DNA from: Bacteroidia bacterium
Lineage (GTDB): Bacteria > Bacteroidota > Bacteroidia > UBA4408
Direction: 5' to 3'
DNA: 64,000 bases
Assembly (NCBI GenBank): GCA_020845635.1
Contig: JADLFI010000037.1
Span: forward strand, 124,001 to 188,000
In this document: positions 1-64,000 of the stretch, piece by piece
Numbering within the stretch: position 1 is the first letter of the stretch
Layout: every line of letters begins with the position of its first letter
Position numbers and translations under genes: made by a program
The notes under the pieces: model-generated
Told to the model about the DNA's origin: nothing
Databases searched by the model: none
Seen by the model: only the letters and a program-made list of their open reading frames with translations

Positions 1-667
1 AGGCCGGCAGGCATACATTGTGTTTCCACTTATTGAGGAGTCGGAAAAAATGAGCTACAAAAATTTAATGGATGGTTATGATATGGTATTACAGCGTTTT
101 CCTATGCCAAAATATCAAATCAGTATTGTGCACGGACAAATGAAACCAAAAGTTAAAGACTGGGAAATGCAGCGCTTTTTAAATGGCACTACACATATTA
201 TGGTAGCCACCACAGTTATTGAAGTTGGTGTCAATGTGCCTAATGCGAGTATTATGCTTATTGAAAGTGTGGAGCGTTTTGGGTTATCGCAGCTACATCA
301 GTTAAGAGGTCGTGTAGGCCGTGGAGCCGACCAATCATATTGTATATTAATGAGCTCTTATAAGCTAAGTCGTGAAGCTCGTTTACGAATAGAGACTATG
401 GTACGCACTAATGACGGTTTTGAAATAGCCGAGGTTGATTTAAAATTGCGAGGTCCGGGAAATATTGAAGGTACACAGCAAAGTGGGCTAATAGACTTAA
501 AGCTCACTAATATATCGCAAGACCAAGCCATTATAGAACTAGCACGCAATGCTGCTCAACAAATAATTAATGATGACCCCGATTTGCAACACCCTGAACA
601 TGTTGCCTTATTAGAATATTTAATCCAAAATAAAAAATCAAAGTCAAATTGGAGTCGTATAAGTTAG
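1..667 (+). CDS. recG: ATP-dependent DNA helicase RecG, C-terminal part (5' truncated by window)
   Basis: The reading frame is open from base 2, so the gene starts left of the window. About 221 C-terminal residues are visible. They match the second helicase domain and C-terminal wedge of RecG: a GRQAY...PLIEESEK segment at the edge, a helicase motif V region (ATTVIEVGVNVPNA), motif VI (QLHQLRGRVGRG) and the KLRGPGNIEGTQQSG segment. RecG is a monomeric double-strand translocase that remodels stalled forks and branched DNA. The gene ends 25 bases before a convergent gene and no hairpin terminator is visible between them. The family assignment is firm; the N-terminal OB domain and Walker A lie outside the window. 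Confidence 0.95.
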   Translation, partial: GRQAYIVFPLIEESEKMSYKNLMDGYDMVLQRFPMPKYQISIVHGQMKPKVKDWEMQRFLNGTTHIMVATTVIEVGVNVPNASIMLIESVERFGLSQLHQLRGRVGRGADQSYCILMSSYKLSREARLRIETMVRTNDGFEIAEVDLKLRGPGNIEGTQQSGLIDLKLTNISQDQAIIELARNAAQQIINDDPDLQHPEHVALLEYLIQNKKSKSNWSRIS

Positions 668-692
668 TCATGCATGGCATAATACTTCACCA

Positions 693-2198
693 CTATGGCC
701 TAACACTAATAAAATAAGGATCAACAGAGACCTCAACTTTTTTCTTGGGAATTAATTCCAGAGTGTTCAAATCAACAAAAGTAAGATAACCGTTTCGGCC
801 TCCACAATCAGATATATGATGCGGTGCAGGCCCGCCTAAAGTGGCATTTCTATTTGCAACAATTAATTGATTGCGTTTTTCATCTACCGTAATTCCGTGT
901 GGTTGATGGCCGGTATAAATATGCTTAACAAGGCTGAGAGAATTTAAATCTATAACTGCTACTGAGCCTCTTAATCCCTGAAAACTAACTGTATCTTCCA
1001 TACATGCGGCAAATAATATATTTCTTTGAAAATCTATGGCTAACTCTTGTGGAAAAGTACCTACGGGAATGGTTTTAATAAGTTTATCATCTGCTGTATT
1101 ATAAATACGTATTTCATTAGTATTTTGACATGAAAGAAAATACCTATTTCCAGATTGCGAAAACAATACATCATGCGGTTTTAATATTTGACCGTTTGAT
1201 TGATCCATTTGAATACGCATACTTATTTCGGGTGATAATGCAGAGTTCCCTTGTGAACTTTGCATATTAATTTTATAGAAGAAGCTAGCTTCCTGCCCAA
1301 ACACATATAAAATATCTTCACTATGATTTAAAGCAACAGCATGCGGGTATGAGAATAAATTAGAACCAACATAGGTAGCTTTTACGGCCATTTCGGTTAA
1401 ATCAATATACTTCACTCTCCCTTCACCGGAAACAGGGCCGTCTCCGGAATTATAGTCAACCGCAAAAGCATATTTAGAATCTTTGGTAATTACAAAGGTA
1501 TTCCAACTACCGAAACCAATATAAGCTTGTGCCACAAAGCTATCATCGGAAGCTCTGAACTTTTGAAAAACGGTTCCATTTAAAAAAATAATGTAATAAT
1601 ATTGGCCATCGGGCGAAACCCTTATTTGATGTGGCGACTCTGTTTGATTCTTTGTTTGTCCTACTTCAAAACACCGCATAGGAAGGTTTGTTTCTGCATC
1701 AAAAACCGTAACCAAATCACAGCCTTGGTTGCATACATAATATTTTGAGCGATTGGGGTTATCGCTAAACTTCACAAAACCATTACTATTAGGGGCTCCC
1801 ACATCAATCCAGTTTCTAATCGTAATTACCTCTTCTTTGGTTAAAGGTGTGTCATTTGTCGGCATGGTGGGTTTTACCCATGTTCCTAACTCATCAAAAG
1901 TATTGCAAAACAAGAACATGGTGCTTTGCTTATGGTTATATGGGATTACGGCTGCTCCGTTGCGAGTACCTTCAAAAAGCTTGTCCCAGCTTGACATGGA
2001 AAGACCTGAAGCAGCCTCTTTGCTTATATCATTATGGCAGCCGCTCACAGCACATTTGTTCAATACTATTTTCCCTATTTGGGGTGGATAGCCTCCACCC
2101 ATTAGGTTCAATTCAATTTTTTCGTCAGGTTTGCAATGGCTGAAAGTTATTGCAACAATAACAACAGCTATAAAAATTCTATTTCTAGAAGACTTCAT
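693..2198 (-). CDS. Lipoprotein with cytochrome c-like haem motif and YVTN-type beta-propeller
   Basis: The chosen ATG (2198) gives 501 residues beginning with a lipoprotein signal peptide whose candidate lipidated Cys is residue 22 (FSHC). An in-frame TTG 66 bases upstream would add a non-signal extension and is rejected. Residues about 38-135 resemble a planctomycete-type cytochrome c domain: the haem-binding site is C49-AVSG-C54-H55, spaced CX4CH rather than CXXCH, and KPTMP (Met112) is a candidate distal ligand. The remainder has repeated segments typical of a seven-bladed YVTN/surface-layer propeller (for example KYYVCNQG, RYFLSCQN). It is probably a membrane-anchored periplasmic or surface redox protein; the electron partner is unknown. 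It is leftward, downstream of xseB. Confidence 0.75.
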   Translation of the reverse strand: MKSSRNRIFIAVVIVAITFSHCKPDEKIELNLMGGGYPPQIGKIVLNKCAVSGCHNDISKEAASGLSMSSWDKLFEGTRNGAAVIPYNHKQSTMFLFCNTFDELGTWVKPTMPTNDTPLTKEEVITIRNWIDVGAPNSNGFVKFSDNPNRSKYYVCNQGCDLVTVFDAETNLPMRCFEVGQTKNQTESPHQIRVSPDGQYYYIIFLNGTVFQKFRASDDSFVAQAYIGFGSWNTFVITKDSKYAFAVDYNSGDGPVSGEGRVKYIDLTEMAVKATYVGSNLFSYPHAVALNHSEDILYVFGQEASFFYKINMQSSQGNSALSPEISMRIQMDQSNGQILKPHDVLFSQSGNRYFLSCQNTNEIRIYNTADDKLIKTIPVGTFPQELAIDFQRNILFAACMEDTVSFQGLRGSVAVIDLNSLSLVKHIYTGHQPHGITVDEKRNQLIVANRNATLGGPAPHHISDCGGRNGYLTFVDLNTLELIPKKKVEVSVDPYFISVRP

Positions 2199-2292
2199 CA
2201 AAATTTTGAATCGGTTAAACAAAATATTAATCCTGCTTTGATACTCATAAAAGCAAAGCCACAAAAAATAAATTAAAAAAGTACCGGCAACT

Positions 2293-2493
2293 TTATTTCT
2301 TCAACTCTTCAACTGCCTTTAAATATTCTTCTTCGGTAAGTTTAAGGCGATTTTTGCAGAAGTTAATTAACTCGTTAGCTCTTTTTACCTTTTCTGTCAG
2401 TTGGTCTAAAGGTACATTATCCTGTTCAATGTCTTTAATAATTTTATTCAGCTCTTTAAAAGCATTTTCGTAGCTCAATGTATCAGCACTCAT
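2293..2493 (-). CDS. xseB: Exodeoxyribonuclease VII small subunit
   Basis: A 66-residue helical protein with the XseB hallmarks: SYENAFKELNKIIKDIE near the N terminus, then a short hairpin turn (NVPLDQ) and a second basic/acidic helix. XseB binds in multiple copies to the C-terminal coiled coil of XseA to form exonuclease VII, which degrades single-stranded DNA from both ends. Length is normal for the family (about 60-80). It lies 57 bases downstream of paaC on the same strand and may be read through from it. Its partner xseA is at 36974-38197 on the opposite strand, so the usual xseA-xseB pairing is broken. Confidence 0.9.
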   Translation of the reverse strand: MSADTLSYENAFKELNKIIKDIEQDNVPLDQLTEKVKRANELINFCKNRLKLTEEEYLKAVEELKK

Positions 2494-2550
2494 TGTTATT
2501 TCATAATAAATATTACCAACATTAAACTGTTCTCTTTAATCGTAAATGAA

Positions 2551-3312
2551 CTACCATTCGCTATTCGGGAAAGCTCTTTGAACATACTGCATTTCAGTAA
2601 GGATATATCCTAAATGCTCGGTATGAGCGCCTGTTAAGCTGCCTTTTTGCATATATGCGTTTTCCGGTATTTTTAGACAAGCTATTTGCATCACCTCTTT
2701 CACTTTCGTTTCCCAACTCTGTTTGACCTTAGATATTTCAGGGGCAACTTTGGCACTTTCAAGTTCATGATATCCTTGTGGCATGTCAAAGATATCTCCG
2801 GTAAACATCCATAAATCGTTTAAGGCATTTTGAGCCCTTTCATTACTCTCCCTAGTTCCATCGCCTAAACGATACATCCACTCAGTACTGTGTCGCAAAT
2901 GATATTCTTCTTCTTTCACCGCTTTTTCGGCAATTCCTTTCAGCATATCATCGGCACTATTGCACAATTCTTTATAGAAATAGTACGAAAAGGTATCAAC
3001 CAAAAACTGGCGCACCATAGTTTGAGCAAAATCGCCATTAGGTTGTTCGGTAATTAAGGCGTTTTTATATTCAAATTCATTGCGCAGGTAGGCTAAATGA
3101 TCTTCATTTTTTCCGTTGTTTTGGATTTGAGCTGCGTAACCTAATAAATTACCTGCTAATCCAATATAATCAAGAGAAATATTGGTTAAAGCAATATCTT
3201 CTTCCAAATAAGGGCCATGCCCGCACCATTCGGCCAAACGATGCCCCATAATTAATGCATTATCGCCAAGGCGCAAGCATAATTCATATTTTGCTTTATC
3301 TAATGTTGTCAT
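2551..3312 (-). CDS. paaC: 1,2-phenylacetyl-CoA epoxidase, subunit PaaC
   Basis: 253 residues, close to the length of known PaaC (about 250). The sequence is helical and ferritin-like: GDNALIMGHRLAEWCGHGP near the N terminus, LAYLRNEFEYKN, and KEEEYHLRHSTEWM in the middle. PaaC is the structural, non-catalytic partner of PaaA in the diiron multicomponent monooxygenase that epoxidises phenylacetyl-CoA. It follows paaB with a 3-base gap, so the two are almost certainly translated from one message. No paaA, paaD or paaE is adjacent. The family call is strong; whether the complex works here depends on a paaA elsewhere in the genome. Confidence 0.93.
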   Translation of the reverse strand: MTTLDKAKYELCLRLGDNALIMGHRLAEWCGHGPYLEEDIALTNISLDYIGLAGNLLGYAAQIQNNGKNEDHLAYLRNEFEYKNALITEQPNGDFAQTMVRQFLVDTFSYYFYKELCNSADDMLKGIAEKAVKEEEYHLRHSTEWMYRLGDGTRESNERAQNALNDLWMFTGDIFDMPQGYHELESAKVAPEISKVKQSWETKVKEVMQIACLKIPENAYMQKGSLTGAHTEHLGYILTEMQYVQRAFPNSEW

Positions 3313-3315
3313 AAA

Positions 3316-3612
3316 TTATAGGTATTTAACACCGTCAGGTACTTTATAAAATGTTGGATGGCGGTAGGGTTTATTATTTGCTGGTTCAAAAAAGGCTCCG
3401 TTATCTTCGGGGCTGCTGGCTGTTATTTGAGCAGAAGGAATAACCCAAATACTCGTTCCTTCATTTCTGCGGGTATAAGTATCGCGTGCTGCCTGTAAAG
3501 CCATTTCGGCATCGGCTGCATGAAGACTACCTGCATGCTTGTGTGGTATTCCAGGATTACCTTGTATAAACACTTCCCATAAAGGGCCTTGTGATATATC
3601 TTTATTTTCCAT
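3316..3612 (-). CDS. paaB: 1,2-phenylacetyl-CoA epoxidase, subunit PaaB
   Basis: 98 residues, normal length for PaaB. Recognisable features are the WEVFIQGNPGIPHKHAGSLHA opening, the DAEMALQAARDTYTRR helix and the SIWVIPSAQI strand. PaaB bridges PaaAC heterodimers and is needed for activity of the epoxidase. It is the first gene of a leftward paaB-paaC unit and is divergent from the AraC regulator at 3775, with 162 bases between them holding a perfect 16-base tandem repeat. In the usual operon paaA precedes paaB; here that position is taken by the regulator, so the operon is broken at its 5' side. Confidence 0.93.
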   Translation of the reverse strand: MENKDISQGPLWEVFIQGNPGIPHKHAGSLHAADAEMALQAARDTYTRRNEGTSIWVIPSAQITASSPEDNGAFFEPANNKPYRHPTFYKVPDGVKYL

Positions 3613-3710
3613 GATAAAATATTTTAATAGTGCCTAAATGTATTAAATATTTTTTTAAGAATGTGCTTCAAACACCATACTTTTTTCTCTTGAAAATCGA
3701 AATTTATTCT

Positions 3711-3746
3711 TAAATTCTTTAAATTTCATTTAAATTCTTTAAATTT
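3711..3746. repeat. Two perfect 16-base direct repeats, 20-base period, candidate AraC operator
   Basis: The 16-mer taaattctttaaattt occurs at 3711-3726 and again at 3731-3746, with a 4-base spacer. The two copies sit on the same face of the helix (20-base period). The second copy overlaps the -7 box of the AraC-type gene. AraC-family proteins commonly bind pairs of direct half-sites with about 20-21 base spacing, so this is a candidate operator for autoregulation and for control of paaBC. The function is inferred; the repeat itself is seen directly. Confidence 0.6.
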
Positions 3747-3747
3747 G
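3740..3747 (+). promoter_or_regulatory. Bacteroidota -7 promoter element for the AraC-type gene
   Basis: TAAATTTG matches the phylum -7 consensus TAnnTTTG, 27 bases before the ATG at 3775. No clear TTG -33 element is seen at the expected distance; the expected region is occupied by the first copy of the tandem repeat. Confidence 0.5.
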
Positions 3748-3774
3748 TATATTTAAGGGGGCAATAGTGCACTT

Positions 3775-4944
3775 ATGGTTGAATCGTTAATCCTTACTAC
3801 TTTTATATTATCATCTATTATTGGGTTGGTGTGTTTAACATCAAATCTTCCAAGAAATCAGAAAATATATTTAAGTGCTTTTTTTATTTTTATAGCCTTA
3901 AATGCAGGGATGAAATACTTATTAACATCCTATGTTACAATATTTCGTAGTTTTCCCTCCTTGCTGATAGTTCCCGATTTAATTGCTATTCTGATTCCGG
4001 AAATAATTTATTTACTCGTATTAAATCTATTAAACAAAACAATAAGTAAAGAATTATATCTGTATTTATTAATTCTTCCATTGGTTGTGGTTGTTTTTTT
4101 TATGGGATTTTATACTGTAACCGATGGCTTTACAAGCGAGAATAAATTTAAATTGTTTGAAATGTACTTAGGACTAAAAATCCTAACTTTTACTGCTCAT
4201 GTCCTATTTTTTGTTTTTTGTTTACGCGAAATTTCAAAAGCCCTAAGCCCTGATATTTATAATTTAGGAAAACATAATCATATTATGTTGGTGTGGATTA
4301 AATGGTTGTTGTGGCTGTTACTTATTAGGGCTGTTTTTTCCATGGTGTTTTTTACCATGCAAATATTCTTTCAGAATGCCGAGTGGTTTCATATAGCACT
4401 TGAAATTCAATTAGTTCTTGTGTCAATTATTATGTTGATGGCCATTTCGCTAACGGCTTATTACGGATTACGCAACCCAATGCTTTTTGAAACCATTACC
4501 GAAACACCTACTGTTGAACAAACTTTAGCCATTTCAATTTTAGCTCCCGAAACAAAAAAAGATATTAAAAGAACTTTAAAAGAAGAAGATATTGAACCAT
4601 ATCTGGAAAAAATAAAAAGAATTGTTGAAGAAAATAAACTTTTTCTTGATTCGGATTTAACTCCTTCCATACTTGCTCAAAAGGTTGGGATGCCTGTTTA
4701 CAAACTTACCCTTGCGTTAAATAAAGGAGCCGGCAGAAATTTTAATGAGTTTTTAAACTATTATAGAATAAACTATGCTAAAGATTTATTAAGCGACCCT
4801 CAAAATATGAAGCTAACTATTTATGCTATTGCTTTAGAATCGGGGTTTTCGTCAGAGGCTCCTTTTTATTCAGCATTTAAGAAATACGTGGGTACCAGTC
4901 CATCGGCATACAGACAGGTGGTTGACTTGAAAAGCAATAAATAA
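3775..4944 (+). CDS. Membrane-anchored AraC-family transcriptional regulator
   Basis: 389 residues. The N-terminal half (about 1-230) is a string of six to seven hydrophobic segments with short loops, resembling a 7TM-type sensor. After a charged linker (about 255-290), residues about 295-385 form an AraC double helix-turn-helix: DLTPSILAQKVGMPVYKL in the first motif and ALESGFSSEAPFYSAFKKYVG with SPSAYR in the second. It probably senses a signal in or at the membrane and binds DNA from there. It is divergent from paaB, which suggests control of paaBC, although such regulators are common and may act elsewhere. A convergent gene follows across a strong hairpin. Confidence 0.85.
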   Translation: MVESLILTTFILSSIIGLVCLTSNLPRNQKIYLSAFFIFIALNAGMKYLLTSYVTIFRSFPSLLIVPDLIAILIPEIIYLLVLNLLNKTISKELYLYLLILPLVVVVFFMGFYTVTDGFTSENKFKLFEMYLGLKILTFTAHVLFFVFCLREISKALSPDIYNLGKHNHIMLVWIKWLLWLLLIRAVFSMVFFTMQIFFQNAEWFHIALEIQLVLVSIIMLMAISLTAYYGLRNPMLFETITETPTVEQTLAISILAPETKKDIKRTLKEEDIEPYLEKIKRIVEENKLFLDSDLTPSILAQKVGMPVYKLTLALNKGAGRNFNEFLNYYRINYAKDLLSDPQNMKLTIYAIALESGFSSEAPFYSAFKKYVGTSPSAYRQVVDLKSNK

Positions 4945-5022
4945 GTCACAAAGTTTTTAACTATTCAATTAGGGAAATCTGAAAAGGCTTTATCTTTTTC
5001 AAATCCTAAATACTTCATAATA

Positions 5023-5056
5023 AAAAGGGAATATGAAATAATTCATATTCCCTTTT
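5023..5056. terminator. Bidirectional rho-independent terminator
   Basis: A perfect 15-bp stem (aaaagggaatatgaa at 5023-5037, complement at 5042-5056) with a 4-base loop lies between the converging AraC-type gene and the response regulator. The A-run on one side and T-run on the other give U-tracts in both directions. Confidence 0.85.
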
Positions 5057-5076
5057 ATGTTTAACAATTCCTATAA

Positions 5077-5790
5077 TTAAGGCAACTCGTTTTTAACAAG
5101 CAGTTTAAAGCCCTTTCCATGTACGTTAACAATTTCAAGGTTAGGGTCTTCTCTTAAATATTTACGAAGTTTGGCAATATAAACATCCATACTACGACCA
5201 TTAAAATAGTTATCGTCATGCCAAATAGATTTAAGGGCAAAGGTACGGTCAAGCACATCGTTAACATTAATACAAAGTAGCTTAAGAAGCTCAGCCTCAC
5301 GGGTAGTAAGTTTCTGAGGAGTTCCATTTACCTCTAATCTTTGCAAATTAAAATCAAATTTGTATTTTCCTATTTCAAAATTATTTTGATCGCTATTGGT
5401 AAGAGTTTGATTCTTAGTTCTTCTTAGAATTGCTTTCAACCTAAGAAGTAACTCTTCCATACTAAAAGGCTTGGTGAGGTAATCATCACCTCCGGCATTA
5501 AATCCTTCAATAGTGTCTTCTTTCATAGCTTTAGCGGTTAAAAACACTATAGGAGTTTCCGTGTCTAGTTTTCTGACTTCTTTGGCAAGGGTAAAGCCAT
5601 CCATAATAGGCATCATTACATCAAAAATACATACATCGTAAACATTATTTTTAAATAGATTTAATCCATCTTTGCCATTATTGGCTAAAGTGGCATCATA
5701 ATCTTTAGCGTGTAGGTATTCAAGTAAAAGATTTCCTAAATTAGGATCGTCTTCTACTAACAGTACTTTAGGTTTTAATTCTTTGCTCAT
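5077..5790 (-). CDS. rprY: OmpR-family response regulator, RprY-like
   Basis: 237 residues. The receiver domain (about 8-122) has the acidic pocket (VEDD), phospho-acceptor Asp57 in CIFDVMMP, Thr85 and Lys87 in FLTAKAM. The winged-helix DNA-binding domain (about 140-235) ends in HGKGFKLLV. The wording of the receiver (GDDYLTKPFSMEELLLRLKAILRR) closely follows RprY of Bacteroides, so that symbol is offered as a family label. It is transcribed with the histidine kinase immediately upstream; only 6 bases separate them. Targets cannot be told from this window. Confidence 0.85.
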   Translation of the reverse strand: MSKELKPKVLLVEDDPNLGNLLLEYLHAKDYDATLANNGKDGLNLFKNNVYDVCIFDVMMPIMDGFTLAKEVRKLDTETPIVFLTAKAMKEDTIEGFNAGGDDYLTKPFSMEELLLRLKAILRRTKNQTLTNSDQNNFEIGKYKFDFNLQRLEVNGTPQKLTTREAELLKLLCINVNDVLDRTFALKSIWHDDNYFNGRSMDVYIAKLRKYLREDPNLEIVNVHGKGFKLLVKNELP

Positions 5791-5796
5791 ATTTAT

Positions 5797-7398
5797 TTAA
5801 TTATTATTAGTTTGTTCGCGTTGTGCAAAAGGGAAAAAGCATGTAAAGGTACTTCCAACCCCCAAGGTACTCTCTACAAAAATGTTGCCACCGTGTTTTT
5901 CTACAATCGCTTTAACATAACTTAACCCTAATCCAAAACCTTTTACGTTGTGTATATTACCTGTTGGCACTCTGTAAAGCTTTTCAAAGACTCTTTGTAA
6001 ATCCTCACGTCCAATGCCTATTCCGTTATCTTTAACGTACAAATATAGTCCTTTATTATCGCTCTTGGTAGAAATTTTCACTTTGGGTAATTCGCCCGAG
6101 TATTTTAGAGCGTTATCCAATAAATTATAAATAATATTCGAAATATGAACCTTATCGGCATTAATTACCGATTCTCGTGCATCAAAATCTATCTCAATTT
6201 CAGCTTTTTTATTTTCTATTTGAACATAACTGTTGTTTAGTACGCTCTCTATAATTTCATGAATATCTATAGGTTTAAGCTTTAAATTTAGCTTCCCTTT
6301 TTCTAAGACTGCGGTTTGTAATACATTTTCAACCAACATTCCTAATCTTTTATTTTCATCTTTAATTACTTTTACGTAATTATTTATTTTTTGTTGGTTC
6401 TTTTCAATAGTAGGATCTCCCAACACCTCACAAGCTAACGAAATAGTAGATATGGGTGTTTTAAACTCATGAGTCATATTATTGATAAAATCATTCTTTA
6501 TTTGTGAAAGCTGCTTTTGCCTGAAAATAGTTACAATAGTGTATGAAAACATTATTAAAATAAGTAAAATTAAGAAGGCCGACCCTAATAACATAATCAT
6601 AAGATTACGAATAATATAGTTTTTTTGCCCGGGAAAATACAATGACAAATAGCGCGAATCAATAAAAATATTCTGCGCTGTTAGGTTAATCTTGTACGAT
6701 GAATTTAATAAATTAGTAATTAATTTGGCTTTAACCGGAAAAACAAATCCATTCTGATATTGATTAAGAATACCGTATTCATATTTGGCATATATTCCTT
6801 TAGTTTTAAGTTCACTTTGTAAAACACTATCCAAAAAAACAGTATCAATCTTATTGCTGTAATCGTTATAAATATTAATGCTTACCTGCTCATCAAATAT
6901 ATCATTCAGCATATTACCTTGATTTAAAAACCAGTTTACGCTTCTGTTATTTCCTTCTCCGGTATTAACCACAAAAGCATCTTTCTTTTTTAGGTCAACA
7001 TCAATTTTAAAATCGGGATGATTAAGGGCATTAGACTTATACGTTTTAGAGCTTTGCTTTTTAGTTAAAAAGCCTGCACTATCGGTAATAATTTCCTCAA
7101 ATACGTTTAAACGCATATCTTTAAGCTTATCTCTCTTTTTAAATATGATATTTTTATCGTTTAAATGATTTTCAGGTTCTGATTGCCTTTGCATATTAAG
7201 CCTTCGGGTAACCTTTGCAGAAATAGCTTTCTTCTCAATAACTGCAGCAACATTATGCAAAGCATCGTTTACCGACTCATCAAACTTCTCTTGCTTTATA
7301 GAAACAGCATTTTTAATCCAATAAAGTTGAAATGCAATTATTCCACCAACTGCAATTAAAATAATAACTGAAGCTAATAATATCTTTTTATTATTCAC
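5797..7398 (-). CDS. rprX: Sensor histidine kinase, RprX-like
   Basis: From a GTG at 7398 this is 533 residues: first membrane helix about 5-26, a periplasmic region to about 260, a second membrane helix about 264-290, then HisKA and HATPase domains. The phospho-acceptor is His310 in NNMTHEFKTPIS; N, G1 and G2 boxes appear as NLLDNALKYSG, DNGIGI and GFGLGLSYV. A TTG at 7428 would add 10 residues, but it lies inside a consensus -7 promoter box (TATCTTTG, 7433-7426 on this strand), so the GTG is preferred; there is no usable ATG before the first membrane helix. The gene pairs with the adjacent response regulator. Confidence 0.85.
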   Translation of the reverse strand: MNNKKILLASVIILIAVGGIIAFQLYWIKNAVSIKQEKFDESVNDALHNVAAVIEKKAISAKVTRRLNMQRQSEPENHLNDKNIIFKKRDKLKDMRLNVFEEIITDSAGFLTKKQSSKTYKSNALNHPDFKIDVDLKKKDAFVVNTGEGNNRSVNWFLNQGNMLNDIFDEQVSINIYNDYSNKIDTVFLDSVLQSELKTKGIYAKYEYGILNQYQNGFVFPVKAKLITNLLNSSYKINLTAQNIFIDSRYLSLYFPGQKNYIIRNLMIMLLGSAFLILLILIMFSYTIVTIFRQKQLSQIKNDFINNMTHEFKTPISTISLACEVLGDPTIEKNQQKINNYVKVIKDENKRLGMLVENVLQTAVLEKGKLNLKLKPIDIHEIIESVLNNSYVQIENKKAEIEIDFDARESVINADKVHISNIIYNLLDNALKYSGELPKVKISTKSDNKGLYLYVKDNGIGIGREDLQRVFEKLYRVPTGNIHNVKGFGLGLSYVKAIVEKHGGNIFVESTLGVGSTFTCFFPFAQREQTNNN

Positions 7399-7425
7399 TA
7401 TGCTTTTAAATTTCTCAGTACTTAT

Positions 7426-7433
7426 CAAAGATA
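7426..7433 (-). promoter_or_regulatory. Bacteroidota -7 promoter element for the RprXY-like operon
   Basis: On the minus strand TATCTTTG matches TAnnTTTG exactly. It is about 28 bases ahead of the proposed GTG start and overlaps the alternative TTG start. No convincing -33 TTG is seen. Confidence 0.55.
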
Positions 7434-7718
7434 AGAATGGCTATATTACATTATTTTCGATTAACTAAATTTAACAGCGGTTTTATACAATATTTTAATA
7501 GATAAACATCAGAAATATTGAGGATGGGTTATTCTCTTTTTAAGTCTATAAACCTAAAAGAGTTTTAATATTAAAAGGTTTATGAACCTGTAAATATAAA
7601 TAATGCTAAGCCTTGATATATCATTGTAGATATATGTTTTAATAAAAATATATTTGTGTTTTTTATGAAGTGCCTACTTTAATGACGCTTTATAAAGCTT
7701 TATAGTTAATGAATTTTT
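7434..7718. other. Divergent intergenic region without a gene
   Basis: About 285 bases between the leftward kinase and the rightward M16 peptidase. It is very AT-rich and shows no coding potential. It holds the -7 box of each flanking gene near its ends and an inverted repeat (ataaacct at 7548-7555, aggtttat at 7576-7583) around a 14-base palindrome (7563-7576), whose role is unknown. Confidence 0.6.
7624..7656 (+). promoter_or_regulatory. Candidate Bacteroidota promoter for the M16 peptidase operon
   Basis: TTG at 7624-7626 and TATATTTG at 7649-7656 are separated by 22 bases, close to the phylum -33/-7 arrangement. The predicted start would lie about 55 bases before the ATG at 7719. Confidence 0.5.
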
Positions 7719-8942
7719 ATGCGTGAATTTGAAATATTTGAATTGAATAATGGTTTAAGGGTAATATTTAAACCCTCAAGCGGAGAAGCAGCACACTGTG
7801 GTATAATTATTAATACAGGCACCCGAGATGAACAGGAGAATGAACAAGGACTAGCGCATTTTATTGAGCATACATTGTTTAAAGGAACAACTAAACGTAA
7901 GTTTTATCATATATTGGGACGTATTGACAGTGTTGGCGGTGAGCTTAATGCCTATACGGCCAAGGAAGAAACCTGTATATATTCTTCATTTCAAAAACAA
8001 TATTTGGAAAGAGCAGTTGAACTTATAGCTGATATTACTTTTAATTCTACCTTTCCTGAGAAAGAAATAGACAAAGAAAAAGATGTGATTATAGATGAAA
8101 TCAACGCTTATAAAGACACTCCGGCCGAGCAAATTTATGATGATTTTGAAAGTTATATTTTTTGTAATCATCCACTCGGGAATAATATATTAGGAACAAT
8201 AAATAGTGTGAAAAATATTCGCCAGAAACATATCGTAAGTTTTATTAAAAAGCACTACTTAATTAACAATATGGTTTTTAGTGTTGTAGGAGATTTTAAC
8301 TTAGTACGTTTAAAATATATTCTTGAGAAACACTTAGGGCATTATAAAACTAAAGGTTATAAAAAACTAAGAACCGCGCCAAAGGCCAATAAAGTGTTTC
8401 ACAAAAAAAACACCATTAATACCCATCAGGCACATTGCATTATTGGAGGCCTTGCTCCTGCTGTTTCGTCAAAAAAGCGTAATACCATGACTTTGCTGAA
8501 TAATCTTTTGGGAGGACCGGGCCTAAATAGCCGATTAAACTTAAATATTCGAGAGAAATATGGTTTTACATATAATATTGATTCGAGTTATATTACATAC
8601 AGCGATACAGGACTTACCGCTATTTACATTGGAACCGATAAAAATTATTTGAATAAAACCATTGACTTGGTATATAAAGAATTGAAAAAACTTTGTGCCC
8701 AACCCTTAAGTACTATGCAGATACATAAAGCTAAGCAACAGTTATGCGGTAATATAGCATTGGCTCAGGAAAACAACAGTAATGTAATGATTGCTTTAGG
8801 CAAAAGTCTGTTGTTGTTTAATAAAGTTGATACGCTTCAAACCATTTACAACAGAATTAGCGATATTAGTGCAAAAGAACTGTATCAAGTAGCTAACGAA
8901 GTTTATAACGAAAAAAAATTAAGCACCCTAATTTTTGAATAA
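7719..8942 (+). CDS. M16 family zinc peptidase (pitrilysin/processing-peptidase type)
   Basis: 407 residues, one complete pair of M16 halves. The inverted zinc motif is HFIEH (His47-Glu50-His51) followed by TLFKGT; the third ligand Glu is expected in the YLERAVELIADI helix. The second half carries the GGPGLNSRLNLNIREKYGFTY-like segment (8505-8565) typical of the non-catalytic M16 domain. There is no signal peptide, so it is probably cytoplasmic, like most short bacterial M16B proteins. Its stop precedes the methyltransferase ATG by one base, so the two are cotranslated. The substrate is unknown. Confidence 0.88.
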   Translation: MREFEIFELNNGLRVIFKPSSGEAAHCGIIINTGTRDEQENEQGLAHFIEHTLFKGTTKRKFYHILGRIDSVGGELNAYTAKEETCIYSSFQKQYLERAVELIADITFNSTFPEKEIDKEKDVIIDEINAYKDTPAEQIYDDFESYIFCNHPLGNNILGTINSVKNIRQKHIVSFIKKHYLINNMVFSVVGDFNLVRLKYILEKHLGHYKTKGYKKLRTAPKANKVFHKKNTINTHQAHCIIGGLAPAVSSKKRNTMTLLNNLLGGPGLNSRLNLNIREKYGFTYNIDSSYITYSDTGLTAIYIGTDKNYLNKTIDLVYKELKKLCAQPLSTMQIHKAKQQLCGNIALAQENNSNVMIALGKSLLLFNKVDTLQTIYNRISDISAKELYQVANEVYNEKKLSTLIFE

Positions 8943-8943
8943 T

Positions 8944-9585
8944 ATGGACATAATTAATCAAACCATAGAAAAATATTGCGAGCAACATACCGAACCAGAA
9001 AGTGAACTTTTATATACCATAAATCGCGAAACCCATTCGGAAGTATTAATGCCGCGTATGTTGTCGGGACATCTGCAAGGTAGGTTTTTGGCCATGTTGA
9101 GCAAAATGATAAAACCAAACAACATACTGGAAATTGGAACTTTTACAGGATACGCAAGCTTGTGCCTGCTGGAAGGCATACAGCCCAAAGGCAAGCTTAT
9201 TACTATTGATATAAATGAAGAACTTGAACCCAGGGTTAGAAAATATTTTAATCAACACCCTATGGCCAATCAAATAGAGTACATGATAGGCAATGCTTTA
9301 GAAATTATTCCACAACTAAATAAAACTTTTGATTTGGTGTTTATAGATGCTGATAAAGTTAATTATCTTAATTACTATAAAATGGTTATTGATAAAGTAT
9401 CGAGTGGTGGCTATATTATTGCAGATAATGTATTGTGGAGTGGCAAAGTAATTGAGCAAAACAACAAGCCCGATAAAGACACAACAGCTATGCTACAATA
9501 CAACAAATTTGTAGCAGAAGATACACGTGTTGAAAGCTTTTTATTACCACTGCGCGATGGTTTAATGATTTGTGGTAAAAAATAA
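8944..9585 (+). CDS. SAM-dependent O-methyltransferase
   Basis: 213 residues from the ATG at 8944; an in-frame TTG at 8935 would overlap the previous stop and is less likely. The SAM-binding motif I is NILEIGTFTGYAS; the DLVFIDADKVNYLNYY segment carries the metal-binding Asp typical of the cation-dependent catechol/caffeoyl-CoA O-methyltransferase family, and ADNVLWSGKV follows. Length matches the family (about 210-220). It probably methylates a catechol-like hydroxyl; the substrate cannot be assigned. It is coupled to the M16 peptidase. Confidence 0.9.
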   Translation: MDIINQTIEKYCEQHTEPESELLYTINRETHSEVLMPRMLSGHLQGRFLAMLSKMIKPNNILEIGTFTGYASLCLLEGIQPKGKLITIDINEELEPRVRKYFNQHPMANQIEYMIGNALEIIPQLNKTFDLVFIDADKVNYLNYYKMVIDKVSSGGYIIADNVLWSGKVIEQNNKPDKDTTAMLQYNKFVAEDTRVESFLLPLRDGLMICGKK

Positions 9586-9605
9586 TGAAGCCATAATTTT
9601 TTTCA

Positions 9606-9613
9606 TACCTTTG
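9606..9613 (+). promoter_or_regulatory. -7 promoter element for the DUF3467 gene
   Basis: TACCTTTG matches TAnnTTTG and stands 38 bases before the ATG at 9652. No -33 element at the expected spacing. Confidence 0.5.
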
Positions 9614-9651
9614 ACAAAATATATAATAAACAGATTAAAAATAAGCAGATT

Positions 9652-9963
9652 ATGAGTACAGAAAACAAACAAAATGAAATAAGCATTGAGCTTTCAGAGG
9701 AAGTGGCAGAAGGAACATACAGCAATTTGGCTATAATTACACACAGTAATGCTGAGTTTATTATTGATTTTATTAGAATAATGCCGCAAATGCCCAAAGC
9801 AAAAGTTAAATCAAGGGTATTGCTAACTCCGCAGCATGCCAAAAGATTATTACTTGCCTTAAAAGATAATGTTAGTAAATATGAAACACAATTTGGCCCA
9901 ATAAAAGAGTCTGAAGGCCCTAATATTCCTATGAATTTTGGCGGTCCCACAGCTCAAGCCTAA
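9652..9963 (+). CDS. DUF3467 domain protein
   Basis: 103 residues. The pattern AEGTYSNLAIITHSNAEFIIDFIRIMP followed by KSRVLLTPQHAKRLL and a glycine/proline-rich tail is that of the small DUF3467 family, found widely in Bacteroidota and some other phyla. The family has no established biochemical role. The gene stands alone with its own -7 box and its own terminator (9988-10016), so it is a monocistronic unit. Confidence 0.88.
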   Translation: MSTENKQNEISIELSEEVAEGTYSNLAIITHSNAEFIIDFIRIMPQMPKAKVKSRVLLTPQHAKRLLLALKDNVSKYETQFGPIKESEGPNIPMNFGGPTAQA

Positions 9964-9987
9964 TTTATAATATTCAAAACATTGATT

Positions 9988-10023
9988 TAAGCAGTACAAT
10001 AAGTTTGTACTGCTTATTTTTTT
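9988..10023 (+). terminator. Rho-independent terminator of the DUF3467 gene
   Basis: A 12-bp perfect stem (taagcagtacaa at 9988-9999, complement at 10005-10016) with a 5-base loop is followed by a run of T. Confidence 0.9.
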
Positions 10024-10081
10024 CTCTAAAATGCTCTTTCTCTTTTGCAACAATTTAACATCCGAAAATAATCAATGGTCT

Positions 10082-10089
10082 TATTTTTG
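10082..10089 (+). promoter_or_regulatory. -7 promoter element for the TonB-type outer-membrane protein
   Basis: TATTTTTG matches TAnnTTTG, 38 bases before the TTG start at 10128. Confidence 0.45.
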
Positions 10090-10127
10090 TAGCAATAGAT
10101 AAATATTACCATAAAAGCTAAATAGAT

Positions 10128-12596
10128 TTGAAGACCCTAAATTTTATTCTTTCGTTTATTCTTTGTCATTATTTATATGCGCAAGGGCAAAATTACAGCG
10201 GAGGTGTTGGAGGCGGTATGCCCTTTGCTTCATTATCAGGCAAAGTATATAATAGCTCTGACAAGCAACCTATAGAGTTTGCTGCTGTTTCAATATACCG
10301 TCTTCCTAAAGATACTTTAATTGGAGGTGCTTTAAGCAATGAAAAAGGTGAGTTTAATTTTGAGAAATTAATACCCGGTAAATATCGCTTAAATATTGCC
10401 TTTATGGGTTTTCTACCTTATAATGACACTTTAGTTCTGAAGAAATCTGAAGAAAAATTCTTAGATGCTATCTATGTAAACTCAAATGACAAATTATTAA
10501 AAGAAGTTACCATAGTAAGTCAACAAGATATAGTTAAGAACACTATAGATAAAAAGGTTTTTAATGCTGAAAAGTTAGCGGTATCAAACGGAGGCTCTGC
10601 CAATGATGTTTTATCACAAGTTCCCACGGTTGATGTTGATGTTGAGGGCAATATTAGTTTAAGAGGCAGTGGTAATGTAACTATATTAATTGATGGCCGA
10701 CCAAGTGGTATGACAGGTGCCGGACGAGCAGGCCTCCTTTCAGGGATTCCTGCAAGTGCTATTGAATCGGTTGAAGTAATTACTAATCCCTCGGCCAAAT
10801 ATGACCCAGACGGAATGAGTGGTATTATCAATATTGTACTTAAAAAAAATAAATTACAGGGTTCTAATGGCAATGCGAGTTTGAGTGCAGGTAGTAACCA
10901 TAAGTATAATGGTAATTTATCGTTGAACTATAAGAAAGGCAATTTGAATCTATTTTCAAATTATAGTTTTAGATACAATGAAACGGAAATGAATGGGCTA
11001 ATGACCCGTATGATTAGCAATGCTGATTCTGCCAATTATATGTATCAAAACAATAACGGTTTATTTTTAATGCGTAACCATAGTGCAAAATTAGGAGCAG
11101 ACTACAGCTTAAGCAAAAAGGCAGTGATAGGAATGAACGTAAATTTAAACTATGACAATAGAAATGATAACCGTGATATTATTTCAAAGACAGAAGATAT
11201 AAGTAATCATCTTATTTCGGCTTATAACAGAAAAACGCTTAATCCAAACAAAGGTTTGTCTATGGATTACAATCTAAACTATCGCCAAAAATTGAACAAC
11301 CCACAGCAAATAATCAGTGCAGAATCAAATTATTCGGTAAACAATCGTTTGTCAAACGCACAGTATATTCAGGAAAATTTTTGGGCAAACTATCAGGAAA
11401 TACCTTCAATATGGTCATATCAAAACAACGATACAAAAACTCTTTTTAATATTAACACCAATACTATTGATTTTGAAAGTCCAATTGGCGATAATGGAAA
11501 ATTTGAGAGCGGGTTAAAAAATATAAACCGGATAATTGACAATGATTTTTTCTCTGAATCATATAATAATGCTGAAGACAAATATGTTTCTGACGATAGC
11601 TTAAATAATCGTTTTAAATACCATGAAAATATTTACTCGGCCTACACCAGCTATGGGCAAACATTAAATAAATGGAGCTACAAAGCAGGAATTAGAGCAG
11701 AACAGGCAATGACTAATTTCTCATTGCTTAGCACCAATGAAAACTATATAAATAACTATTTTAATATTTTTCCTTCATTTTTTATTAACCGTAAGTTAAG
11801 CGAAAAACAGGAAATACAATTTAATTATGGAAGGCGTTTAAACAGACCCGGAACACGACAATTATCGCCTATTACCGATTATAGTAATCCCCAATTTTTG
11901 CATATTGGGAATCCATATTTAAAGCCTGAATATACACACAACTTTGAGTTAGGTTATTTATATAATTTCAAAAAAGTAAATGTATCGGTTACCGCATTTT
12001 ATAGAAGAACCAATGGGCTAATTATGCGTAACATTGAAGTAAATAGTTTAGGTCAATCAATTTTTACCTTTACCAATCTTGGCAGTAGCGATAATATGGG
12101 TCTTGAAACGGTTAGCAGGGTGGAGCTATATCGTTGGTGGAACATTACCGGGAATATCAATGCTTTTCAAACTACCATTAAAGGAACTATACAAGATGGT
12201 GATATCAATGCCTCAAACCTAAGTTGGAACTTTAAAATACTTACCAATATATTATTAGGAAAAGGTTGGACAGTACAAGGTACAGGTAGTTATAATGCGC
12301 GTAATATTATTGCACAAGGGTATATTTTACCTAGAAGTATGGTAAACCTTGCAGTAAAAAAAGATATACTTAACAACAGAGGCAATCTTACATTAAATGT
12401 AAACGATATTTTTGACAAAATGAGATTTAGGACTTTTGCAAGCGGAGAAGGGTTTACACAAGAAAACACTTTTAAACGCGAAACGAGAATAGTTACCCTT
12501 ACTTTTAGTTATCGTTTTGGCTCGGGAGATTTCTCAACCCGCAAACAAAAAGCAAGAGATAATGAGTTTAATAATGATGATGGAGGAGGTTTTTAA
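10128..12596 (+). CDS. TonB-dependent receptor-like outer-membrane beta-barrel protein
   Basis: 822 residues. The start is taken as TTG because it places a signal peptide (KTLNFILSFILCHYLYAQ) at the N terminus; the next in-frame ATG is about 30 codons further and would remove it. Residues about 33-115 form a carboxypeptidase-like regulatory domain (SGKVYNSSDKQPIEFAAV), about 125-240 a plug domain (ILIDGRPSGM, SVEVITNPSAKYDPDG), and the rest a barrel of the outer-membrane beta-barrel protein family. No SusD partner is adjacent, so it is not a typical glycan-utilisation pair. The ligand is unknown. Confidence 0.88.
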   Translation: MKTLNFILSFILCHYLYAQGQNYSGGVGGGMPFASLSGKVYNSSDKQPIEFAAVSIYRLPKDTLIGGALSNEKGEFNFEKLIPGKYRLNIAFMGFLPYNDTLVLKKSEEKFLDAIYVNSNDKLLKEVTIVSQQDIVKNTIDKKVFNAEKLAVSNGGSANDVLSQVPTVDVDVEGNISLRGSGNVTILIDGRPSGMTGAGRAGLLSGIPASAIESVEVITNPSAKYDPDGMSGIINIVLKKNKLQGSNGNASLSAGSNHKYNGNLSLNYKKGNLNLFSNYSFRYNETEMNGLMTRMISNADSANYMYQNNNGLFLMRNHSAKLGADYSLSKKAVIGMNVNLNYDNRNDNRDIISKTEDISNHLISAYNRKTLNPNKGLSMDYNLNYRQKLNNPQQIISAESNYSVNNRLSNAQYIQENFWANYQEIPSIWSYQNNDTKTLFNINTNTIDFESPIGDNGKFESGLKNINRIIDNDFFSESYNNAEDKYVSDDSLNNRFKYHENIYSAYTSYGQTLNKWSYKAGIRAEQAMTNFSLLSTNENYINNYFNIFPSFFINRKLSEKQEIQFNYGRRLNRPGTRQLSPITDYSNPQFLHIGNPYLKPEYTHNFELGYLYNFKKVNVSVTAFYRRTNGLIMRNIEVNSLGQSIFTFTNLGSSDNMGLETVSRVELYRWWNITGNINAFQTTIKGTIQDGDINASNLSWNFKILTNILLGKGWTVQGTGSYNARNIIAQGYILPRSMVNLAVKKDILNNRGNLTLNVNDIFDKMRFRTFASGEGFTQENTFKRETRIVTLTFSYRFGSGDFSTRKQKARDNEFNNDDGGGF

Positions 12597-12733
12597 CTTA
12601 GAAATTACTCAAGCTAATAGTTATATATTTTTTCTGCTCTTTATTAATATTCTCTTATACCTAACTAACAAATTTAAGTTTTACAAAATACCACGGACAA
12701 ACTTGGGTTTAATTTAGTATTATTGTGGGGTAA

Positions 12734-13708
12734 ATGACCAACAACCCTTTTTTAAAAATTGTATTAAAATATCTGGGAATAGTCCTAGGAGTATTGTCAT
12801 TACTTTATCTGGTGTTTAAGTTAAATTCTTATCATCAGCAAAACATAGGTATCATTTTTTTAGACACTTTCAGGCAAGGCTCTGCTATATATTTATACAC
12901 TGCATTTTTTTTGTTTACAGTTAATTATGGGATAGAAGCCTATAAGTGGAAATTACTGCTTTTGCCACTGCAACCTGTATCATGGCTATATGCGTTAAAG
13001 GCGGTATTGGCCGGAATTTCGGTAAGTATATTTACACCAAATCGCAGTGGCGAAGTTGTAGGGAAGTTATATTTTATGGATATTAATGAAAAAATGAAAG
13101 CCGCATTATTGAACTTTAGCGGAAGCATGGCCCAAATGATATGTACCTGTATTTTAGGGCTATGGGGCACTGTTTATTATTTGCAAAATCATACTTTTAA
13201 AGATATAAATATACCAACACTACCTGTAATTACCGGAATTGCTGTAATATGCACTATCCTTGCTTTTCTTATATATTTTAATCAACAAAAATTTTTTAAT
13301 ACCATCAGGCATAAGCAGTGGGCAAGATCATTAAAGATAGATTTTACCGATAAACAGCAATTTAGTACTCTCTTGCAAGCTAAGATATTAGTGCTGTCAT
13401 TTATCAGATATATTGTATTTTCAACTCAGTTGGTATTATTATTACGTTTTGGAGGAGTAGAAACCTTAGTTACCGATTTATATGTATTAAGTGCTATATT
13501 TTTTTTAGTAATGTGGTTTATGCCTTCTTTTGCTGTTGCCGAATTAGGGATAAGAGGCTCTGTGGCTCTTTTTATTTTTCAACAAAACATACCCGATATA
13601 TCGGGTATTTTATTGGCAGTAATTTTATTATGGGTAATTAATGTGGCTTTGCCTGCATTAATAGGTAGTATTTTTTTATTTGGTGTAAGTTTAAAAGCCA
13701 AAAACTGA
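12734..13708 (+). CDS. Lysylphosphatidylglycerol synthase TM-region/flippase-like membrane protein
   Basis: 324 residues with about eight hydrophobic segments. The stretch WLYALKAVLAGISVSIFTPNRSGE is the signature of the UPF0104/LPG-synthase transmembrane (YbhN-type) family, where a conserved T-P-x-R/G-x-G-E region faces the membrane. Members include proteins that flip or export lipid-linked molecules, but most are uncharacterised. It precedes a glycosyltransferase by one base, implying a role in making or moving a glycolipid. No aminoacyl-transferase domain is fused, so it is not a full MprF. Confidence 0.8.
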   Translation: MTNNPFLKIVLKYLGIVLGVLSLLYLVFKLNSYHQQNIGIIFLDTFRQGSAIYLYTAFFLFTVNYGIEAYKWKLLLLPLQPVSWLYALKAVLAGISVSIFTPNRSGEVVGKLYFMDINEKMKAALLNFSGSMAQMICTCILGLWGTVYYLQNHTFKDINIPTLPVITGIAVICTILAFLIYFNQQKFFNTIRHKQWARSLKIDFTDKQQFSTLLQAKILVLSFIRYIVFSTQLVLLLRFGGVETLVTDLYVLSAIFFLVMWFMPSFAVAELGIRGSVALFIFQQNIPDISGILLAVILLWVINVALPALIGSIFLFGVSLKAKN

Positions 13709-13709
13709 C

Positions 13710-14870
13710 ATGCTGTTGTATAACTTTTTTATAGCGTATTGTTTGCTCACAGCCATAGCTTATATGGCTATGATGATATATTGTGTAAATGGAAATAGAA
13801 AATGTACTATTCCGGAGCTTATGTCTGATACTATGAAAAACGAGTTAGATATAGACATTGTAGTATGTTTCAGAAACGAAGAAAATAACTTGCCTGCACT
13901 TCTAGAAAGTATTGCGGAATTAAATTATTCAAGCAACAACTTTAGGGTAATTTTATATAACGATTCTTCTGATGATAACTCGCTAAGGCTTATTGATAAA
14001 TTTATTCAGCAATATCCCGATTTAAGAATAATTTGTAATGAGCTTGATGTGAAAAAACACCAATCGCCCAAAAAGCATGCTATTATTGATGCTGCCACTA
14101 AAAGTACTGCCAAGTTGATAGCAGTAACCGATGCTGATTGCATATTACCTACTGACTGGTTAACAAACATAGCCTTAAGCTACCAAAAAACCAATGCACG
14201 ATTAATTTGCGGACCAATACTGGTTAAACATGAAGGTAGTGCCATAACAAAAATACAAGAAATAGAGAACTCTGTATTAATGACCGTTACAGGAGGTGCT
14301 ATAGGTCATAAGAAGGCTTTATTGTGTAATGGAGCCAATATGGCCTTTGAAAGAACAACATTTTTAGAACTATTGCCCTATAAGGCAAATATTAATATTA
14401 GAAGTGGAGATGATATGTTTTTATTAATGGCTGTGCAAAAATACCATCACGAGAGTATTGTATTCATCAATCATAGAGGAAGCATTGTAAGCACTTCCCC
14501 AAAAAAATCATTAACCCAATATATCAATCAACGTTTGCGATGGGTGTCAAAATCAAAACACTATCCTGTTTCCACGACAACATTAGTAGGAGCTTTGGTG
14601 TTAAATACAAATATTATGCTGATTGCAAGTGTAGCTGTTTTGGCCATCAAGTTTCATTTTTCTATTTTATTTTGTGCTCTATCAGTGCTACTCATAAAAT
14701 CCATAGCAGATTATATGAGTGTGGTTACTTTTTCAAGAATAAGTAAACGCAGTGTAAATTTTTCAAGAATACTACTATTTGAATACCTTGAGGCATTACT
14801 AACTATTATCATAGCAGTAAAATCAATTAAAGGCAGCTACGAGTGGAAAGGTAGAATGGTAAAAGCATAA
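13710..14870 (+). CDS. Family 2 glycosyltransferase, membrane-associated
   Basis: 386 residues. An N-terminal membrane helix (about 3-25) is followed by a GT-A domain: DIVVCFRNEENNLPALL at about 48-64, the metal-binding D141-A-D143 in VTDADCILP, an acidic GDD at about 233-235 and QRLRW at 274-278. Two to three hydrophobic segments end the protein. This architecture fits inverting GT2 enzymes that act on lipid or polysaccharide acceptors at the inner membrane face. It is cotranscribed with the flippase-like gene upstream. The stop codon abuts that of the convergent dtd gene with no spacer. Confidence 0.88.
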   Translation: MLLYNFFIAYCLLTAIAYMAMMIYCVNGNRKCTIPELMSDTMKNELDIDIVVCFRNEENNLPALLESIAELNYSSNNFRVILYNDSSDDNSLRLIDKFIQQYPDLRIICNELDVKKHQSPKKHAIIDAATKSTAKLIAVTDADCILPTDWLTNIALSYQKTNARLICGPILVKHEGSAITKIQEIENSVLMTVTGGAIGHKKALLCNGANMAFERTTFLELLPYKANINIRSGDDMFLLMAVQKYHHESIVFINHRGSIVSTSPKKSLTQYINQRLRWVSKSKHYPVSTTTLVGALVLNTNIMLIASVAVLAIKFHFSILFCALSVLLIKSIADYMSVVTFSRISKRSVNFSRILLFEYLEALLTIIIAVKSIKGSYEWKGRMVKA

Positions 14871-15323
14871 TTACTCTCGCAAATAGGAGTCAATTATAAT
14901 AGTCACAGGTCCATCATTGAGAAGTTCAACTTTCATATCAGCTCCAAAAACTCCGTGGGCAATTTTTCCTTTAAAACAGGAATGTAACATTTCGGAAAAG
15001 AGCTGATACAAATACTCTGCTTTTTGAGGAGGAGCAGCACGTATATACGAAGGGCGATTCCCTTTCTTGGTACTTGCCTGTAAGGTAAACTGACTGATTA
15101 ATAAAAGTTCGCCTTGAATATCCTGAACTGAAAGATTCATTACTCCATTTTCATCATCAAATATTCGCAGGTTAATTATCTTCCCAATTAACCATTGTAT
15201 ATCCTCTGTTGTATCTTGCTGTTCAATCCCCAACAAAATAAGAATACCTTGCTTAATATTACCTACAATTTGTTTGTCAACCGTAACACTAGCTTTGCTA
15301 ACTCTTTGCAATACTACTCGCAT
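14871..15323 (-). CDS. dtd: D-aminoacyl-tRNA deacylase
   Basis: 150 residues with both diagnostic motifs: LISQFTL (Ser-Gln-Phe-Thr) in the middle and NDGPVTI near the C terminus, together forming the cross-subunit active site of the DTD homodimer. It hydrolyses D-amino acids (and glycine) mischarged on tRNA. The start follows the standard MRVVLQRV opening. It lies 17 bases downstream of the cyclase/HD gene and may be the third gene of the leftward carboxylase-cyclase-dtd run. Firm assignment. Confidence 0.96.
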   Translation of the reverse strand: MRVVLQRVSKASVTVDKQIVGNIKQGILILLGIEQQDTTEDIQWLIGKIINLRIFDDENGVMNLSVQDIQGELLLISQFTLQASTKKGNRPSYIRAAPPQKAEYLYQLFSEMLHSCFKGKIAHGVFGADMKVELLNDGPVTIIIDSYLRE

Positions 15324-15340
15324 ATTTATTATCTCCTGTA

Positions 15341-18300
15341 TTAAGAATCTTTATAATTATTATCGTCTTGCAGTTTAAGTTTAATCTCTTTCAATCTTTG
15401 TTGTTTCTTTGGCTCTCTTCGCGTTTTGTTTGTTTGTGTAAAATACTGATGATTTTCAAGAAAAGGCACTTGCATTAAGTCCCAATCTTTGTCATTATTA
15501 ATTTTACCAAACTCTATCAGTTCGCGTTTTAAAGAATCTGAAATTTCATAAAAATCATCACGTCCGAGGTAATCTAAATCTGCATCGCACATAATCATTT
15601 CAAGATGAGTTTTAGGATTTTGAGGCATTTGAGTTGCCATAATTATACCTTCAATAATATCTATTTGCTGCTCAGTATATCCGTACTTTGGTAATATTTC
15701 ACGGGCATAGCCTACGCCTATACGTTCGTTCTTAGTGTACTCCTGAACAAATCCGGCATCATGAAAAAGAGCCGCTGTTTTTAATAAAAATAAATCTTCG
15801 CCATCTACTCCTTCTTCGCGGGCTATATCTTCGGCAGCCCGAGTAACATCAAGAGTATGGTGAATACCGTGATAATACAAACCTTCCGGTAATTTATCGG
15901 TAAGTAATTTAATAATTCTTGTTTCCGATTTTTTATAATTAAACTTCTCGATAAGCACTTGCGAAAGTGTTTTATAGAATAGTTCATTAGGTATAACTCC
16001 CTCACCATCTAACGAAAGATGAGGCTTTATTCCATCAACAAAAAACATTTCAATTTCGCCTTTATTTTTGGCAGCAATCTTTCCCCGTTTTGTGACATCA
16101 AAAAAGTCTTTCACATAATCATAAGTAGCTCTGGTAATATTAATCTTTCCGGCTTCGCCACTAGTTTCGGTACGACTCGCGGTATTAACCGTATCGCCCC
16201 ATATATCAAAAGCAAATTTTGTTTTGCCTATAACACCTGCAATAATTTCACCTGAATTAATTCCTATTCTTACTTTCCAATCATATCTAACACCATCTAT
16301 TTCAATAAAGGCATTCTTCATGTAATTCTGTATTTCAAGGGCAGCGAGTACTGACTCAATAGGATTACTTTTGTTTCTGATAGGGATTCCTCCGGCACAC
16401 ATATATGAATCACCTATGGTCTTGATTCGCTCTAAGTTATATTTTACCGCTATTTCATCAAAGGCACTGAAATATTTATTTAATTCATCAATAAGTTGCT
16501 GTGGTCTTAGTTTTTCGGCAACTTTGGTAAACCCCTGAAAATCGGCAAACATTACAGTACACAAACTATAATTTCGAGGTCTTGAAAACCCTTTATTCAT
16601 CAACTCTTCAGCCGTTTCTTTCGGCAATATACTAAGAACAAGGCTTTCTGTTCTTTTCTTTTGCTCTTCTAACAATGCTTTTTGTTTCTCAATTTCATCT
16701 TTTTGTTTTATAACAGTGGCAGTTCGTTCATTAATTATATTTTCAAGAAACCGTTTTTGTTTTAAAGTACGATTGGCTTTTTGCTTAGTATAGTAATATA
16801 TAGTTGCAATAACACAAAGAGTCATAAAAATTCTAAACCACCATGTTTTCCAAAATGGAGGTGTAATTATAATATCAATCATAGCAGGAGTAGAACCCCA
16901 TACCCCATCAGAGTTAGAGCCTATAACTTTAAAAACATAATGACCAGGTTCTAAATTAGTGTAAAAGGCTTGGTTTTGTTTACCTACATAATTCCAGTTT
17001 TCGTCAAGTCCTTCCATCATATACTTAAACTCGTTATTCTGAGGTGATGAGAAATACATTGCTGCAAACTCAAATGAAAAAAAGTTTTGTTTATATGACA
17101 ATACTATTTGCTGTGTGTATGAAATGCTTTTATGTAATGGTTTATCCTTGAAAGAATCAATCGGTTTATTAAAAATTTTTAAGGCAGTAATTACAACACG
17201 TGGAGCAACAGTATCTAATTTTATTTTACTAGGATTAAACTCATTAAACCCTTCAACTCCGCCAAAATATAAATTTCCGTCTTGGGCTTTATAAGCCGAT
17301 CCACTATTAAACTCATTGCTTTGTAATCCATCGTTTTCATAATAACTTATAAGTGTGGTGTCGTTTAGATTAAACTTGAGTAAACCATTATTAGAGCTGC
17401 ACCAAAGATTATTATTTTCGGGCAAAATGCTATAAATGGTATTACCCTGCATATTACTAAAAATAGGTAATCTATCTGTTTTTCCGGTATTGATATCGAA
17501 TTTATTGATACCACCACCATAGGTTCCCAGCCATAGTTTTCCTTTTTCAGTTTGAGCAATGCTTAGTATATTATTGTTTGAAATACTATTCTCATCATTA
17601 GGTTTAAAGAAATATCGTTTAAAAATAATTTTATCAGTAATACCAGAAGTTGAACTTAAATAGCTAACCTTATTTATTCCGCCACCAAAAGTTCCAACCC
17701 ATATTGTGCCGTCCATATCTTCAAATATGGTACGAATCTCGTTATTGGAGATGGACATTTCATTGTTTTTGGCGTTTATAAAGTACTCTGTTTTACGGTT
17801 AAATAAACTTATTTTAATTAAGCCTTCTTTGGTGCCAACCCATAAATTGTCTTTTGAATCTTTTTTTAAACAAAGAATAAATTTATCTTTCAATAGGTCA
17901 GTATGAGAACTCCCAATTTTAAATGATTTAATCTTTCGGCTAAGCACATTATACTCATATAATCCCTGTTCGCATCCTACCAGTAAGGTTTGCTCAGATA
18001 TCCGTTCAAAACATGTAACTGATGTTGCATCTAATTTATTATAGGAATATACCGGTAGTGAAAAGTAATCTCCCGACTCTTTATTATATACAGTAAATCC
18101 AACATCATTCCCAATATATATATCATTATTGGTTTCATCTACATAAATACCCCAAACATTATTTGTAATTTCTTTTTGATTAAAGTGAATGCGTGGTGAA
18201 TAAAGTTTAAACTTATTGTGCTGTCTGTTAAATTTATTAATTCCTGACTCTGTTCCTATCCAAATTGTTCCGGTGTTATCCTCAAAAACACAATTAGTTT

Positions 18301-19303
18301 TATTGCTACTAATTCCTTTTTTATTTTCAGCGGAATATTGCAAACGACTAAATTTTTGAGTTTTACTATTGTACTTGTTTAGGCCTCCAAAAGTAGCGAG
18401 CCAAATATTTCCTGAGTAATCTTTATAAATATCATTAATAATATTATTGCTTAATCCGTTTTGCCGGTATATGTTATGTTGTATGGTCTCGGCTTGTTTT
18501 TTGTTTTTATTAAAAACGGCAAGACCCTTATCGGTTCCAAGCCATAGAGTATTGTCATCAAATTCGAAAACCGAAAAAATACAATTGCTTTTTAATCCGG
18601 TAGTGTTATTGCTTAAGTATTGCGCTGAAGTATTATTGTGTAAATTATATGCAATAAGCCCTTGATTATTTGTACCTATCCATAATGTTTGATTTTGATC
18701 AACTATAATGGATTGCAATATGCTGTTTTGCAACAACATATTAATATCAATTAATTGTAATTGAGCATCTTTTTCATACAGATTAATTTTGCAAAGTCCT
18801 ATGTTGGAAATAGTAGCATATAATACATTTTTATATATATACAGAGCTGAGAATTTTTGTTTTAATTCGCTGCCTCTGTGATGAAGTTCGTAATGTAAAA
18901 ATTGTTCAGTGGAGGGGTCAAATTTATTTAATCCATTATCGGTAGCCAACCAAATATTACCTGAAGTGTCAACCGCTATATCATGTATATAGCTATTTGA
19001 AATGCTGTTATTCTTCTTGGGATTATTTCTGTAAATTGAGAAATGATAGCCGTCAAACTTGTTCAATCCATCTTGCGTTCCTATCCAAATAAAACCAAGT
19101 TTGTCTTGAGCAATACAATTTACATTGCTTTGAGAAAGACCATCGCGTAGGCTTAGTTGCTCAAAAATATAATTTTCATTCTGCGCAAACAGTAACCCCG
19201 AACAGCTTACCAATATTAACGTGCACAGGAACGATAAAAACTGAAATTTAATTTTATATAACTGCAAAACTGTAAATGATATCCTAAAGCGGAATATTGC
19301 CAT
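15341..19303 (-). CDS. Propeller/Y_Y_Y sensor fused to class III adenylyl cyclase and HD phosphohydrolase domain
   Basis: 1320 residues. A signal anchor (about 20-41) leads into many two-component-type propeller repeats ([27 protein letters not shown] and relatives, about 45-690), then a Y_Y_Y domain (about 755-815), a membrane helix (about 818-840) and a coiled coil (about 850-900). Instead of a kinase, a class III nucleotide cyclase follows (about 911-1095): metal Asp921 and Asp965, adenine-selecting Lys961 and Asp1033, and Asn1040/Arg1044 (VNTASR) are all present, predicting cAMP synthesis. The C terminus (about 1110-1262) is an HD domain with His1145/His1149, His1181-Asp1182 and Asp1240. 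The first 20 bases overlap the carboxylase gene. The sensor is periplasmic, the catalytic parts cytoplasmic. The role of the HD domain is inferred. Confidence 0.88.
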
Positions 19304-20825
19304 GCTTTTTTCGAGGCATATTATCCACCTTATTTTTGAGCATATTAAAAGCTATAATCAATTTTTCACGTGTATCTTCAGGCATAATTACTTCATCAAT
19401 ATAACCTCTTTCGGCTGCCCTGTATGGATTTGCAAAATGCTCCATATATTCATTTTCTTTCTCTTTTAATTTGGCAGCAGGATCTTTGGCTTTTGATATT
19501 TCAGCCTTAAAAATAATTTCAGCTGCCCCTTTAGCACCCATAACAGCTATTTCGGCTGTAGGCCAGGCATAGTTCATATCGGCACCTATGTGCTTGCTGT
19601 TCATCACATCATAAGCTCCTCCATAAGCTTTGCGGGTAATTACCGTAACACGCGGTACTGTTGCTTCACAAAAAGCATAAAGCAATTTGGCTCCATTATT
19701 AATAATTCCGTTCCATTCCTGATCGGTACCCGGTAAAAATCCGGGAACGTCTTCAAATACCAGCAAAGGAATATTAAACGAATCGCAAAAGCGAACAAAG
19801 CGTGCAGCCTTGTTAGATGATTTAATATCGAGTACTCCGGCTAAAAAGGCAGGCTGATTAGCAACAATACCAATACTTTTTCCACCCAAACGAGCAAAGC
19901 CAACAACAATATTTTCGGCAAAGTTTTTATGCACCTCTAAAAACGAATCAGTATCTATTACCTCATTAATTACATCGCGCATATCGTAAGGCTGATTAGC
20001 ATTTTCAGGAACAATTGAATTTAATTTAGGGCGTTTTTCGTTCGCTTTTTCGTACGGAATAACAGGAGCCTCTTCTTCGCAGTTTTGTGGCATATAGCTC
20101 AAGAGTGCTTTAATGTTGTTGATACATTCTATTTCATTAGCACACGAAAAATGTGTTACTCCTGATTTGGAACTATGTGCCGAGGCACCTCCCAACTCTT
20201 CGCTGCTTACTTCTTCGTGTGTAACAGTTTTAACCACATTAGGACCGGTTACAAACATATATGAGGTATTTTCAACCATCATAATAAAATCAGTTATGGC
20301 AGGTGAATACACTGCACCTCCGGCACATGGCCCCATTATGGCCGATAATTGCGGGATTACACCTGATGCACGGGTGTTTCTGTAAAATATATCGGCATAA
20401 CCACCTAATGATACTACCCCTTCTTGAATACGTGCACCACCGCTATCATTAAGACCTATAACCGGTGCACCGTTTTGCATAGCCAAATCCATAATACGGC
20501 AAATTTTTTCGGCATGAGTTTCGCTTAAAGAGCCACCAAAAACCGTAAAATCTTGCGAAAAAACATATACTAATCTTCCGTTAATTGTTCCATATCCTAC
20601 TACTACTCCATCTCCTAAATATTTCTCACGTTCAAGACCAAACTCGGTTGAACGATGTGTTACCATCATCCCAATTTCCTGAAAACTATTCTCATCTAAC
20701 AAGAAATGTAAGCGCTCACGTGCAGTAAGTTTTCCTTTTTTATGTTGTGATGCTATACGTGCCTCGCCTCCACCAAGCTCTGCCAATTTTATTTTTTCCT
20801 GCAGTAGTTCTATTGCTTTACTCAT
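19284..20825 (-). CDS. Acyl-CoA carboxylase carboxyltransferase (beta) subunit, propionyl-CoA type
   Basis: 513 residues. The [19 protein letters not shown] opening, [41 protein letters not shown] and [14 protein letters not shown] segments are those of the PccB/methylmalonyl-CoA decarboxylase 12S family. The two oxyanion-hole glycine motifs ([11 protein letters not shown] and the later [10 protein letters not shown]) are intact. With a biotinylated alpha subunit, which is not in this window, it would carboxylate propionyl-CoA or a similar acyl-CoA. It is the first gene of a leftward unit whose second gene (the cyclase) overlaps it by 20 bases. pccB would be the natural symbol but substrate choice is not proven. 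Confidence 0.9.
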
Positions 20826-20888
20826 ATTTTATTTTGCTGTGTTTTTTTATAATACAATATTATTATTTAATTTTATAATTCCATAAAT

Positions 20889-21596
20889 TTATTCAATAGT
20901 CCAAGTAACCATTACTTCTTCTTTCTTTACTATTTCTTCCGGTGTATATCCTTGCAAGTCTAACATTCCATCACCTGCATGCATTGCGTAGTTCTTCCCG
21001 GTATATTCGGGATAAATATCAATATTAGATACGTAATCAACAGAAGAAACTCCTTTTAACTTCACGCCTAATTCTTTAGCCAATAAATTAGACTTATTTT
21101 TAGCATCTTTAACCGCTTGAGCTATAAGTTTCTCAGAGGTTTGTAATTTTAAGGAATCTGATAACCCAAACTCAAAACTTAAATTATAATCACTCCTACT
21201 TTTTGTAATATTATTCAAAATTTTCACAACTTGTTCTTTAGAAAATTTGAATTTTACTTTTATACTTTGATTAGCCACATATCCACTGTCTTTGGTATAT
21301 TCATCACGATACAAAACATTTTTACTAACCGTGAAGTTAGAGGTAAGCATATCGGTATCTTTAAAGCCCGAAGCTTTTATCTGCTTTCCTATTTCCTTTA
21401 CTTTCTGGTCGAGACCTATGATTGCCAAATTGGGATCTAAACCTATATAACTGATGGCTAAATAAAGTGTACATTCGTCCGGTGTAACTTTGGTTGTTGC
21501 ACTTCCTTGAACTTTAATTATTGAACTTGTTTTAATATCCTGCGAATAAACCGATGAATAGAAAACTATCAACATTAATAAAATTATATTTTTCAT
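20889..21596 (-). CDS. SIMPL (DUF541) domain exported protein
   Basis: 235 residues with a signal peptide ending near VYSQD. The mature part shows the SIMPL pattern: IIKVQGSATTKVTPDECTLYLAI at the start, KDTDMLTSNFTVSKN, and a SEKLIAQAVKDAKNKSNLLAKELG helix. SIMPL proteins are periplasmic or surface and poorly understood (the family includes BP26/YggE, with proposed stress-related roles). It follows a lipoprotein gene by 18 bases and is probably cotranscribed with it. Confidence 0.88.
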   Translation of the reverse strand: MKNIILLMLIVFYSSVYSQDIKTSSIIKVQGSATTKVTPDECTLYLAISYIGLDPNLAIIGLDQKVKEIGKQIKASGFKDTDMLTSNFTVSKNVLYRDEYTKDSGYVANQSIKVKFKFSKEQVVKILNNITKSRSDYNLSFEFGLSDSLKLQTSEKLIAQAVKDAKNKSNLLAKELGVKLKGVSSVDYVSNIDIYPEYTGKNYAMHAGDGMLDLQGYTPEEIVKKEEVMVTWTIE

Positions 21597-21614
21597 AGTG
21601 GTTGTTTTTTATGA

Positions 21615-22508
21615 TTATTTTGATTGCGATGCTTTGCCTATATTAAAATTTATTCCAAGTCCGGGAATAAAAGTAAATCCCTTTAATTTGGTGGTATTTC
21701 CATTGAGTAAATGATACTCTCCGTAGTTTTGGTAGAACATGGATAGAGAAGGTAACAAGTACACATACTTATAGCCCAGTTTTAAGTTAGCAAATAAACC
21801 AAAAGACATATACTCTTGTTTATATTTCTGAGCCTCAAGTTTTGTTTTATCAATATTGTAAATGTCAATAGGTGTGGTGCTATAGTTAATAATAGAGTAA
21901 TTGACCGCGCCACCTATGGATAAGGCCCCAAATTTTTCTTCATTGCCAATAGAATAACTAAAGATAAGAGGTAATAAAAAATCCTGTCGTTTAAAATTAT
22001 AACCCAACCTACTTTGAATTTTGCCCAAAATTGAAGGTAATGACTGACTTTGCGTAGTATATTGAAGAGCAACACTACCGTAAACTCTATGGGGAGTTTC
22101 AACATCAAATTTTCCGGTAGGGCCAAGAAACTGAAATTGTGTTTCAAGACCTTTGGCATTGCCGGAAATTTTAACGCCTGCATCCCATCGTTTTAATATT
22201 CCGTATTTTAAATAAAACTCATTGGCACTTTTTATAGGGTCAAGTTGATAGGCAACCGCTCCTTTATTAATATTCTCAAAGTTGGCATCAAAACTAATAC
22301 TATCTTTTTTTGCCAATGAATTTACATTATCAACCACAATATCTTTTAATAAAACAACTGTTTGGGTTGAAAAATTTAGCGAGTAATGATATCCACCTGC
22401 CACGTTCCCCTTAGGAGTAGTTTTTCCGGAGTTAATAATAGTTCGTGGGGCGGTACAAGAAACCGTTGAGACAATAATAAAAATAAAAAAGAAAGGACGA
22501 AGACGCAT
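21615..22508 (-). CDS. Predicted outer-membrane beta-barrel lipoprotein of unknown function
   Basis: 297 residues. The N terminus is a lipoprotein signal with candidate lipobox VSTVSC (Cys18). The mature chain is rich in alternating strands ending in aromatic residues (YGSVALQYTT, LLPLIFSYSIG, SFGLFANLKLGYKYVYLLPSLSMFYQNYG), as expected for a small outer-membrane barrel, and finishes with GLGINFNIG. I do not recognise a specific family. It sits upstream of the SIMPL gene in the same direction. Confidence 0.65.
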   Translation of the reverse strand: MRLRPFFFIFIIVSTVSCTAPRTIINSGKTTPKGNVAGGYHYSLNFSTQTVVLLKDIVVDNVNSLAKKDSISFDANFENINKGAVAYQLDPIKSANEFYLKYGILKRWDAGVKISGNAKGLETQFQFLGPTGKFDVETPHRVYGSVALQYTTQSQSLPSILGKIQSRLGYNFKRQDFLLPLIFSYSIGNEEKFGALSIGGAVNYSIINYSTTPIDIYNIDKTKLEAQKYKQEYMSFGLFANLKLGYKYVYLLPSLSMFYQNYGEYHLLNGNTTKLKGFTFIPGLGINFNIGKASQSK

Positions 22509-22636
22509 ATTATAATTTTCAACAAATTACGGAAAAAATATGCATATTTTCTTGAATTATAACACTATTTTGAAAATAATTGTGCTATTTCAAATCGTCA
22601 AAATGATAGTTTAACAAGCGAGGTTTTAATTCCCAA

Positions 22637-25009
22637 TTATAGTTTTGTTACATATTGCAGCATCCAAAGCCGTGGAGGTTGTAAATCACCCGGTCTGCCC
22701 ATATTTTCAGCATTCATCAAATTATTGACAATGAGTGAAATTTTATGATTTTGATTAATTCTATAACCCACTCTAAGATCGAAATAAAGATTTCCGGCAT
22801 TGTGAATTTTTCGGTATCTCTCTAATCCGGGCAGTATAGTAGGACCACCCGTTGCCCCCGGGATAATAAAACTGAAAACCGGTTTTTCAAAGCTCTCGTC
22901 AATATTAATAATATGGCTATTGTAGCGTGAACTTAGGCCTATAAATGCACTTTTATAATCTACCTCAATATCGGCTTTAACATTGTGAAAGAACCGATAT
23001 TTGAGTACATTGGCATGCGCCCCTTTGATAGTATCTAAATTAGGATTGTAATTTAAATTAATAGGTTGTGTGTATGTATAACCGGCAAACACACTTAATC
23101 CAAATTCGCCAATATTGCCATTACCCATTAATGAGGTTTCAATACCATTAATTTGTGCATTGCTGATATTAATTGATTTAAAGCCTAAATACTTTAACTT
23201 ATTGAATAAATATTGTTGATACTCCACTGAAACTGTATCAGGAAAATAAATGCCGAACGCAAATTCCATCATATTTCTATAGGTAGTGGTAAAAGCTGCT
23301 ACATCAAATAAACCATTCCATTTTCCAATTTTAAATCCTTGCTTAATGCCCAATTCGGCACTTATTCCTGTTTCGGCTTCCAATTTTGAATTTGGGAATA
23401 TGGTTAAAGCGCCAACACTTGTTTTTACAAATTTTTCGGCTACGGTAGGAAATCTGTATCCTTGCCCAAATGAGGCTCTGATAAAGGTATATTCAAATAG
23501 TTTGTAATTTAACCCAAACCGGAAAACAGGGCGCATTTTCATATTTTTAAGTAGGGTTATAGTATCTTTCTTAGTGTATAAATTAACATCCGAAATACTT
23601 TCTTCTTTATCAATCCTAAAATACTCGCCTCTTATGCCCAATGATAGAGAAAGTCGGTCAAAAAAGTTTTTATCAATCTGTGCGTATAAAGCTAAATTAA
23701 CTCCCGAATGAAAACCATACAGGGAATCGGAAATTACAACAGTACGTGTACTTACCAAACCAGCATTTATAGCCCCGTTTTTTCTTAGATTATGATGGTA
23801 TTGATACTCTCCATAGTATAATTCACCAATTGATTCCTGGTTGGTATTATTGGTATTGGTGGTATTAAAATATCGCGTTCTAATAGTGTGCTTATCACCG
23901 TTGGGGGCATAATAATAAACAAAAGGGTCAAAATTGCTTCGGGTTGTTACGTAATCGCTTAATGTTCCGGCCTGCGGAATATATGCACCTGAATCGGCAT
24001 CCTGCCATAACAGAAACAAACTACCTACTGTTTGCATGGCATTACTATTTAGTCCCATTGCCAAACCTTTTACTTTCTTAAAATTATATTTAACATTGAT
24101 GTTAAACCTTCCTCTCATTTCTGTCTCGCCTTTTCTGTATCCCTCATCATTAAATACATTTCCAGAGGCAACTAAATCAATATTATTTATCTTTTGAGCA
24201 TGAAAAAAACTTGAACCATTTGTGGTTGGATTTCCTTTCCACCATTTTAGATTTCCTCTTATGGGGTTGTCATAAATTCCGGCAAAAAAAGTAATTCTTG
24301 TTTCCGGTTTCTCTTTAGGATAAGAGGTACGTATATTGATTACCCCATTTAATGCCGAAGAACCAAACAAAGCACTGCTGGCTCCTTTAATAATTTCAAT
24401 TTGTTCTAAATTCTCTATAGGCAAATAACTCCATTTAATATCACCGGCATCAGCACTTAACATAGGCATTTCATCTACACACATTAGCACCCTGCTACCT
24501 GCTCCATAACTAAAACCGCTTCCACCTCTTATGCTTACCTGCCCATCAGTAATAGTTAAACCGGGTGCTTGGTCAATAACTGTTTCAAGATTTACGGTAT
24601 TCTTGCTTTCTACCAGTTTGGGTTTTAATACATCCATAGAAACCGTAATATCACTCAACTTTTGTTCGTACTTTCCGGCTGAGACCACTACTTGATCAAG
24701 CTCCTTCACACTTTTTCCAAGCTTAAAATTAAACTCTTTAGCAGAAGCACTTACGTTAATGGTGGTATTTAATGCTTTATACCCTAATAATGAAATATTG
24801 ACATTATATTGACCTTCAGGAAGCGGTATTTTATAAAACCCATCAAGGTCGGTATTGGTAATTTTATTGTTGGTAAATTTTATAACAGCCCCCACCAATG
24901 GTTCATTATTTTCTGAATCGCTAATTTTTCCGCTAATATTCAGGTCTTGGGCATATAAAAATAAGGTAAAAGCCAGTTGAAACAGAACAAGGAATGTAAT
25001 TTTTTTCAT
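22637..25009 (-). CDS. TonB-dependent receptor
   Basis: 790 residues. A signal peptide (to about LYAQD) is followed by a carboxypeptidase-like regulatory domain (NISGKISDSENNEPLVGAV), a plug (about 105-230; VSIRGGSGFSYG, VLMCVDEMP, IEIIKGASSALFGSSALNGV) and a long beta barrel with the terminal VNNLMNAENMGRPGDLQPPR region. It imports an unknown ligand, powered by TonB. It is divergent from dprA with 56 bases between. The plug is of the standard catecholate/cobalamin-receptor type, unlike the shorter plug of the protein at 10128. Confidence 0.92.
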   Translation of the reverse strand: MKKITFLVLFQLAFTLFLYAQDLNISGKISDSENNEPLVGAVIKFTNNKITNTDLDGFYKIPLPEGQYNVNISLLGYKALNTTINVSASAKEFNFKLGKSVKELDQVVVSAGKYEQKLSDITVSMDVLKPKLVESKNTVNLETVIDQAPGLTITDGQVSIRGGSGFSYGAGSRVLMCVDEMPMLSADAGDIKWSYLPIENLEQIEIIKGASSALFGSSALNGVINIRTSYPKEKPETRITFFAGIYDNPIRGNLKWWKGNPTTNGSSFFHAQKINNIDLVASGNVFNDEGYRKGETEMRGRFNINVKYNFKKVKGLAMGLNSNAMQTVGSLFLLWQDADSGAYIPQAGTLSDYVTTRSNFDPFVYYYAPNGDKHTIRTRYFNTTNTNNTNQESIGELYYGEYQYHHNLRKNGAINAGLVSTRTVVISDSLYGFHSGVNLALYAQIDKNFFDRLSLSLGIRGEYFRIDKEESISDVNLYTKKDTITLLKNMKMRPVFRFGLNYKLFEYTFIRASFGQGYRFPTVAEKFVKTSVGALTIFPNSKLEAETGISAELGIKQGFKIGKWNGLFDVAAFTTTYRNMMEFAFGIYFPDTVSVEYQQYLFNKLKYLGFKSINISNAQINGIETSLMGNGNIGEFGLSVFAGYTYTQPINLNYNPNLDTIKGAHANVLKYRFFHNVKADIEVDYKSAFIGLSSRYNSHIINIDESFEKPVFSFIIPGATGGPTILPGLERYRKIHNAGNLYFDLRVGYRINQNHKISLIVNNLMNAENMGRPGDLQPPRLWMLQYVTKL

Positions 25010-25065
25010 ACACTTGTATTAAGAATGATTAATAGTAATTTAGCGAAAGTAAGTTTTTTTATAAA

Positions 25066-26163
25066 ATGTCGAATGATTTGTTGTATAAAATTGGTATTAC
25101 CTTGTTGGAAGGTGTGGGGGATATTAATGCCAAAAAACTTATTGCTTCATGCGGAAGTGCCGAAGCGGTATTTAAAGCAAAAAAAGAGCACTTGTTAAAA
25201 ATAGAAGGTATTGGGGAGTATATTGCCCAATCGGTGGTAAAACAAAAAGTATTGCAACGCGCAGAAACTGAGATTAAATTTATTACAAATAACAAAATTC
25301 GACCTGTTTTTTATTTAGATAATGAATACCCGCAACGATTAAAACAATGTACCGATGCTCCGGTAATGTTATATTACAAAGGAAATGCCAACCTGAATAA
25401 CAGAAAAATATTAAGCATAGTAGGAACAAGAAAGGCTACGGAATACGGTAAACAGTTTTGTGCTAAACTCATTACAGAGTTAAAACAATTTAACCCATTA
25501 ATTGTAAGCGGACTGGCCTATGGTATTGATATATGTGCGCATAAAGAAAGTTTGAAAAATGATATAGAAACAGTAGCCGTGGTAGCACATGGTTTGGATA
25601 TGATATATCCCGGACAACATAAAGCAACCTCCGAAAAAATGATTAAACAAGGTGGCATACTTACTGATTTTATAAGTGGAACCAAACCCGATAGGGAAAA
25701 CTTTCCAAAGCGAAACCGTATAGTAGCCGGTATGTGTGATGCTGTAATTGTTGTAGAGGCCGGCATAACCGGTGGTGCTTTAATTACAGCCGAAATAGCC
25801 AACTCCTACAGTCGTGATGTTTTTGCTCTTCCCGGAAGGGTTGGTGATGAATTTTCGGCAGGTTGCAACAAACTTATTAAAATTAATAAAGCTGCTTTAA
25901 TTGAATCGGTTGACGATATTGTATATTTACTGGGTTGGTTGCAAGAAGATATTAAAGCCAGTAGGCAAACCAAACTTTTTGTTGAGTTAAGTGATGAAGA
26001 ACAAACACTGGTTGATTACTTAAAAGATAAAGGCACACTGCCAATTGATGAATTATGTTACGCAACTAATATTCCAATGAGTAGGGCCGCATCTCTACTG
26101 CTCAATTTAGAGTTTAACGGAGTAATAAAATCTCTCCCCGGAAAAATGTATCAATTAAATTAA
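25066..26163 (+). CDS. dprA: DNA-processing protein DprA
   Basis: 365 residues, normal for the family. Residues about 1-65 resemble a helix-hairpin-helix region (LEGVGDINAKKLI, IEGIGEYIAQS). The Rossmann-like DprA core has SIVGTRKATEYGKQF, VSGLAYGID, NFPKRNRIVAG and GGALITAEIA; the C-terminal winged helix is about residues 300-365. DprA binds single-stranded DNA and loads RecA during natural transformation. It is the first gene of a dprA-paaI-paaY run. Firm assignment; competence of the host is not implied. Confidence 0.95.
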   Translation: MSNDLLYKIGITLLEGVGDINAKKLIASCGSAEAVFKAKKEHLLKIEGIGEYIAQSVVKQKVLQRAETEIKFITNNKIRPVFYLDNEYPQRLKQCTDAPVMLYYKGNANLNNRKILSIVGTRKATEYGKQFCAKLITELKQFNPLIVSGLAYGIDICAHKESLKNDIETVAVVAHGLDMIYPGQHKATSEKMIKQGGILTDFISGTKPDRENFPKRNRIVAGMCDAVIVVEAGITGGALITAEIANSYSRDVFALPGRVGDEFSAGCNKLIKINKAALIESVDDIVYLLGWLQEDIKASRQTKLFVELSDEEQTLVDYLKDKGTLPIDELCYATNIPMSRAASLLLNLEFNGVIKSLPGKMYQLN

Positions 26164-26177
26164 TTTATAAAACAAAG

Positions 26178-26585
26178 ATGAAAACCCCACTTGAAATTTT
26201 TCATTTAATGTACGACAATGACCCATTTAGTAAACTGTTAGGTATGGAATTGGTTGAAATTGCAGAAGGTTATTGCAAACTAAAAATGAAAATAACCCAA
26301 AGTATGCTTAACGGATTTAATATAGCACATGGCGGTATTAGTTATGCCCTGTCAGACAGCACCATGGCTTTTGCTTCAAACTCGCGCGGTATAAAGAGTG
26401 TAAGCATTGATACCTCTATCAACCATCTTGCAAAGGTAGCAGAGGGCGATATACTAACAGCCGAATCAGAAGAAAAAAACTTAACTGAAAAAACAGCTTT
26501 ATACTTTATTTCGGTATATAATCAAAATAGGCAATTGGTGGCCATATTTAAGGGTATAGTTTACCGAACAGGTAAAGAGTGGTAA
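26178..26585 (+). CDS. paaI: Hotdog thioesterase PaaI
   Basis: 135 residues, a single hotdog fold. The DNDPFSKLLGMELVEIAEGYCK opening region, MLNGFNIAHGG with helix SYALSDSTMAFASNSRG (catalytic Asp60 candidate after His51-Gly-Gly) closely parallel PaaI of the phenylacetate pathway, which removes CoA from dead-end ring-hydroxylated or ring-opened intermediates. It starts 14 bases after dprA and is followed by paaY at 34 bases. Other hotdog thioesterases are similar, but the paaY neighbour favours PaaI. Confidence 0.85.
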   Translation: MKTPLEIFHLMYDNDPFSKLLGMELVEIAEGYCKLKMKITQSMLNGFNIAHGGISYALSDSTMAFASNSRGIKSVSIDTSINHLAKVAEGDILTAESEEKNLTEKTALYFISVYNQNRQLVAIFKGIVYRTGKEW

Positions 26586-26619
26586 TACAAAAATTAATTA
26601 TAACTAAAAGAAAATAGAA

Positions 26620-27213
26620 ATGATATATGAGTTTAACGGATATAAGCCGGTTGTCCACCCCAGCGCATATATTCACCCGCAGGCAGCAGTTACAGGTAAT
26701 GTATTTATAGGACAAAATGTATATATAGGCCCTGGCGCAGCCATACGTGGCGATTGGGGGAAAATAATCATTGAAGATGGTTGTAATGTTCAGGAAAACT
26801 GTACTATACACATGTTTCCGGGCGTTACAGTTACCTTAAAAAAGAATGCACACATAGGGCATGGTGCAATAGTTCATGGAGGTACAGTAGGTATGAATGT
26901 GTTAGTAGGTATGAATGCTGTTATTATGGATAATGTTGAAATCGGGGACAATTGCATTATTGGAGCCTTGTGTTTTGTACCTGCCCAAATGATAATTCCG
27001 GAGCGTAAGGTTGTAGTTGGCAATCCGGCAAAAATAATTAAAGATGTAAGTGATGAAATGTTATCATGGAAATCGAGAGGAACAGAACTTTATCAGCAAT
27101 TACCGTTAGATTGTTACAACACATTAAAACCATGTGAACCCTTGGCTGAGGCAGAACCGAACAGACCAATGCAACAAGAAATTTACAAAACCTGGAATCA
27201 ATCAAAAAATTAA
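26620..27213 (+). CDS. paaY: Hexapeptide-repeat (gamma carbonic anhydrase-like) protein PaaY
   Basis: 197 residues. Left-handed beta-helix repeats run through residues about 10-150 (VTGNVFIGQNVYIGPGAAIRGDWG, NVQENCTIHMFPG, HIGHGAIVHG, VLVGMNAVIMD, NCIIGA), with the three His positions of gamma-class carbonic anhydrases. The C-terminal extension with WKSRGTELYQQLPLDCYNTLKPCEPL is characteristic of PaaY, a thioesterase-like accessory protein of phenylacetate degradation, rather than of generic CaiE/YrdA proteins. It completes the dprA-paaI-paaY run and its stop codon lies just ahead of the tRNA-Arg promoter. Confidence 0.87.
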   Translation: MIYEFNGYKPVVHPSAYIHPQAAVTGNVFIGQNVYIGPGAAIRGDWGKIIIEDGCNVQENCTIHMFPGVTVTLKKNAHIGHGAIVHGGTVGMNVLVGMNAVIMDNVEIGDNCIIGALCFVPAQMIIPERKVVVGNPAKIIKDVSDEMLSWKSRGTELYQQLPLDCYNTLKPCEPLAEAEPNRPMQQEIYKTWNQSKN

Positions 27214-27221
27214 TACTTTTG
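27214..27221 (+). promoter_or_regulatory. -7 promoter element for tRNA-Arg
   Basis: TACTTTTG matches TAnnTTTG and lies 17 bases before the mature 5' end of the tRNA, immediately after the paaY stop. Confidence 0.5.
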
Positions 27222-27238
27222 CAGCTCTTATTAAAATT

Positions 27239-27310
27239 GGTTTCGTAGTTCAACGGATAGAATAGAAGTTTCCTAAACTTTTGATCCCAGTTCGATTCTG
27301 GGCGAAACCA
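27239..27310 (+). tRNA. tRNA-Arg (anticodon CCT)
   Basis: Cloverleaf drawn by hand: acceptor 27239-27245 with 27303-27309, D arm from 27248, anticodon stem 27265-27269/27277-27281 with loop ttcctaa (anticodon CCT at 27272-27274, reads AGG), T stem 27286-27290/27298-27302 with loop TTCGATT, discriminator A27310. The CCA end is not encoded. Confidence 0.95.
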
Positions 27311-27351
27311 TTTTTTTCTAATCCCTCATAGCCATTATTTCTGATTTTTTT

Positions 27352-27359
27352 TATCTTTG
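27352..27359 (+). promoter_or_regulatory. -7 promoter element for the sugar-dehydrogenase-like gene
   Basis: TATCTTTG matches TAnnTTTG, 21 bases before the ATG at 27381. The TTG inside it (27357) would otherwise look like an upstream start codon. Confidence 0.55.
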
Positions 27360-27380
27360 AATAAATATTTTAACTCCCTC

Positions 27381-29297
27381 ATGAAAAAATTATTCCTTCT
27401 TACATTTTTGTTTATTCAAGGTCTTATCGGTATAAGTCTTGCCCAACCATCTTTAAGCTTTACTACTTTCAGTACCGGTTATTCAAGAGCTGTAGATATA
27501 AGACACTGCAACGACAGCCGCTTATTTGTAGTTCAACAAGCAGGTAAAATTATTATTTGCGATAGTACCGGAACCAAAATGGCTACACCTTTCTTAGATT
27601 TAACCGGTATTTGCTCCAATCCTGTTTCAGCAGGTGATGAACGAGGTTTATTGGGAATGGCTTTTCATCCGGATTATAAAAATAATGGTTATTTTTATGT
27701 TAACTACACTGCTTCTTCGGGAGGAGCAACAACCATAGCCCGATACAGTGTAAATCCCAATGATTCGAATTTGGCCGACAACAGCAGTGCTTTAATTTTG
27801 TTAACCATTCCACAACCTTTCACTAATCATAATGGTGGGAGTTTGAGTTTTGGTCCTGATGGGTATTTATATATAGGCATGGGTGATGGAGGGAGTGGCA
27901 ACGACCCTGGAAACAGAGCACAAGACCGTACACAACTATTAGGTAAAATGTTAAGAATAGATGTTGACCATCCGCAAGCTCCGTTAAATTACAGTATTCC
28001 GCCAACTAATCCTTATATAGGAACTAATTATCGTGAAGAAATTTGGTCCTATGGTTTGCGTAATCCCTGGAAATGGAATTTCGACCGTGTTTATGGTGAT
28101 TTATGGATTGGCGATGTAGGACAAAACCTTTGGGAAGAAATAGACTTTGAACCTTTAGGTGCTACACCCGGAAGAGACTATGGTTGGAGATGCTATGAGG
28201 GAAATGTGGTAAACAACTCGGTAAGTCAAAGCGGTTGTCCTGATTTTAGTTCAACCATAGCACCGGTGGCAGTATATAGCCACTCTACAGGTTGTTCGGT
28301 TACCGGTGGTTTTATCTATAGAGGCGCTATAAATGGTAGTTTATACGGGTATTATGTTTATTCCGATTATTGTGATAATCGTATAAGACTACTAAAAAAT
28401 AATTACGATGGCACTTTCAGCAATTATGACTTAGGTGCTATTGCAGGAAGCGGATCCTTTTCTACTTTTGGCGAAGATTATCGTGGTGAGCTTTATTTGT
28501 CTGACACATACAGCGGAAAAATATACTCTATTAAAACTAACGATTGTTTACCTACAGCCGCTATAATATCTTTATCTGATACCATAAATATTTGCTCAGG
28601 CGATACTTTTCCTATTTTATCCGCTATTTATCACCCCGAAAATACGTACCAATGGTATCTAAACGGAAACCCTATACAAGGAGCCACAGGAGCAAACTAT
28701 GCTACTGCAGCCGAAGGTTCATACATGGTTGATGTTATTAATCCCAATGCCTGCTCCAATGCCTCAAACGAAGTTTATGTGAAGGTAAATTCTTTACCTA
28801 TTGTAGATTTAGGGACAGACTTGACGATTTGCCATCTTGACCCACCTTTATTATTAAATGGAAACCCTCCGGGAGGTGTTTTTTCAGGGCCGGGTATAAT
28901 TGGTGACTATTTTGATTTGCAGCTTGCCGGAGGTCCGGGCTCTTATGAGATTTATTATTCCTATACCGACTCTAACGGATGCAGTGCAAGTGATGCACAA
29001 ATCATTGATGTAGTGGTTTGTGGCGGCATAGAATGGCACAACCTAGCCCAATCCCTTCATATATATCCTAACCCTAATAATGGTAGTTTTAATCTTGAGT
29101 TTAATCTTTCGCAAAACGATAATGTAGATGTTATTATTACAGATATTGCCGGGAAATTAGTTTATTCAAAAAATATTGCTGCAAAGGCCGGATATAATCA
29201 AATAAGTATTGATGTAGAGCAATTTCAAAAAGGATTTTATTTATTGAAATTAGGCAATCAAAAAGGTGTCATCAATAAATCATTTGTAATTAAATAA
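27381..29297 (+). CDS. Secreted PQQ-type glucose/sorbosone dehydrogenase-like protein with T9SS type A sorting domain
   Basis: 638 residues from the ATG at 27381, which starts a clean signal peptide ending near SLAQ. Residues about 25-385 are a six-bladed GSDH/HHIP-like propeller (GERGLLGMAFHPDY-type blade, NHNGGSLSFGPDGYLYIGMGDGG, RNPWKWNFDR, GDVGQNLWEEIDF). An Ig/PKD-like stretch follows (about 390-560), then the type A C-terminal sorting domain beginning YPNPNNGSF and ending KSFVIK, which sends the protein through type IX secretion. It probably acts at or outside the cell surface on a sugar or sugar-like substrate; PQQ dependence is family knowledge only. Confidence 0.9.
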   Translation: MKKLFLLTFLFIQGLIGISLAQPSLSFTTFSTGYSRAVDIRHCNDSRLFVVQQAGKIIICDSTGTKMATPFLDLTGICSNPVSAGDERGLLGMAFHPDYKNNGYFYVNYTASSGGATTIARYSVNPNDSNLADNSSALILLTIPQPFTNHNGGSLSFGPDGYLYIGMGDGGSGNDPGNRAQDRTQLLGKMLRIDVDHPQAPLNYSIPPTNPYIGTNYREEIWSYGLRNPWKWNFDRVYGDLWIGDVGQNLWEEIDFEPLGATPGRDYGWRCYEGNVVNNSVSQSGCPDFSSTIAPVAVYSHSTGCSVTGGFIYRGAINGSLYGYYVYSDYCDNRIRLLKNNYDGTFSNYDLGAIAGSGSFSTFGEDYRGELYLSDTYSGKIYSIKTNDCLPTAAIISLSDTINICSGDTFPILSAIYHPENTYQWYLNGNPIQGATGANYATAAEGSYMVDVINPNACSNASNEVYVKVNSLPIVDLGTDLTICHLDPPLLLNGNPPGGVFSGPGIIGDYFDLQLAGGPGSYEIYYSYTDSNGCSASDAQIIDVVVCGGIEWHNLAQSLHIYPNPNNGSFNLEFNLSQNDNVDVIITDIAGKLVYSKNIAAKAGYNQISIDVEQFQKGFYLLKLGNQKGVINKSFVIK

Positions 29298-29329
29298 AAG
29301 AATTACTTTAACTACGAAATAAAGTAGTA

Positions 29330-30478
29330 TTGGAAAATCGAAAAAAACAATATTCCTATTTTCCTTTATTGGATTCAACCCGATTTATAGCCTTTATACC
29401 GGTTTTCTTGACCCACTGCTTTATTACTTCTAATGCTGATTTGGAAAGTGCATTGTGGTTTCAGCAATTAAAGCGCTCCTTAAATTTTGGCTTGTTGGGT
29501 CTTGATTATTTTTTTGTATTATCCTCCTTTTTAATCACAAGATTAATTATTGAAGAGTATCAACTAACCGGTCGTTTTAACTTTAAATTATTTTTTATCC
29601 GAAGAAGTTTACGTATTTGGCCATTATACTTTTTAATGGTTTTTATTGGGTTTATGGCTCTATCCTTTGGCCTTCTTAAAACTCCACTCCCTCCACTCAT
29701 TAGCTTTATTAGTTTTACGCTCAATTTATATATGGCCGAACATGGGTTTAATTTCTTGTTCTTTCTGACATTCTTGTGGAGCATTGCAGTTGAAGAACAA
29801 TTCTATATTGTGTGGGGCTCTATTATTGCTCTTATTTCAAAGCCTAATCATTCTATACTATTCAAATATTTTATCCCGTTATTTGGGACTTTATTGATTG
29901 TAATTTCAATTTGTTTCAGATTTATTAAGTTTAATGAGCCAATGCAATTATACTTTCACACGCTGAGCGTAAGTTCTAATTTTGGTGTGGGTATGATTTT
30001 AGCCTGGCTAAGTGTTTTTAGTTTAAAGTTTAACAACTTTTTTAAGCAAATAAACAAAGCGCAGGTAATAATTGTATTTACGTTACTGGCTATCTCTTTT
30101 ATAATGTACATACCGGTATTCAGCTCTCCTATAGCTACAATTTTTGAGAGGCTTTATTTTTCATTATTATTCGCTTTAGTAATTGCTATTCTTTGTTTCT
30201 CCTCATTTGTTGATTCATGGAAAGGTATTTTTAATAAATTTGATTTTCTAGGAAAAATATCCTTGGGCTTATATTTCTATCATGGTTTAATTATTGTGGT
30301 TTTCAGTACTATTATGAGATATTATGAAATTGCTGACAAAGCTTGGAAAGTAATATTTTTAAACCCTGTGTTAATGGTATTGTTAACGATATTGTGTGCA
30401 ATAGTAAGCTATAATTATTTTGAAAAACCTATACTTGTACTAAAAAAGAGGTTCTATCCTAAAATTCAATCGAAGTAA
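29330..30478 (+). CDS. Acyltransferase family 3 membrane protein (OafA/YrhL type)
   Basis: 382 residues with about ten membrane helices. The LDSTRFIAFIPVFLTHCF segment holds the conserved Arg and His of helix 1, followed by FFVLSSFLITRLI and IRRSLRIWPLYF, the family signature. These proteins O-acylate surface sugars such as O-antigen or peptidoglycan. The start is TTG because no ATG exists before the essential first helix. The stop overlaps the next start (TAATG), so it is translationally coupled to pssA. A 7-bp hairpin (29304-29326) lies just before the start. Confidence 0.88.
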   Translation: MENRKKQYSYFPLLDSTRFIAFIPVFLTHCFITSNADLESALWFQQLKRSLNFGLLGLDYFFVLSSFLITRLIIEEYQLTGRFNFKLFFIRRSLRIWPLYFLMVFIGFMALSFGLLKTPLPPLISFISFTLNLYMAEHGFNFLFFLTFLWSIAVEEQFYIVWGSIIALISKPNHSILFKYFIPLFGTLLIVISICFRFIKFNEPMQLYFHTLSVSSNFGVGMILAWLSVFSLKFNNFFKQINKAQVIIVFTLLAISFIMYIPVFSSPIATIFERLYFSLLFALVIAILCFSSFVDSWKGIFNKFDFLGKISLGLYFYHGLIIVVFSTIMRYYEIADKAWKVIFLNPVLMVLLTILCAIVSYNYFEKPILVLKKRFYPKIQSK

Positions 30479-31218
30479 TGATAAAAAAACATATTCCGAA
30501 TATAATTACACTGGGCAACTTACTTTGCGGGTGTTTGGCCATAGTTAGTACATTTCACAAAACATTTGAAACTACGGCATTACTAATAGTAATAGCTGCT
30601 GTACTTGATTTTTTTGATGGGTTTGCAGCTCGATTATTAAAGGTACATTCAGAAATTGGAAAACAACTAGACTCCTTAGCCGATATGGTTACTTTTGGTG
30701 TTGTCCCCGGTTTTGTTATGTATCAATTAATTATTTTCACTATTGGTGTTGGCGCTGTACATCTGCAATATAACGATTTAATATGGTATATGGCATATAT
30801 CGCCTTTTTAATTCCCATCATGTCGGCTTACCGTTTGGCAAAATTTAATATTGATACCCGACAAACTGATATTTTTATAGGTTTGCCTACCCCGGCCAAT
30901 GCATTGTTTATTTGCTTTTTGCCATTTATTATGTTTCCTGGCGAGAATATGATAGCTTTATGGCTACTTAAGCCTTATATATTAATAGCAATAGCTTTAA
31001 TTATGTCTGTACTCCTGGTAGCCGAAATACCATTGTTAGCTTTAAAGTTTAAAAACTTTAGCTGGAATCAAAATCAATGGCGATACACCCTGATAATACT
31101 GGCATTAATTTTATTAGTCATATTAAAATTACAGGCTGTACCTTTTATTGTTATTTTATATGTAATTTTGTCTTTAATTCAGAATATTTTTAACGCTAAA
31201 ACACAAAGTAACAGTTAA
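30478..31218 (+). CDS. pssA: CDP-diacylglycerol-serine O-phosphatidyltransferase
   Basis: 246 residues, multi-spanning. The CDP-alcohol phosphotransferase motif is exact: Asp44-x2-Asp47-Gly-x2-Ala-Arg52-x8-Gly61-x3-Asp65-x3-Asp69. The IPNIITLGNLLCGCLAI opening is typical of class II (membrane) phosphatidylserine synthases of Gram-negative anaerobes and Bacilli. It condenses CDP-diacylglycerol with serine, the first step to phosphatidylethanolamine. It overlaps the acyltransferase stop by one base and precedes purS by one base. Phosphatidylserine decarboxylase is not in the window. Confidence 0.92.
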   Translation: MIKKHIPNIITLGNLLCGCLAIVSTFHKTFETTALLIVIAAVLDFFDGFAARLLKVHSEIGKQLDSLADMVTFGVVPGFVMYQLIIFTIGVGAVHLQYNDLIWYMAYIAFLIPIMSAYRLAKFNIDTRQTDIFIGLPTPANALFICFLPFIMFPGENMIALWLLKPYILIAIALIMSVLLVAEIPLLALKFKNFSWNQNQWRYTLIILALILLVILKLQAVPFIVILYVILSLIQNIFNAKTQSNS

Positions 31219-31219
31219 T

Positions 31220-31471
31220 ATGAAATTCAAAGCTGAGATTGACATAATGCCTTTAAAGGCTTTGCTCGACCCACAAGGAAAAGCAGTTACACAAAGTATG
31301 AAAAACCTGCACTTGTCAGAAATTACAAATGTGCGCATAGGTAAACATATAAGCCTTGACATTGAAGCCCCCGACAAAAAAACAGCCGAAAGTAAAGTTG
31401 ATGAAGCTTGTAGAAAACTACTTGCCAATCAAATTATGGAAAGCTATGAATTTGAACTTTTGGAAATGTAA
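31220..31471 (+). CDS. purS: Phosphoribosylformylglycinamidine synthase subunit PurS
   Basis: 83 residues, normal for PurS. The pattern IMPLKALLDPQGKAVTQSMKN, then EITNVRIGKHISLDIEA and the helix AESKVDEACRKLLAN is diagnostic. PurS dimers bridge PurQ glutaminase and the short PurL in the fourth step of purine synthesis. The short-form purL at 57157-59400 is consistent with this three-part enzyme. It is embedded between pssA and the dCMP deaminase gene, not with other pur genes. Confidence 0.92.
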   Translation: MKFKAEIDIMPLKALLDPQGKAVTQSMKNLHLSEITNVRIGKHISLDIEAPDKKTAESKVDEACRKLLANQIMESYEFELLEM

Positions 31472-31502
31472 AATTTTAATCTTAGTTCTGCTCAACTAGC
31501 TA

Positions 31503-31982
31503 ATGATGAACAAACCCAGTTTTGATGATATATATATGGACTTGGCAATGAAACTTGCCGAACGCTCGCATTGTGTAAAAATGCACGTTGGGGCAGTGCT
31601 TACCAAAGACACTCGTATTGTTTCGTTAGGCTATAACGGGCCTCCTGCCGGTACACACAATTGCGATGAAGAATGGCCTGAGGAAGGCTGCCCGCGAGAT
31701 AGCAAGGGGAGTTGCTCTTTAGCACTTCATGCCGAACAGAATGCTATTTTGTATGCCTCAAAAAATAATGTAAGTGTTGAAGGAGCAACCTTATATGTTA
31801 CCCTTTCGCCTTGTATTGCCTGTGCCCGTATTATTTTCACTACAGGTATTCGTAAAGTTATATATCTTAACAGTTATGCCGAGTATAAAAAAATACCTAG
31901 TGATGAAGGAGTAGATTTTTTAAGAAAATTCGGTGTAGAAGCAGTTAAATTCAGCGATTTGAAAGCTGAAAAACAACTGTAA
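31503..31982 (+). CDS. dCMP deaminase family protein
   Basis: 159 residues. The zinc-dependent deaminase site is His76-Ala-Glu78 (LHAEQNAIL) with Cys104 and Cys107 (SPCIACA). The GYNGPPAGTHNCDEE segment with further Cys residues (about 39-71) is characteristic of the dCMP deaminase/ComEB group, which converts dCMP to dUMP for dTTP synthesis. Two ATG codons in tandem open the gene. It follows purS by 31 bases. Confidence 0.92.
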   Translation: MMNKPSFDDIYMDLAMKLAERSHCVKMHVGAVLTKDTRIVSLGYNGPPAGTHNCDEEWPEEGCPRDSKGSCSLALHAEQNAILYASKNNVSVEGATLYVTLSPCIACARIIFTTGIRKVIYLNSYAEYKKIPSDEGVDFLRKFGVEAVKFSDLKAEKQL

Positions 31983-32000
31983 TAAATTGGTTTAATCGTT

Positions 32001-33635
32001 TTGGAAAACAACAATAACAAACACAATCCCTTTTATCCTTTATATTTTGCCTTAGTATTGGTAGTTGGTGTGCTTATTGGAATTACTATCAATAGAAACA
32101 GTCAGCAAAGTCGCCTACTGCAAATCTTCAGCAACAAAAATTTCTCGGCCAACAAGGTTGATGAAGTAATGAATTATGTGCTAAAAGAATATGTGGACAG
32201 TATAAACAAAGACAGCCTTACCGACAAAACAATTGAAGCCCTGTTAAGTAATCTCGACCCGCACTCTGTTTATATTCCTGCCGAAATTTTACAGGCAACT
32301 GTTGAACCTTTAAATGGGAATTTTGAAGGTATAGGAATTGAGTTTAATATACTGCGTGATACTATTTATGTTGCCAATGCCATTCCCGGAGGTCCGTCAG
32401 AAAAAGCAGGAATAAAAAGTGGCGATAAAATAATTTTTGTTGATGGTAAAAAAGTTGCCGGCATAGGTATTACCAACGAAATGGTATTTAAAACATTAAA
32501 AGGCAAAGGTGGTACTGAAGTAAATATTGGTATTTTACCTCTTGGAACTTCAAAAATTGAATACTTTAAAATTATTAGAGGCAAAATTCCTATTCATAGT
32601 ATTGATGCTTCATATATGATCGATTCAATAACCGGTTATATCAATATTATACGTTTTGGTTCAACCACTTATAACGAGTTTGATGAAGCTTTGCTGAAAT
32701 TAGAACAAAAAGGAATGAAACAACTAGTACTTGACCTACGCGGAAACCCCGGAGGATATTTGGATGCTGCCATACATATATGCGATGAATTTCTGCCCGA
32801 AGGTAAAACTATTGTTTACACCGAAGGTAAAAGCAGACCTCGAAAAACCTCTGTAGCCACTAAAAAAGGTCGTTTTGAAAAACAAAAATTAGTTATTCTT
32901 ATTGACGAAAGTTCGGCCTCGGCAAGTGAAATTGTTGCCGGTGCCATACAGGATAATGACCGTGGCTTAATTATAGGACGCAGATCATTTGGTAAAGGTT
33001 TGGTACAGGAGCAGAGCGAGTTTAGAGATGGTTCGGCCATCAGACTTACCATTGCACGATATTATACACCATCAGGCCGCTCTATACAAAAGCCGTATGT
33101 AAATGGTAAATCAGCCGAATACTATCACAAAGAAGCGGAGCTTTTAGATTCGGGAGAGTTGATAAATAAAGACAGTGTAAAACTGAACTTAAAATTAAAA
33201 TATACCACTGCCAATGGCAGAACAGTATATGGAGGCGGAGGAATTATGCCCGATATTTTTGTACCCCTAGATACCACCAAAGTAAACAGAAATATTACCC
33301 GATTAATATACAGCAAAGTGGTTAATGATTTTGCAATGGAGTATGTAAACAAAAACAGAGCAAAGTTAAGTTATCAAGATGTTGAGTCTTTCAACAAAAG
33401 CTTTGTAATTAATACCGCCTTATTAGATGAGTTAAGAATTTACGCCAACAAGTATGATGTTAAATTTCAGGTCACAGACTTAAATAAGGATTTTGCTTTG
33501 TTCAGTAATATTTTCAAGGCTTTAATAGCCAAAAATATCTTCAATCAGGAAGCATGGTTTTATATCAAGAACCAAAATGATGATTGTTATAAGAAAGCTA
33601 TAGAAACCATTTATAAAGAAAATAACAACTTGTAA
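32001..33635 (+). CDS. S41 family C-terminal processing protease
   Basis: 544 residues. An N-terminal membrane helix (about 11-32) anchors the protein facing the periplasm. A PDZ domain spans about 95-170 (IGIEFNI, GGPSEKAGIKSGDKI) and the S41 core about 185-375, with the catalytic Ser307 in SSASASEIVAGA and Lys332 in RSFGKGLVQE. It is a CtpA/Prc-like tail-specific protease. The start is TTG (32001); no ATG precedes the membrane helix. Its TAA abuts the stop of convergent rfbA with no spacer. Confidence 0.92.
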   Translation: MENNNNKHNPFYPLYFALVLVVGVLIGITINRNSQQSRLLQIFSNKNFSANKVDEVMNYVLKEYVDSINKDSLTDKTIEALLSNLDPHSVYIPAEILQATVEPLNGNFEGIGIEFNILRDTIYVANAIPGGPSEKAGIKSGDKIIFVDGKKVAGIGITNEMVFKTLKGKGGTEVNIGILPLGTSKIEYFKIIRGKIPIHSIDASYMIDSITGYINIIRFGSTTYNEFDEALLKLEQKGMKQLVLDLRGNPGGYLDAAIHICDEFLPEGKTIVYTEGKSRPRKTSVATKKGRFEKQKLVILIDESSASASEIVAGAIQDNDRGLIIGRRSFGKGLVQEQSEFRDGSAIRLTIARYYTPSGRSIQKPYVNGKSAEYYHKEAELLDSGELINKDSVKLNLKLKYTTANGRTVYGGGGIMPDIFVPLDTTKVNRNITRLIYSKVVNDFAMEYVNKNRAKLSYQDVESFNKSFVINTALLDELRIYANKYDVKFQVTDLNKDFALFSNIFKALIAKNIFNQEAWFYIKNQNDDCYKKAIETIYKENNNL

Positions 33636-34496
33636 TTATTTAACCAAACCCATTAAATAATTACCATATCCGCTTTTCAATAATGGTTGGGCCAAAGCAA
33701 CCAATTGTTCTTTATTGATAAAGCCCATACGGAAGGCTATTTCTTCAATACAACCAATTTTTAATCCTTGGCGCTCTTCAATTACCTGAACAAATTGACC
33801 GGCCTGCATCAATGAAGTAAAGGTACCTGTATCTAACCAGGCAGTACCACGGTCAAGAATACCAACTTTTAATTTCCCCTGCTTCAAATAATGCTTATTA
33901 ACATCTGTAATCTCATACTCACCGCGTGCACTGGGTTGTAGGTTTTTTGCAATATCTACCACTTCATTATCATAAAAATACAAACCCGGTACCGCATAAT
34001 TTGACTTGGGTTTTATTGGTTTTTCTTCAATACTTACTGCTTGCTTCTTTTCGTTAAACTCAACTACACCATATCTTTCAGGATCCGAAACATGGTAGGC
34101 AAATACTACTCCGCCATCGGGGTCTTTAAACTGTTGCAGTAATTCTTCCAATCCTGAACCATAAAAAATATTATCGCCCAAAATTAAGGCAACCTTGTCA
34201 TCCCCAATAAATTCTTTGCCTATTACAAAAGCCTGCGCTAAACCGTTAGGAACAGGCTGCTCGGCATAACTGAACAAACACCCCAAACTTTTTCCATCGC
34301 CCAACAAGCGTTTAAAATGTGGCAAATCGTGAGGAGTTGAGATTATAAGTATTTCATTTATTCCGGCCATCATCAATACCGATAATGGGTAATAAATCAT
34401 TGGTTTATCATAAACAGGCATTAACTGTTTGCTTACGGCTAAAGTTAAAGGATGAAGACGGGTTCCCGAACCGCCAGCAAGTATTATTCCTTTCAT
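33636..34496 (-). CDS. rfbA: Glucose-1-phosphate thymidylyltransferase
   Basis: 286 residues. The nucleotidyltransferase signature [11 protein letters not shown] is at the N terminus, followed by [43 protein letters not shown] and [10 protein letters not shown], all typical of RmlA. It makes dTDP-glucose for dTDP-rhamnose and related sugars. The rmlB, C and D genes are not beside it, so it is an isolated copy here. Firm assignment. Confidence 0.95.
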
Positions 34497-34533
34497 GCTT
34501 AATAGTTGCTTTTAATAATTATACAATAATAAC

Positions 34534-34623
34534 TGGCGGAGACTGAGGGATTCGAACCCTCGATACACTTGCGCGTATACAAACTTTCCAGGCTTGCTCC
34601 TTCAACCACTCGGACAAGTCTCC
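34534..34623 (-). tRNA. tRNA-Ser (anticodon GGA)
   Basis: Reading the minus strand from 34623: acceptor GGAGACT pairs with AGTCTCC (34544-34538), discriminator G, encoded CCA (34536-34534). The anticodon arm CAAGC-CTGGAAA-GTTTG gives anticodon GGA (34589-34587, reads TCC/TCT). A long variable arm (ATACG...TGTAT) confirms the class II tRNA. Confidence 0.96.
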
Positions 34624-34638
34624 AATTTTTTAGAACCA

Positions 34639-34646
34639 CAAAGTTA
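34639..34646 (-). promoter_or_regulatory. -7 promoter element for tRNA-Ser
   Basis: On the minus strand TAACTTTG matches TAnnTTTG, about 15 bases before the mature tRNA 5' end. Confidence 0.5.
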
Positions 34647-34711
34647 GTAAAATTAATACTTGTATAAAATACAAATTTTCATGCCATTAAGCTACAATCC
34701 ATACATCTTTA

Positions 34712-35917
34712 TTACGTCCTTATCACACCCAACTCTTTTCCAACCTTTTCAAAAGCAGCAATAGCTTTATCTAAATGGGCAATGGTATGTGCGGCCGACA
34801 GTTGAACCCTGATACGCGCTTGCTCTTTAGGAACCACCGGGTAAAAGAATCCAATTACATAAATACCCTCATCAAGCAGTTTAGCTGCAAACTCCTGCGA
34901 TAGTTTGGCATCATACAGCATTACCGGGACAATAGCACTGTCGCCATCTTTAAACTCTAAACCAATTTTTCTTAAGCCTTCTTTAAAATAATTTACATTT
35001 CTCTCCAAATTATCTCGCAAATCAGTAGTTTCACTTAGCATATCTAACACAGCAATGGAGGCTCCAACAATATGAGGTGCTAATGAGTTACTGAATAAAT
35101 AAGGCCTTGAACGCTGACGCAACATTTCAATGATTTCCTTTTTTCCTGCAGTAAAACCGCCCATAGCACCACCCAACGCTTTGCCCAAGGTTCCGGTAAC
35201 AATATCAACACGATGCATTACATTTTTTAGTTCAATAGTTCCACGGCCTGTTTTGCCAATAAAACCGCTGGCATGGCTTTCATCAACCATTACCATAGCA
35301 TTATATTTTTCGGCCAAGTCGCAAATTTTGTCTAATGGTGCTACAAATCCATCCATAGAGAAAACACCATCAGTTACAATTAATTTGAATCTATGTTTTT
35401 GGGCTTGTTTTAATTGCTCTTCTAAATCGGCCATATCGCAATTGTTGTAACGATAGCGGGCAGCCTTACACAACCTTACTCCATCAATAATCGAAGCGTG
35501 ATTTAAAGCATCAGAAATAATGGCGTCATCTTCTCCCAACAAAGGCTCAAACACCCCCCCATTGGCATCAAAACAGGCAGCATAAAGAATACTGTCTTCC
35601 TGCCCCACAAAACGGGCAATCTTTTGTTCTAACTCCTTGTGTATAGTTTGTGTTCCGCAAATAAAACGTACACTGCTCATCCCATAACCATATTTTTCAA
35701 GTGTCTTCTTAGCGGCCTCAACAACCTTAGGGTGCGATGAAAGGCCTAAATAATTATTGGCACAAAAAATAATTACTTCTTTTTCCTTGCCATCGGCTTG
35801 TTTTACTTTTACACATACTCCCTGTTCGGTACTTATAATGCGCTCGCGCTTAAATAATCCTGATTCATCAATGTTATTAAGTTCTTTACTGATATAATCT
35901 ATAAATTTTGCATCCAT
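34712..35917 (-). CDS. kbl: Glycine C-acetyltransferase (2-amino-3-ketobutyrate CoA ligase)
   Basis: 401 residues, a pyridoxal-phosphate enzyme of the alpha-oxoamine synthase family. The NNYLGLSSHPKVVEAAKK opening, DDAIISDALNHASIIDG, VMVDESHASGFIGKTGRGT and Schiff-base Lys246 in TGTLGKALGGAMGG agree with Kbl. It interconverts 2-amino-3-oxobutyrate plus CoA with glycine plus acetyl-CoA in threonine breakdown. The usual partner threonine dehydrogenase (tdh) is not adjacent. Closely related serine palmitoyltransferases and 7-keto-8-aminopelargonate synthases share the fold, but the residues match Kbl best. Confidence 0.9.
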   Translation of the reverse strand: MDAKFIDYISKELNNIDESGLFKRERIISTEQGVCVKVKQADGKEKEVIIFCANNYLGLSSHPKVVEAAKKTLEKYGYGMSSVRFICGTQTIHKELEQKIARFVGQEDSILYAACFDANGGVFEPLLGEDDAIISDALNHASIIDGVRLCKAARYRYNNCDMADLEEQLKQAQKHRFKLIVTDGVFSMDGFVAPLDKICDLAEKYNAMVMVDESHASGFIGKTGRGTIELKNVMHRVDIVTGTLGKALGGAMGGFTAGKKEIIEMLRQRSRPYLFSNSLAPHIVGASIAVLDMLSETTDLRDNLERNVNYFKEGLRKIGLEFKDGDSAIVPVMLYDAKLSQEFAAKLLDEGIYVIGFFYPVVPKEQARIRVQLSAAHTIAHLDKAIAAFEKVGKELGVIRT

Positions 35918-35939
35918 AATGTTTAAGAATTTTAAAATC

Positions 35940-35947
35940 CAAACCTA
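35940..35947 (-). promoter_or_regulatory. -7 promoter element for kbl
   Basis: On the minus strand TAGGTTTG matches TAnnTTTG, 22 bases before the kbl ATG. Confidence 0.5.
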
Positions 35948-35998
35948 CGTTATTTAAATAAAATATAAAAGTATTTTGCCAAGCTTATCAACTTTATT

Positions 35999-36006
35999 TA
36001 CTTTCG
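35999..36006 (+). promoter_or_regulatory. Near-consensus -7 element for the AstE-like gene
   Basis: TACTTTCG differs from TAnnTTTG at one base and lies 21 bases before the ATG at 36028. The same octamer occurs on the minus strand (25051-25044) ahead of the TonB receptor gene. Confidence 0.3.
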
Positions 36007-36027
36007 TTGGCAACTTAACAAATCACC

Positions 36028-36972
36028 ATGGCAGATATAATTAATATTAACGGGAAAAAGATATATCCGGGCGAGAGCGCAGAGGCCATTATGTGCACTC
36101 TTTCGTTCCCTACTCATATTGTTATTGATATTCCGGTATTTGTTTTTCGGTCGGTAAATCCCGGTCCGCGAGTATTATTTCAGGCGGGTATGCATGGCGA
36201 GGAGGTTAATGGTGTGGAAGTGGTGCGTTCGCTGCTCAAGCGCGAAGATATTAGAAACCCTCTTTGCGGTAGTATTATTTTAACCCCAATAGTTAATGTT
36301 ATTGCTTTCTTAATGAATCAACGCGAGTTGCCTGATGGACGTGATTTAAACCGTTGTTTCCCGGGCTCTAAAGGGGGGTCAATGGGAAGTCGTTTAGCCT
36401 ACGATTTAATGAAAAATGTTATTTCACAAATTGATTTCGGTGTTGATTTTCATACAGGAGGTGCTAAAATAAACAATTATCCACAAGTAAGATGTTCGTT
36501 TGAAGATGAGCGTAGTATTGAATTAGCCAAAATGTTCAGCAGTCCATTCATTTTAAATGCAGGCTTAAGAGATAAATCGTTACGCAAAGAAGCATATAAA
36601 AAAGGAAAACAGATTCTTGTTTTTGAAGGCGGTGAGTCTCAGCGATTCAACACTTTTAGCATTAATGAGGGAATTAATAGCTGTTTACGACTACTGAAAA
36701 ATTTGAATATGATTAATACTGAGGTTGAAAAAAATAATCCAATATTTTTGAATGATACCAGTTGGGTACGTGCCAAATCATCAGGGATGTTCAGAACAAG
36801 TAAAAAGTTTGGAGCATTTGTGGAAAAGGACAGTATTATAGGAAAAATAGTAAGCCCTTATGCCGAAAAAGAAATTTTATTATTTGCACCTGCTGACGGA
36901 TTCCTAATAGGTATAAACAATCAGCCTATAGTAAACGAGGGCGATGCTCTGATGAATATTGGTGTAGAATAA
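36028..36972 (+). CDS. Succinylglutamate desuccinylase/aspartoacylase family zinc hydrolase
   Basis: 314 residues. Zinc ligands are His56 and Glu59 in AGMHGEEVNG and His142 in VDFHTGG; a catalytic Glu is expected in VFEGGES. The GRDLNRCFPG segment (Asn-Arg) is the substrate-carboxylate site of the family. The C-terminal part (about 240-314) resembles a barrel-sandwich domain (KDSIIGKIVSP, PADGFLIGI). Many members are RimK-associated or deacylate N-acyl amino acids; the substrate here is open. It is one base ahead of xseA and coupled to it. Confidence 0.85.
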   Translation: MADIININGKKIYPGESAEAIMCTLSFPTHIVIDIPVFVFRSVNPGPRVLFQAGMHGEEVNGVEVVRSLLKREDIRNPLCGSIILTPIVNVIAFLMNQRELPDGRDLNRCFPGSKGGSMGSRLAYDLMKNVISQIDFGVDFHTGGAKINNYPQVRCSFEDERSIELAKMFSSPFILNAGLRDKSLRKEAYKKGKQILVFEGGESQRFNTFSINEGINSCLRLLKNLNMINTEVEKNNPIFLNDTSWVRAKSSGMFRTSKKFGAFVEKDSIIGKIVSPYAEKEILLFAPADGFLIGINNQPIVNEGDALMNIGVE

Positions 36973-36973
36973 T

Positions 36974-38197
36974 ATGAACTTGTTTGAACAACATTTGCGT
37001 CTTTCCGATTTAACCCTTCTTATTGATAGGGTGTTGTACAATAATTTTGGCAGTAACACCTATTGGGTAAAAGCCGAAACAAGTGATGTAAAAAACTATC
37101 CGGACAGGCAGTATTGTTTTTTAACTTTAGTGGAGAAAGAAGGCAATCAGGTTATTGCCAAAATGGATGCTGTAATATGGAAACAGCAGTACCATATTAT
37201 TAGAGAGTTTGTTGAAAACACAGGGGTAGGTTTTGACAAAAATATTAGTTTGTTGTTACGCGTACAGCTTGGCTTTAGCGCGCAATATGGATTAAGATTG
37301 CAAATACTGGAACTTAATGCAGGTTACACCCTTGGAGCTATTGAGCTTCAAAAGCAAGAGGTTTTAAAACAACTGGTTGAGCAAAACCCCGAAACCATTA
37401 GTTTAATTAATGGCGAATATATAACCTACAACAATCAATTACTGCTTCCGGTTGTAATACAGAAAATAGCACTTATTACTGCTCCGGGCTCTGATGGTGA
37501 ACGTGATTTTTTGCATGAGTTGCAACATAATATTTACGGATATCAAATAGAAATAGATAGTTACTTAACCCAGATTCAGGGAAACACAGCAGCGCAATCA
37601 ATACTTGAAAAACTGAACTTAATTATTACCTTAGGCATAAAATACGATTTGGTAGTAATTGTAAGGGGCGGTGGTTCTCAACTTGATTTTAGTGCTTTTG
37701 ATGCCTATGACTTAAGTTTAAGAGTAGCCTCTTTTCCCATACCTATAATTGCAGGCATAGGGCACGAACGCAATATTAGTATTGTTGATTTAATGTGTTA
37801 TGCCTCATTAAAAACTCCTACCAAAGCAGCAGCATTTATTATTGATAACAACTTGGCTTTTGAGCAACAAATTAATACTTTAAAGAATAGGTTAGTAAGT
37901 ATTACAGATAGTATTATTCAATCGGCAAAAAGTAAAATCGAAAAATCCGAACTCATATTAAAGAATGCGGTAACACTGTATTTTAGAGATAAAAACAATT
38001 TGCTGAATCAAAAAATTATCAGTATAAAACTGCTTGATCCAACACATATTCTATCTCGTGGATTTGCTATACTAAAAAATAAAGAAGGGGTTATAATGAA
38101 TAGCCTAAATTTAGAACCCGGCAATGTTATAACAGCAATAACCAAAGATGCCGAACTTACTTTAATTACCCAAGAGGTAATTCCATTAAAGAAATAA
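36974..38197 (+). CDS. xseA: Exodeoxyribonuclease VII large subunit
   Basis: 407 residues. An N-terminal OB domain (about 1-100; YWVKAETSDV, CFLTLVEKEG) is followed by the catalytic domain: KIALITAPGSDGERDFLHEL, VVIVRGGGSQLDFSAFDAYDL, PIIAGIGHERNISIVDL, SLKTPTKAAAFII, then the coiled coil and a C-terminal LSRGFAILKN repeat. It forms exonuclease VII with XseB, encoded 34 kb away on the other strand. It shares an operon with an AstE-like hydrolase instead of xseB. A strong hairpin terminator follows. Confidence 0.93.
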   Translation: MNLFEQHLRLSDLTLLIDRVLYNNFGSNTYWVKAETSDVKNYPDRQYCFLTLVEKEGNQVIAKMDAVIWKQQYHIIREFVENTGVGFDKNISLLLRVQLGFSAQYGLRLQILELNAGYTLGAIELQKQEVLKQLVEQNPETISLINGEYITYNNQLLLPVVIQKIALITAPGSDGERDFLHELQHNIYGYQIEIDSYLTQIQGNTAAQSILEKLNLIITLGIKYDLVVIVRGGGSQLDFSAFDAYDLSLRVASFPIPIIAGIGHERNISIVDLMCYASLKTPTKAAAFIIDNNLAFEQQINTLKNRLVSITDSIIQSAKSKIEKSELILKNAVTLYFRDKNNLLNQKIISIKLLDPTHILSRGFAILKNKEGVIMNSLNLEPGNVITAITKDAELTLITQEVIPLKK

Positions 38198-38219
38198 GGT
38201 ATTACTCAAGGTAGCACTA

Positions 38220-38261
38220 AACGATAAGCGGGCGGCTCTAAAGAGCCGCCCGCTTATCGTT
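38220..38261. terminator. GC-rich bidirectional terminator between xseA and the FG-GAP gene
   Basis: A perfect 20-bp stem (acgataagcgggcggctct at 38221-38239 with its complement at 38242-38260, plus one flanking A-T pair) and a minimal loop. It is strikingly GC-rich against the AT-rich background and separates convergent genes. A short A/T run lies on each side. Confidence 0.85.
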
Positions 38262-38278
38262 CTACAAAAATATAATCT

Positions 38279-41200
38279 TTATTTCAGTATTATTTTCTTA
38301 ATATGCTCTGTCCCCTCAATGTTTACCTTAATTAAATAAATACCTTTGGCCAAGCTGCCCACATAAATTTGCTTTTGCTCCCCTGACGATAAACTATTAT
38401 AACTCAATCTTTCTACGGTTTGACCAATAACATCTGTTATGTCCACAGAAAAATTTCCTTGAATACTCTGCGCACTGCTTAAATTAATATAGTCATTAGC
38501 CGGATTAGGATACAGGCTAATAAAGTCATTATGATTCAAATAATTATTTACATTAGTTACAATAACCTCAGCCAAAACCGGAACCATTGGGCTTAAGCAA
38601 ACAGTACTTTGTTTCTCTATTTGCCAGTCATAAAAATAATAATATACATTTAACCCTTGTGTTGAATTATTTATAGAAACCAAATTATTTACAGAGTACG
38701 GGTAAGTAACAGTACTTCCCTGACTTCTTTTTAAACGGGGCCCGTTGTTATTATGCAAAATCTGATTTTGAGTAGCATCTGTTCCTAATTTATAATTGTT
38801 CCCGGCCGGAACATTAAAATTAAGTGTAATAACAGCCGAATCTACTGGAATATTAACCATGATACTTTGAATTACATTATCATCATCATCAGTTAATGTA
38901 ATCAATCTGTCGCCTGGTGTATCGGTATAAACTTTTACCGTTTTTAAAACAAAATCATCATAGGCATCAAAAATTAATGAGGCATTTACTGAATTAGAAC
39001 TGTATGACGAATTTCCGGTAAACCTAACAGGTCCTACACTCTCGTTTCCGCCACCATAGGTATAAGTATCTTGTACATAATAATAAGTAGAGGTTGTTAA
39101 AACAGGTGTAGTGAAGGTACTTCCATTGCCAACAGCAACAGTCCCCAATGAATCTTCATACCATGTAAGATTATTTCCAGTAGCACTTAAAGTAATAGTC
39201 CCCTGATTGCTTACGTTACCTCCTGTTGCTGAAGGAGCTAATGCCGGATAAACATTTATATTAACTGTATCAGTACTGTTATATTGGCAAGCTCCCATAA
39301 CCTGAACAAAATAATTTCCACTTAACCCGGTAGAAATAGATTGTGTAGTATCGCCATTGGACCAAATATAAGAACTCCCCGGAGAGGCTGTTAATGTAAT
39401 ATTATTGCCCTGACAGAAGGATGTTTCTCCAGCCACCATAATAATAGGAGTTTCTATTGGATTTTCCTGCACTGTTACTACCGGAGATAAGTTGGAACAT
39501 CCATTATTATCGGTTACTAATACCGAAAAACTCCCTGCTACTGATGTGGTAAGATTATCGCCCGTACTGTTATCGTTCCATAGATAAGAAGCATAGCCCT
39601 GAGCTGCATACAGTGTGGTGCTTTGTCCGTTACAAATAGCCTGAGTTCCACTAATAATATTACCGGTAATCGCACAAGTGTTTTCAATCACTGTAACAAA
39701 TTGGTTGGCCGCTAAATTGTACAAATGCTGTACTATTCCTGAAGGCCAAACAATTTTAGCAGAGTCAACTTGTTGGTTAAATCCTAAACCAAAATGCAAC
39801 ATAGAGGAGTTACATGTTCCATAACTCTCACCCGATCTAACTTCTCTGCGCTGTACACCCCACGGACCGTATATATATACATTAGCTCCAATGGCATCTC
39901 GACTTGATACTGTACCTTGTAAATCAAACGTAATAAAATTATTTACATCATTTCCATTATTTAAATACATTACATCATCATCTGATGCCGATGGATTATT
40001 GTACAAGCTCCCAAAACTGGCATAAATATCAATAAATCCATCATGGTTTAAATCGCCTGTGGCAAAAGATAAAACCCCATTGTTGCTCATTAAATTATTT
40101 ATTCTAGTAAATGTTTTATCGCCATTGTTCTTATAATAAATATAATTAGAAGAACCGCTAATCAATAAATCTATATAACCATCATTATCAAAATCTTCAA
40201 ACAGCGACTCAATAGGATAAATTCCTGTTGTACTTACATTCGATGCTGTTAACTCAATAAAATTCCCTGTTCCGTCATTCTCAAATATTTGTGAGCTATG
40301 ATCATTGTTGATCGCCACCATATCAAAATCACCATCATTATCTATATCTCCAAAACTGGCTGTCCAGGTTTGCCATCCGTTGGCTATGCCTCTTGGGCCG
40401 GCATCTTCTTTAAACTTATTAGTTCCATCATTTACAAAAACTTGATCTATCCTTCTCAAATCGTTAACATTTTGGCTGCTTTGACGACATTTGGCAATAT
40501 ACAAATCCAAATCCCCATCACCATCAAAGTCTGTCCATACTGTTCCATAATTTCCTGAATTGTTAGGATCTGATGTTCCTGGCCAATTACCGGGATGCGT
40601 AATGGTATTAAAAACTATATCTTTATCTACCGACCATCCACCGTAAGTTCCACTTCCTTGAGTTGAGGTAACATTAACCTCCAAGGTGCTGCCACTATAT
40701 GAAACTACCTCTCCGGTCATATAGTTCTCAGCATTATAACCAACATATACACTTTGTCCGTTAGTAAAGTTTAACCCACTCTGAATATTTAGTGTAATAA
40801 TTCCGGTTCCAATGGTCAAACTCTGATTTGCATTTGCAATACGTCTGAAAGTTCCATTTCCGTTATTCATAAATATTTTTGAATAGTTTACATCATCACA
40901 TCCAAATATATCAAGCCATCCATCATTATTAAAATCACCTACGGTAATATTTTGCCAAAAAAAGTTACCTCCTCCCAGTACACTAATGTTAGCCGTATAA
41001 GTACTACCATCATAATTGATTATAGCAACAGAACCTGTTGATCCCATTCCGGCAACTACATCTTTAATTCCGTCATTGTTAAAATCGGCTACGGTCATAG
41101 CCCATGCTTTACCCCCGGTAAAAGTCCCTAACGAATAACCTATAAAAGATCCGTCTCTTTGTTGTATATCAATATGTAAATCTGTACTATTGTTTAAACG

Positions 41201-41386
41201 AACAAGATCGTCTAATCCATCATTATTTACATCGGCCACCGAAACTGCACACCCGCTGCGGTAATTTGCTGCATTATTGGGCAATTTGCTGTTGGCATTT
41301 GTAAACGATAAATTTTGAGCTTGAACCGACAAGCTGCATATTGTCAAAATTCCGACAATAGATTTAAGGTAATTTTTTGTTTTCAT
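38279..41386 (-). CDS. Secreted FG-GAP/VCBS and ASPIC/UnbV protein with T9SS type A sorting domain
   Basis: 1035 residues with signal peptide ending VQAQ. Many FG-GAP/calcium-loop repeats (DVNNDGLDD, DFNNDGWLD, DFDGDGDLDL and others, about 45-480) form a propeller; about 490-565 is an ASPIC/UnbV domain (DAIGANVYIYG, SMLHFGLG, IVWPSG). Ig-like and jelly-roll-like segments follow, and a type A sorting domain (YPNPANDYINL to the C terminus) ends it. Residues about 187-257 are an unrelated insertion resembling a module of phage tail proteins. It lies 34 bases after the five-haem cytochrome gene and is probably cotranscribed with it. Role likely adhesive or substrate-binding. Confidence 0.88.
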   Translation of the reverse strand: MKTKNYLKSIVGILTICSLSVQAQNLSFTNANSKLPNNAANYRSGCAVSVADVNNDGLDDLVRLNNSTDLHIDIQQRDGSFIGYSLGTFTGGKAWAMTVADFNNDGIKDVVAGMGSTGSVAIINYDGSTYTANISVLGGGNFFWQNITVGDFNNDGWLDIFGCDDVNYSKIFMNNGNGTFRRIANANQSLTIGTGIITLNIQSGLNFTNGQSVYVGYNAENYMTGEVVSYSGSTLEVNVTSTQGSGTYGGWSVDKDIVFNTITHPGNWPGTSDPNNSGNYGTVWTDFDGDGDLDLYIAKCRQSSQNVNDLRRIDQVFVNDGTNKFKEDAGPRGIANGWQTWTASFGDIDNDGDFDMVAINNDHSSQIFENDGTGNFIELTASNVSTTGIYPIESLFEDFDNDGYIDLLISGSSNYIYYKNNGDKTFTRINNLMSNNGVLSFATGDLNHDGFIDIYASFGSLYNNPSASDDDVMYLNNGNDVNNFITFDLQGTVSSRDAIGANVYIYGPWGVQRREVRSGESYGTCNSSMLHFGLGFNQQVDSAKIVWPSGIVQHLYNLAANQFVTVIENTCAITGNIISGTQAICNGQSTTLYAAQGYASYLWNDNSTGDNLTTSVAGSFSVLVTDNNGCSNLSPVVTVQENPIETPIIMVAGETSFCQGNNITLTASPGSSYIWSNGDTTQSISTGLSGNYFVQVMGACQYNSTDTVNINVYPALAPSATGGNVSNQGTITLSATGNNLTWYEDSLGTVAVGNGSTFTTPVLTTSTYYYVQDTYTYGGGNESVGPVRFTGNSSYSSNSVNASLIFDAYDDFVLKTVKVYTDTPGDRLITLTDDDDNVIQSIMVNIPVDSAVITLNFNVPAGNNYKLGTDATQNQILHNNNGPRLKRSQGSTVTYPYSVNNLVSINNSTQGLNVYYYFYDWQIEKQSTVCLSPMVPVLAEVIVTNVNNYLNHNDFISLYPNPANDYINLSSAQSIQGNFSVDITDVIGQTVERLSYNSLSSGEQKQIYVGSLAKGIYLIKVNIEGTEHIKKIILK

Positions 41387-41420
41387 TGGAAGGGTTAATA
41401 TTAATGGGTTGATGTGTATT

Positions 41421-43370
41421 TTATTGTTTTACTGTTTTAAAGAAAAAATTCTTTTTATTGGTTACAACTTTTACAAAATAAATGCCGGGTGATTCTTTAA
41501 TCCATATCGTTTCGTTTTTATTACTGCCTTGTATATTTCTATTGTAAACCAACTTACCTTCGCTATTATAAATATCTATTTGTTTAAGTTCCAACTTTCC
41601 GTAAGCATTAATACTTATTTTGCCATCATTTGTTATAGTTGGAAAAACCTTAACCTCATCTTTAATATTCTCTAATGCACCGTTATAAGTAACTAACTGT
41701 AAGTTTAGCAAACTGTCTGCCGAAGCAACAACCGGTGTTTTATCGGCATTATTATACATGTTCCTAAACGTATCTATTGGTGCTGAGCTATACGAGAACA
41801 TATCACTCACAAATTTTGGAGGTAATGTTTGATAAATAATTCTTGCACTTACATTTATGGGAGAGTTTATCCCATTGATAGGGACATGAAAATGTACCTC
41901 ATCAGTACCGGAACCTTCTACTCCGTTTATCTTATTAAAATCAGGATCGTTTAATGCATCTAACGATATTTTAGCAGTATCATAAGCGTAATGTTGTGTA
42001 CTAAATCCAAGTGGCACCAACCTATTGTCTTTTAGCACTATCGCTGCTCTCTCTAATATAGTAGTTAATTGCGAGTTTACATCGCCCATCACCAATTCGT
42101 ATATTTGATTCACGCCACTCTGATTAATAATATGACGGTGTGGTTCAAAAGAAGTGTTACTTTCGCCTGCTACGCTAAAATCACTATGCAATATTCCCGA
42201 TTTAAAAACAGTATCATTATTATTGTCTTTCACTACAAATTGCAATATAGCTCTTCTTGATGGATAACCTGAAGGAAATTTATGTCCTGCTTTATTTAAG
42301 AGTTTTACTCTAAAATAAGCGCTATCGTTGACTATACTGTCAAAATGCAAAGTCAAATTTACCGATCTTTCTTTTAGCATCATTTCAATAGCAGTTATCG
42401 CTGTATCGTACTTAAAGTCCGGAGTAGTTATATTTAGGCTGTTTTTATGCTGCTTCATCAATTTTACCATAAATAAGTTAGCCCCTGCAAATGAGTGCTG
42501 GTTAAAAGGAGTTCTGGGAGTTAATGATAAATATCCATTGGCTATCATAATTGGATCGGTAATGCGTGCCATGTGGCAATTCTGACAAGTAATGTTGTTT
42601 TGATAATAATACGAATTTTTATGCTCATGAAAAGTGGCCTGCTCAATAAACTCCCCTCCGGTAAGGTTTCCATTCAAGTCAGCCGATTGTGTAAACAAGG
42701 TGTGACATGATGCACACGCTTCTGATTTTTCCATGTGTTCTCCATACATTGGCGTATAACCGGTATAAAGTTGCATTGGCCCCATCATAGGGTTTTGAAA
42801 AGGACCATATATATTTCGTGTAGTATCATAAGGTATTTGTCCGGAAAAAACGGTTCCTGTATTTGGCCCAATAGTATGACATCCGGCACATGAAACTCCA
42901 TCAATGCCTAAAGAGTCATTATCAAGGTCGGCAATAGTGTAATTAGCTATCCCTTTGTAAACAGCATTATAATGCCCCATAGGTGCATGGCAGGTAACAC
43001 ATTTATTTTCTAAAGCTAAGGCATGTGGCGGATTAATAAGTTTCTCATGGCTTACCTTAGCTCTCCAGAATGGATCGCGTGCAGCATTAGCCATCATAGA
43101 AGGCTCCCAACGGTCAAACAAATTTACATCAACCAAATCTTCATTAATATTTGCCATCCCTAATGAATCAAAACCATGACAACCCTGACATCTTGATGAA
43201 GGCAAGAAATACTCGCCCGGCCCTATAGGCCCTGTATGCAATTGAAAAGAAGCTATTTCTTCTTTGGTATGATAATTTGAAGTTGCCTTATTAGTTAAAG
43301 AGGCCAGCATTGACATAATAAATACGGCTGAGACTATTAATGTAAGTACCGTAATACGCTGAAATTTCAT
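41421..43370 (-). CDS. Five-haem cytochrome c with T9SS type A sorting domain
   Basis: 649 residues from the ATG at 43370; a TTG 18 bases upstream is rejected because the ATG begins the signal-anchor (KFQRITVLTLIVSAVFIM). Five CXXCH haem sites lie at about 61-65 (CQGCH), 124-128 (CVTCH), 161-165 (CAGCH), 219-223 (CASCH) and 262-266 (CQNCH). A strand-rich middle domain follows and the protein ends in a type A sorting domain (VFPTITNDGKISI onward). It is therefore predicted to be a cell-surface or extracellular multihaem cytochrome. It heads a two-gene leftward unit with the FG-GAP protein. Redox partner unknown. Confidence 0.9.
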   Translation of the reverse strand: MKFQRITVLTLIVSAVFIMSMLASLTNKATSNYHTKEEIASFQLHTGPIGPGEYFLPSSRCQGCHGFDSLGMANINEDLVDVNLFDRWEPSMMANAARDPFWRAKVSHEKLINPPHALALENKCVTCHAPMGHYNAVYKGIANYTIADLDNDSLGIDGVSCAGCHTIGPNTGTVFSGQIPYDTTRNIYGPFQNPMMGPMQLYTGYTPMYGEHMEKSEACASCHTLFTQSADLNGNLTGGEFIEQATFHEHKNSYYYQNNITCQNCHMARITDPIMIANGYLSLTPRTPFNQHSFAGANLFMVKLMKQHKNSLNITTPDFKYDTAITAIEMMLKERSVNLTLHFDSIVNDSAYFRVKLLNKAGHKFPSGYPSRRAILQFVVKDNNNDTVFKSGILHSDFSVAGESNTSFEPHRHIINQSGVNQIYELVMGDVNSQLTTILERAAIVLKDNRLVPLGFSTQHYAYDTAKISLDALNDPDFNKINGVEGSGTDEVHFHVPINGINSPINVSARIIYQTLPPKFVSDMFSYSSAPIDTFRNMYNNADKTPVVASADSLLNLQLVTYNGALENIKDEVKVFPTITNDGKISINAYGKLELKQIDIYNSEGKLVYNRNIQGSNKNETIWIKESPGIYFVKVVTNKKNFFFKTVKQ

Positions 43371-43585
43371 TGGGGATTTATATTGCAATATGTAAAATTA
43401 TGTTTAATTTTTTATAAAATGAAAAAAATATTTGGTTTTGTATAATTCTTCGATTCTTGAATCATTCTTGTAGAACCACTATTTTTCCTGTAAATATAAA
43501 TTGTTTGAAATAACTAATTGGAATAGTATAATTACTCAATTATTTTAGAAAGTTAAAAAATCTAAACATATTAACAAATCTTATA

Positions 43586-43593
43586 TATATTTG
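43586..43593 (+). promoter_or_regulatory. -7 promoter element for the first APC permease
   Basis: TATATTTG matches TAnnTTTG, 24 bases before the ATG at 43618. Its TTG is a false upstream start. Confidence 0.55.
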
Positions 43594-43617
43594 TGCCTAC
43601 ACATAAAACAAGGAACT

Positions 43618-45294
43618 ATGGCAAATTTATGGGCAAAAAAATCCATTCCCAGTTTATTACAAGAAGCATCAATAGAAAAAGGAAGTTTAAAAAGAACCTT
43701 AGGCCCGGTTTCTCTAGTGGCTTTAGGAATAGGTGCTATTATTGGTGCGGGTTTATTTTCAATAACTGGTTTAGCTGCTGCTAACAATGCCGGTCCTTCC
43801 ATTACAATTTCATTTATTATTGCTGCGTTGGCATGTGGGTTTGCCGGTTTGTGTTATGCCGAGTTTGCCTCCATGATTCCGGTAGCCGGAAGCGCTTATA
43901 CTTATTCTTATGCAACTATGGGCGAGTTTATTGCTTGGGTTATTGGCTGGGATTTAGTATTGGAGTATGCTGTAGGAGCTGCTACGGTTTCAATTAGTTG
44001 GTCACGTTACCTGGTAAAGTTTTTACAATATTATGATATTCACTTACCCCATGCTTTAACTATTTCTCCCTTCGATACTTTAACTTTGGCTGACGGCACA
44101 GTAGTAAGCGGAATTATTAATTTGCCGGCTATTTTTATAGTCGTTATTATGTCCTTAGTATTGGTTAAAGGAACCAAAGAATCAGCTTTAATAAATAATG
44201 TTATTGTATTGATTAAAGTATCTATTGTTTTAATTTTTATTATCTTAGGATGGAAATTTATCAACTCCGAAAACTATGTACCATACATTCCTGAAAATAC
44301 AGGGGAGTTTGGCTCTTACGGTTTCTCGGGCATTATTCGTGCTGCCGCAATTGTGTTTTTTGCCTACATAGGATTTGATGCTGTTTCAACTGCCGCACAA
44401 GAAGCAAAAAATCCAAAACGCGATATGCCTATAGGTATTATGGTATCTTTAGCTATATGCACTTTGCTTTACATTTTGTTTGCTCATGTTATGACAGGCG
44501 TAACCTCTTATCTTTCGTTTAAAGGAGCTGATGGAATAGCGCCAGTAGCTGTGGCTATTGACCACATGGGAACTACCGATGCAGCAGGTGTTGTTACTCC
44601 GGCTTACCCTTGGTTAAACAAAGCAATTATTCTTGCCATATTAGGTGGCTATTCATCAGTTATCTTGGTCATGTTATTGGGGCAGTCGCGTGTATTTTAT
44701 TCTATGTCAAAAGATGGTTTGTTACCTAAGATTTTTTCAGAAGTTCATCCCAAATTCAACACTCCTTCAAAATCAAACTTGCTCTTTATGTTATTTGTAA
44801 GTTTGTTTGCTGCCTTTGTACCGGCCAATGTTGTTGGTGAAATGACCAGCATTGGCACTTTATTGGCCTTTATTTTAGTTTGCTTCGGAATATGGGTTTT
44901 GCGTATTAAACAGCCTGATGCCCCCAGAGCCTTTAAAACCCCATTAGTGCCTTTGGTTCCTATATTGGGAATAGCCAGTTGCCTATTTATGATGGTGTTT
45001 TTGCCTTACGATACCTGGTTACGTCTTATTATATGGATGATTATTGGCCTTGATGTTTACTTATTTTATGGAGTAAAAAATAGTCTCTTAAGTAAAGATT
45101 CATCAGATCAGTCAGGATTAAAACCTTTATTAATATCAGGGGCTGCATTAGCTGTCTTTCTGGCAGGTATAGCATTATTGCACCATAGCTCTCTCAAAGA
45201 AGGCGAGAGTGATTACACTTTATTCTTCGTATCCATTATAATTGCGGTTATCCATTTGGTTTTATTTTTAGCCAAGTTATTCGTTAAGAAATAA
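43618..45294 (+). CDS. APC superfamily amino acid permease (cationic amino acid transporter-like)
   Basis: 558 residues from the ATG at 43618, with about fourteen membrane helices. The helix 1 motif GIGAIIGAGLFSITGLAA is the APC substrate/cation-binding break; helix 3 FASMIPVAGSAYTYSYATMGEF and helix 6 FFAYIGFDAVSTAAQEAKNPKRDMPIGI match CAT-like transporters. The length exceeds standard 12-helix members by two C-terminal helices, as in the CAT subfamily. The substrate is probably an amino acid. It has its own promoter and terminator, then a second APC gene follows. Confidence 0.9.
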   Translation: MANLWAKKSIPSLLQEASIEKGSLKRTLGPVSLVALGIGAIIGAGLFSITGLAAANNAGPSITISFIIAALACGFAGLCYAEFASMIPVAGSAYTYSYATMGEFIAWVIGWDLVLEYAVGAATVSISWSRYLVKFLQYYDIHLPHALTISPFDTLTLADGTVVSGIINLPAIFIVVIMSLVLVKGTKESALINNVIVLIKVSIVLIFIILGWKFINSENYVPYIPENTGEFGSYGFSGIIRAAAIVFFAYIGFDAVSTAAQEAKNPKRDMPIGIMVSLAICTLLYILFAHVMTGVTSYLSFKGADGIAPVAVAIDHMGTTDAAGVVTPAYPWLNKAIILAILGGYSSVILVMLLGQSRVFYSMSKDGLLPKIFSEVHPKFNTPSKSNLLFMLFVSLFAAFVPANVVGEMTSIGTLLAFILVCFGIWVLRIKQPDAPRAFKTPLVPLVPILGIASCLFMMVFLPYDTWLRLIIWMIIGLDVYLFYGVKNSLLSKDSSDQSGLKPLLISGAALAVFLAGIALLHHSSLKEGESDYTLFFVSIIIAVIHLVLFLAKLFVKK

Positions 45295-45321
45295 AACTAA
45301 GCCTGGCTTGATAAATTCTTT

Positions 45322-45357
45322 AAGGACGGAAAATACAATAACACCGTCCTTTTTTAT
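45322..45357 (+). terminator. Rho-independent terminator after the first APC permease
   Basis: An 8-bp stem (aaggacgg at 45322-45329, ccgtcctt at 45344-45351) with a 14-base loop is followed by a T-run. Confidence 0.75.
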
Positions 45358-45374
45358 TAAATATAAATTTTTAG

Positions 45375-46835
45375 ATGAAAGCTCCAACAAATTTTAAACC
45401 TACTCTTAGCCTTTGGGATGCAACTGCTATTGTTTCGGGTTCTATGATTGGTTCGGGAATTTTTATTGTAAGTGCCGATATGAGTCGTTTAGTGGGTGCT
45501 ACAGGTTGGATGCTTAGTTTGTGGATTGCAGCCGGTATAATTACACTATTAGCCGCACTTAATTATGGCGAACTGGCGGGCATGATGCCTAAAGCTGGCG
45601 GCCAATTTGTTTACCTGCAGCGTGCCTACGGAAATTTTATATCTTTTCTTTACGGCTGGACCTTATTTATGGTTATCCAAACAGGATTAATTGCGGCTGT
45701 TGCAGTTGCTTTTGCAAAGTTTACAGGAATCTTTTTTCCTATTCTTTCGCCCGATAAAATTATTGCCAACCTTCATTATTTCAAAATATCGGCTGCACAA
45801 ATATTTGCTATCTTTAGTATTTTCTTGCTCACCTACATCAATTCAAAAGGTATTAAAAACGGAAAAATTATTCAGTTCTTTTTTACCTCTACAAAAGTTG
45901 TTGCTCTAATAGTGCTTATTATAGCCGGACTATATACCGGAATTGGTACAAATACCTTTTCGGCTAATATGAGTAATGCTTGGCAAGCGGTTACTTTTAC
46001 TCAACAAAATAATGAATGGATAAGTCAATCGGTTAGCGGTATGGCATTATTGCTTGTATTTGGAACTGCCATTATTGGCCCTCTGTTTAGCAGTGATGCC
46101 TGGAACAATGTTACTTTTATTGCCGGAGAAATTAAAAACCCACAAAAAAATATTCCGCGCAGTTTACTCCTAGGAACAAGCATAGTTACAATTCTTTACT
46201 TTTTAACTAATATTACCTACCTTAACTTGCTTCCTTTACAAGGTTCTCCGGAGGCTGCCGAGGTTATTGGCAGAGGTATTTGCTTTGCCGAAAACGATCG
46301 TGTTGGAACAGCCGCTGCTTCAATTATTTTTGGAAACACAGCAGTATATATTATGGCGGCTTTAATTATGTTCTCAACCTTTGGGTGCAATAATGGTATT
46401 ATTTTATCAGGCGCTCGTGCATATTATGCTATGGCCAATCAAGGATTATTCTTTAAAAAAGCTGCCCAACTTAATAAGTTTGGAGTTCCCGAATTTTCAC
46501 TTTGGATACAGGCTATATGGGCAAGCCTTTTATGTTTATCGGGAACTTATGGCGATTTGCTTGATTATACAGTTTTTGCTTCTCTTATTTTTTATGTAAT
46601 AACCATTGGAGGCATTATTGTTCTACGTAAGAAAGAACCTCATACACCACGCCCATATAAGGTTTTTGCATATCCTATACTGCCCATATTGTATATATTA
46701 CTTGCATTAGTTATTTGTGCTATTTTACTCTACACTAAACCACAAAATACATGGAGTGGTTTAATCATTGTGTTATTAGGAGCACCATTGTATTTCCTGA
46801 TTAAAAAGAAAGAGAAAAATAATGAAAACTGTTAA
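45375..46835 (+). CDS. APC superfamily amino acid permease (LAT/y+L-like)
   Basis: 486 residues, about twelve membrane helices. Helix 1 carries SGSMIGSGIFIVSADMS; GELAGMMPKAGGQFVYLQRAYG and SSDAWNNVTFIAGEIKNPQKNIPRSL are the hallmarks of the L-type amino acid exchanger branch. It differs clearly from the permease upstream, so this is not a recent tandem duplication. The stop overlaps the next small membrane gene by 14 bases. Substrate not assignable. Confidence 0.9.
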   Translation: MKAPTNFKPTLSLWDATAIVSGSMIGSGIFIVSADMSRLVGATGWMLSLWIAAGIITLLAALNYGELAGMMPKAGGQFVYLQRAYGNFISFLYGWTLFMVIQTGLIAAVAVAFAKFTGIFFPILSPDKIIANLHYFKISAAQIFAIFSIFLLTYINSKGIKNGKIIQFFFTSTKVVALIVLIIAGLYTGIGTNTFSANMSNAWQAVTFTQQNNEWISQSVSGMALLLVFGTAIIGPLFSSDAWNNVTFIAGEIKNPQKNIPRSLLLGTSIVTILYFLTNITYLNLLPLQGSPEAAEVIGRGICFAENDRVGTAAASIIFGNTAVYIMAALIMFSTFGCNNGIILSGARAYYAMANQGLFFKKAAQLNKFGVPEFSLWIQAIWASLLCLSGTYGDLLDYTVFASLIFYVITIGGIIVLRKKEPHTPRPYKVFAYPILPILYILLALVICAILLYTKPQNTWSGLIIVLLGAPLYFLIKKKEKNNENC

Positions 46836-47160
46836 GCGCCCAACTATACTTACTGTATTGTGTATTGCCTCCTTCTTATTGTCAATCATAAGTTTCCCTG
46901 CTATCTTCTCCCCTTTCATAAAAAAGAAAGGTGATTTTATTCCGGCTCTGTCGGGCATTTTAATATCAATGGAGTTTATTGCTATAGTGGGTATCTGGTA
47001 TATGAAAAAATGGGCTGTCTTTTTTTATTTAGTTACTTTTCTTTTGTCCCAAAGTTTGTGGCTAAGTATTGATAACTGGGCTGTTTGGCGATTTATTTTT
47101 TCTTTAATATTTCTTATCTTTATAGCTGTGTCATACAAAAAAATGGACGATAATTTGTAA
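46822..47160 (+). CDS. Small four-helix membrane protein of unknown function
   Basis: 112 residues with about four hydrophobic segments (ILTVLCIASFLLSIISF, ALSGILISMEFIAIVGIWYM, WAVFFYLVTFLLS, WRFIFSLIFLIFIAVSY). It overlaps the second APC permease by 14 bases, which suggests translational coupling and perhaps an accessory role. I recognise no family. Confidence 0.6.
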   Translation: MKTVKRPTILTVLCIASFLLSIISFPAIFSPFIKKKGDFIPALSGILISMEFIAIVGIWYMKKWAVFFYLVTFLLSQSLWLSIDNWAVWRFIFSLIFLIFIAVSYKKMDDNL

Positions 47161-47176
47161 TCTCGTTTTTCAAATA

Positions 47177-48007
47177 ATGAAAAGTAAAATACTAATCATA
47201 TTTATCATAGTATCTTTCTTTTGCAGCTATGCAAATTACTCCATAGCCGGTCATAACCAACTTGTTTGCAGAAGTATGAAAGCAGCTTTGGCTAATCCCG
47301 AAAAAGTAACCAAACTTGTATTACGAAGAATAGACAGTTTACCTTCGAGTATTGAAAAACTCACCAATTTGATAGAACTTGATATCAGTAAAAGCAAACT
47401 AACCTCGTTGCCCCCTCAAATAGGCAAACTCAAGAAATTAAAAACACTAATCTTATTTAAAAATAAATTAAACTCACTCCCTGATGAAATAGGCGAATTG
47501 GAAAGTTTGGAACGTTTAGTTTTAAGTAGCAACAACCTGACCTTTCTGCCCAATTCCATCTCGCGTCTAACACAATTAAAAGAACTGTCGGTAAGATCTA
47601 ATAAACTTGACAGCATTACTGATAATATTGGAAAATGTATTCATCTGGAAAGGTTATTCTTATCCTATAACAATCTCACAAAAATACCCCGATCAATAGG
47701 TTTTCTGGTAAATCTAGAAATGTTGGATATAGAAAGAAATAATCTTAAATCGCTACCTCCGGAAATTAGATACTGTAACAGTCTTAAAGTGCTCAACATA
47801 AGCCGTAACAGCTTTTACAGATTCCCCGAAGATATTTGTTATTTAACCCAATTGAACATACTTGACCTAAGCTATTATGGAGCTATTGGAATTACTCCTG
47901 CATGTATAAAAAACTTATCTCAACTGGATATACTCTATATAGATAATCGCATAAGTATTCCACTCTCTACTGTTTCACGGCCACGCTTAAAAATTGTTTT
48001 AAAATAA
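47177..48007 (+). CDS. Exported leucine-rich repeat protein
   Basis: 276 residues with a signal peptide (about 1-22). After a short cap, about nine to ten leucine-rich repeats of 23 residues run to the C terminus (for example IELDISKSKLTSLPPQIGKL, LERLVLSSNNLTFLPNSIS). The LPxxIGxL spacing is of the plant/bacterial PIRL-like type. There is no T9SS domain, so it should be periplasmic or surface-exposed by another route. It follows the small membrane protein by 16 bases. LRR proteins bind other proteins; the partner is unknown. Confidence 0.85.
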   Translation: MKSKILIIFIIVSFFCSYANYSIAGHNQLVCRSMKAALANPEKVTKLVLRRIDSLPSSIEKLTNLIELDISKSKLTSLPPQIGKLKKLKTLILFKNKLNSLPDEIGELESLERLVLSSNNLTFLPNSISRLTQLKELSVRSNKLDSITDNIGKCIHLERLFLSYNNLTKIPRSIGFLVNLEMLDIERNNLKSLPPEIRYCNSLKVLNISRNSFYRFPEDICYLTQLNILDLSYYGAIGITPACIKNLSQLDILYIDNRISIPLSTVSRPRLKIVLK

Positions 48008-48048
48008 ATGAATTGTTTTTCGTCAGTTTATTAATGATTTTCGGGGTA

Positions 48049-48081
48049 TTTGTATTTAATCGTCTGATTTAATTACATTTG
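48049..48081 (+). promoter_or_regulatory. Complete Bacteroidota promoter (-33 TTTG, -7 TAnnTTTG) for the two-component operon
   Basis: TTTG at 48049-48052 and TACATTTG at 48074-48081 are separated by 21 bases, an excellent match to the phylum promoter. The ATG at 48100 is 18 bases further. This rules out the in-frame TTG at 48079 as a start. Confidence 0.7.
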
Positions 48082-48099
48082 TATTACAATTACCTATTC

Positions 48100-48795
48100 A
48101 TGGACAACCAAAAAATTCTAATTGTTGAAGACGAGCCGGGGGTATTGCAATTTATAAAACAAGGACTTGAGGAAAATGGCTTTATAGTTAGCTTTGCTTA
48201 TGATGGCGAGATAGGAAAAAAATTAGCCTTATCTCAAACTTTCGATCTTATCATTTTAGATATTATTATTCCGCAGTTAAACGGTTTAGAATTATGTAGA
48301 GCCATTAGAAAGAACAATACCTCAACAAAAATAATACTGCTTACCGCTTTGGGTTCGCTCAACGATAAGCTGGATGGCTTTGATGCAGGAGCTGATGATT
48401 ATTTGGTTAAACCTTTTGAGTTTCCCGAACTGCTTGCACGTATCAAATCGTTATTAAAAAGAACTTCGCAACATATTGATGAAAACAACAGTGACCATAT
48501 TCTAAAAGTAGCCGATTTAGAGCTAAATATAAACAATAAAAGAGTAAAAAGAGCAGGCAAAGAAATATCTCTAACCGCCAAAGAATTTGCCTTACTCGAA
48601 TTTTTAATGATAAATAAAAACAAAGTATTAAGCAAGGCCGAGATAGCCGAAAAGGTATGGGACATAACCTTCGATTCGGGAACCAATGTTATTGAAGTGT
48701 ATATGAATTTCATCAGAAATAAAATTGACAAAGGCTACGCAACAAAACTTCTGCATACTATGGTGGGCATGGGCTATATTCTAAAAGATGAATAA
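48100..48795 (+). CDS. OmpR/PhoB-family response regulator
   Basis: 231 residues from the ATG at 48100. The receiver (about 4-118) has Glu10-Asp11, phospho-acceptor Asp54 in LIILDIIIPQLNG, Thr/Ala in LLTALG and Lys in LVKPFEFPELLARIK. The winged helix (about 135-228) ends HTMVGMGYILK. It resembles the CusR/CopR-type regulators of heavy-metal or envelope systems. The kinase starts 3 bases after its stop. A TehA/SLAC1-type transporter lies just downstream of the kinase with candidate binding repeats in its promoter. Confidence 0.9.
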   Translation: MDNQKILIVEDEPGVLQFIKQGLEENGFIVSFAYDGEIGKKLALSQTFDLIILDIIIPQLNGLELCRAIRKNNTSTKIILLTALGSLNDKLDGFDAGADDYLVKPFEFPELLARIKSLLKRTSQHIDENNSDHILKVADLELNINNKRVKRAGKEISLTAKEFALLEFLMINKNKVLSKAEIAEKVWDITFDSGTNVIEVYMNFIRNKIDKGYATKLLHTMVGMGYILKDE

Positions 48796-48798
48796 ATT

Positions 48799-50169
48799 AT
48801 GAATATACGTACCCGATTTACATTACTGTTTGCGATTATTGTAGTTATAATTTTATTCTTTTTTTCCTTTGCCATATATTATTTATCCGAAAATTTCAGA
48901 CAAAACGATTTTCACTCACGCCTGCAAGACAGAGCCATTGTTCGTTTAAAACTAGTAGTTGAGGAGCAATCAAAATCTGAGAACATCTTTTATAATCTTC
49001 CACAAAGCAATAAAAACACACACTCTTCTTTACAGGAAAACATTATTATTTTCGATCATTCTTTAAATATACTTTACAAAGATTCATTGGCTGAAATTCC
49101 AACACCCGATAATATTAAACTAGTTCTCCAACAAAAAATATTTCCATACCCCCAAAACAATAACGAAACCATAGGTTTTGTCTATCCTTACAAGGATAAA
49201 ACTTATATTTTATTTGCCTCTGCACATGATGATTATGGAAAAAAATTTATTACCAATCTCAAAAAAATTCTCTTGTTCAGAGGAATAATTATGATGTTGA
49301 TTATTGTTTTTTGCGGTTGGTTTTTTGTGGGGTTCTTTTTACGTCCTATTTCAAAACTTGTACAACAGGCCGATAAAATTACATACAGTAATATTAATTA
49401 TCGGCTCAGCACAGCCAACAAAGATGACGAAATAGGAAAGCTTACCTCTACCTTTAACAAGATGCTTGATAGGTTAGAAACCTCTTTTAAAATTCAAAAG
49501 CGTTTTGTTTCCAATGCATCGCACGAACTACGTAACCCTTTGGCAGCCATTAGCGGGCAAATAGATGTTTCTTTAATGAAAGACAGGTCAAAGGATGATT
49601 ATAAACAGGTTTTAACTTCTGTTTCTAAGGATATAAAAAATATTATTACCCTTTCCAACAACCTATTAGAACTGGCAAATAGCGAGGTTGAGACAGTCTT
49701 CCAAGAGTTGGACGAAGTTAGAATTGATGAAGTGCTGTGGAGTATCAGAGAAGAGTTTTCAAAATTAAAACCCGATTATGCGGTATATATCAATTTTGAC
49801 ACGGTAGTTGAAAATGAAAAACTGTTAACCTGCAAAGGCAAAGAGCACTTATTAAAAGTGGCATTTACCAATTTAATTGATAATGCCTGTAAGTTCTCGG
49901 AAGATAAGAAGGTTCAAATAAACGTAACTACTACAAACCAAAACATTATTTTATTCTTTATAGATCAGGGTATAGGCATTCCCGATGCCTTCTTGAATCA
50001 AATTTTTGAGCCTTTTTTCCGCGGAAAAAACACTCATGGTATTCCGGGAAATGGTATTGGATTATCATTAGTTTACCGAATTATTAAGTTACATTCAGGA
50101 AAAATATTTGTTCGTTCTAAAATCAACAAAGGAACTACTGTTGAAATTGTGCTTCCTAACTTATGTTAG
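48799..50169 (+). CDS. Sensor histidine kinase
   Basis: 456 residues. Two membrane helices (about 7-28 and 160-181) flank a periplasmic sensor of about 130 residues. A HAMP linker (about 180-235) leads to HisKA with His242 in SNASHELRNPLAAI and the ATPase domain with LIDNACKFSE, IDQGIGIPD, FEPFFRG and GNGIGLSLV. It pairs with the response regulator 3 bases upstream. The CusS-like layout suggests an envelope or metal signal, but the sensor has no recognisable metal motif. Confidence 0.9.
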   Translation: MNIRTRFTLLFAIIVVIILFFFSFAIYYLSENFRQNDFHSRLQDRAIVRLKLVVEEQSKSENIFYNLPQSNKNTHSSLQENIIIFDHSLNILYKDSLAEIPTPDNIKLVLQQKIFPYPQNNNETIGFVYPYKDKTYILFASAHDDYGKKFITNLKKILLFRGIIMMLIIVFCGWFFVGFFLRPISKLVQQADKITYSNINYRLSTANKDDEIGKLTSTFNKMLDRLETSFKIQKRFVSNASHELRNPLAAISGQIDVSLMKDRSKDDYKQVLTSVSKDIKNIITLSNNLLELANSEVETVFQELDEVRIDEVLWSIREEFSKLKPDYAVYINFDTVVENEKLLTCKGKEHLLKVAFTNLIDNACKFSEDKKVQINVTTTNQNIILFFIDQGIGIPDAFLNQIFEPFFRGKNTHGIPGNGIGLSLVYRIIKLHSGKIFVRSKINKGTTVEIVLPNLC

Positions 50170-50232
50170 CTTTTACCTAAGGTTTTAATTAAATACCAAT
50201 TCTTTCTGGTAAAGCATTAAATACTAAATTAC

Positions 50233-50339
50233 TTAATACATTTTAATACACCTTAAAGAGGGCTTAAAATTCTGTCCTTTAATCCTTATATCCATCATAT
50301 TTTTTAATCTATTTTAATTTGATTTTAACTACTGTTTAA
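50233..50339. promoter_or_regulatory. Helically phased TTAA/TTTAA direct repeats, candidate response-regulator sites
   Basis: Two clusters are visible. TTAA at 50233, 50243, 50253 and 50264 (steps 10, 10, 11) and TTTAA at 50303, 50313, 50324 and 50335 (steps 10, 11, 11). OmpR-family regulators bind direct repeats of about 10-11 bases. The region lies between the kinase gene and the transporter at 50370. In AT-rich DNA such motifs also arise by chance, so this is a candidate only. Confidence 0.4.
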
Positions 50340-50369
50340 TATTGATAATGCACCTTTGTATCATCAATA

Positions 50370-51512
50370 ATGAAAGGAATAACAACACATACCATCAATA
50401 GCATAAAGAAAGAAACAGCAAACTTGTTTCCCAGCTATTTTGCATTAGTTATGGCCACAGGCATTGTTTCTATTGCCTGCGCTATTCTTAATTATACCTT
50501 TCTGTCCCAAATATTGTTTGTGGTGAATATCGTGGCTTACTCGGTTTTGTGGGCTATGCTGTTAGGTCGTTTAATATTTTTCTTTCCTGCCTTTTTAAAC
50601 GATATTTCAAGTCATGCTGCCAGTCCGGGGTTTCTTACTATTGTGGCCGGAACCAATGTGCTTGGCAGCCAGTTTATTATTATTAATCAAAACTACACCA
50701 TAGCTTCATTGTTATATTATTTGGGCTTTATTCTTTGGTTGGTGCTTACCTACACATTCTTTATTATGATAACTGTTAAGCGTGGTAAACCAACACTCGA
50801 AAAAGGAATGAATGGAATATGGTTGTTAATGGTTGTTTCTACACAATCTATTTCAATTTTAGGAGTACAGTTAGCTGATTATCTAATTGTTCCAAAAGAA
50901 CTTATATTGTTCATATCGCTAGCTCTTTTTCTTATCGGCTGTATGTTATATATTATTATTATTACTTTAATTTTTTACCGTCTTACCTTTTTTGAATTAC
51001 GGGCCGAAGAGTTTGCCCCCCCCTATTGGATTAATATGGGAGCCGTAGCTATTACTACATTGGCCGGATCTGTACTTATTCTTAATGTGGAGCAATGGGA
51101 GTTTTTATTGTCTCTTAATGGCTTTTTAAAAGGTTTCACACTCATTTTCTGGGCTACCGGTACATGGTGGATTCCTATTATTGTTATATTGGGAGCCTGG
51201 CGGCACTTTTATCAGTTAATTCCTATAGTATATCATCCGCAGTATTGGGGAATAGTTTTCCCTTTAGGTATGTACACCGTATGTACCTACCGTTTGGCGG
51301 AGGCTACCCAAATAAGTTTTCTTTTTGAGATTCCTAAGTTTTTTATTTTTGTTGCCCTATTTGCATGGATAACCACTATGAGCGGATTGGCAATAAGGGC
51401 TGCAGGATATTTATATTCATTGTTCAAACCAGTAAAAACTAAATACCATGAGCACAAAAGCCATCAACATCGAGGCTTCTTCTTTCAGCCATCAGAAAAA
51501 AGAAGTCATTAA
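50370..51512 (+). CDS. SLAC1/TehA-type (TDT family) transporter
   Basis: 380 residues with ten hydrophobic helices. The [17 protein letters not shown] opening, [27 protein letters not shown] and [19 protein letters not shown] segments are those of the tellurite-resistance/dicarboxylate transporter family, which includes anion channels and C4-dicarboxylate or sulfite exporters. The family name does not prove tellurite resistance. It lies immediately after a two-component system and has a long AT-rich leader with phased repeats. The next gene is close or overlapping. Confidence 0.85.
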
Positions 51513-51525
51513 AAAGTCAGACAAT

Positions 51526-52026
51526 ATGAATTCTAACTTTTCTACTATTGAAACACTTTTAACCCCTAAAGAAATTGTTGAAAAGCTGAAATCTATTACG
51601 GTTACAGATTTTGCCCAAATTCACCATTCTTTACCTGTATCGTATTATGGCGATATTACCTCTCATTCTTTTACCATAAAAAATGTAAGATATAGTCCTT
51701 ACAGTTCTGTACCTCCTATAGAAGGTGAAATTGTGGAGGGAATCAATAAAACTCTTGTAAAAGTAAAGATGAACATTAATGAACATTATCGTTTATCCAA
51801 GAAAATGTATTACAGCACTTTATTACCTATTGGTGTAATTATATTATTGTTGAGTGCCTTGGTGCTTGGCGGAACCGAGTATCAGTTACAAGGCTATCTT
51901 TTTTCAGGGGCTTTTATTTTGGTGGCTTTCGCCATTGTATTAATTACCAAGGCTTCCTTGATAAATATGAAAAAGAGAGGGCTTAAAGAACTTACTGATA
52001 TTATTGATGGGCACTTGATTCCTTAA
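51526..52026 (+). CDS. Membrane protein of unknown function linked to the TDT transporter
   Basis: 166 residues from the ATG at 51526, 13 bases after the transporter stop. An in-frame ATG at 51448 would give 192 residues but would overlap the transporter by 65 bases; it cannot be excluded. The N-terminal half is soluble (TLLTPKEIVEKLKSITV, LPVSYYGDIT), followed by two membrane helices near residues 102-150. No family is recognised. The tight spacing implies a shared function with the transporter. Confidence 0.6.
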   Translation: MNSNFSTIETLLTPKEIVEKLKSITVTDFAQIHHSLPVSYYGDITSHSFTIKNVRYSPYSSVPPIEGEIVEGINKTLVKVKMNINEHYRLSKKMYYSTLLPIGVIILLLSALVLGGTEYQLQGYLFSGAFILVAFAIVLITKASLINMKKRGLKELTDIIDGHLIP

Positions 52027-52074
52027 TCAGTTAACCGGTTCTGCATAATTAAACCCTGTTTTGTAAAAACAAAA

Positions 52075-52108
52075 AAGAGATATAATAAGCGAAGTTATTA
52101 TATCTCTT
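52075..52108. terminator. Bidirectional terminator between converging genes
   Basis: A 14-bp perfect stem (left arm 52075-52088, right arm 52095-52108) with a 6-base loop, flanked by an A-run on the left and T-rich DNA on the right, separates the membrane-protein gene from siaC. Confidence 0.85.
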
Positions 52109-52150
52109 AGTTTTATTATGGTTAAGAGAGACTATGGTTAGGAATAAAAA

Positions 52151-52534
52151 TTATTCTTCAACCATAACCATTTTAAAAGGCACATTGATAATAGCCTGAT
52201 AATCTTCTCCTGCCTCACTCATATCCTCATCATCTTCCTCATAGTGCCAGTTTATTATAACCTGACTTTCACCACCCTTGTTTATTGATTCTAATTTCTT
52301 AAACACATCAAGAATGCATTTTGATGAACTTGTATTAAAATATTCTAATTGAATATTTACAGTAGTACTTGGTTTGGGTTTGGCAGAGTATTTTTCTAAC
52401 CAGTCAATTAAAGGCTTATAAAATTCAATAGAGTTTTCAGGAATAGAACGTCCTTTAATTTCTATTACTCCTTGTTCTGCATCAAATTTAATGGTTGGAG
52501 TTTTTGCTGAGCCTTCTATTAATAAAGTTTCCAT
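52151..52534 (-). CDS. SiaC-family (DUF1987) regulatory phosphoprotein
   Basis: 127 residues. The SAKTPTIKFDAEQGVIEIKGRS opening region, LEYFNTSSSKCILDVFKKLE and INWHYEEDDEDMSEAGEDY are the hallmarks of the DUF1987/SiaC family. The phospho-acceptor Thr of SiaC falls at Thr68 (YFNTSSSK). In Pseudomonas, unphosphorylated SiaC activates the diguanylate cyclase SiaD, and SiaB phosphorylates SiaC. Here it is encoded 28 bases after a SiaB-like kinase, without SiaA or SiaD beside it. Its target in this organism is unknown. Confidence 0.88.
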   Translation of the reverse strand: METLLIEGSAKTPTIKFDAEQGVIEIKGRSIPENSIEFYKPLIDWLEKYSAKPKPSTTVNIQLEYFNTSSSKCILDVFKKLESINKGGESQVIINWHYEEDDEDMSEAGEDYQAIINVPFKMVMVEE

Positions 52535-52562
52535 TTAGGTTTTTATTTTATGATATTTATGA

Positions 52563-53135
52563 TTACGATATTTTAATATTTAACGAGAAAAATGAATATT
52601 GATTGTCAACCCCCACAAAATTAAAGTTAAGTTTTTGACCTGATTTTCGGGCTATATCAATCATTCCAAGCCCTCCACCGCCTTTCTCAGAAAAAAGGTC
52701 ATTATTCAAAATTTCTTTATAGTATTCCTTTAACTCATCTTTACTCATCACGTTAATTTTATTTAACTTCAAACGTAAAGGTTCCACATTTTCATTGAGT
52801 ATATAGTTTCCGGTAATGATATTGTATTCAGTGCCTATCTTTCCAATCATAAAGATAGCTGAACGGTATTTTTTGGCTTTTTCTGATTCATCATTTACAT
52901 CAACATCTAAGTGGTGATATAAATTTTGAAGACACTCTACCAAAACATTATAAACTTTCTTCTTAATTTTAGGCTCCTCCTGCAAGTTATCCAATTTGCT
53001 CTCCATAATTTGAAGGATGGAGGTAAGCAATTCGGAAGTAATATCTCCCTTAAATGAAAGCATAATCTTATTACGTTCCATTTTATCGTAAAACTCGTAA
53101 ATATCAAGCATCTCAGAATTTCTTACTTCTTGCAA
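52563..53135 (-). CDS. SiaB-family protein kinase (GHKL-type, DUF6272)
   Basis: 190 residues. The GHKL fold is indicated by an N-box helix (VYNVLVECLQNLYHH, Glu67, Asn71, His74-His75) and a glycine lid (Gly152-GGGLGM, residues to 158). The ATP site is complete enough for kinase activity. It probably phosphorylates the SiaC-like protein encoded next, as in partner-switching modules. A full promoter lies upstream on this strand (53214-53185). No receiver or membrane domain is present, so the input must be another protein. Confidence 0.85.
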   Translation of the reverse strand: MQEVRNSEMLDIYEFYDKMERNKIMLSFKGDITSELLTSILQIMESKLDNLQEEPKIKKKVYNVLVECLQNLYHHLDVDVNDESEKAKKYRSAIFMIGKIGTEYNIITGNYILNENVEPLRLKLNKINVMSKDELKEYYKEILNNDLFSEKGGGGLGMIDIARKSGQKLNFNFVGVDNQYSFFSLNIKIS

Positions 53136-53184
53136 GACTATAAATTTAAGTTAATACTATTTGTTTAAAAATCACTTATTCGTG

Positions 53185-53214
53185 GCAAATTTATAAATTA
53201 CTTCATAAGTAACA
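53185..53214 (-). promoter_or_regulatory. Complete Bacteroidota promoter for the SiaB-SiaC unit
   Basis: On the minus strand TTG (53214-53212) and TAAATTTG (53192-53185) are separated by 19 bases. The -7 box ends 49 bases before the SiaB-like ATG. Confidence 0.65.
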
Positions 53215-53223
53215 AGTATTTTC

Positions 53224-53255
53224 ATGAAAAATATATTAATAATAATATTTTTCAT
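53224..53255. repeat. Inverted repeat upstream of the SiaB-like gene
   Basis: An 11-bp perfect inverted repeat (atgaaaaatat at 53224-53234, atatttttcat at 53245-53255) with a 10-base loop stands just upstream of the -33 element. It may be an operator or the terminator of the preceding phosphatase gene; it lacks a T-run on the minus strand. Confidence 0.5.
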
Positions 53256-53301
53256 CTATTAAAATTGCTGATTAGTACAAAGCAAAGTTACTGTTTTTAT
53301 A

Positions 53302-54099
53302 TTATTTACACATATATTTCTCGATAATATCTCTAAACTCAATGTATATTTTATAATTAGAGCAAACTATTTCCTGTCCAAACAAGTAATTATTACCCCC
53401 TTTAAAATCGCCTACACTCCCTCCGGCTTCTTTTACAATTATACTTCCGGCTGCTACATCCCAGGGTTTAAGGCCATATTCATAAAATCCTTCAAAACGT
53501 CCGGCTGCTACATAAGCCATATCGGCTGCTGCACTTCCCAACCTTCTTATGCCATGCGTATTTTTCATAAAAAACTTAAACAAATCCAAATAATTATCCA
53601 GTTTACTATAGTCATAATAAGGAAAGCCTGTTGCCAATAATGAATCTTTTAGCTTATCGTTTAACGATACTTTTATGGGTTTCCCATTCAAATAAGCACC
53701 TCCACCTTTCCAAGCATAAAAACATTCCTTTAAATTAAGCTCGTGTACTACTCCTACTAGTATTTCATTATTATTGTCAATCAATGCTATACTGATACAA
53801 AAACACGGAACGCTGTGAATAAAATTAGTGGTGCCATCTAATGGGTCAATTACCCATTTATACTCCTTATTGCTTTGTGAGCGAGTGTTTTCCTCAGCAA
53901 TAAACCCGGCTTCCGGAAGTATAGCTTCCAAGAGTTTTACCAATTTACTTTCTGAGTTTTTATCTACTTCGGTTACAAAATCATTTAGCCCTTTTACTTC
54001 TATTTTTTCCTTACTTAATTTCCCTTTACTGGTTATTATATATTCGCCTACCTCATGTGTAGCCTTAACTACATCAAGGCATATTTTTTTATAATCCAT
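53302..54099 (-). CDS. suhB: Inositol monophosphatase family protein
   Basis: 265 residues, standard for the family. Metal and substrate sites are intact: Glu69-Glu70 (IAEEN), Asp85-Pro-Leu-Asp88-Gly-Thr-Thr (WVIDPLDGTTNFIH) and the C-terminal GLKPWDVAAGSIIVKEAGG. It dephosphorylates inositol phosphates or related sugar phosphates and, in enterobacteria as SuhB, also helps rRNA antitermination. It begins 2 bases after the lgt stop, so lgt and this gene form an operon. Confidence 0.9.
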   Translation of the reverse strand: MDYKKICLDVVKATHEVGEYIITSKGKLSKEKIEVKGLNDFVTEVDKNSESKLVKLLEAILPEAGFIAEENTRSQSNKEYKWVIDPLDGTTNFIHSVPCFCISIALIDNNNEILVGVVHELNLKECFYAWKGGGAYLNGKPIKVSLNDKLKDSLLATGFPYYDYSKLDNYLDLFKFFMKNTHGIRRLGSAAADMAYVAAGRFEGFYEYGLKPWDVAAGSIIVKEAGGSVGDFKGGNNYLFGQEIVCSNYKIYIEFRDIIEKYMCK

Positions 54100-54101
54100 A
54101 T

Positions 54102-55268
54102 TTATTCAATATTTATTTTCCCAACTTTGCTTTTGTTCTTAAAGTAATATATTCCAACTATTCCGGCAATAATAAATACTGTGGCAATAATTTCGGCCTG
54201 GGTTATGGCAAAGTTACCAATAATATATTTGGTGTTTACTCTTATTTGCTCAATCAGTAACCTCTCTATGCCGTTCAACAATATGTATATTGAAAAAAAT
54301 ACTCCGGGAGCGGTTATTTTCTTTCGTATTTTCCATAAAAATATAAACAAAATAGTACATGCAATGCTTTCGTACAATGGTGTTGGAAACACCGCCTCGG
54401 GTAGCATATAACAATGCCTTCCTTCGCATCCCGGAATTGGAATACCTTCGTTAATAACATTATGAGGATAATTATATTTCCAGAACCAGTCTGGTAAAAA
54501 ACTTAATAAATCAGGCTTATTCAGCGTATTTACAATTCCCCAGTCACCATCACCGCTCATGTGGCAACCTATTCGCCCTATTCCGTACGATACCATTAAA
54601 GGCGCTGCAGCGCTATCGGCCAAATGAATAAAAGGAATATTTATTTTTTTGGAATAATAGTATAAAACTATGGATGTACATATTAAACCACCATACATGG
54701 TAAGCCCGCTAAACGATAATAAGGCATCAACCGGATCGGCCATAAATTCGTTTATATTTTCCAAGTTATGAAAAATTTTGGCCCCTAACAAACCTGCCAC
54801 GGCACTTATGATTACAATATTGCCCACATTTTCATAAGGGTGTACCGCTATTTTCTCAATAATTGGGCTAGGCTTTTTCTGCTTTTCTTTCTCTTTGTAC
54901 CTCATATAAGCCATAACTGCGCCAAAAATCAACCCTCCCGGAAAACTCCCCTCGCCTGATAGTATGACTGCTTGAGGATTTTCAGCAAAAAAAGAATAAT
55001 CTGTTACGGCAAATACAAGTTTATATCCTATAATAAATCCGGTAACGAATGAAAGTACCAATTCAGACAAACCGGCCGGTTTACCTATAACAATGTTTTT
55101 ATAGTTAACGGTAAGTATTCCTTCTGTTTCTTTACGTTTTAATTCAGCACTTAACAATGCTGCTGCTACCAAAAATCCAATAGCTACAAAGAATCCAAAG
55201 GTTTGTATGGGAAGGGGCAGGTAAACCCCAAAAATATCGGCAATAAAATCAGAAATGGTAGGATACAT
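54102..55268 (-). CDS. lgt: Prolipoprotein diacylglyceryl transferase
   Basis: 388 residues from the ATG at 55268; the TTG at 55289 lies in the -7 promoter box. Multi-spanning, with the Lgt signature VSYGIGRIGCHMSGDGDWG and C-terminal GIERLLIEQIRVN. It transfers diacylglycerol from phosphatidylglycerol to the lipobox Cys of prolipoproteins, at least two of which are predicted in this window. It is about 100 residues longer than typical Lgt; the extra length lies between helices 1 and 4 (about 45-170). Confidence 0.92.
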   Translation of the reverse strand: MYPTISDFIADIFGVYLPLPIQTFGFFVAIGFLVAAALLSAELKRKETEGILTVNYKNIVIGKPAGLSELVLSFVTGFIIGYKLVFAVTDYSFFAENPQAVILSGEGSFPGGLIFGAVMAYMRYKEKEKQKKPSPIIEKIAVHPYENVGNIVIISAVAGLLGAKIFHNLENINEFMADPVDALLSFSGLTMYGGLICTSIVLYYYSKKINIPFIHLADSAAAPLMVSYGIGRIGCHMSGDGDWGIVNTLNKPDLLSFLPDWFWKYNYPHNVINEGIPIPGCEGRHCYMLPEAVFPTPLYESIACTILFIFLWKIRKKITAPGVFFSIYILLNGIERLLIEQIRVNTKYIIGNFAITQAEIIATVFIIAGIVGIYYFKNKSKVGKINIE

Positions 55269-55286
55269 AATAAAAGAATAAAACCC

Positions 55287-55294
55287 CAAATATA
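55287..55294 (-). promoter_or_regulatory. -7 promoter element for lgt
   Basis: On the minus strand TATATTTG matches TAnnTTTG, 18 bases before the ATG at 55268. Confidence 0.5.
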
Positions 55295-55371
55295 CAGTAA
55301 TGTATATTAACTCACAGAAGTTTTAACCCAAATTAATCAGTCAAGCTTTATAATATATGCCAATTGTCAAA

Positions 55372-55653
55372 TTAATTATAAACATCTGTTTCTTGAATAC
55401 GTTTATTGGACTTTTGTGTATTATTATCTTGTGCCTGCTTATATTTTTGACGATAAACGGTGTATTTAGGCATAAAGAAATAAGTAATTAATGTAAGTAA
55501 CGCTATTATTAATAATATTAATATAGGATTACTTAAGAATTTCTTTAATTTACTTTTTGAAAAACTATTCCTTTTTTTTTTCTTCCTAATTCTTACTTTC
55601 TTTCTTAATCTTCCTGAACGTGGAGAAACAGAATATTGCTCGTTTGAATCCAT
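55372..55653 (-). CDS. Small single-pass membrane protein with a highly basic N terminus
   Basis: 93 residues. Residues about 15-45 are strongly basic (RLRKKVRIRKKKKRNSFSKS), followed by one membrane helix (about 45-66; ILILLIIALLTLITYFF) and a polar tail. The positive-inside rule predicts the basic segment in the cytoplasm, where it could bind nucleic acid or acidic lipid. No family recognised. A complete promoter lies upstream, supporting it as a real gene. Confidence 0.65.
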   Translation of the reverse strand: MDSNEQYSVSPRSGRLRKKVRIRKKKKRNSFSKSKLKKFLSNPILILLIIALLTLITYFFMPKYTVYRQKYKQAQDNNTQKSNKRIQETDVYN

Positions 55654-55675
55654 GAAGTGTGTATTATTTAATTTT

Positions 55676-55706
55676 CAAATATATAAAATTAATGCTCTTC
55701 ATCAAA
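55676..55706 (-). promoter_or_regulatory. Complete Bacteroidota promoter for the small basic membrane protein
   Basis: On the minus strand TTTG (55706-55703) and TATATTTG (55683-55676) are separated by exactly 19 bases, the canonical spacing, 22 bases ahead of the ATG at 55653. Confidence 0.7.
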
Positions 55707-55809
55707 TAATTATCTGTATATAATGACTTTTTATTGACAAGATTTTTTGCGTTAAATATCGAGCATAAAATGTTAGCAGTAAAAGAATCCAACCAATATG
55801 GTTTATGGA

Positions 55810-57141
55810 TTAAATAGTTTGACTCTCGTAATGAGGTAATAAAATGCCTGCCAAGTTTCCTTCCATATCTATTTTACCAATTTTTACCCTACATTTCTTA
55901 TTAATTAAGGTTTTATCATACGGAACTCCTACTCTCAAATAATTACGGCTATACCCATAAATTTTATTATTTTTTTCTTCGTGCTCAAAAAGTATTTCTT
56001 GTTCAGTATCTTTAAATTGATGGTAAAAAACAGCCTTTTTCTTAGAGGATAATATTCTAAGCATTTTTGTTCTTCTTTTCCTCTCGGCCATTTCAACATT
56101 TCTACCCATTTCAGCGGCTTCTGTATGAGCTCTTTCGGAGTAGGTAAATACATGCAAGTACGAAACATCAAGCCCATTAATAAAATTGTAGGTCTCTAAG
56201 AAATCCTCTTCCGTTTCGCCCGGAAAACCGGTAATAACATCAACTCCTATACAACATTCGGGCATTAATGATTTTATTTGCTGTACCCTGTCGGCATACA
56301 GTTCTCTCATATAACGCCTTTTCATTAGTTTTAAAATTTTGTTGCTACCGCTTTGCAGAGGAATATGAAAATGGGGTACAAATTTTTTGGATTGTGCTAC
56401 AAAACTAATAATTTCATTCTTCAACAAGTTTGGCTCAATACTAGATATACGATAACGTTCTATTCCTTCCACCTCATCTAATTCCTGTATAAGCTCCATA
56501 AAAGTATGCTCATGCTTTTTATTTCCGTGTTCGCCTTTTCCATAATCTCCAATATTCACTCCGGTAAGCACTATTTCTTTTATTCCCTTTTGGGAAATTT
56601 CACGTGCATTTTTAATAATATTTTCAATACTATCGCTGCGGCTTACCCCTCGCGCTAAAGGAATAGTACAATAAGTACAACTATAATCGCAACCATCTTG
56701 TACTTTTAAAAAAGCTCTGGTTCTGTCACCAAAGCTATAAGCCGAAGTAAATATATTGGCATCTTCAATTTCGCAACTGTGTATCTCGGTAAATTCTTTT
56801 TTATTGAGGTCGTTGATATATTCAATAATTCGGAATTTTTCGGTGGCACCCAACACCAAATCTACACCATATATTTTAGCAATCTCTTCGGGCTTTAGTT
56901 GGGCATAACACCCTATAATGCATACAAAGGCATTGGGCGATTGCTTTAGGGCCTGTTGCACTATTTTCTTACACTCCTTATCGGCACTTTCTGTAACCGA
57001 GCAGGTATTAATAACATAAATATCTGAGGGGCTGTCAAACTCTACCCGGTGATATCCATGTTCCACAAACTGTCGGGCAATGGTACTGGTTTCGGCAAAA
57101 TTTAATTTGCAGCCTAAAGTATGAAAAGCAACTTTCGTCAA
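55810..57141 (-). CDS. mtaB: tRNA N6-threonylcarbamoyladenosine methylthiotransferase
   Basis: 443 residues. The N-terminal methylthiotransferase domain has Cys11 (LGCKLN), Cys47 and Cys78; the radical-SAM cluster is Cys151, Cys155, Cys158 (DGCDYSCTYCTIP); a TRAM domain ends the protein. The KVAFHTLGCKLNFAETS opening is typical of MtaB, which adds a methylthio group to t6A37 of tRNAs reading ANN codons, and not of MiaB or RimO. It starts 15 bases after the purL stop and is probably cotranscribed with purL. Confidence 0.94.
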   Translation of the reverse strand: MTKVAFHTLGCKLNFAETSTIARQFVEHGYHRVEFDSPSDIYVINTCSVTESADKECKKIVQQALKQSPNAFVCIIGCYAQLKPEEIAKIYGVDLVLGATEKFRIIEYINDLNKKEFTEIHSCEIEDANIFTSAYSFGDRTRAFLKVQDGCDYSCTYCTIPLARGVSRSDSIENIIKNAREISQKGIKEIVLTGVNIGDYGKGEHGNKKHEHTFMELIQELDEVEGIERYRISSIEPNLLKNEIISFVAQSKKFVPHFHIPLQSGSNKILKLMKRRYMRELYADRVQQIKSLMPECCIGVDVITGFPGETEEDFLETYNFINGLDVSYLHVFTYSERAHTEAAEMGRNVEMAERKRRTKMLRILSSKKKAVFYHQFKDTEQEILFEHEEKNNKIYGYSRNYLRVGVPYDKTLINKKCRVKIGKIDMEGNLAGILLPHYESQTI

Positions 57142-57156
57142 AACATTTTATTTTTA

Positions 57157-59400
57157 TTATTCTTCTACCAAATTAGCGATGGAATGATTGTACAGATGTT
57201 TTAATTCATGACATTGTCCATAAGATTCACCGTCAATAATTACCTCTCTCTTAGCCACTTTCCCTAATTCAAAAAATGCGGTTTTTGTTTGTTTTAATGC
57301 TTGCTCAAACGACTGTTTTTGTGAAGCATCAATACTTACAATTACTCTGCTTTGTGCTTCGCCAAACAAGAAAGCATCTTTTCTTATATTTTTATCCGTA
57401 TGGATATGAAAGCTTAGGTCAGATGCTATGGCGCTTTCAAGCACAGCAATAAACAAGCCGCCATCTGAACAATCATTGGCCGAAAGTATCAGTTCTTTTT
57501 CAATAAGTGTTTTTATGGTGTTTTGTACTTCATACTCGGTATCTAAATCAAAATAAGGCGCAGGTGAATTTTTTACCCCAACATAAGAATACAAATATTG
57601 TGATGAATTAATATCATTTTTTGATTCGCCTATTAAATAAATTAAGTCGCCCACTTTATGAAAACCTATACCGGTAAAAAGTTTTTTAGATTCCATAATT
57701 CCTAGCATCCCAATTGTTGGTGTAGGGAAAACAGGCTCGGTAACATTATTAATGGTGCTTTGGTTGTAGAAGCTAACATTTCCTCCCGTTACGGGTGTTT
57801 CAAATTTTAAGCATGCCTTGCTCATCCCTTTTATAGCTGAAACAAATTGCCAGTAAACTTCAGGGTTATAAGGATTTCCAAAGTTTAAGCAATTGGTAAT
57901 AGCCACTCCTTTGGCTCCCGAACAAACAATGTTGCGTGCAGCTTCTGAAACAGCAATGGCACATCCTACTTCAGGGTCGGCATTTACGTAACGACTATTA
58001 CAATCAACCGTAAGCACCAATGCTTTATCGCTATTCTTAAGATTTACTACAGCGGCCGATGATTTCTTATTGGTGCTCATATTTACAGTTCCAACCATAC
58101 TATCGTATTGCTCGTACACCCATTTTTTTGAAGCTATGTTGGGGTGTGTTACTAAATGCTGTATAACATCCTTGTAATCTTCGGGCTGCTTTACCGAATC
58201 AATGCTAAACTTTTTTAACTCTGCAAAACTTGCAGGTTCTTTATACTCTCGGTGATAAACAGGTGCTCCTCCGCCTAATACTAAGTCATCGGCAGGCACA
58301 TGTGCTACTAATTTACCATGCATAAAAAACTCCAACTTCTTAGTGTTCGTTACTTCTCCTATTATTTCGCAATTCAAATCCCATTTTTCAAACACTTCTT
58401 CTACTTTCTTTTCCTCACCTTTCTTTACTACTATAAGCATTCTTTCCTGGCTCTCGGAAAGCAATATTTCAAAGGGTAGCATGCCCTCCTGACGTGTGGG
58501 TACTTTATCTAAATATATTACCATGCCATGCTTGCCTTTAGCACTCATTTCGCTGGTAGAGCAAATAATTCCTGCTGCTCCCATATCTTGCATTCCTACA
58601 ACAGCTCCTGTTTTTATAACTTCTAAAGTAGCCTCCAATAAAAGTTTTTCCTGAAAAGGGTCGCCCACTTGTACCGCAGGCAAATCTTTAGCTGAGTCTT
58701 CTGTAATATCTGCCGATGCAAAGGTAGCTCCATGAATACCGTCTTTACCGGTGGCAGAACCTACTATATATACAGGATTGCCTACCCCGTATGATATCGC
58801 TGATATTGTTTCGTTCTTGTTTACAATTCCCACACTCATGGCATTTACCAAGGGGTTTACCTCATAACAATCATCAAAAAACACTTCTCCGCCAACCGTT
58901 GGAATCCCAAAAGCATTGCCATAATCGCCTATGCCTTTAACCACACCGCGCATAAGCCATTGGGTGCGCTTACTATTAATATTACCAAAGCGTAGCGAGT
59001 TAAGCTGGGCAATGGGGCGTGCTCCCATAGTAAAAATATCACGATTAATACCTCCTACTCCGGTTGCCGCACCCTGATAAGGTTCTAATGCACTGGGATG
59101 ATTGTGCGATTCAATTTTAAAGGCACAACCTAAACCATCGCCAATATCAACCAACCCGGCATTTTCTTCACCGGCTTTGGCAAGCATGTGTGGCCCGTCT
59201 TTAGGTAAGGTTTTTAGCCACACAATTGAATTTTTGTAGGAGCAATGCTCGCTCCACATTACCGAAAAAATACTTAACTCGGTAAAGTTGGGCACACGAC
59301 CCAATATTTCTTTTATACGCTCAAATTCTTCGGGAAGTAATCCTAATTTTTGTGCTGTTTCTAATGTTTCAGGGGCACCAATAGGAATTGCATTTTGCAT
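57157..59400 (-). CDS. purL: Phosphoribosylformylglycinamidine synthase subunit PurL (short form)
   Basis: 747 residues, the length of the small PurL that works with PurS and Pur[48 protein letters not shown] and the second-half [17 protein letters not shown] and ANDCSDGGL motifs are intact. It converts FGAR to FGAM with ATP and ammonia in purine synthesis. PurS is encoded at 31220-31471. A -7 box (59434-59427) lies upstream; mtaB follows in the same direction. Confidence 0.96.
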
Positions 59401-59426
59401 ATTCTAATTCTTTAATATTATTCCTG

Positions 59427-59434
59427 CAAAGGTA
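59427..59434 (-). promoter_or_regulatory. -7 promoter element for purL-mtaB
   Basis: On the minus strand TACCTTTG matches TAnnTTTG, 26 bases before the purL ATG. A TTG at 59461-59459 lies 24 bases further upstream, slightly too far. Confidence 0.5.
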
Positions 59435-59516
59435 ACACTTATAATACTAATTGCATATCAATAAAAGGAATATTTCTTTTGTTAAAAACGCTTTTTAAAT
59501 GAATATAGAAACGAAA

Positions 59517-60074
59517 TTAAATTAAACCCTCCTCTATTAATACTTTGGTTTTATAAACAGCAGCAATGGTTATTGCGTCTGACACTTTTCCTTGGTGCAC
59601 CATTTTATAAAGTTCTTCAAATGGTAATTTTCTAATATTTAATACTTCTGTTTCTTCGGGACTGGCTGCCTCAAAGCTTAATTCTTGTGCAACAAACACT
59701 ATGGCCTCTTCATCACTGGCTGAGTTGCTGGTGTGCATTCTCATAATCTCGGTATATTTTTTAGCTGTAATACCTGTTTCTTCAAGCAATTCACGCTCGG
59801 CCGATTCCCTGTATGACACCTTAGGGTCGCCTCCCCCTTCAGGAATTTCCCAACTATACTCTTGTATAGGGAAACGATATTGACCAACTATCCATGTGTT
59901 ATAATGTTTATCTAAAGGAATAACTCCTATGGCCTTATTTTTAAAACTTACGGTGCTGTATATAGCAGGTTTACCCACAGGATTTAAAACATCAAACTTT
60001 TTTACAAGTATCCAAGGCGATTCATATACTTCTTTTGAATCTATTATTGTCCAAGGGTTTTCTTCTGTATTCAT
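59517..60074 (-). CDS. Nudix hydrolase, ADP-ribose pyrophosphatase-like
   Basis: 185 residues. The Nudix helix is GGGDPKVSYRESAERELLEETGI; the REL-x-EE-x-GI core with its metal-binding glutamates is intact, but the Glu normally found eight residues before the Arg of REL is Val. The WEIPEGGG lead-in and WIVGQYRFP strand are typical of ADP-ribose and nucleoside-diphosphate-sugar hydrolases. It lies between purL and a terminator hairpin. Exact substrate uncertain. Confidence 0.88.
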   Translation of the reverse strand: MNTEENPWTIIDSKEVYESPWILVKKFDVLNPVGKPAIYSTVSFKNKAIGVIPLDKHYNTWIVGQYRFPIQEYSWEIPEGGGDPKVSYRESAERELLEETGITAKKYTEIMRMHTSNSASDEEAIVFVAQELSFEAASPEETEVLNIRKLPFEELYKMVHQGKVSDAITIAAVYKTKVLIEEGLI

Positions 60075-60080
60075 AGGGAT

Positions 60081-60118
60081 AAAAAAAACCGAAGCCTTAA
60101 TAATTAAGGCTTCGGTTT
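60081..60118 (-). terminator. Rho-independent terminator of the T9SS type B protein gene
   Basis: A perfect 15-bp stem (60086-60100 with 60104-60118) and 3-base loop, followed on the minus strand by a run of eight T (60088-60081). It lies 17 bases after the stop of the giant gene and just before the Nudix ATG. Confidence 0.9.
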
Positions 60119-60134
60119 AATAAAAAATCAATAA

Positions 60135-63100
60135 TTATTTCATTAAGGTTATCGTACCGTGCATTTCCTCACTTACTCCGGTAAGGGTAGTATAGTTTAC
60201 AATATAGTAGTAAACACCGGCCTCGGAATTAGCTCCATCCCATCCTTCTTTTGGATCAGTCCATTCAAATACTTTTCTTCCCCAACGATTGTATATTTGA
60301 GCAGTAAAATTTTTTGCACTTAATTTATTAATCATAAATTTATCATTTTTACCATCACGGTTAGGAGTAAATATATTAGGCACCTCGCCATCAACAATAA
60401 TGGTTAAAGTGTCTGATATAAAACATTCAGATGTGTTATAGGCAGTTAAAATAACCTGATAGCTTCCTTGAGCAGTAAAAACGTGCGAAGGGGAAGTTAC
60501 ATCACTTGAATCATTATCCCCAAAATTCCACATATAGGTAGTTGCTCCGGTACTATTATTGGTAAAATTAACGGTTAACGGATATGATCCTGACATAGGG
60601 TCGGCTGTCATTGAAGCCACCACGCCTAATACCTGCGGTACAAATACATCTTGTGTTGAATAGCAATTATTAGCATCAGTAATGGTAACAGTATAGGTTC
60701 CTGTTGTTAACCCTGTTATAGAGTCGGTGGTGGCAGCATTGTTCCACAAATAAGTATAAGGTTGGTTACCTCCCACCGGATTAATAACTTTTGCAACTCC
60801 ATCATGCTCTCCACACACCTCGGCACGTGCCAAGGCCAAATATCTAAGGTTAACGGTATCAACAGTGGCTGTACCGGTAATAATGCCGGGACAAGCCCCG
60901 GTATCGGTAACCGAAACTAAGGTAAATGCGCCCGGAATACTATCCTGATATACAAATGGAGAGCTTGTAATATTATTAACTGTTAAAGTGTCGCCTCCTA
61001 CGGCATAAGTAATATTAAACGGACCTCCGCCACTTAAATTTATAGTTACAGGAACAGAAGTACCGTTCGGGCATATTGTTCCGGTGCCGGTTTGCACCAC
61101 CCCGCCACCACTAAATTGTGCAGTAGGTGCAGGAATAATTTGAATTGTACCTGTGGCTGTAGCATTGGTACATGGAGCAGGAGCTACACCTTCTAAAGAA
61201 AAGGTAATATTTCCGTTAGCTATGTCGGCTGCACTTGGCGTATATTGTACAGATGCGCCTGTAGTACTGCTAAATGTTCCGGTTCCTACTACGGATGACC
61301 ATAGATAAGAATTAACAGTTCCGGTAGATACAGCGCTTAAGCTGATAGTGGAACCTGCACAAACTACACTTTGCATTTGGATGGAAACGGTGGGCTGTTC
61401 AGCATAAGTAACCACAACCGAATCTATTGCTGCCGGACATGAACCACCCGGATTATTTGAAATTAAATAAAGTATTACGCCTCCATTGTTAAGATCATCG
61501 CTGCTTGGTGTATAAACTGTGCTTAACGAGCTTGAGTTCCCAAAAGTACCTGTTCCGTTGGTACTCCAGTTTCCTGAAGAGGCAAGACCTCCAACTGTAC
61601 CGTTAAGGATAATTGGCGATGAGTTGGTTCCACAATAGGTAACATCATTTCCTGCTTCGGCAGTAGCCCCCATCTCAATAGTAACCGGCACTATAGAGAA
61701 CACAGTAGGGCAGGTAGGCGTTCCGGTCATGGTTAATACAAGATTTACATAAGGTAAACCTGCATCGTTTAAGGCAGGGTTATAATAAGTTGTATCATTA
61801 TTAGGACTGGTAAATACACCACTTCCGCCCGACCAACTAACATTACCACTATTAGGTCCGGTAGCTATTCCTTCAAGAAGAATACCGGCACCGGTACAGG
61901 CCGAAATTGGAGGCCCCGCATTAACCACTTGCTCGGCAATAACAACGGTTGAGGTGTCGGTAGTAGTTGGACAACCAAAACCGGTAATAGTATTGGTAAC
62001 GGTATAAGTTCCGGGTGCTGAATTAGCAACATCTACCACACCGGAATTGGCGTTTACAAACACTAATCCTGAAGGAACTGAGGTAAACAACCCTGCACTG
62101 GCATTGCTGTCAAATATTGGGGTTGGGTTAGTGCCTCCTGCACAGTAAACATTATTAGAGTACGTGTAGTTAGGATTTGGGGCATTCGTTATGTTTATCT
62201 GTATTGACAAGGTATCAACACAACCTCCCGGGTTTGAACCATATCTTTTAATGGTATAAGTGCCAGGAGTACTGGCAGCCAGGTCAATTTCTCCGGTGGT
62301 CGGGTTTATTACAAGGCCGGCAGGTGTTGAGGTAAAATCACCCACAGAACCCGTACCTAAAGTAGGCGTTACATTAGTGCTTCCTGCACAAAAGGTAGCC
62401 GAAGGATAAGTATAAGATAAATCAGGGGTAGGTGCCGCATTAACCTGAACAGTATCGGTAAAAGTAAAACCACTGCATAAGTCGCTGATTGAAGCAACAT
62501 AAGCCGTTGGGGCAGTGGGTGAAACATTCACTGATAAGCCTGTTCCTACAGTAGAACCGCCAACTTGCGACCAAGTAACCGTTCCGTTTACCCCCATAGC
62601 TATCGGTTGGAAAGGAATGCTATATACAAAATAATTATTCGGGTCATTAGGATCCGGCTCAAATCTTGTTCCTTCATTATTGGCCGACCATTGTACTCCC
62701 GCATTACGTCCGTTGTAAACAAAGGCAACGGTTCCCGAGGCATCTTGTATGGCATGTATAGCCTGACCTCCATTCCAGGTAGAACAAATAGGCTTGCTAA
62801 TAATATGGGTTTCTATATTCCCATTTTCGTGCAACTGTATTTGCGAAGAAAATTGCATACTGTTGCAACTAAACATTGGAACTGAACAGTACTCTACTGC
62901 AAAAATACGGTTTGGAGCAGTACCTACGGTGGCGCATCTAATAGTTCCGCCAACCGATGGCTGAATATCTTGCCAAGGCCCTAAAATAGCATTAAAAACA
63001 GTGGTAGGCCCTCCGGGAACCGGCTGACCTATTGACCAAGGTGAAAAAATTCCTGCATTGTTAGTATTAAAACTAATATAATTATTTGTTGAAACCGCAC

Positions 63101-63359
63101 ATTGGGTATAGGTATTTCCAAAATAGGTAAAGCTAAAGCCAATATTAATAGCTGCAGGGTAAAACTCATCGTCTGCCAAAGCTGATAGAGGAAATGAAGA
63201 TAATATGGTTGGACTTAAACTACCTAATGTGGCCTGTAAATTAACACTGCCCGGAAGACAAATAGAGGTGTCGGCACCGGCATTAATAGGGCTTTGCGCC
63301 ATTGACAGCTTAATTCCGGTAAAAATAAAAATTTGCAGTAAGATAAAAAATTTTTTCAT
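60135..63359 (-). CDS. Giant exported adhesin-like protein with PKD domain and T9SS type B (CHU_C) sorting domain
   Basis: 1074 residues from the ATG at 63359, which begins a signal peptide ending near SMAQ; a TTG six codons upstream is less likely. An N-terminal domain (about 45-250) has a FxYFGNTYTQ...NNYISF pattern seen in Bacteroidota surface proteins. Multiple Ig-like/SprB-type repeats follow (NAGADTSICLPGS, PYTYLWNN, TGTYTVTITDANNC). A PKD domain is at about 905-985 (WNFGDNDSSD). The C terminus is the gliding-motility-associated type B sorting domain: PNIFTPNRDGKNDKF, IYNRWGRKVFE, GWDGANSEAGVYYYIV. Probably a surface adhesin. Confidence 0.92.
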   Translation of the reverse strand: MKKFFILLQIFIFTGIKLSMAQSPINAGADTSICLPGSVNLQATLGSLSPTILSSFPLSALADDEFYPAAINIGFSFTYFGNTYTQCAVSTNNYISFNTNNAGIFSPWSIGQPVPGGPTTVFNAILGPWQDIQPSVGGTIRCATVGTAPNRIFAVEYCSVPMFSCNSMQFSSQIQLHENGNIETHIISKPICSTWNGGQAIHAIQDASGTVAFVYNGRNAGVQWSANNEGTRFEPDPNDPNNYFVYSIPFQPIAMGVNGTVTWSQVGGSTVGTGLSVNVSPTAPTAYVASISDLCSGFTFTDTVQVNAAPTPDLSYTYPSATFCAGSTNVTPTLGTGSVGDFTSTPAGLVINPTTGEIDLAASTPGTYTIKRYGSNPGGCVDTLSIQINITNAPNPNYTYSNNVYCAGGTNPTPIFDSNASAGLFTSVPSGLVFVNANSGVVDVANSAPGTYTVTNTITGFGCPTTTDTSTVVIAEQVVNAGPPISACTGAGILLEGIATGPNSGNVSWSGGSGVFTSPNNDTTYYNPALNDAGLPYVNLVLTMTGTPTCPTVFSIVPVTIEMGATAEAGNDVTYCGTNSSPIILNGTVGGLASSGNWSTNGTGTFGNSSSLSTVYTPSSDDLNNGGVILYLISNNPGGSCPAAIDSVVVTYAEQPTVSIQMQSVVCAGSTISLSAVSTGTVNSYLWSSVVGTGTFSSTTGASVQYTPSAADIANGNITFSLEGVAPAPCTNATATGTIQIIPAPTAQFSGGGVVQTGTGTICPNGTSVPVTINLSGGGPFNITYAVGGDTLTVNNITSSPFVYQDSIPGAFTLVSVTDTGACPGIITGTATVDTVNLRYLALARAEVCGEHDGVAKVINPVGGNQPYTYLWNNAATTDSITGLTTGTYTVTITDANNCYSTQDVFVPQVLGVVASMTADPMSGSYPLTVNFTNNSTGATTYMWNFGDNDSSDVTSPSHVFTAQGSYQVILTAYNTSECFISDTLTIIVDGEVPNIFTPNRDGKNDKFMINKLSAKNFTAQIYNRWGRKVFEWTDPKEGWDGANSEAGVYYYIVNYTTLTGVSEEMHGTITLMK

Positions 63360-63392
63360 TTTTTTATATTTAATCAATATGATTTAAAAGTT

Positions 63393-63400
63393 CAAATGTA
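63393..63400 (-). promoter_or_regulatory. -7 promoter element for the T9SS type B protein gene
   Basis: On the minus strand TACATTTG matches TAnnTTTG, 33 bases before the ATG at 63359. Confidence 0.5.
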
Positions 63401-63569
63401 TAAATTTTTCTTAAACATAAGACCATAAATATAATGCTTAACCTAATATTTTTGAATTTTTACGATTTTTTAAGGCAAATGATGTTTCTAGCCATATAAA
63501 AACATGACTCATAAATAATATTTTATACATTTTTTTGTTTTCCTGATTAATCATTTTAATATTGCAAAT

Positions 63570-63577
63570 TATATTTG
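63570..63577 (+). promoter_or_regulatory. -7 promoter element for the right-edge gene
   Basis: TATATTTG matches TAnnTTTG, 42 bases before the ATG at 63620. Confidence 0.45.
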
Positions 63578-63619
63578 TAGTTTTATTACAATTTTTAGTA
63601 TAAACATTACTTCTTAAAG

Positions 63620-64000
63620 ATGAAGAAAATTGCCATAGTCTTATTAGTATTACTTTTTAATAGTACTTTCATAAAAGCCGGAGAAATAGTAGTAGAAGGA
63701 AACTTTATGGGGAAAAACATTTTTGTAACCAATCCTTATGCTTCGTCAAACAATGTAGGCTTTTGTGTAACCGAAGTTTTTGTAAACGGGAAACTGACCA
63801 CCGATGAAATTCAACAAAGTTCATTCGAAATAGATTTAATTTCACTACAATTAGTTGTAGGTCAGAAAGTTACAATAAAAATTAAGCACCGTGACGGCTG
63901 CACCCCAAAAATTGTAAACCCCGAAGACTTAAAGCCAAGAGCTACCTTTGAAATTGTTGCCGGTTCCATGAAAGTAACAAAAGATGGTTTGTTTCTTTGG
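63620..64000 (+). CDS. Exported protein, N-terminal part (3' truncated by window)
   Basis: An ATG at 63620 opens a frame with no stop for 127 codons to the window end. It starts with a signal peptide (KKIAIVLLVLLFNSTFIKAG) and continues with a strand-rich region (IVVEGNFMGKNIFVTNPYA, VTEVFVNGKLTTDEIQQSS, VGQKVTIKIKHRDGCTPKI). The pattern resembles exported Bacteroidota proteins with small Ig-like domains that precede T9SS components, but no family can be named from this fragment. It is divergent from the giant type B protein. Confidence 0.75.
   Translation, partial: MKKIAIVLLVLLFNSTFIKAGEIVVEGNFMGKNIFVTNPYASSNNVGFCVTEVFVNGKLTTDEIQQSSFEIDLISLQLVVGQKVTIKIKHRDGCTPKIVNPEDLKPRATFEIVAGSMKVTKDGLFLW

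Follow-up and report, generated by a model that had tools for sequence, protein, structure and literature searches.

A paaB-paaC pair apart from paaA: dispersed genes of a probable phenylacetyl-CoA epoxidase in a Bacteroidota lineage

What do two subunits of 1,2-phenylacetyl-CoA epoxidase do where the catalytic one is not beside them? In this enzyme PaaA is catalytic, PaaC structural, PaaB bridging and PaaE the reductase, while PaaD is needed in vivo, according to PMC4498308. In a 2009 survey by Martin and McInerney, paaA, paaB, paaC and paaD each belonged to an operon in all 25 cases, paaE was detached in 4 of 23, and the linkage of paaABCD was ascribed to the physical interaction of products needed in equal amounts (PMC2653477). 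The pair studied here lies in a Bacteroidota draft genome of 3.05 Mb in 60 contigs. The window, i.e., the whole stretch of 64,000 nucleotides that was analysed, starts at position 124001 of the 219-kb contig C37, and the features at the pair, in window coordinates, are:

2293-2493, minus strand: xseB, exonuclease VII small subunit, flank (TIGR01280, 51.2 bits, cut-off 35)
2551-3312, minus strand: paaC, structural subunit of 1,2-phenylacetyl-CoA epoxidase, 253 aa (TIGR02158, 281.9 bits, cut-off 133.35; PF05138, 300 bits)
3316-3612, minus strand: paaB, bridging subunit of 1,2-phenylacetyl-CoA epoxidase, 98 aa (TIGR02157, 124.8 bits, cut-off 85.45; PF06243, 138 bits)
3613-3774, no strand: intergenic stretch of 162 bp that separates paaB from the divergently oriented AraC-type gene and presumably holds a promoter
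3775-4944, plus strand: AraC-type HTH protein, 389 aa, flank (PF12833, 61 bits)

The initial annotation had described both subunits as intact, flanked by an AraC regulator and xseB and lacking paaA, paaD and paaE beside them, and all of this holds. Both ORFs have intact ends and pass the NCBIfam equivalog cut-offs, with family scores that exclude a chance match, and none of the three missing genes was found within C37:110000-129000 around the pair. The spacer between paaB and paaC is 3 bp, and 57 bp separate paaC from the start of xseB. The nearest solved chains are 4iit_B for PaaB (E 8e-36) and 4iit_C for PaaC (E 9e-66). An assignment of PaaC as aldehyde deformylating oxygenase was rejected, the scores being below both cut-offs (PF11266, 19.9 against 28 bits; TIGR04059, 19.6 against 222.65 bits).

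The missing genes are elsewhere in the genome, on other contigs or 66 kb away, which is one of the two options raised at the outset. Together with a paaG-like gene and paaZ they occupy four places:

C42:176459-177394, same strand as recJ: paaA, alone, 17 bp behind recJ (TIGR02156, 517.7 bits, cut-off 280)
C7:9112-9597, strand not given: paaD, followed by the paaG-like gene (TIGR02159, 183.6 bits, cut-off 108.15)
C37:58989-60059, strand not given: paaE, 95 bp behind sdhCAB and at a distance of 66 kb from paaBC (TIGR02160, 393.7 bits, cut-off 420.8)
C34:54165-56216, strand not given: paaZ, full-length two-domain protein (900.5 bits, cut-off 562.8)

TIGR02160 is the best family for PaaE even though its cut-off, which is cleared by only 3 of 40 relatives, is not reached; the protein is full length and has the CX4CX2C motif. 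The PaaG-like protein scores highest against the PaaG family, at 315.0 bits and under the cut-off of 345.15. Across the whole genome PaaB was found once and PF05138, which covers both PaaA and PaaC, twice, giving one PaaA and one PaaC; there is therefore one gene set and no second operon. This rules out the pair as a spare copy of a complete paaABCDE operon located elsewhere, the finding that was to have disproved the initial annotation, and the classical arrangement, with paaA before paaB and paaD after paaC, does not occur in this genome. The genome search that it had proposed thus returned paaA, paaD, paaE, paaZ and a paaG-like gene, but no paaK. Its view that the missing neighbours are unusual is right for paaA beside paaB and wrong for paaE beside paaC, whose absence is ordinary in Bacteroidota. 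The position of paaE behind paaC is that of E. coli; in 80 named loci the gene frequently lies upstream of paaA in divergent orientation, or is not close by.

The integrity of the subunits was assessed at columns at least 95% conserved across 85 linked sets, with which nine split sets were compared; before counting, we removed duplicates and any sequence that was short or truncated at an edge, and the 85 may contain additional copies, for instance the linked set of one congener (G001). The proteins encoded here keep 47 of 47 such columns in PaaC, 24 of 24 in PaaB and 129 of 130 in PaaA. In PaaA the iron ligands E45, E75, H78, D129, E158 and H161 are all kept, as are the residues of the lysine bridge, each at +3 relative to the lists in PMC4498308. 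In split family genomes, the divergence of PaaC relative to PaaA lies somewhat above the prediction from linked sets, with residuals of -0.1 to +2.5 sd over 15 pairs (14 positive) that are not independent of each other. This faster divergence of PaaC could reflect a loosened interface.

Comparison with 40 genomes of the class (our own, G000, included; the genus is G000-G003) demonstrates that the dispersal is real and inherited in a Bacteroidota family. PaaA/PaaC-family genes are present in 31 of the 40 genomes and absent from 9. Among the seven family genomes with paaABC, paaA and paaBC are apart in six (G000, G001, G002, G003, G005 and G006), with G001 carrying a second, linked paaABC set besides the separated one; G004 is the sole case with linked paaA and paaC only. 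G007, an eighth family member that is 71% complete, gave no PaaA/PaaC match. Outside the family the separation was seen in 0 of 24 genomes, all having paaA and paaC on one contig at most 2 kb apart (in G024 and G025 the paaC adjoining paaA is cut by the contig end). PaaA, PaaC, PaaD and PaaE co-occur in all seven paaABC-bearing family genomes, and paaE, judged at E 1e-60, is single and detached in every one of them, G004 included.

The new neighbours of the scattered genes are partly shared. Throughout the genus recJ precedes paaA, at a distance of 17 bp in G000, 33 bp in G001, 18 bp in G002 and 26 bp in G003. G006, a member of another genus, has paaB-paaC 10 bp behind recJ and its paaA at a different place; recJ directly before a paa gene was not found in loci outside the family. 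Since recJ-paaA in one genus and recJ-paaBC in G006 are most simply derived from one ancestral recJ-paaA-paaB-paaC block, these data suggest that such a block was broken twice, paaBC leaving it in the genus of G000-G003 and paaA in that of G006. sdhCAB-paaE is common to G000, G001 and G002; in G003 paaE has the same neighbour on its opposite side, but sdh is not next to it. The adjacency of paaD and paaG is found in all four congeners; paaD and paaC are separated by 13 kb in G002 and by 30 kb in G003, and in G006 paaD adjoins paaA.

The neighbours of paaBC, among the genes listed, differ in each family genome looked at. The araC gene of the window had no match in any related locus searched, so its adjacency to paaBC is not kept, and a role as dedicated paaBC regulator is unsupported, no homologue adjoining paaBC in the congeners. 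An alignment of the region upstream of paaB in the four congeners revealed no shared block. Two further observations concern the xseB side of the pair. No xseA is evident among the genes looked at that adjoin xseB (2293-2493, minus strand). Inspection by eye places a haem-like CxxxCH motif close to the start of the protein encoded at 693-2264 (minus strand), ahead of a beta-propeller that resembles YncE/lactonase; the protein's match to clade III nitrous-oxide reductase is weak (29 bits, cut-off 700) and that assignment was rejected.

Separation took several forms in Bacteroidota. We inspected the 80 best named PaaC relatives for paaA within 10 kb, and a paaA ORF was found in 68 of these loci. 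The other 12 comprise four cut by a contig end (L108, L120, L158 and L159), one (L154) whose paaA match did not qualify as a complete open frame, and seven separations (L081, L128, L089, L097, L138, L140 and L152), of which L081 and L128 are G001 and G006 again. Whole-genome searches for the remaining five located PaaA elsewhere in three: G040 has A apart from BCD, G043 has A apart from BC, and G044 has AB apart from CDG. G041 and G042, two metagenome-assembled genomes (loci L097 and L138), contain paaC-paaD-paaG and gave no PaaA; they are either incomplete bins or have retained PaaC without PaaA. In quick trees, with weak deep branches, of 104 PaaC and 98 PaaA rows (too-short or end-identical rows dropped) the copies of the genus form a single clade, with support of 100 and 96, respectively. 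The split PaaC copies within the family require three changes on the PaaC tree, and the split may have had one origin or several.

Taken on these sequence comparisons, the pair very probably represents PaaB and PaaC of an otherwise ordinary PaaABCE epoxidase whose operon was taken apart in this Bacteroidota lineage. PaaA would be supplied by the gene behind recJ and PaaE by the one behind sdhCAB; PaaD, with a presumed part in iron loading, would share a third locus with the PaaG-like protein, and PaaZ would have a fourth. The subunits would meet after translation to form the usual PaaABC complex plus PaaE. PaaB and PaaC, being co-translated, may act as the scaffold on which the separately translated PaaA docks. 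According to PMC4498308, PaaAC, PaaBC and PaaABC are stable subcomplexes and PaaA by itself is insoluble. The latter counts against this reading, because separate synthesis of PaaA should then cost something; so do the scores of PaaE and the PaaG-like protein below their cut-offs, the failure to find PaaK and the somewhat faster divergence of PaaC. Housekeeping expression, more than induction, is suggested by recJ and sdhCAB as neighbours and by the absence of a shared block in front of paaB: the genes probably track their housekeeping neighbours and not a phenylacetate-responsive regulator.

The second option of the initial annotation was that the pair has another job. Such a job without PaaA, e.g., as a scaffold or binding protein, could draw on the isolation of the pair at this locus, on the slightly faster PaaC of split genomes, and on G041 and G042, which have PaaC without a PaaA match. 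These two are metagenome-assembled genomes whose completeness is not stated, however, whereas PaaA is present in every one of the six split genomes of the family, ours among them, and every conserved column of PaaB and PaaC is intact, which makes another job very unlikely. It is about as hard to believe that the dispersed genes are relics, now in decay, of a pathway that has been lost. Their linkage and PaaK have been lost, and the nine class genomes without PaaA/PaaC-family genes would agree with decay, but all frames are open, the conserved residues are kept, PaaA is 85-95% identical among the four congeners, and the four proteins PaaA, PaaC, PaaD and PaaE persist together in all seven family genomes with paaABC.

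An artefact, in which contig breaks, a binning error or contamination part genes that truly adjoin, deserves mention since the assemblies are drafts and paaD sits on a 23-kb contig. This reading is largely refuted and, in our assessment, extremely improbable: paaBC and paaA lie 126 kb and 176 kb into contigs of 219 kb and 201 kb, respectively, each between unrelated neighbours; the genome is 99.99% complete with 0.21% contamination; the same split occurs in G003, an assembly of about 20 contigs, on contigs of 567 and 260 kb; and recJ-paaA was found again in four genomes.

An epoxidase encoded by dispersed genes would still need its substrate, and phenylacetyl-CoA would come from phenylalanine turnover via an enzyme other than PaaK. 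PaaK (TIGR02155) gave no match at E 0.001 in our genome, in a search that picked up members of this family in 10 of 14 controls. No full PaaK-type ligase was found in the family, the only matches being of 23 bits (G002) and 149 bits (G007, without paaABC). Among the 31 paaABC-bearing genomes, a PaaK-type match above 500 bits occurs only in G028, beside its paa genes; the matches of 132-168 bits in G010, G016, G027 and G036 could be working ligases.

A 2-oxoacid oxidoreductase that makes phenylacetyl-CoA from phenylpyruvate is a known kind of reaction. In our genome the genes immediately upstream of paaZ are korB, korA and one that is GltD-like, and this 2-oxoacid:acceptor oxidoreductase might replace PaaK in that way. 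We consider this improbable: paaZ is not next to this gene set in G003, G004, G012 and G008, and the kor subgroup is listed in G000, G003 and G004, with no comparable match in the PaaK-less G001, G002, G005 and G006. The linkage of paaZ to korAB looks accidental, and the candidate, which was based on it, was dropped as the linkage is not conserved. A true indolepyruvate oxidoreductase alpha subunit (TIGR03336 above 500 bits) was found only in G014, G022, G033 and G038 and in no family member. The block of GltD-like gene, korA and korB itself (C34:56755-61445 of G000, equal to L023:11756-16446) is conserved in G000, G003, G004, G012 and G008, and G000 has a second KOR pair near C37:105 kb.

A broader, tentative and rather doubtful extension of the split-operon reading is that the oxygenase was repeatedly dismantled into genes behind recJ and sdhCAB and now forms a constitutive module of phenylalanine turnover with a PaaK-independent feed, in which PaaBC would serve as scaffold for PaaA.

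What is new here is not the kind of enzyme but the dispersed layout of its genes without PaaK. Similar to the PaaABCE enzymes of E. coli and Klebsiella (PDB 3PW1, 4IIT), the four subunits and PaaD are present (PaaE under its cut-off), PaaA, PaaB and PaaC align to their chains over nearly the full length, and the iron ligands are kept. Unlike in those systems, the genes lie at several places and not in an operon, and PaaK was not found. The operons of Martin and McInerney, as described in PMC2653477, consist of the same genes and include cases of detached paaE, but in our genome paaA, paaBC and paaD are at three separate places. A 2026 survey of phenylacetate degradation in 6,536 genomes also uses PaaA and PaaC as pathway markers; it is anchored on paaK with 20 genes on either side, and Flavobacteria make up 1.6% of its bacterial sequences (PMC13186573). 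Because of this anchoring, genomes without paaK and with scattered genes, such as ours, would be missed. No mention of split paaA/paaC or PaaK-less Bacteroidota was found in search listings of the open-licence PMC literature.

With a PaaK-type match above 500 bits in only 1 of 31 paaABC-bearing relatives, paaK-anchored surveys overlook likely aerobic phenylacetyl-CoA degraders. A lineage in which paaABCD was split, apparently in more than one way, is also a natural test of the idea that operons provide interacting products in equal amounts (PMC2653477), and it would show how a complex with an aggregation-prone subunit can assemble from distant genes.

The second, linked paaABC set of G001 (contig C22, L053:1765-6235) lies directly beside a gene for 4-hydroxyphenylpyruvate dioxygenase (TIGR01263, 445 bits). 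The same locus encodes a 384-aa protein that resembles homogentisate dioxygenase by eye, with no NCBIfam match at 1e-20. The PaaC of this set groups with a PaaC of G012 with a support of 100, and the set may have been acquired. Its 4-hydroxyphenylpyruvate dioxygenase neighbour fits a role in aromatic amino acid breakdown for this second set alone.
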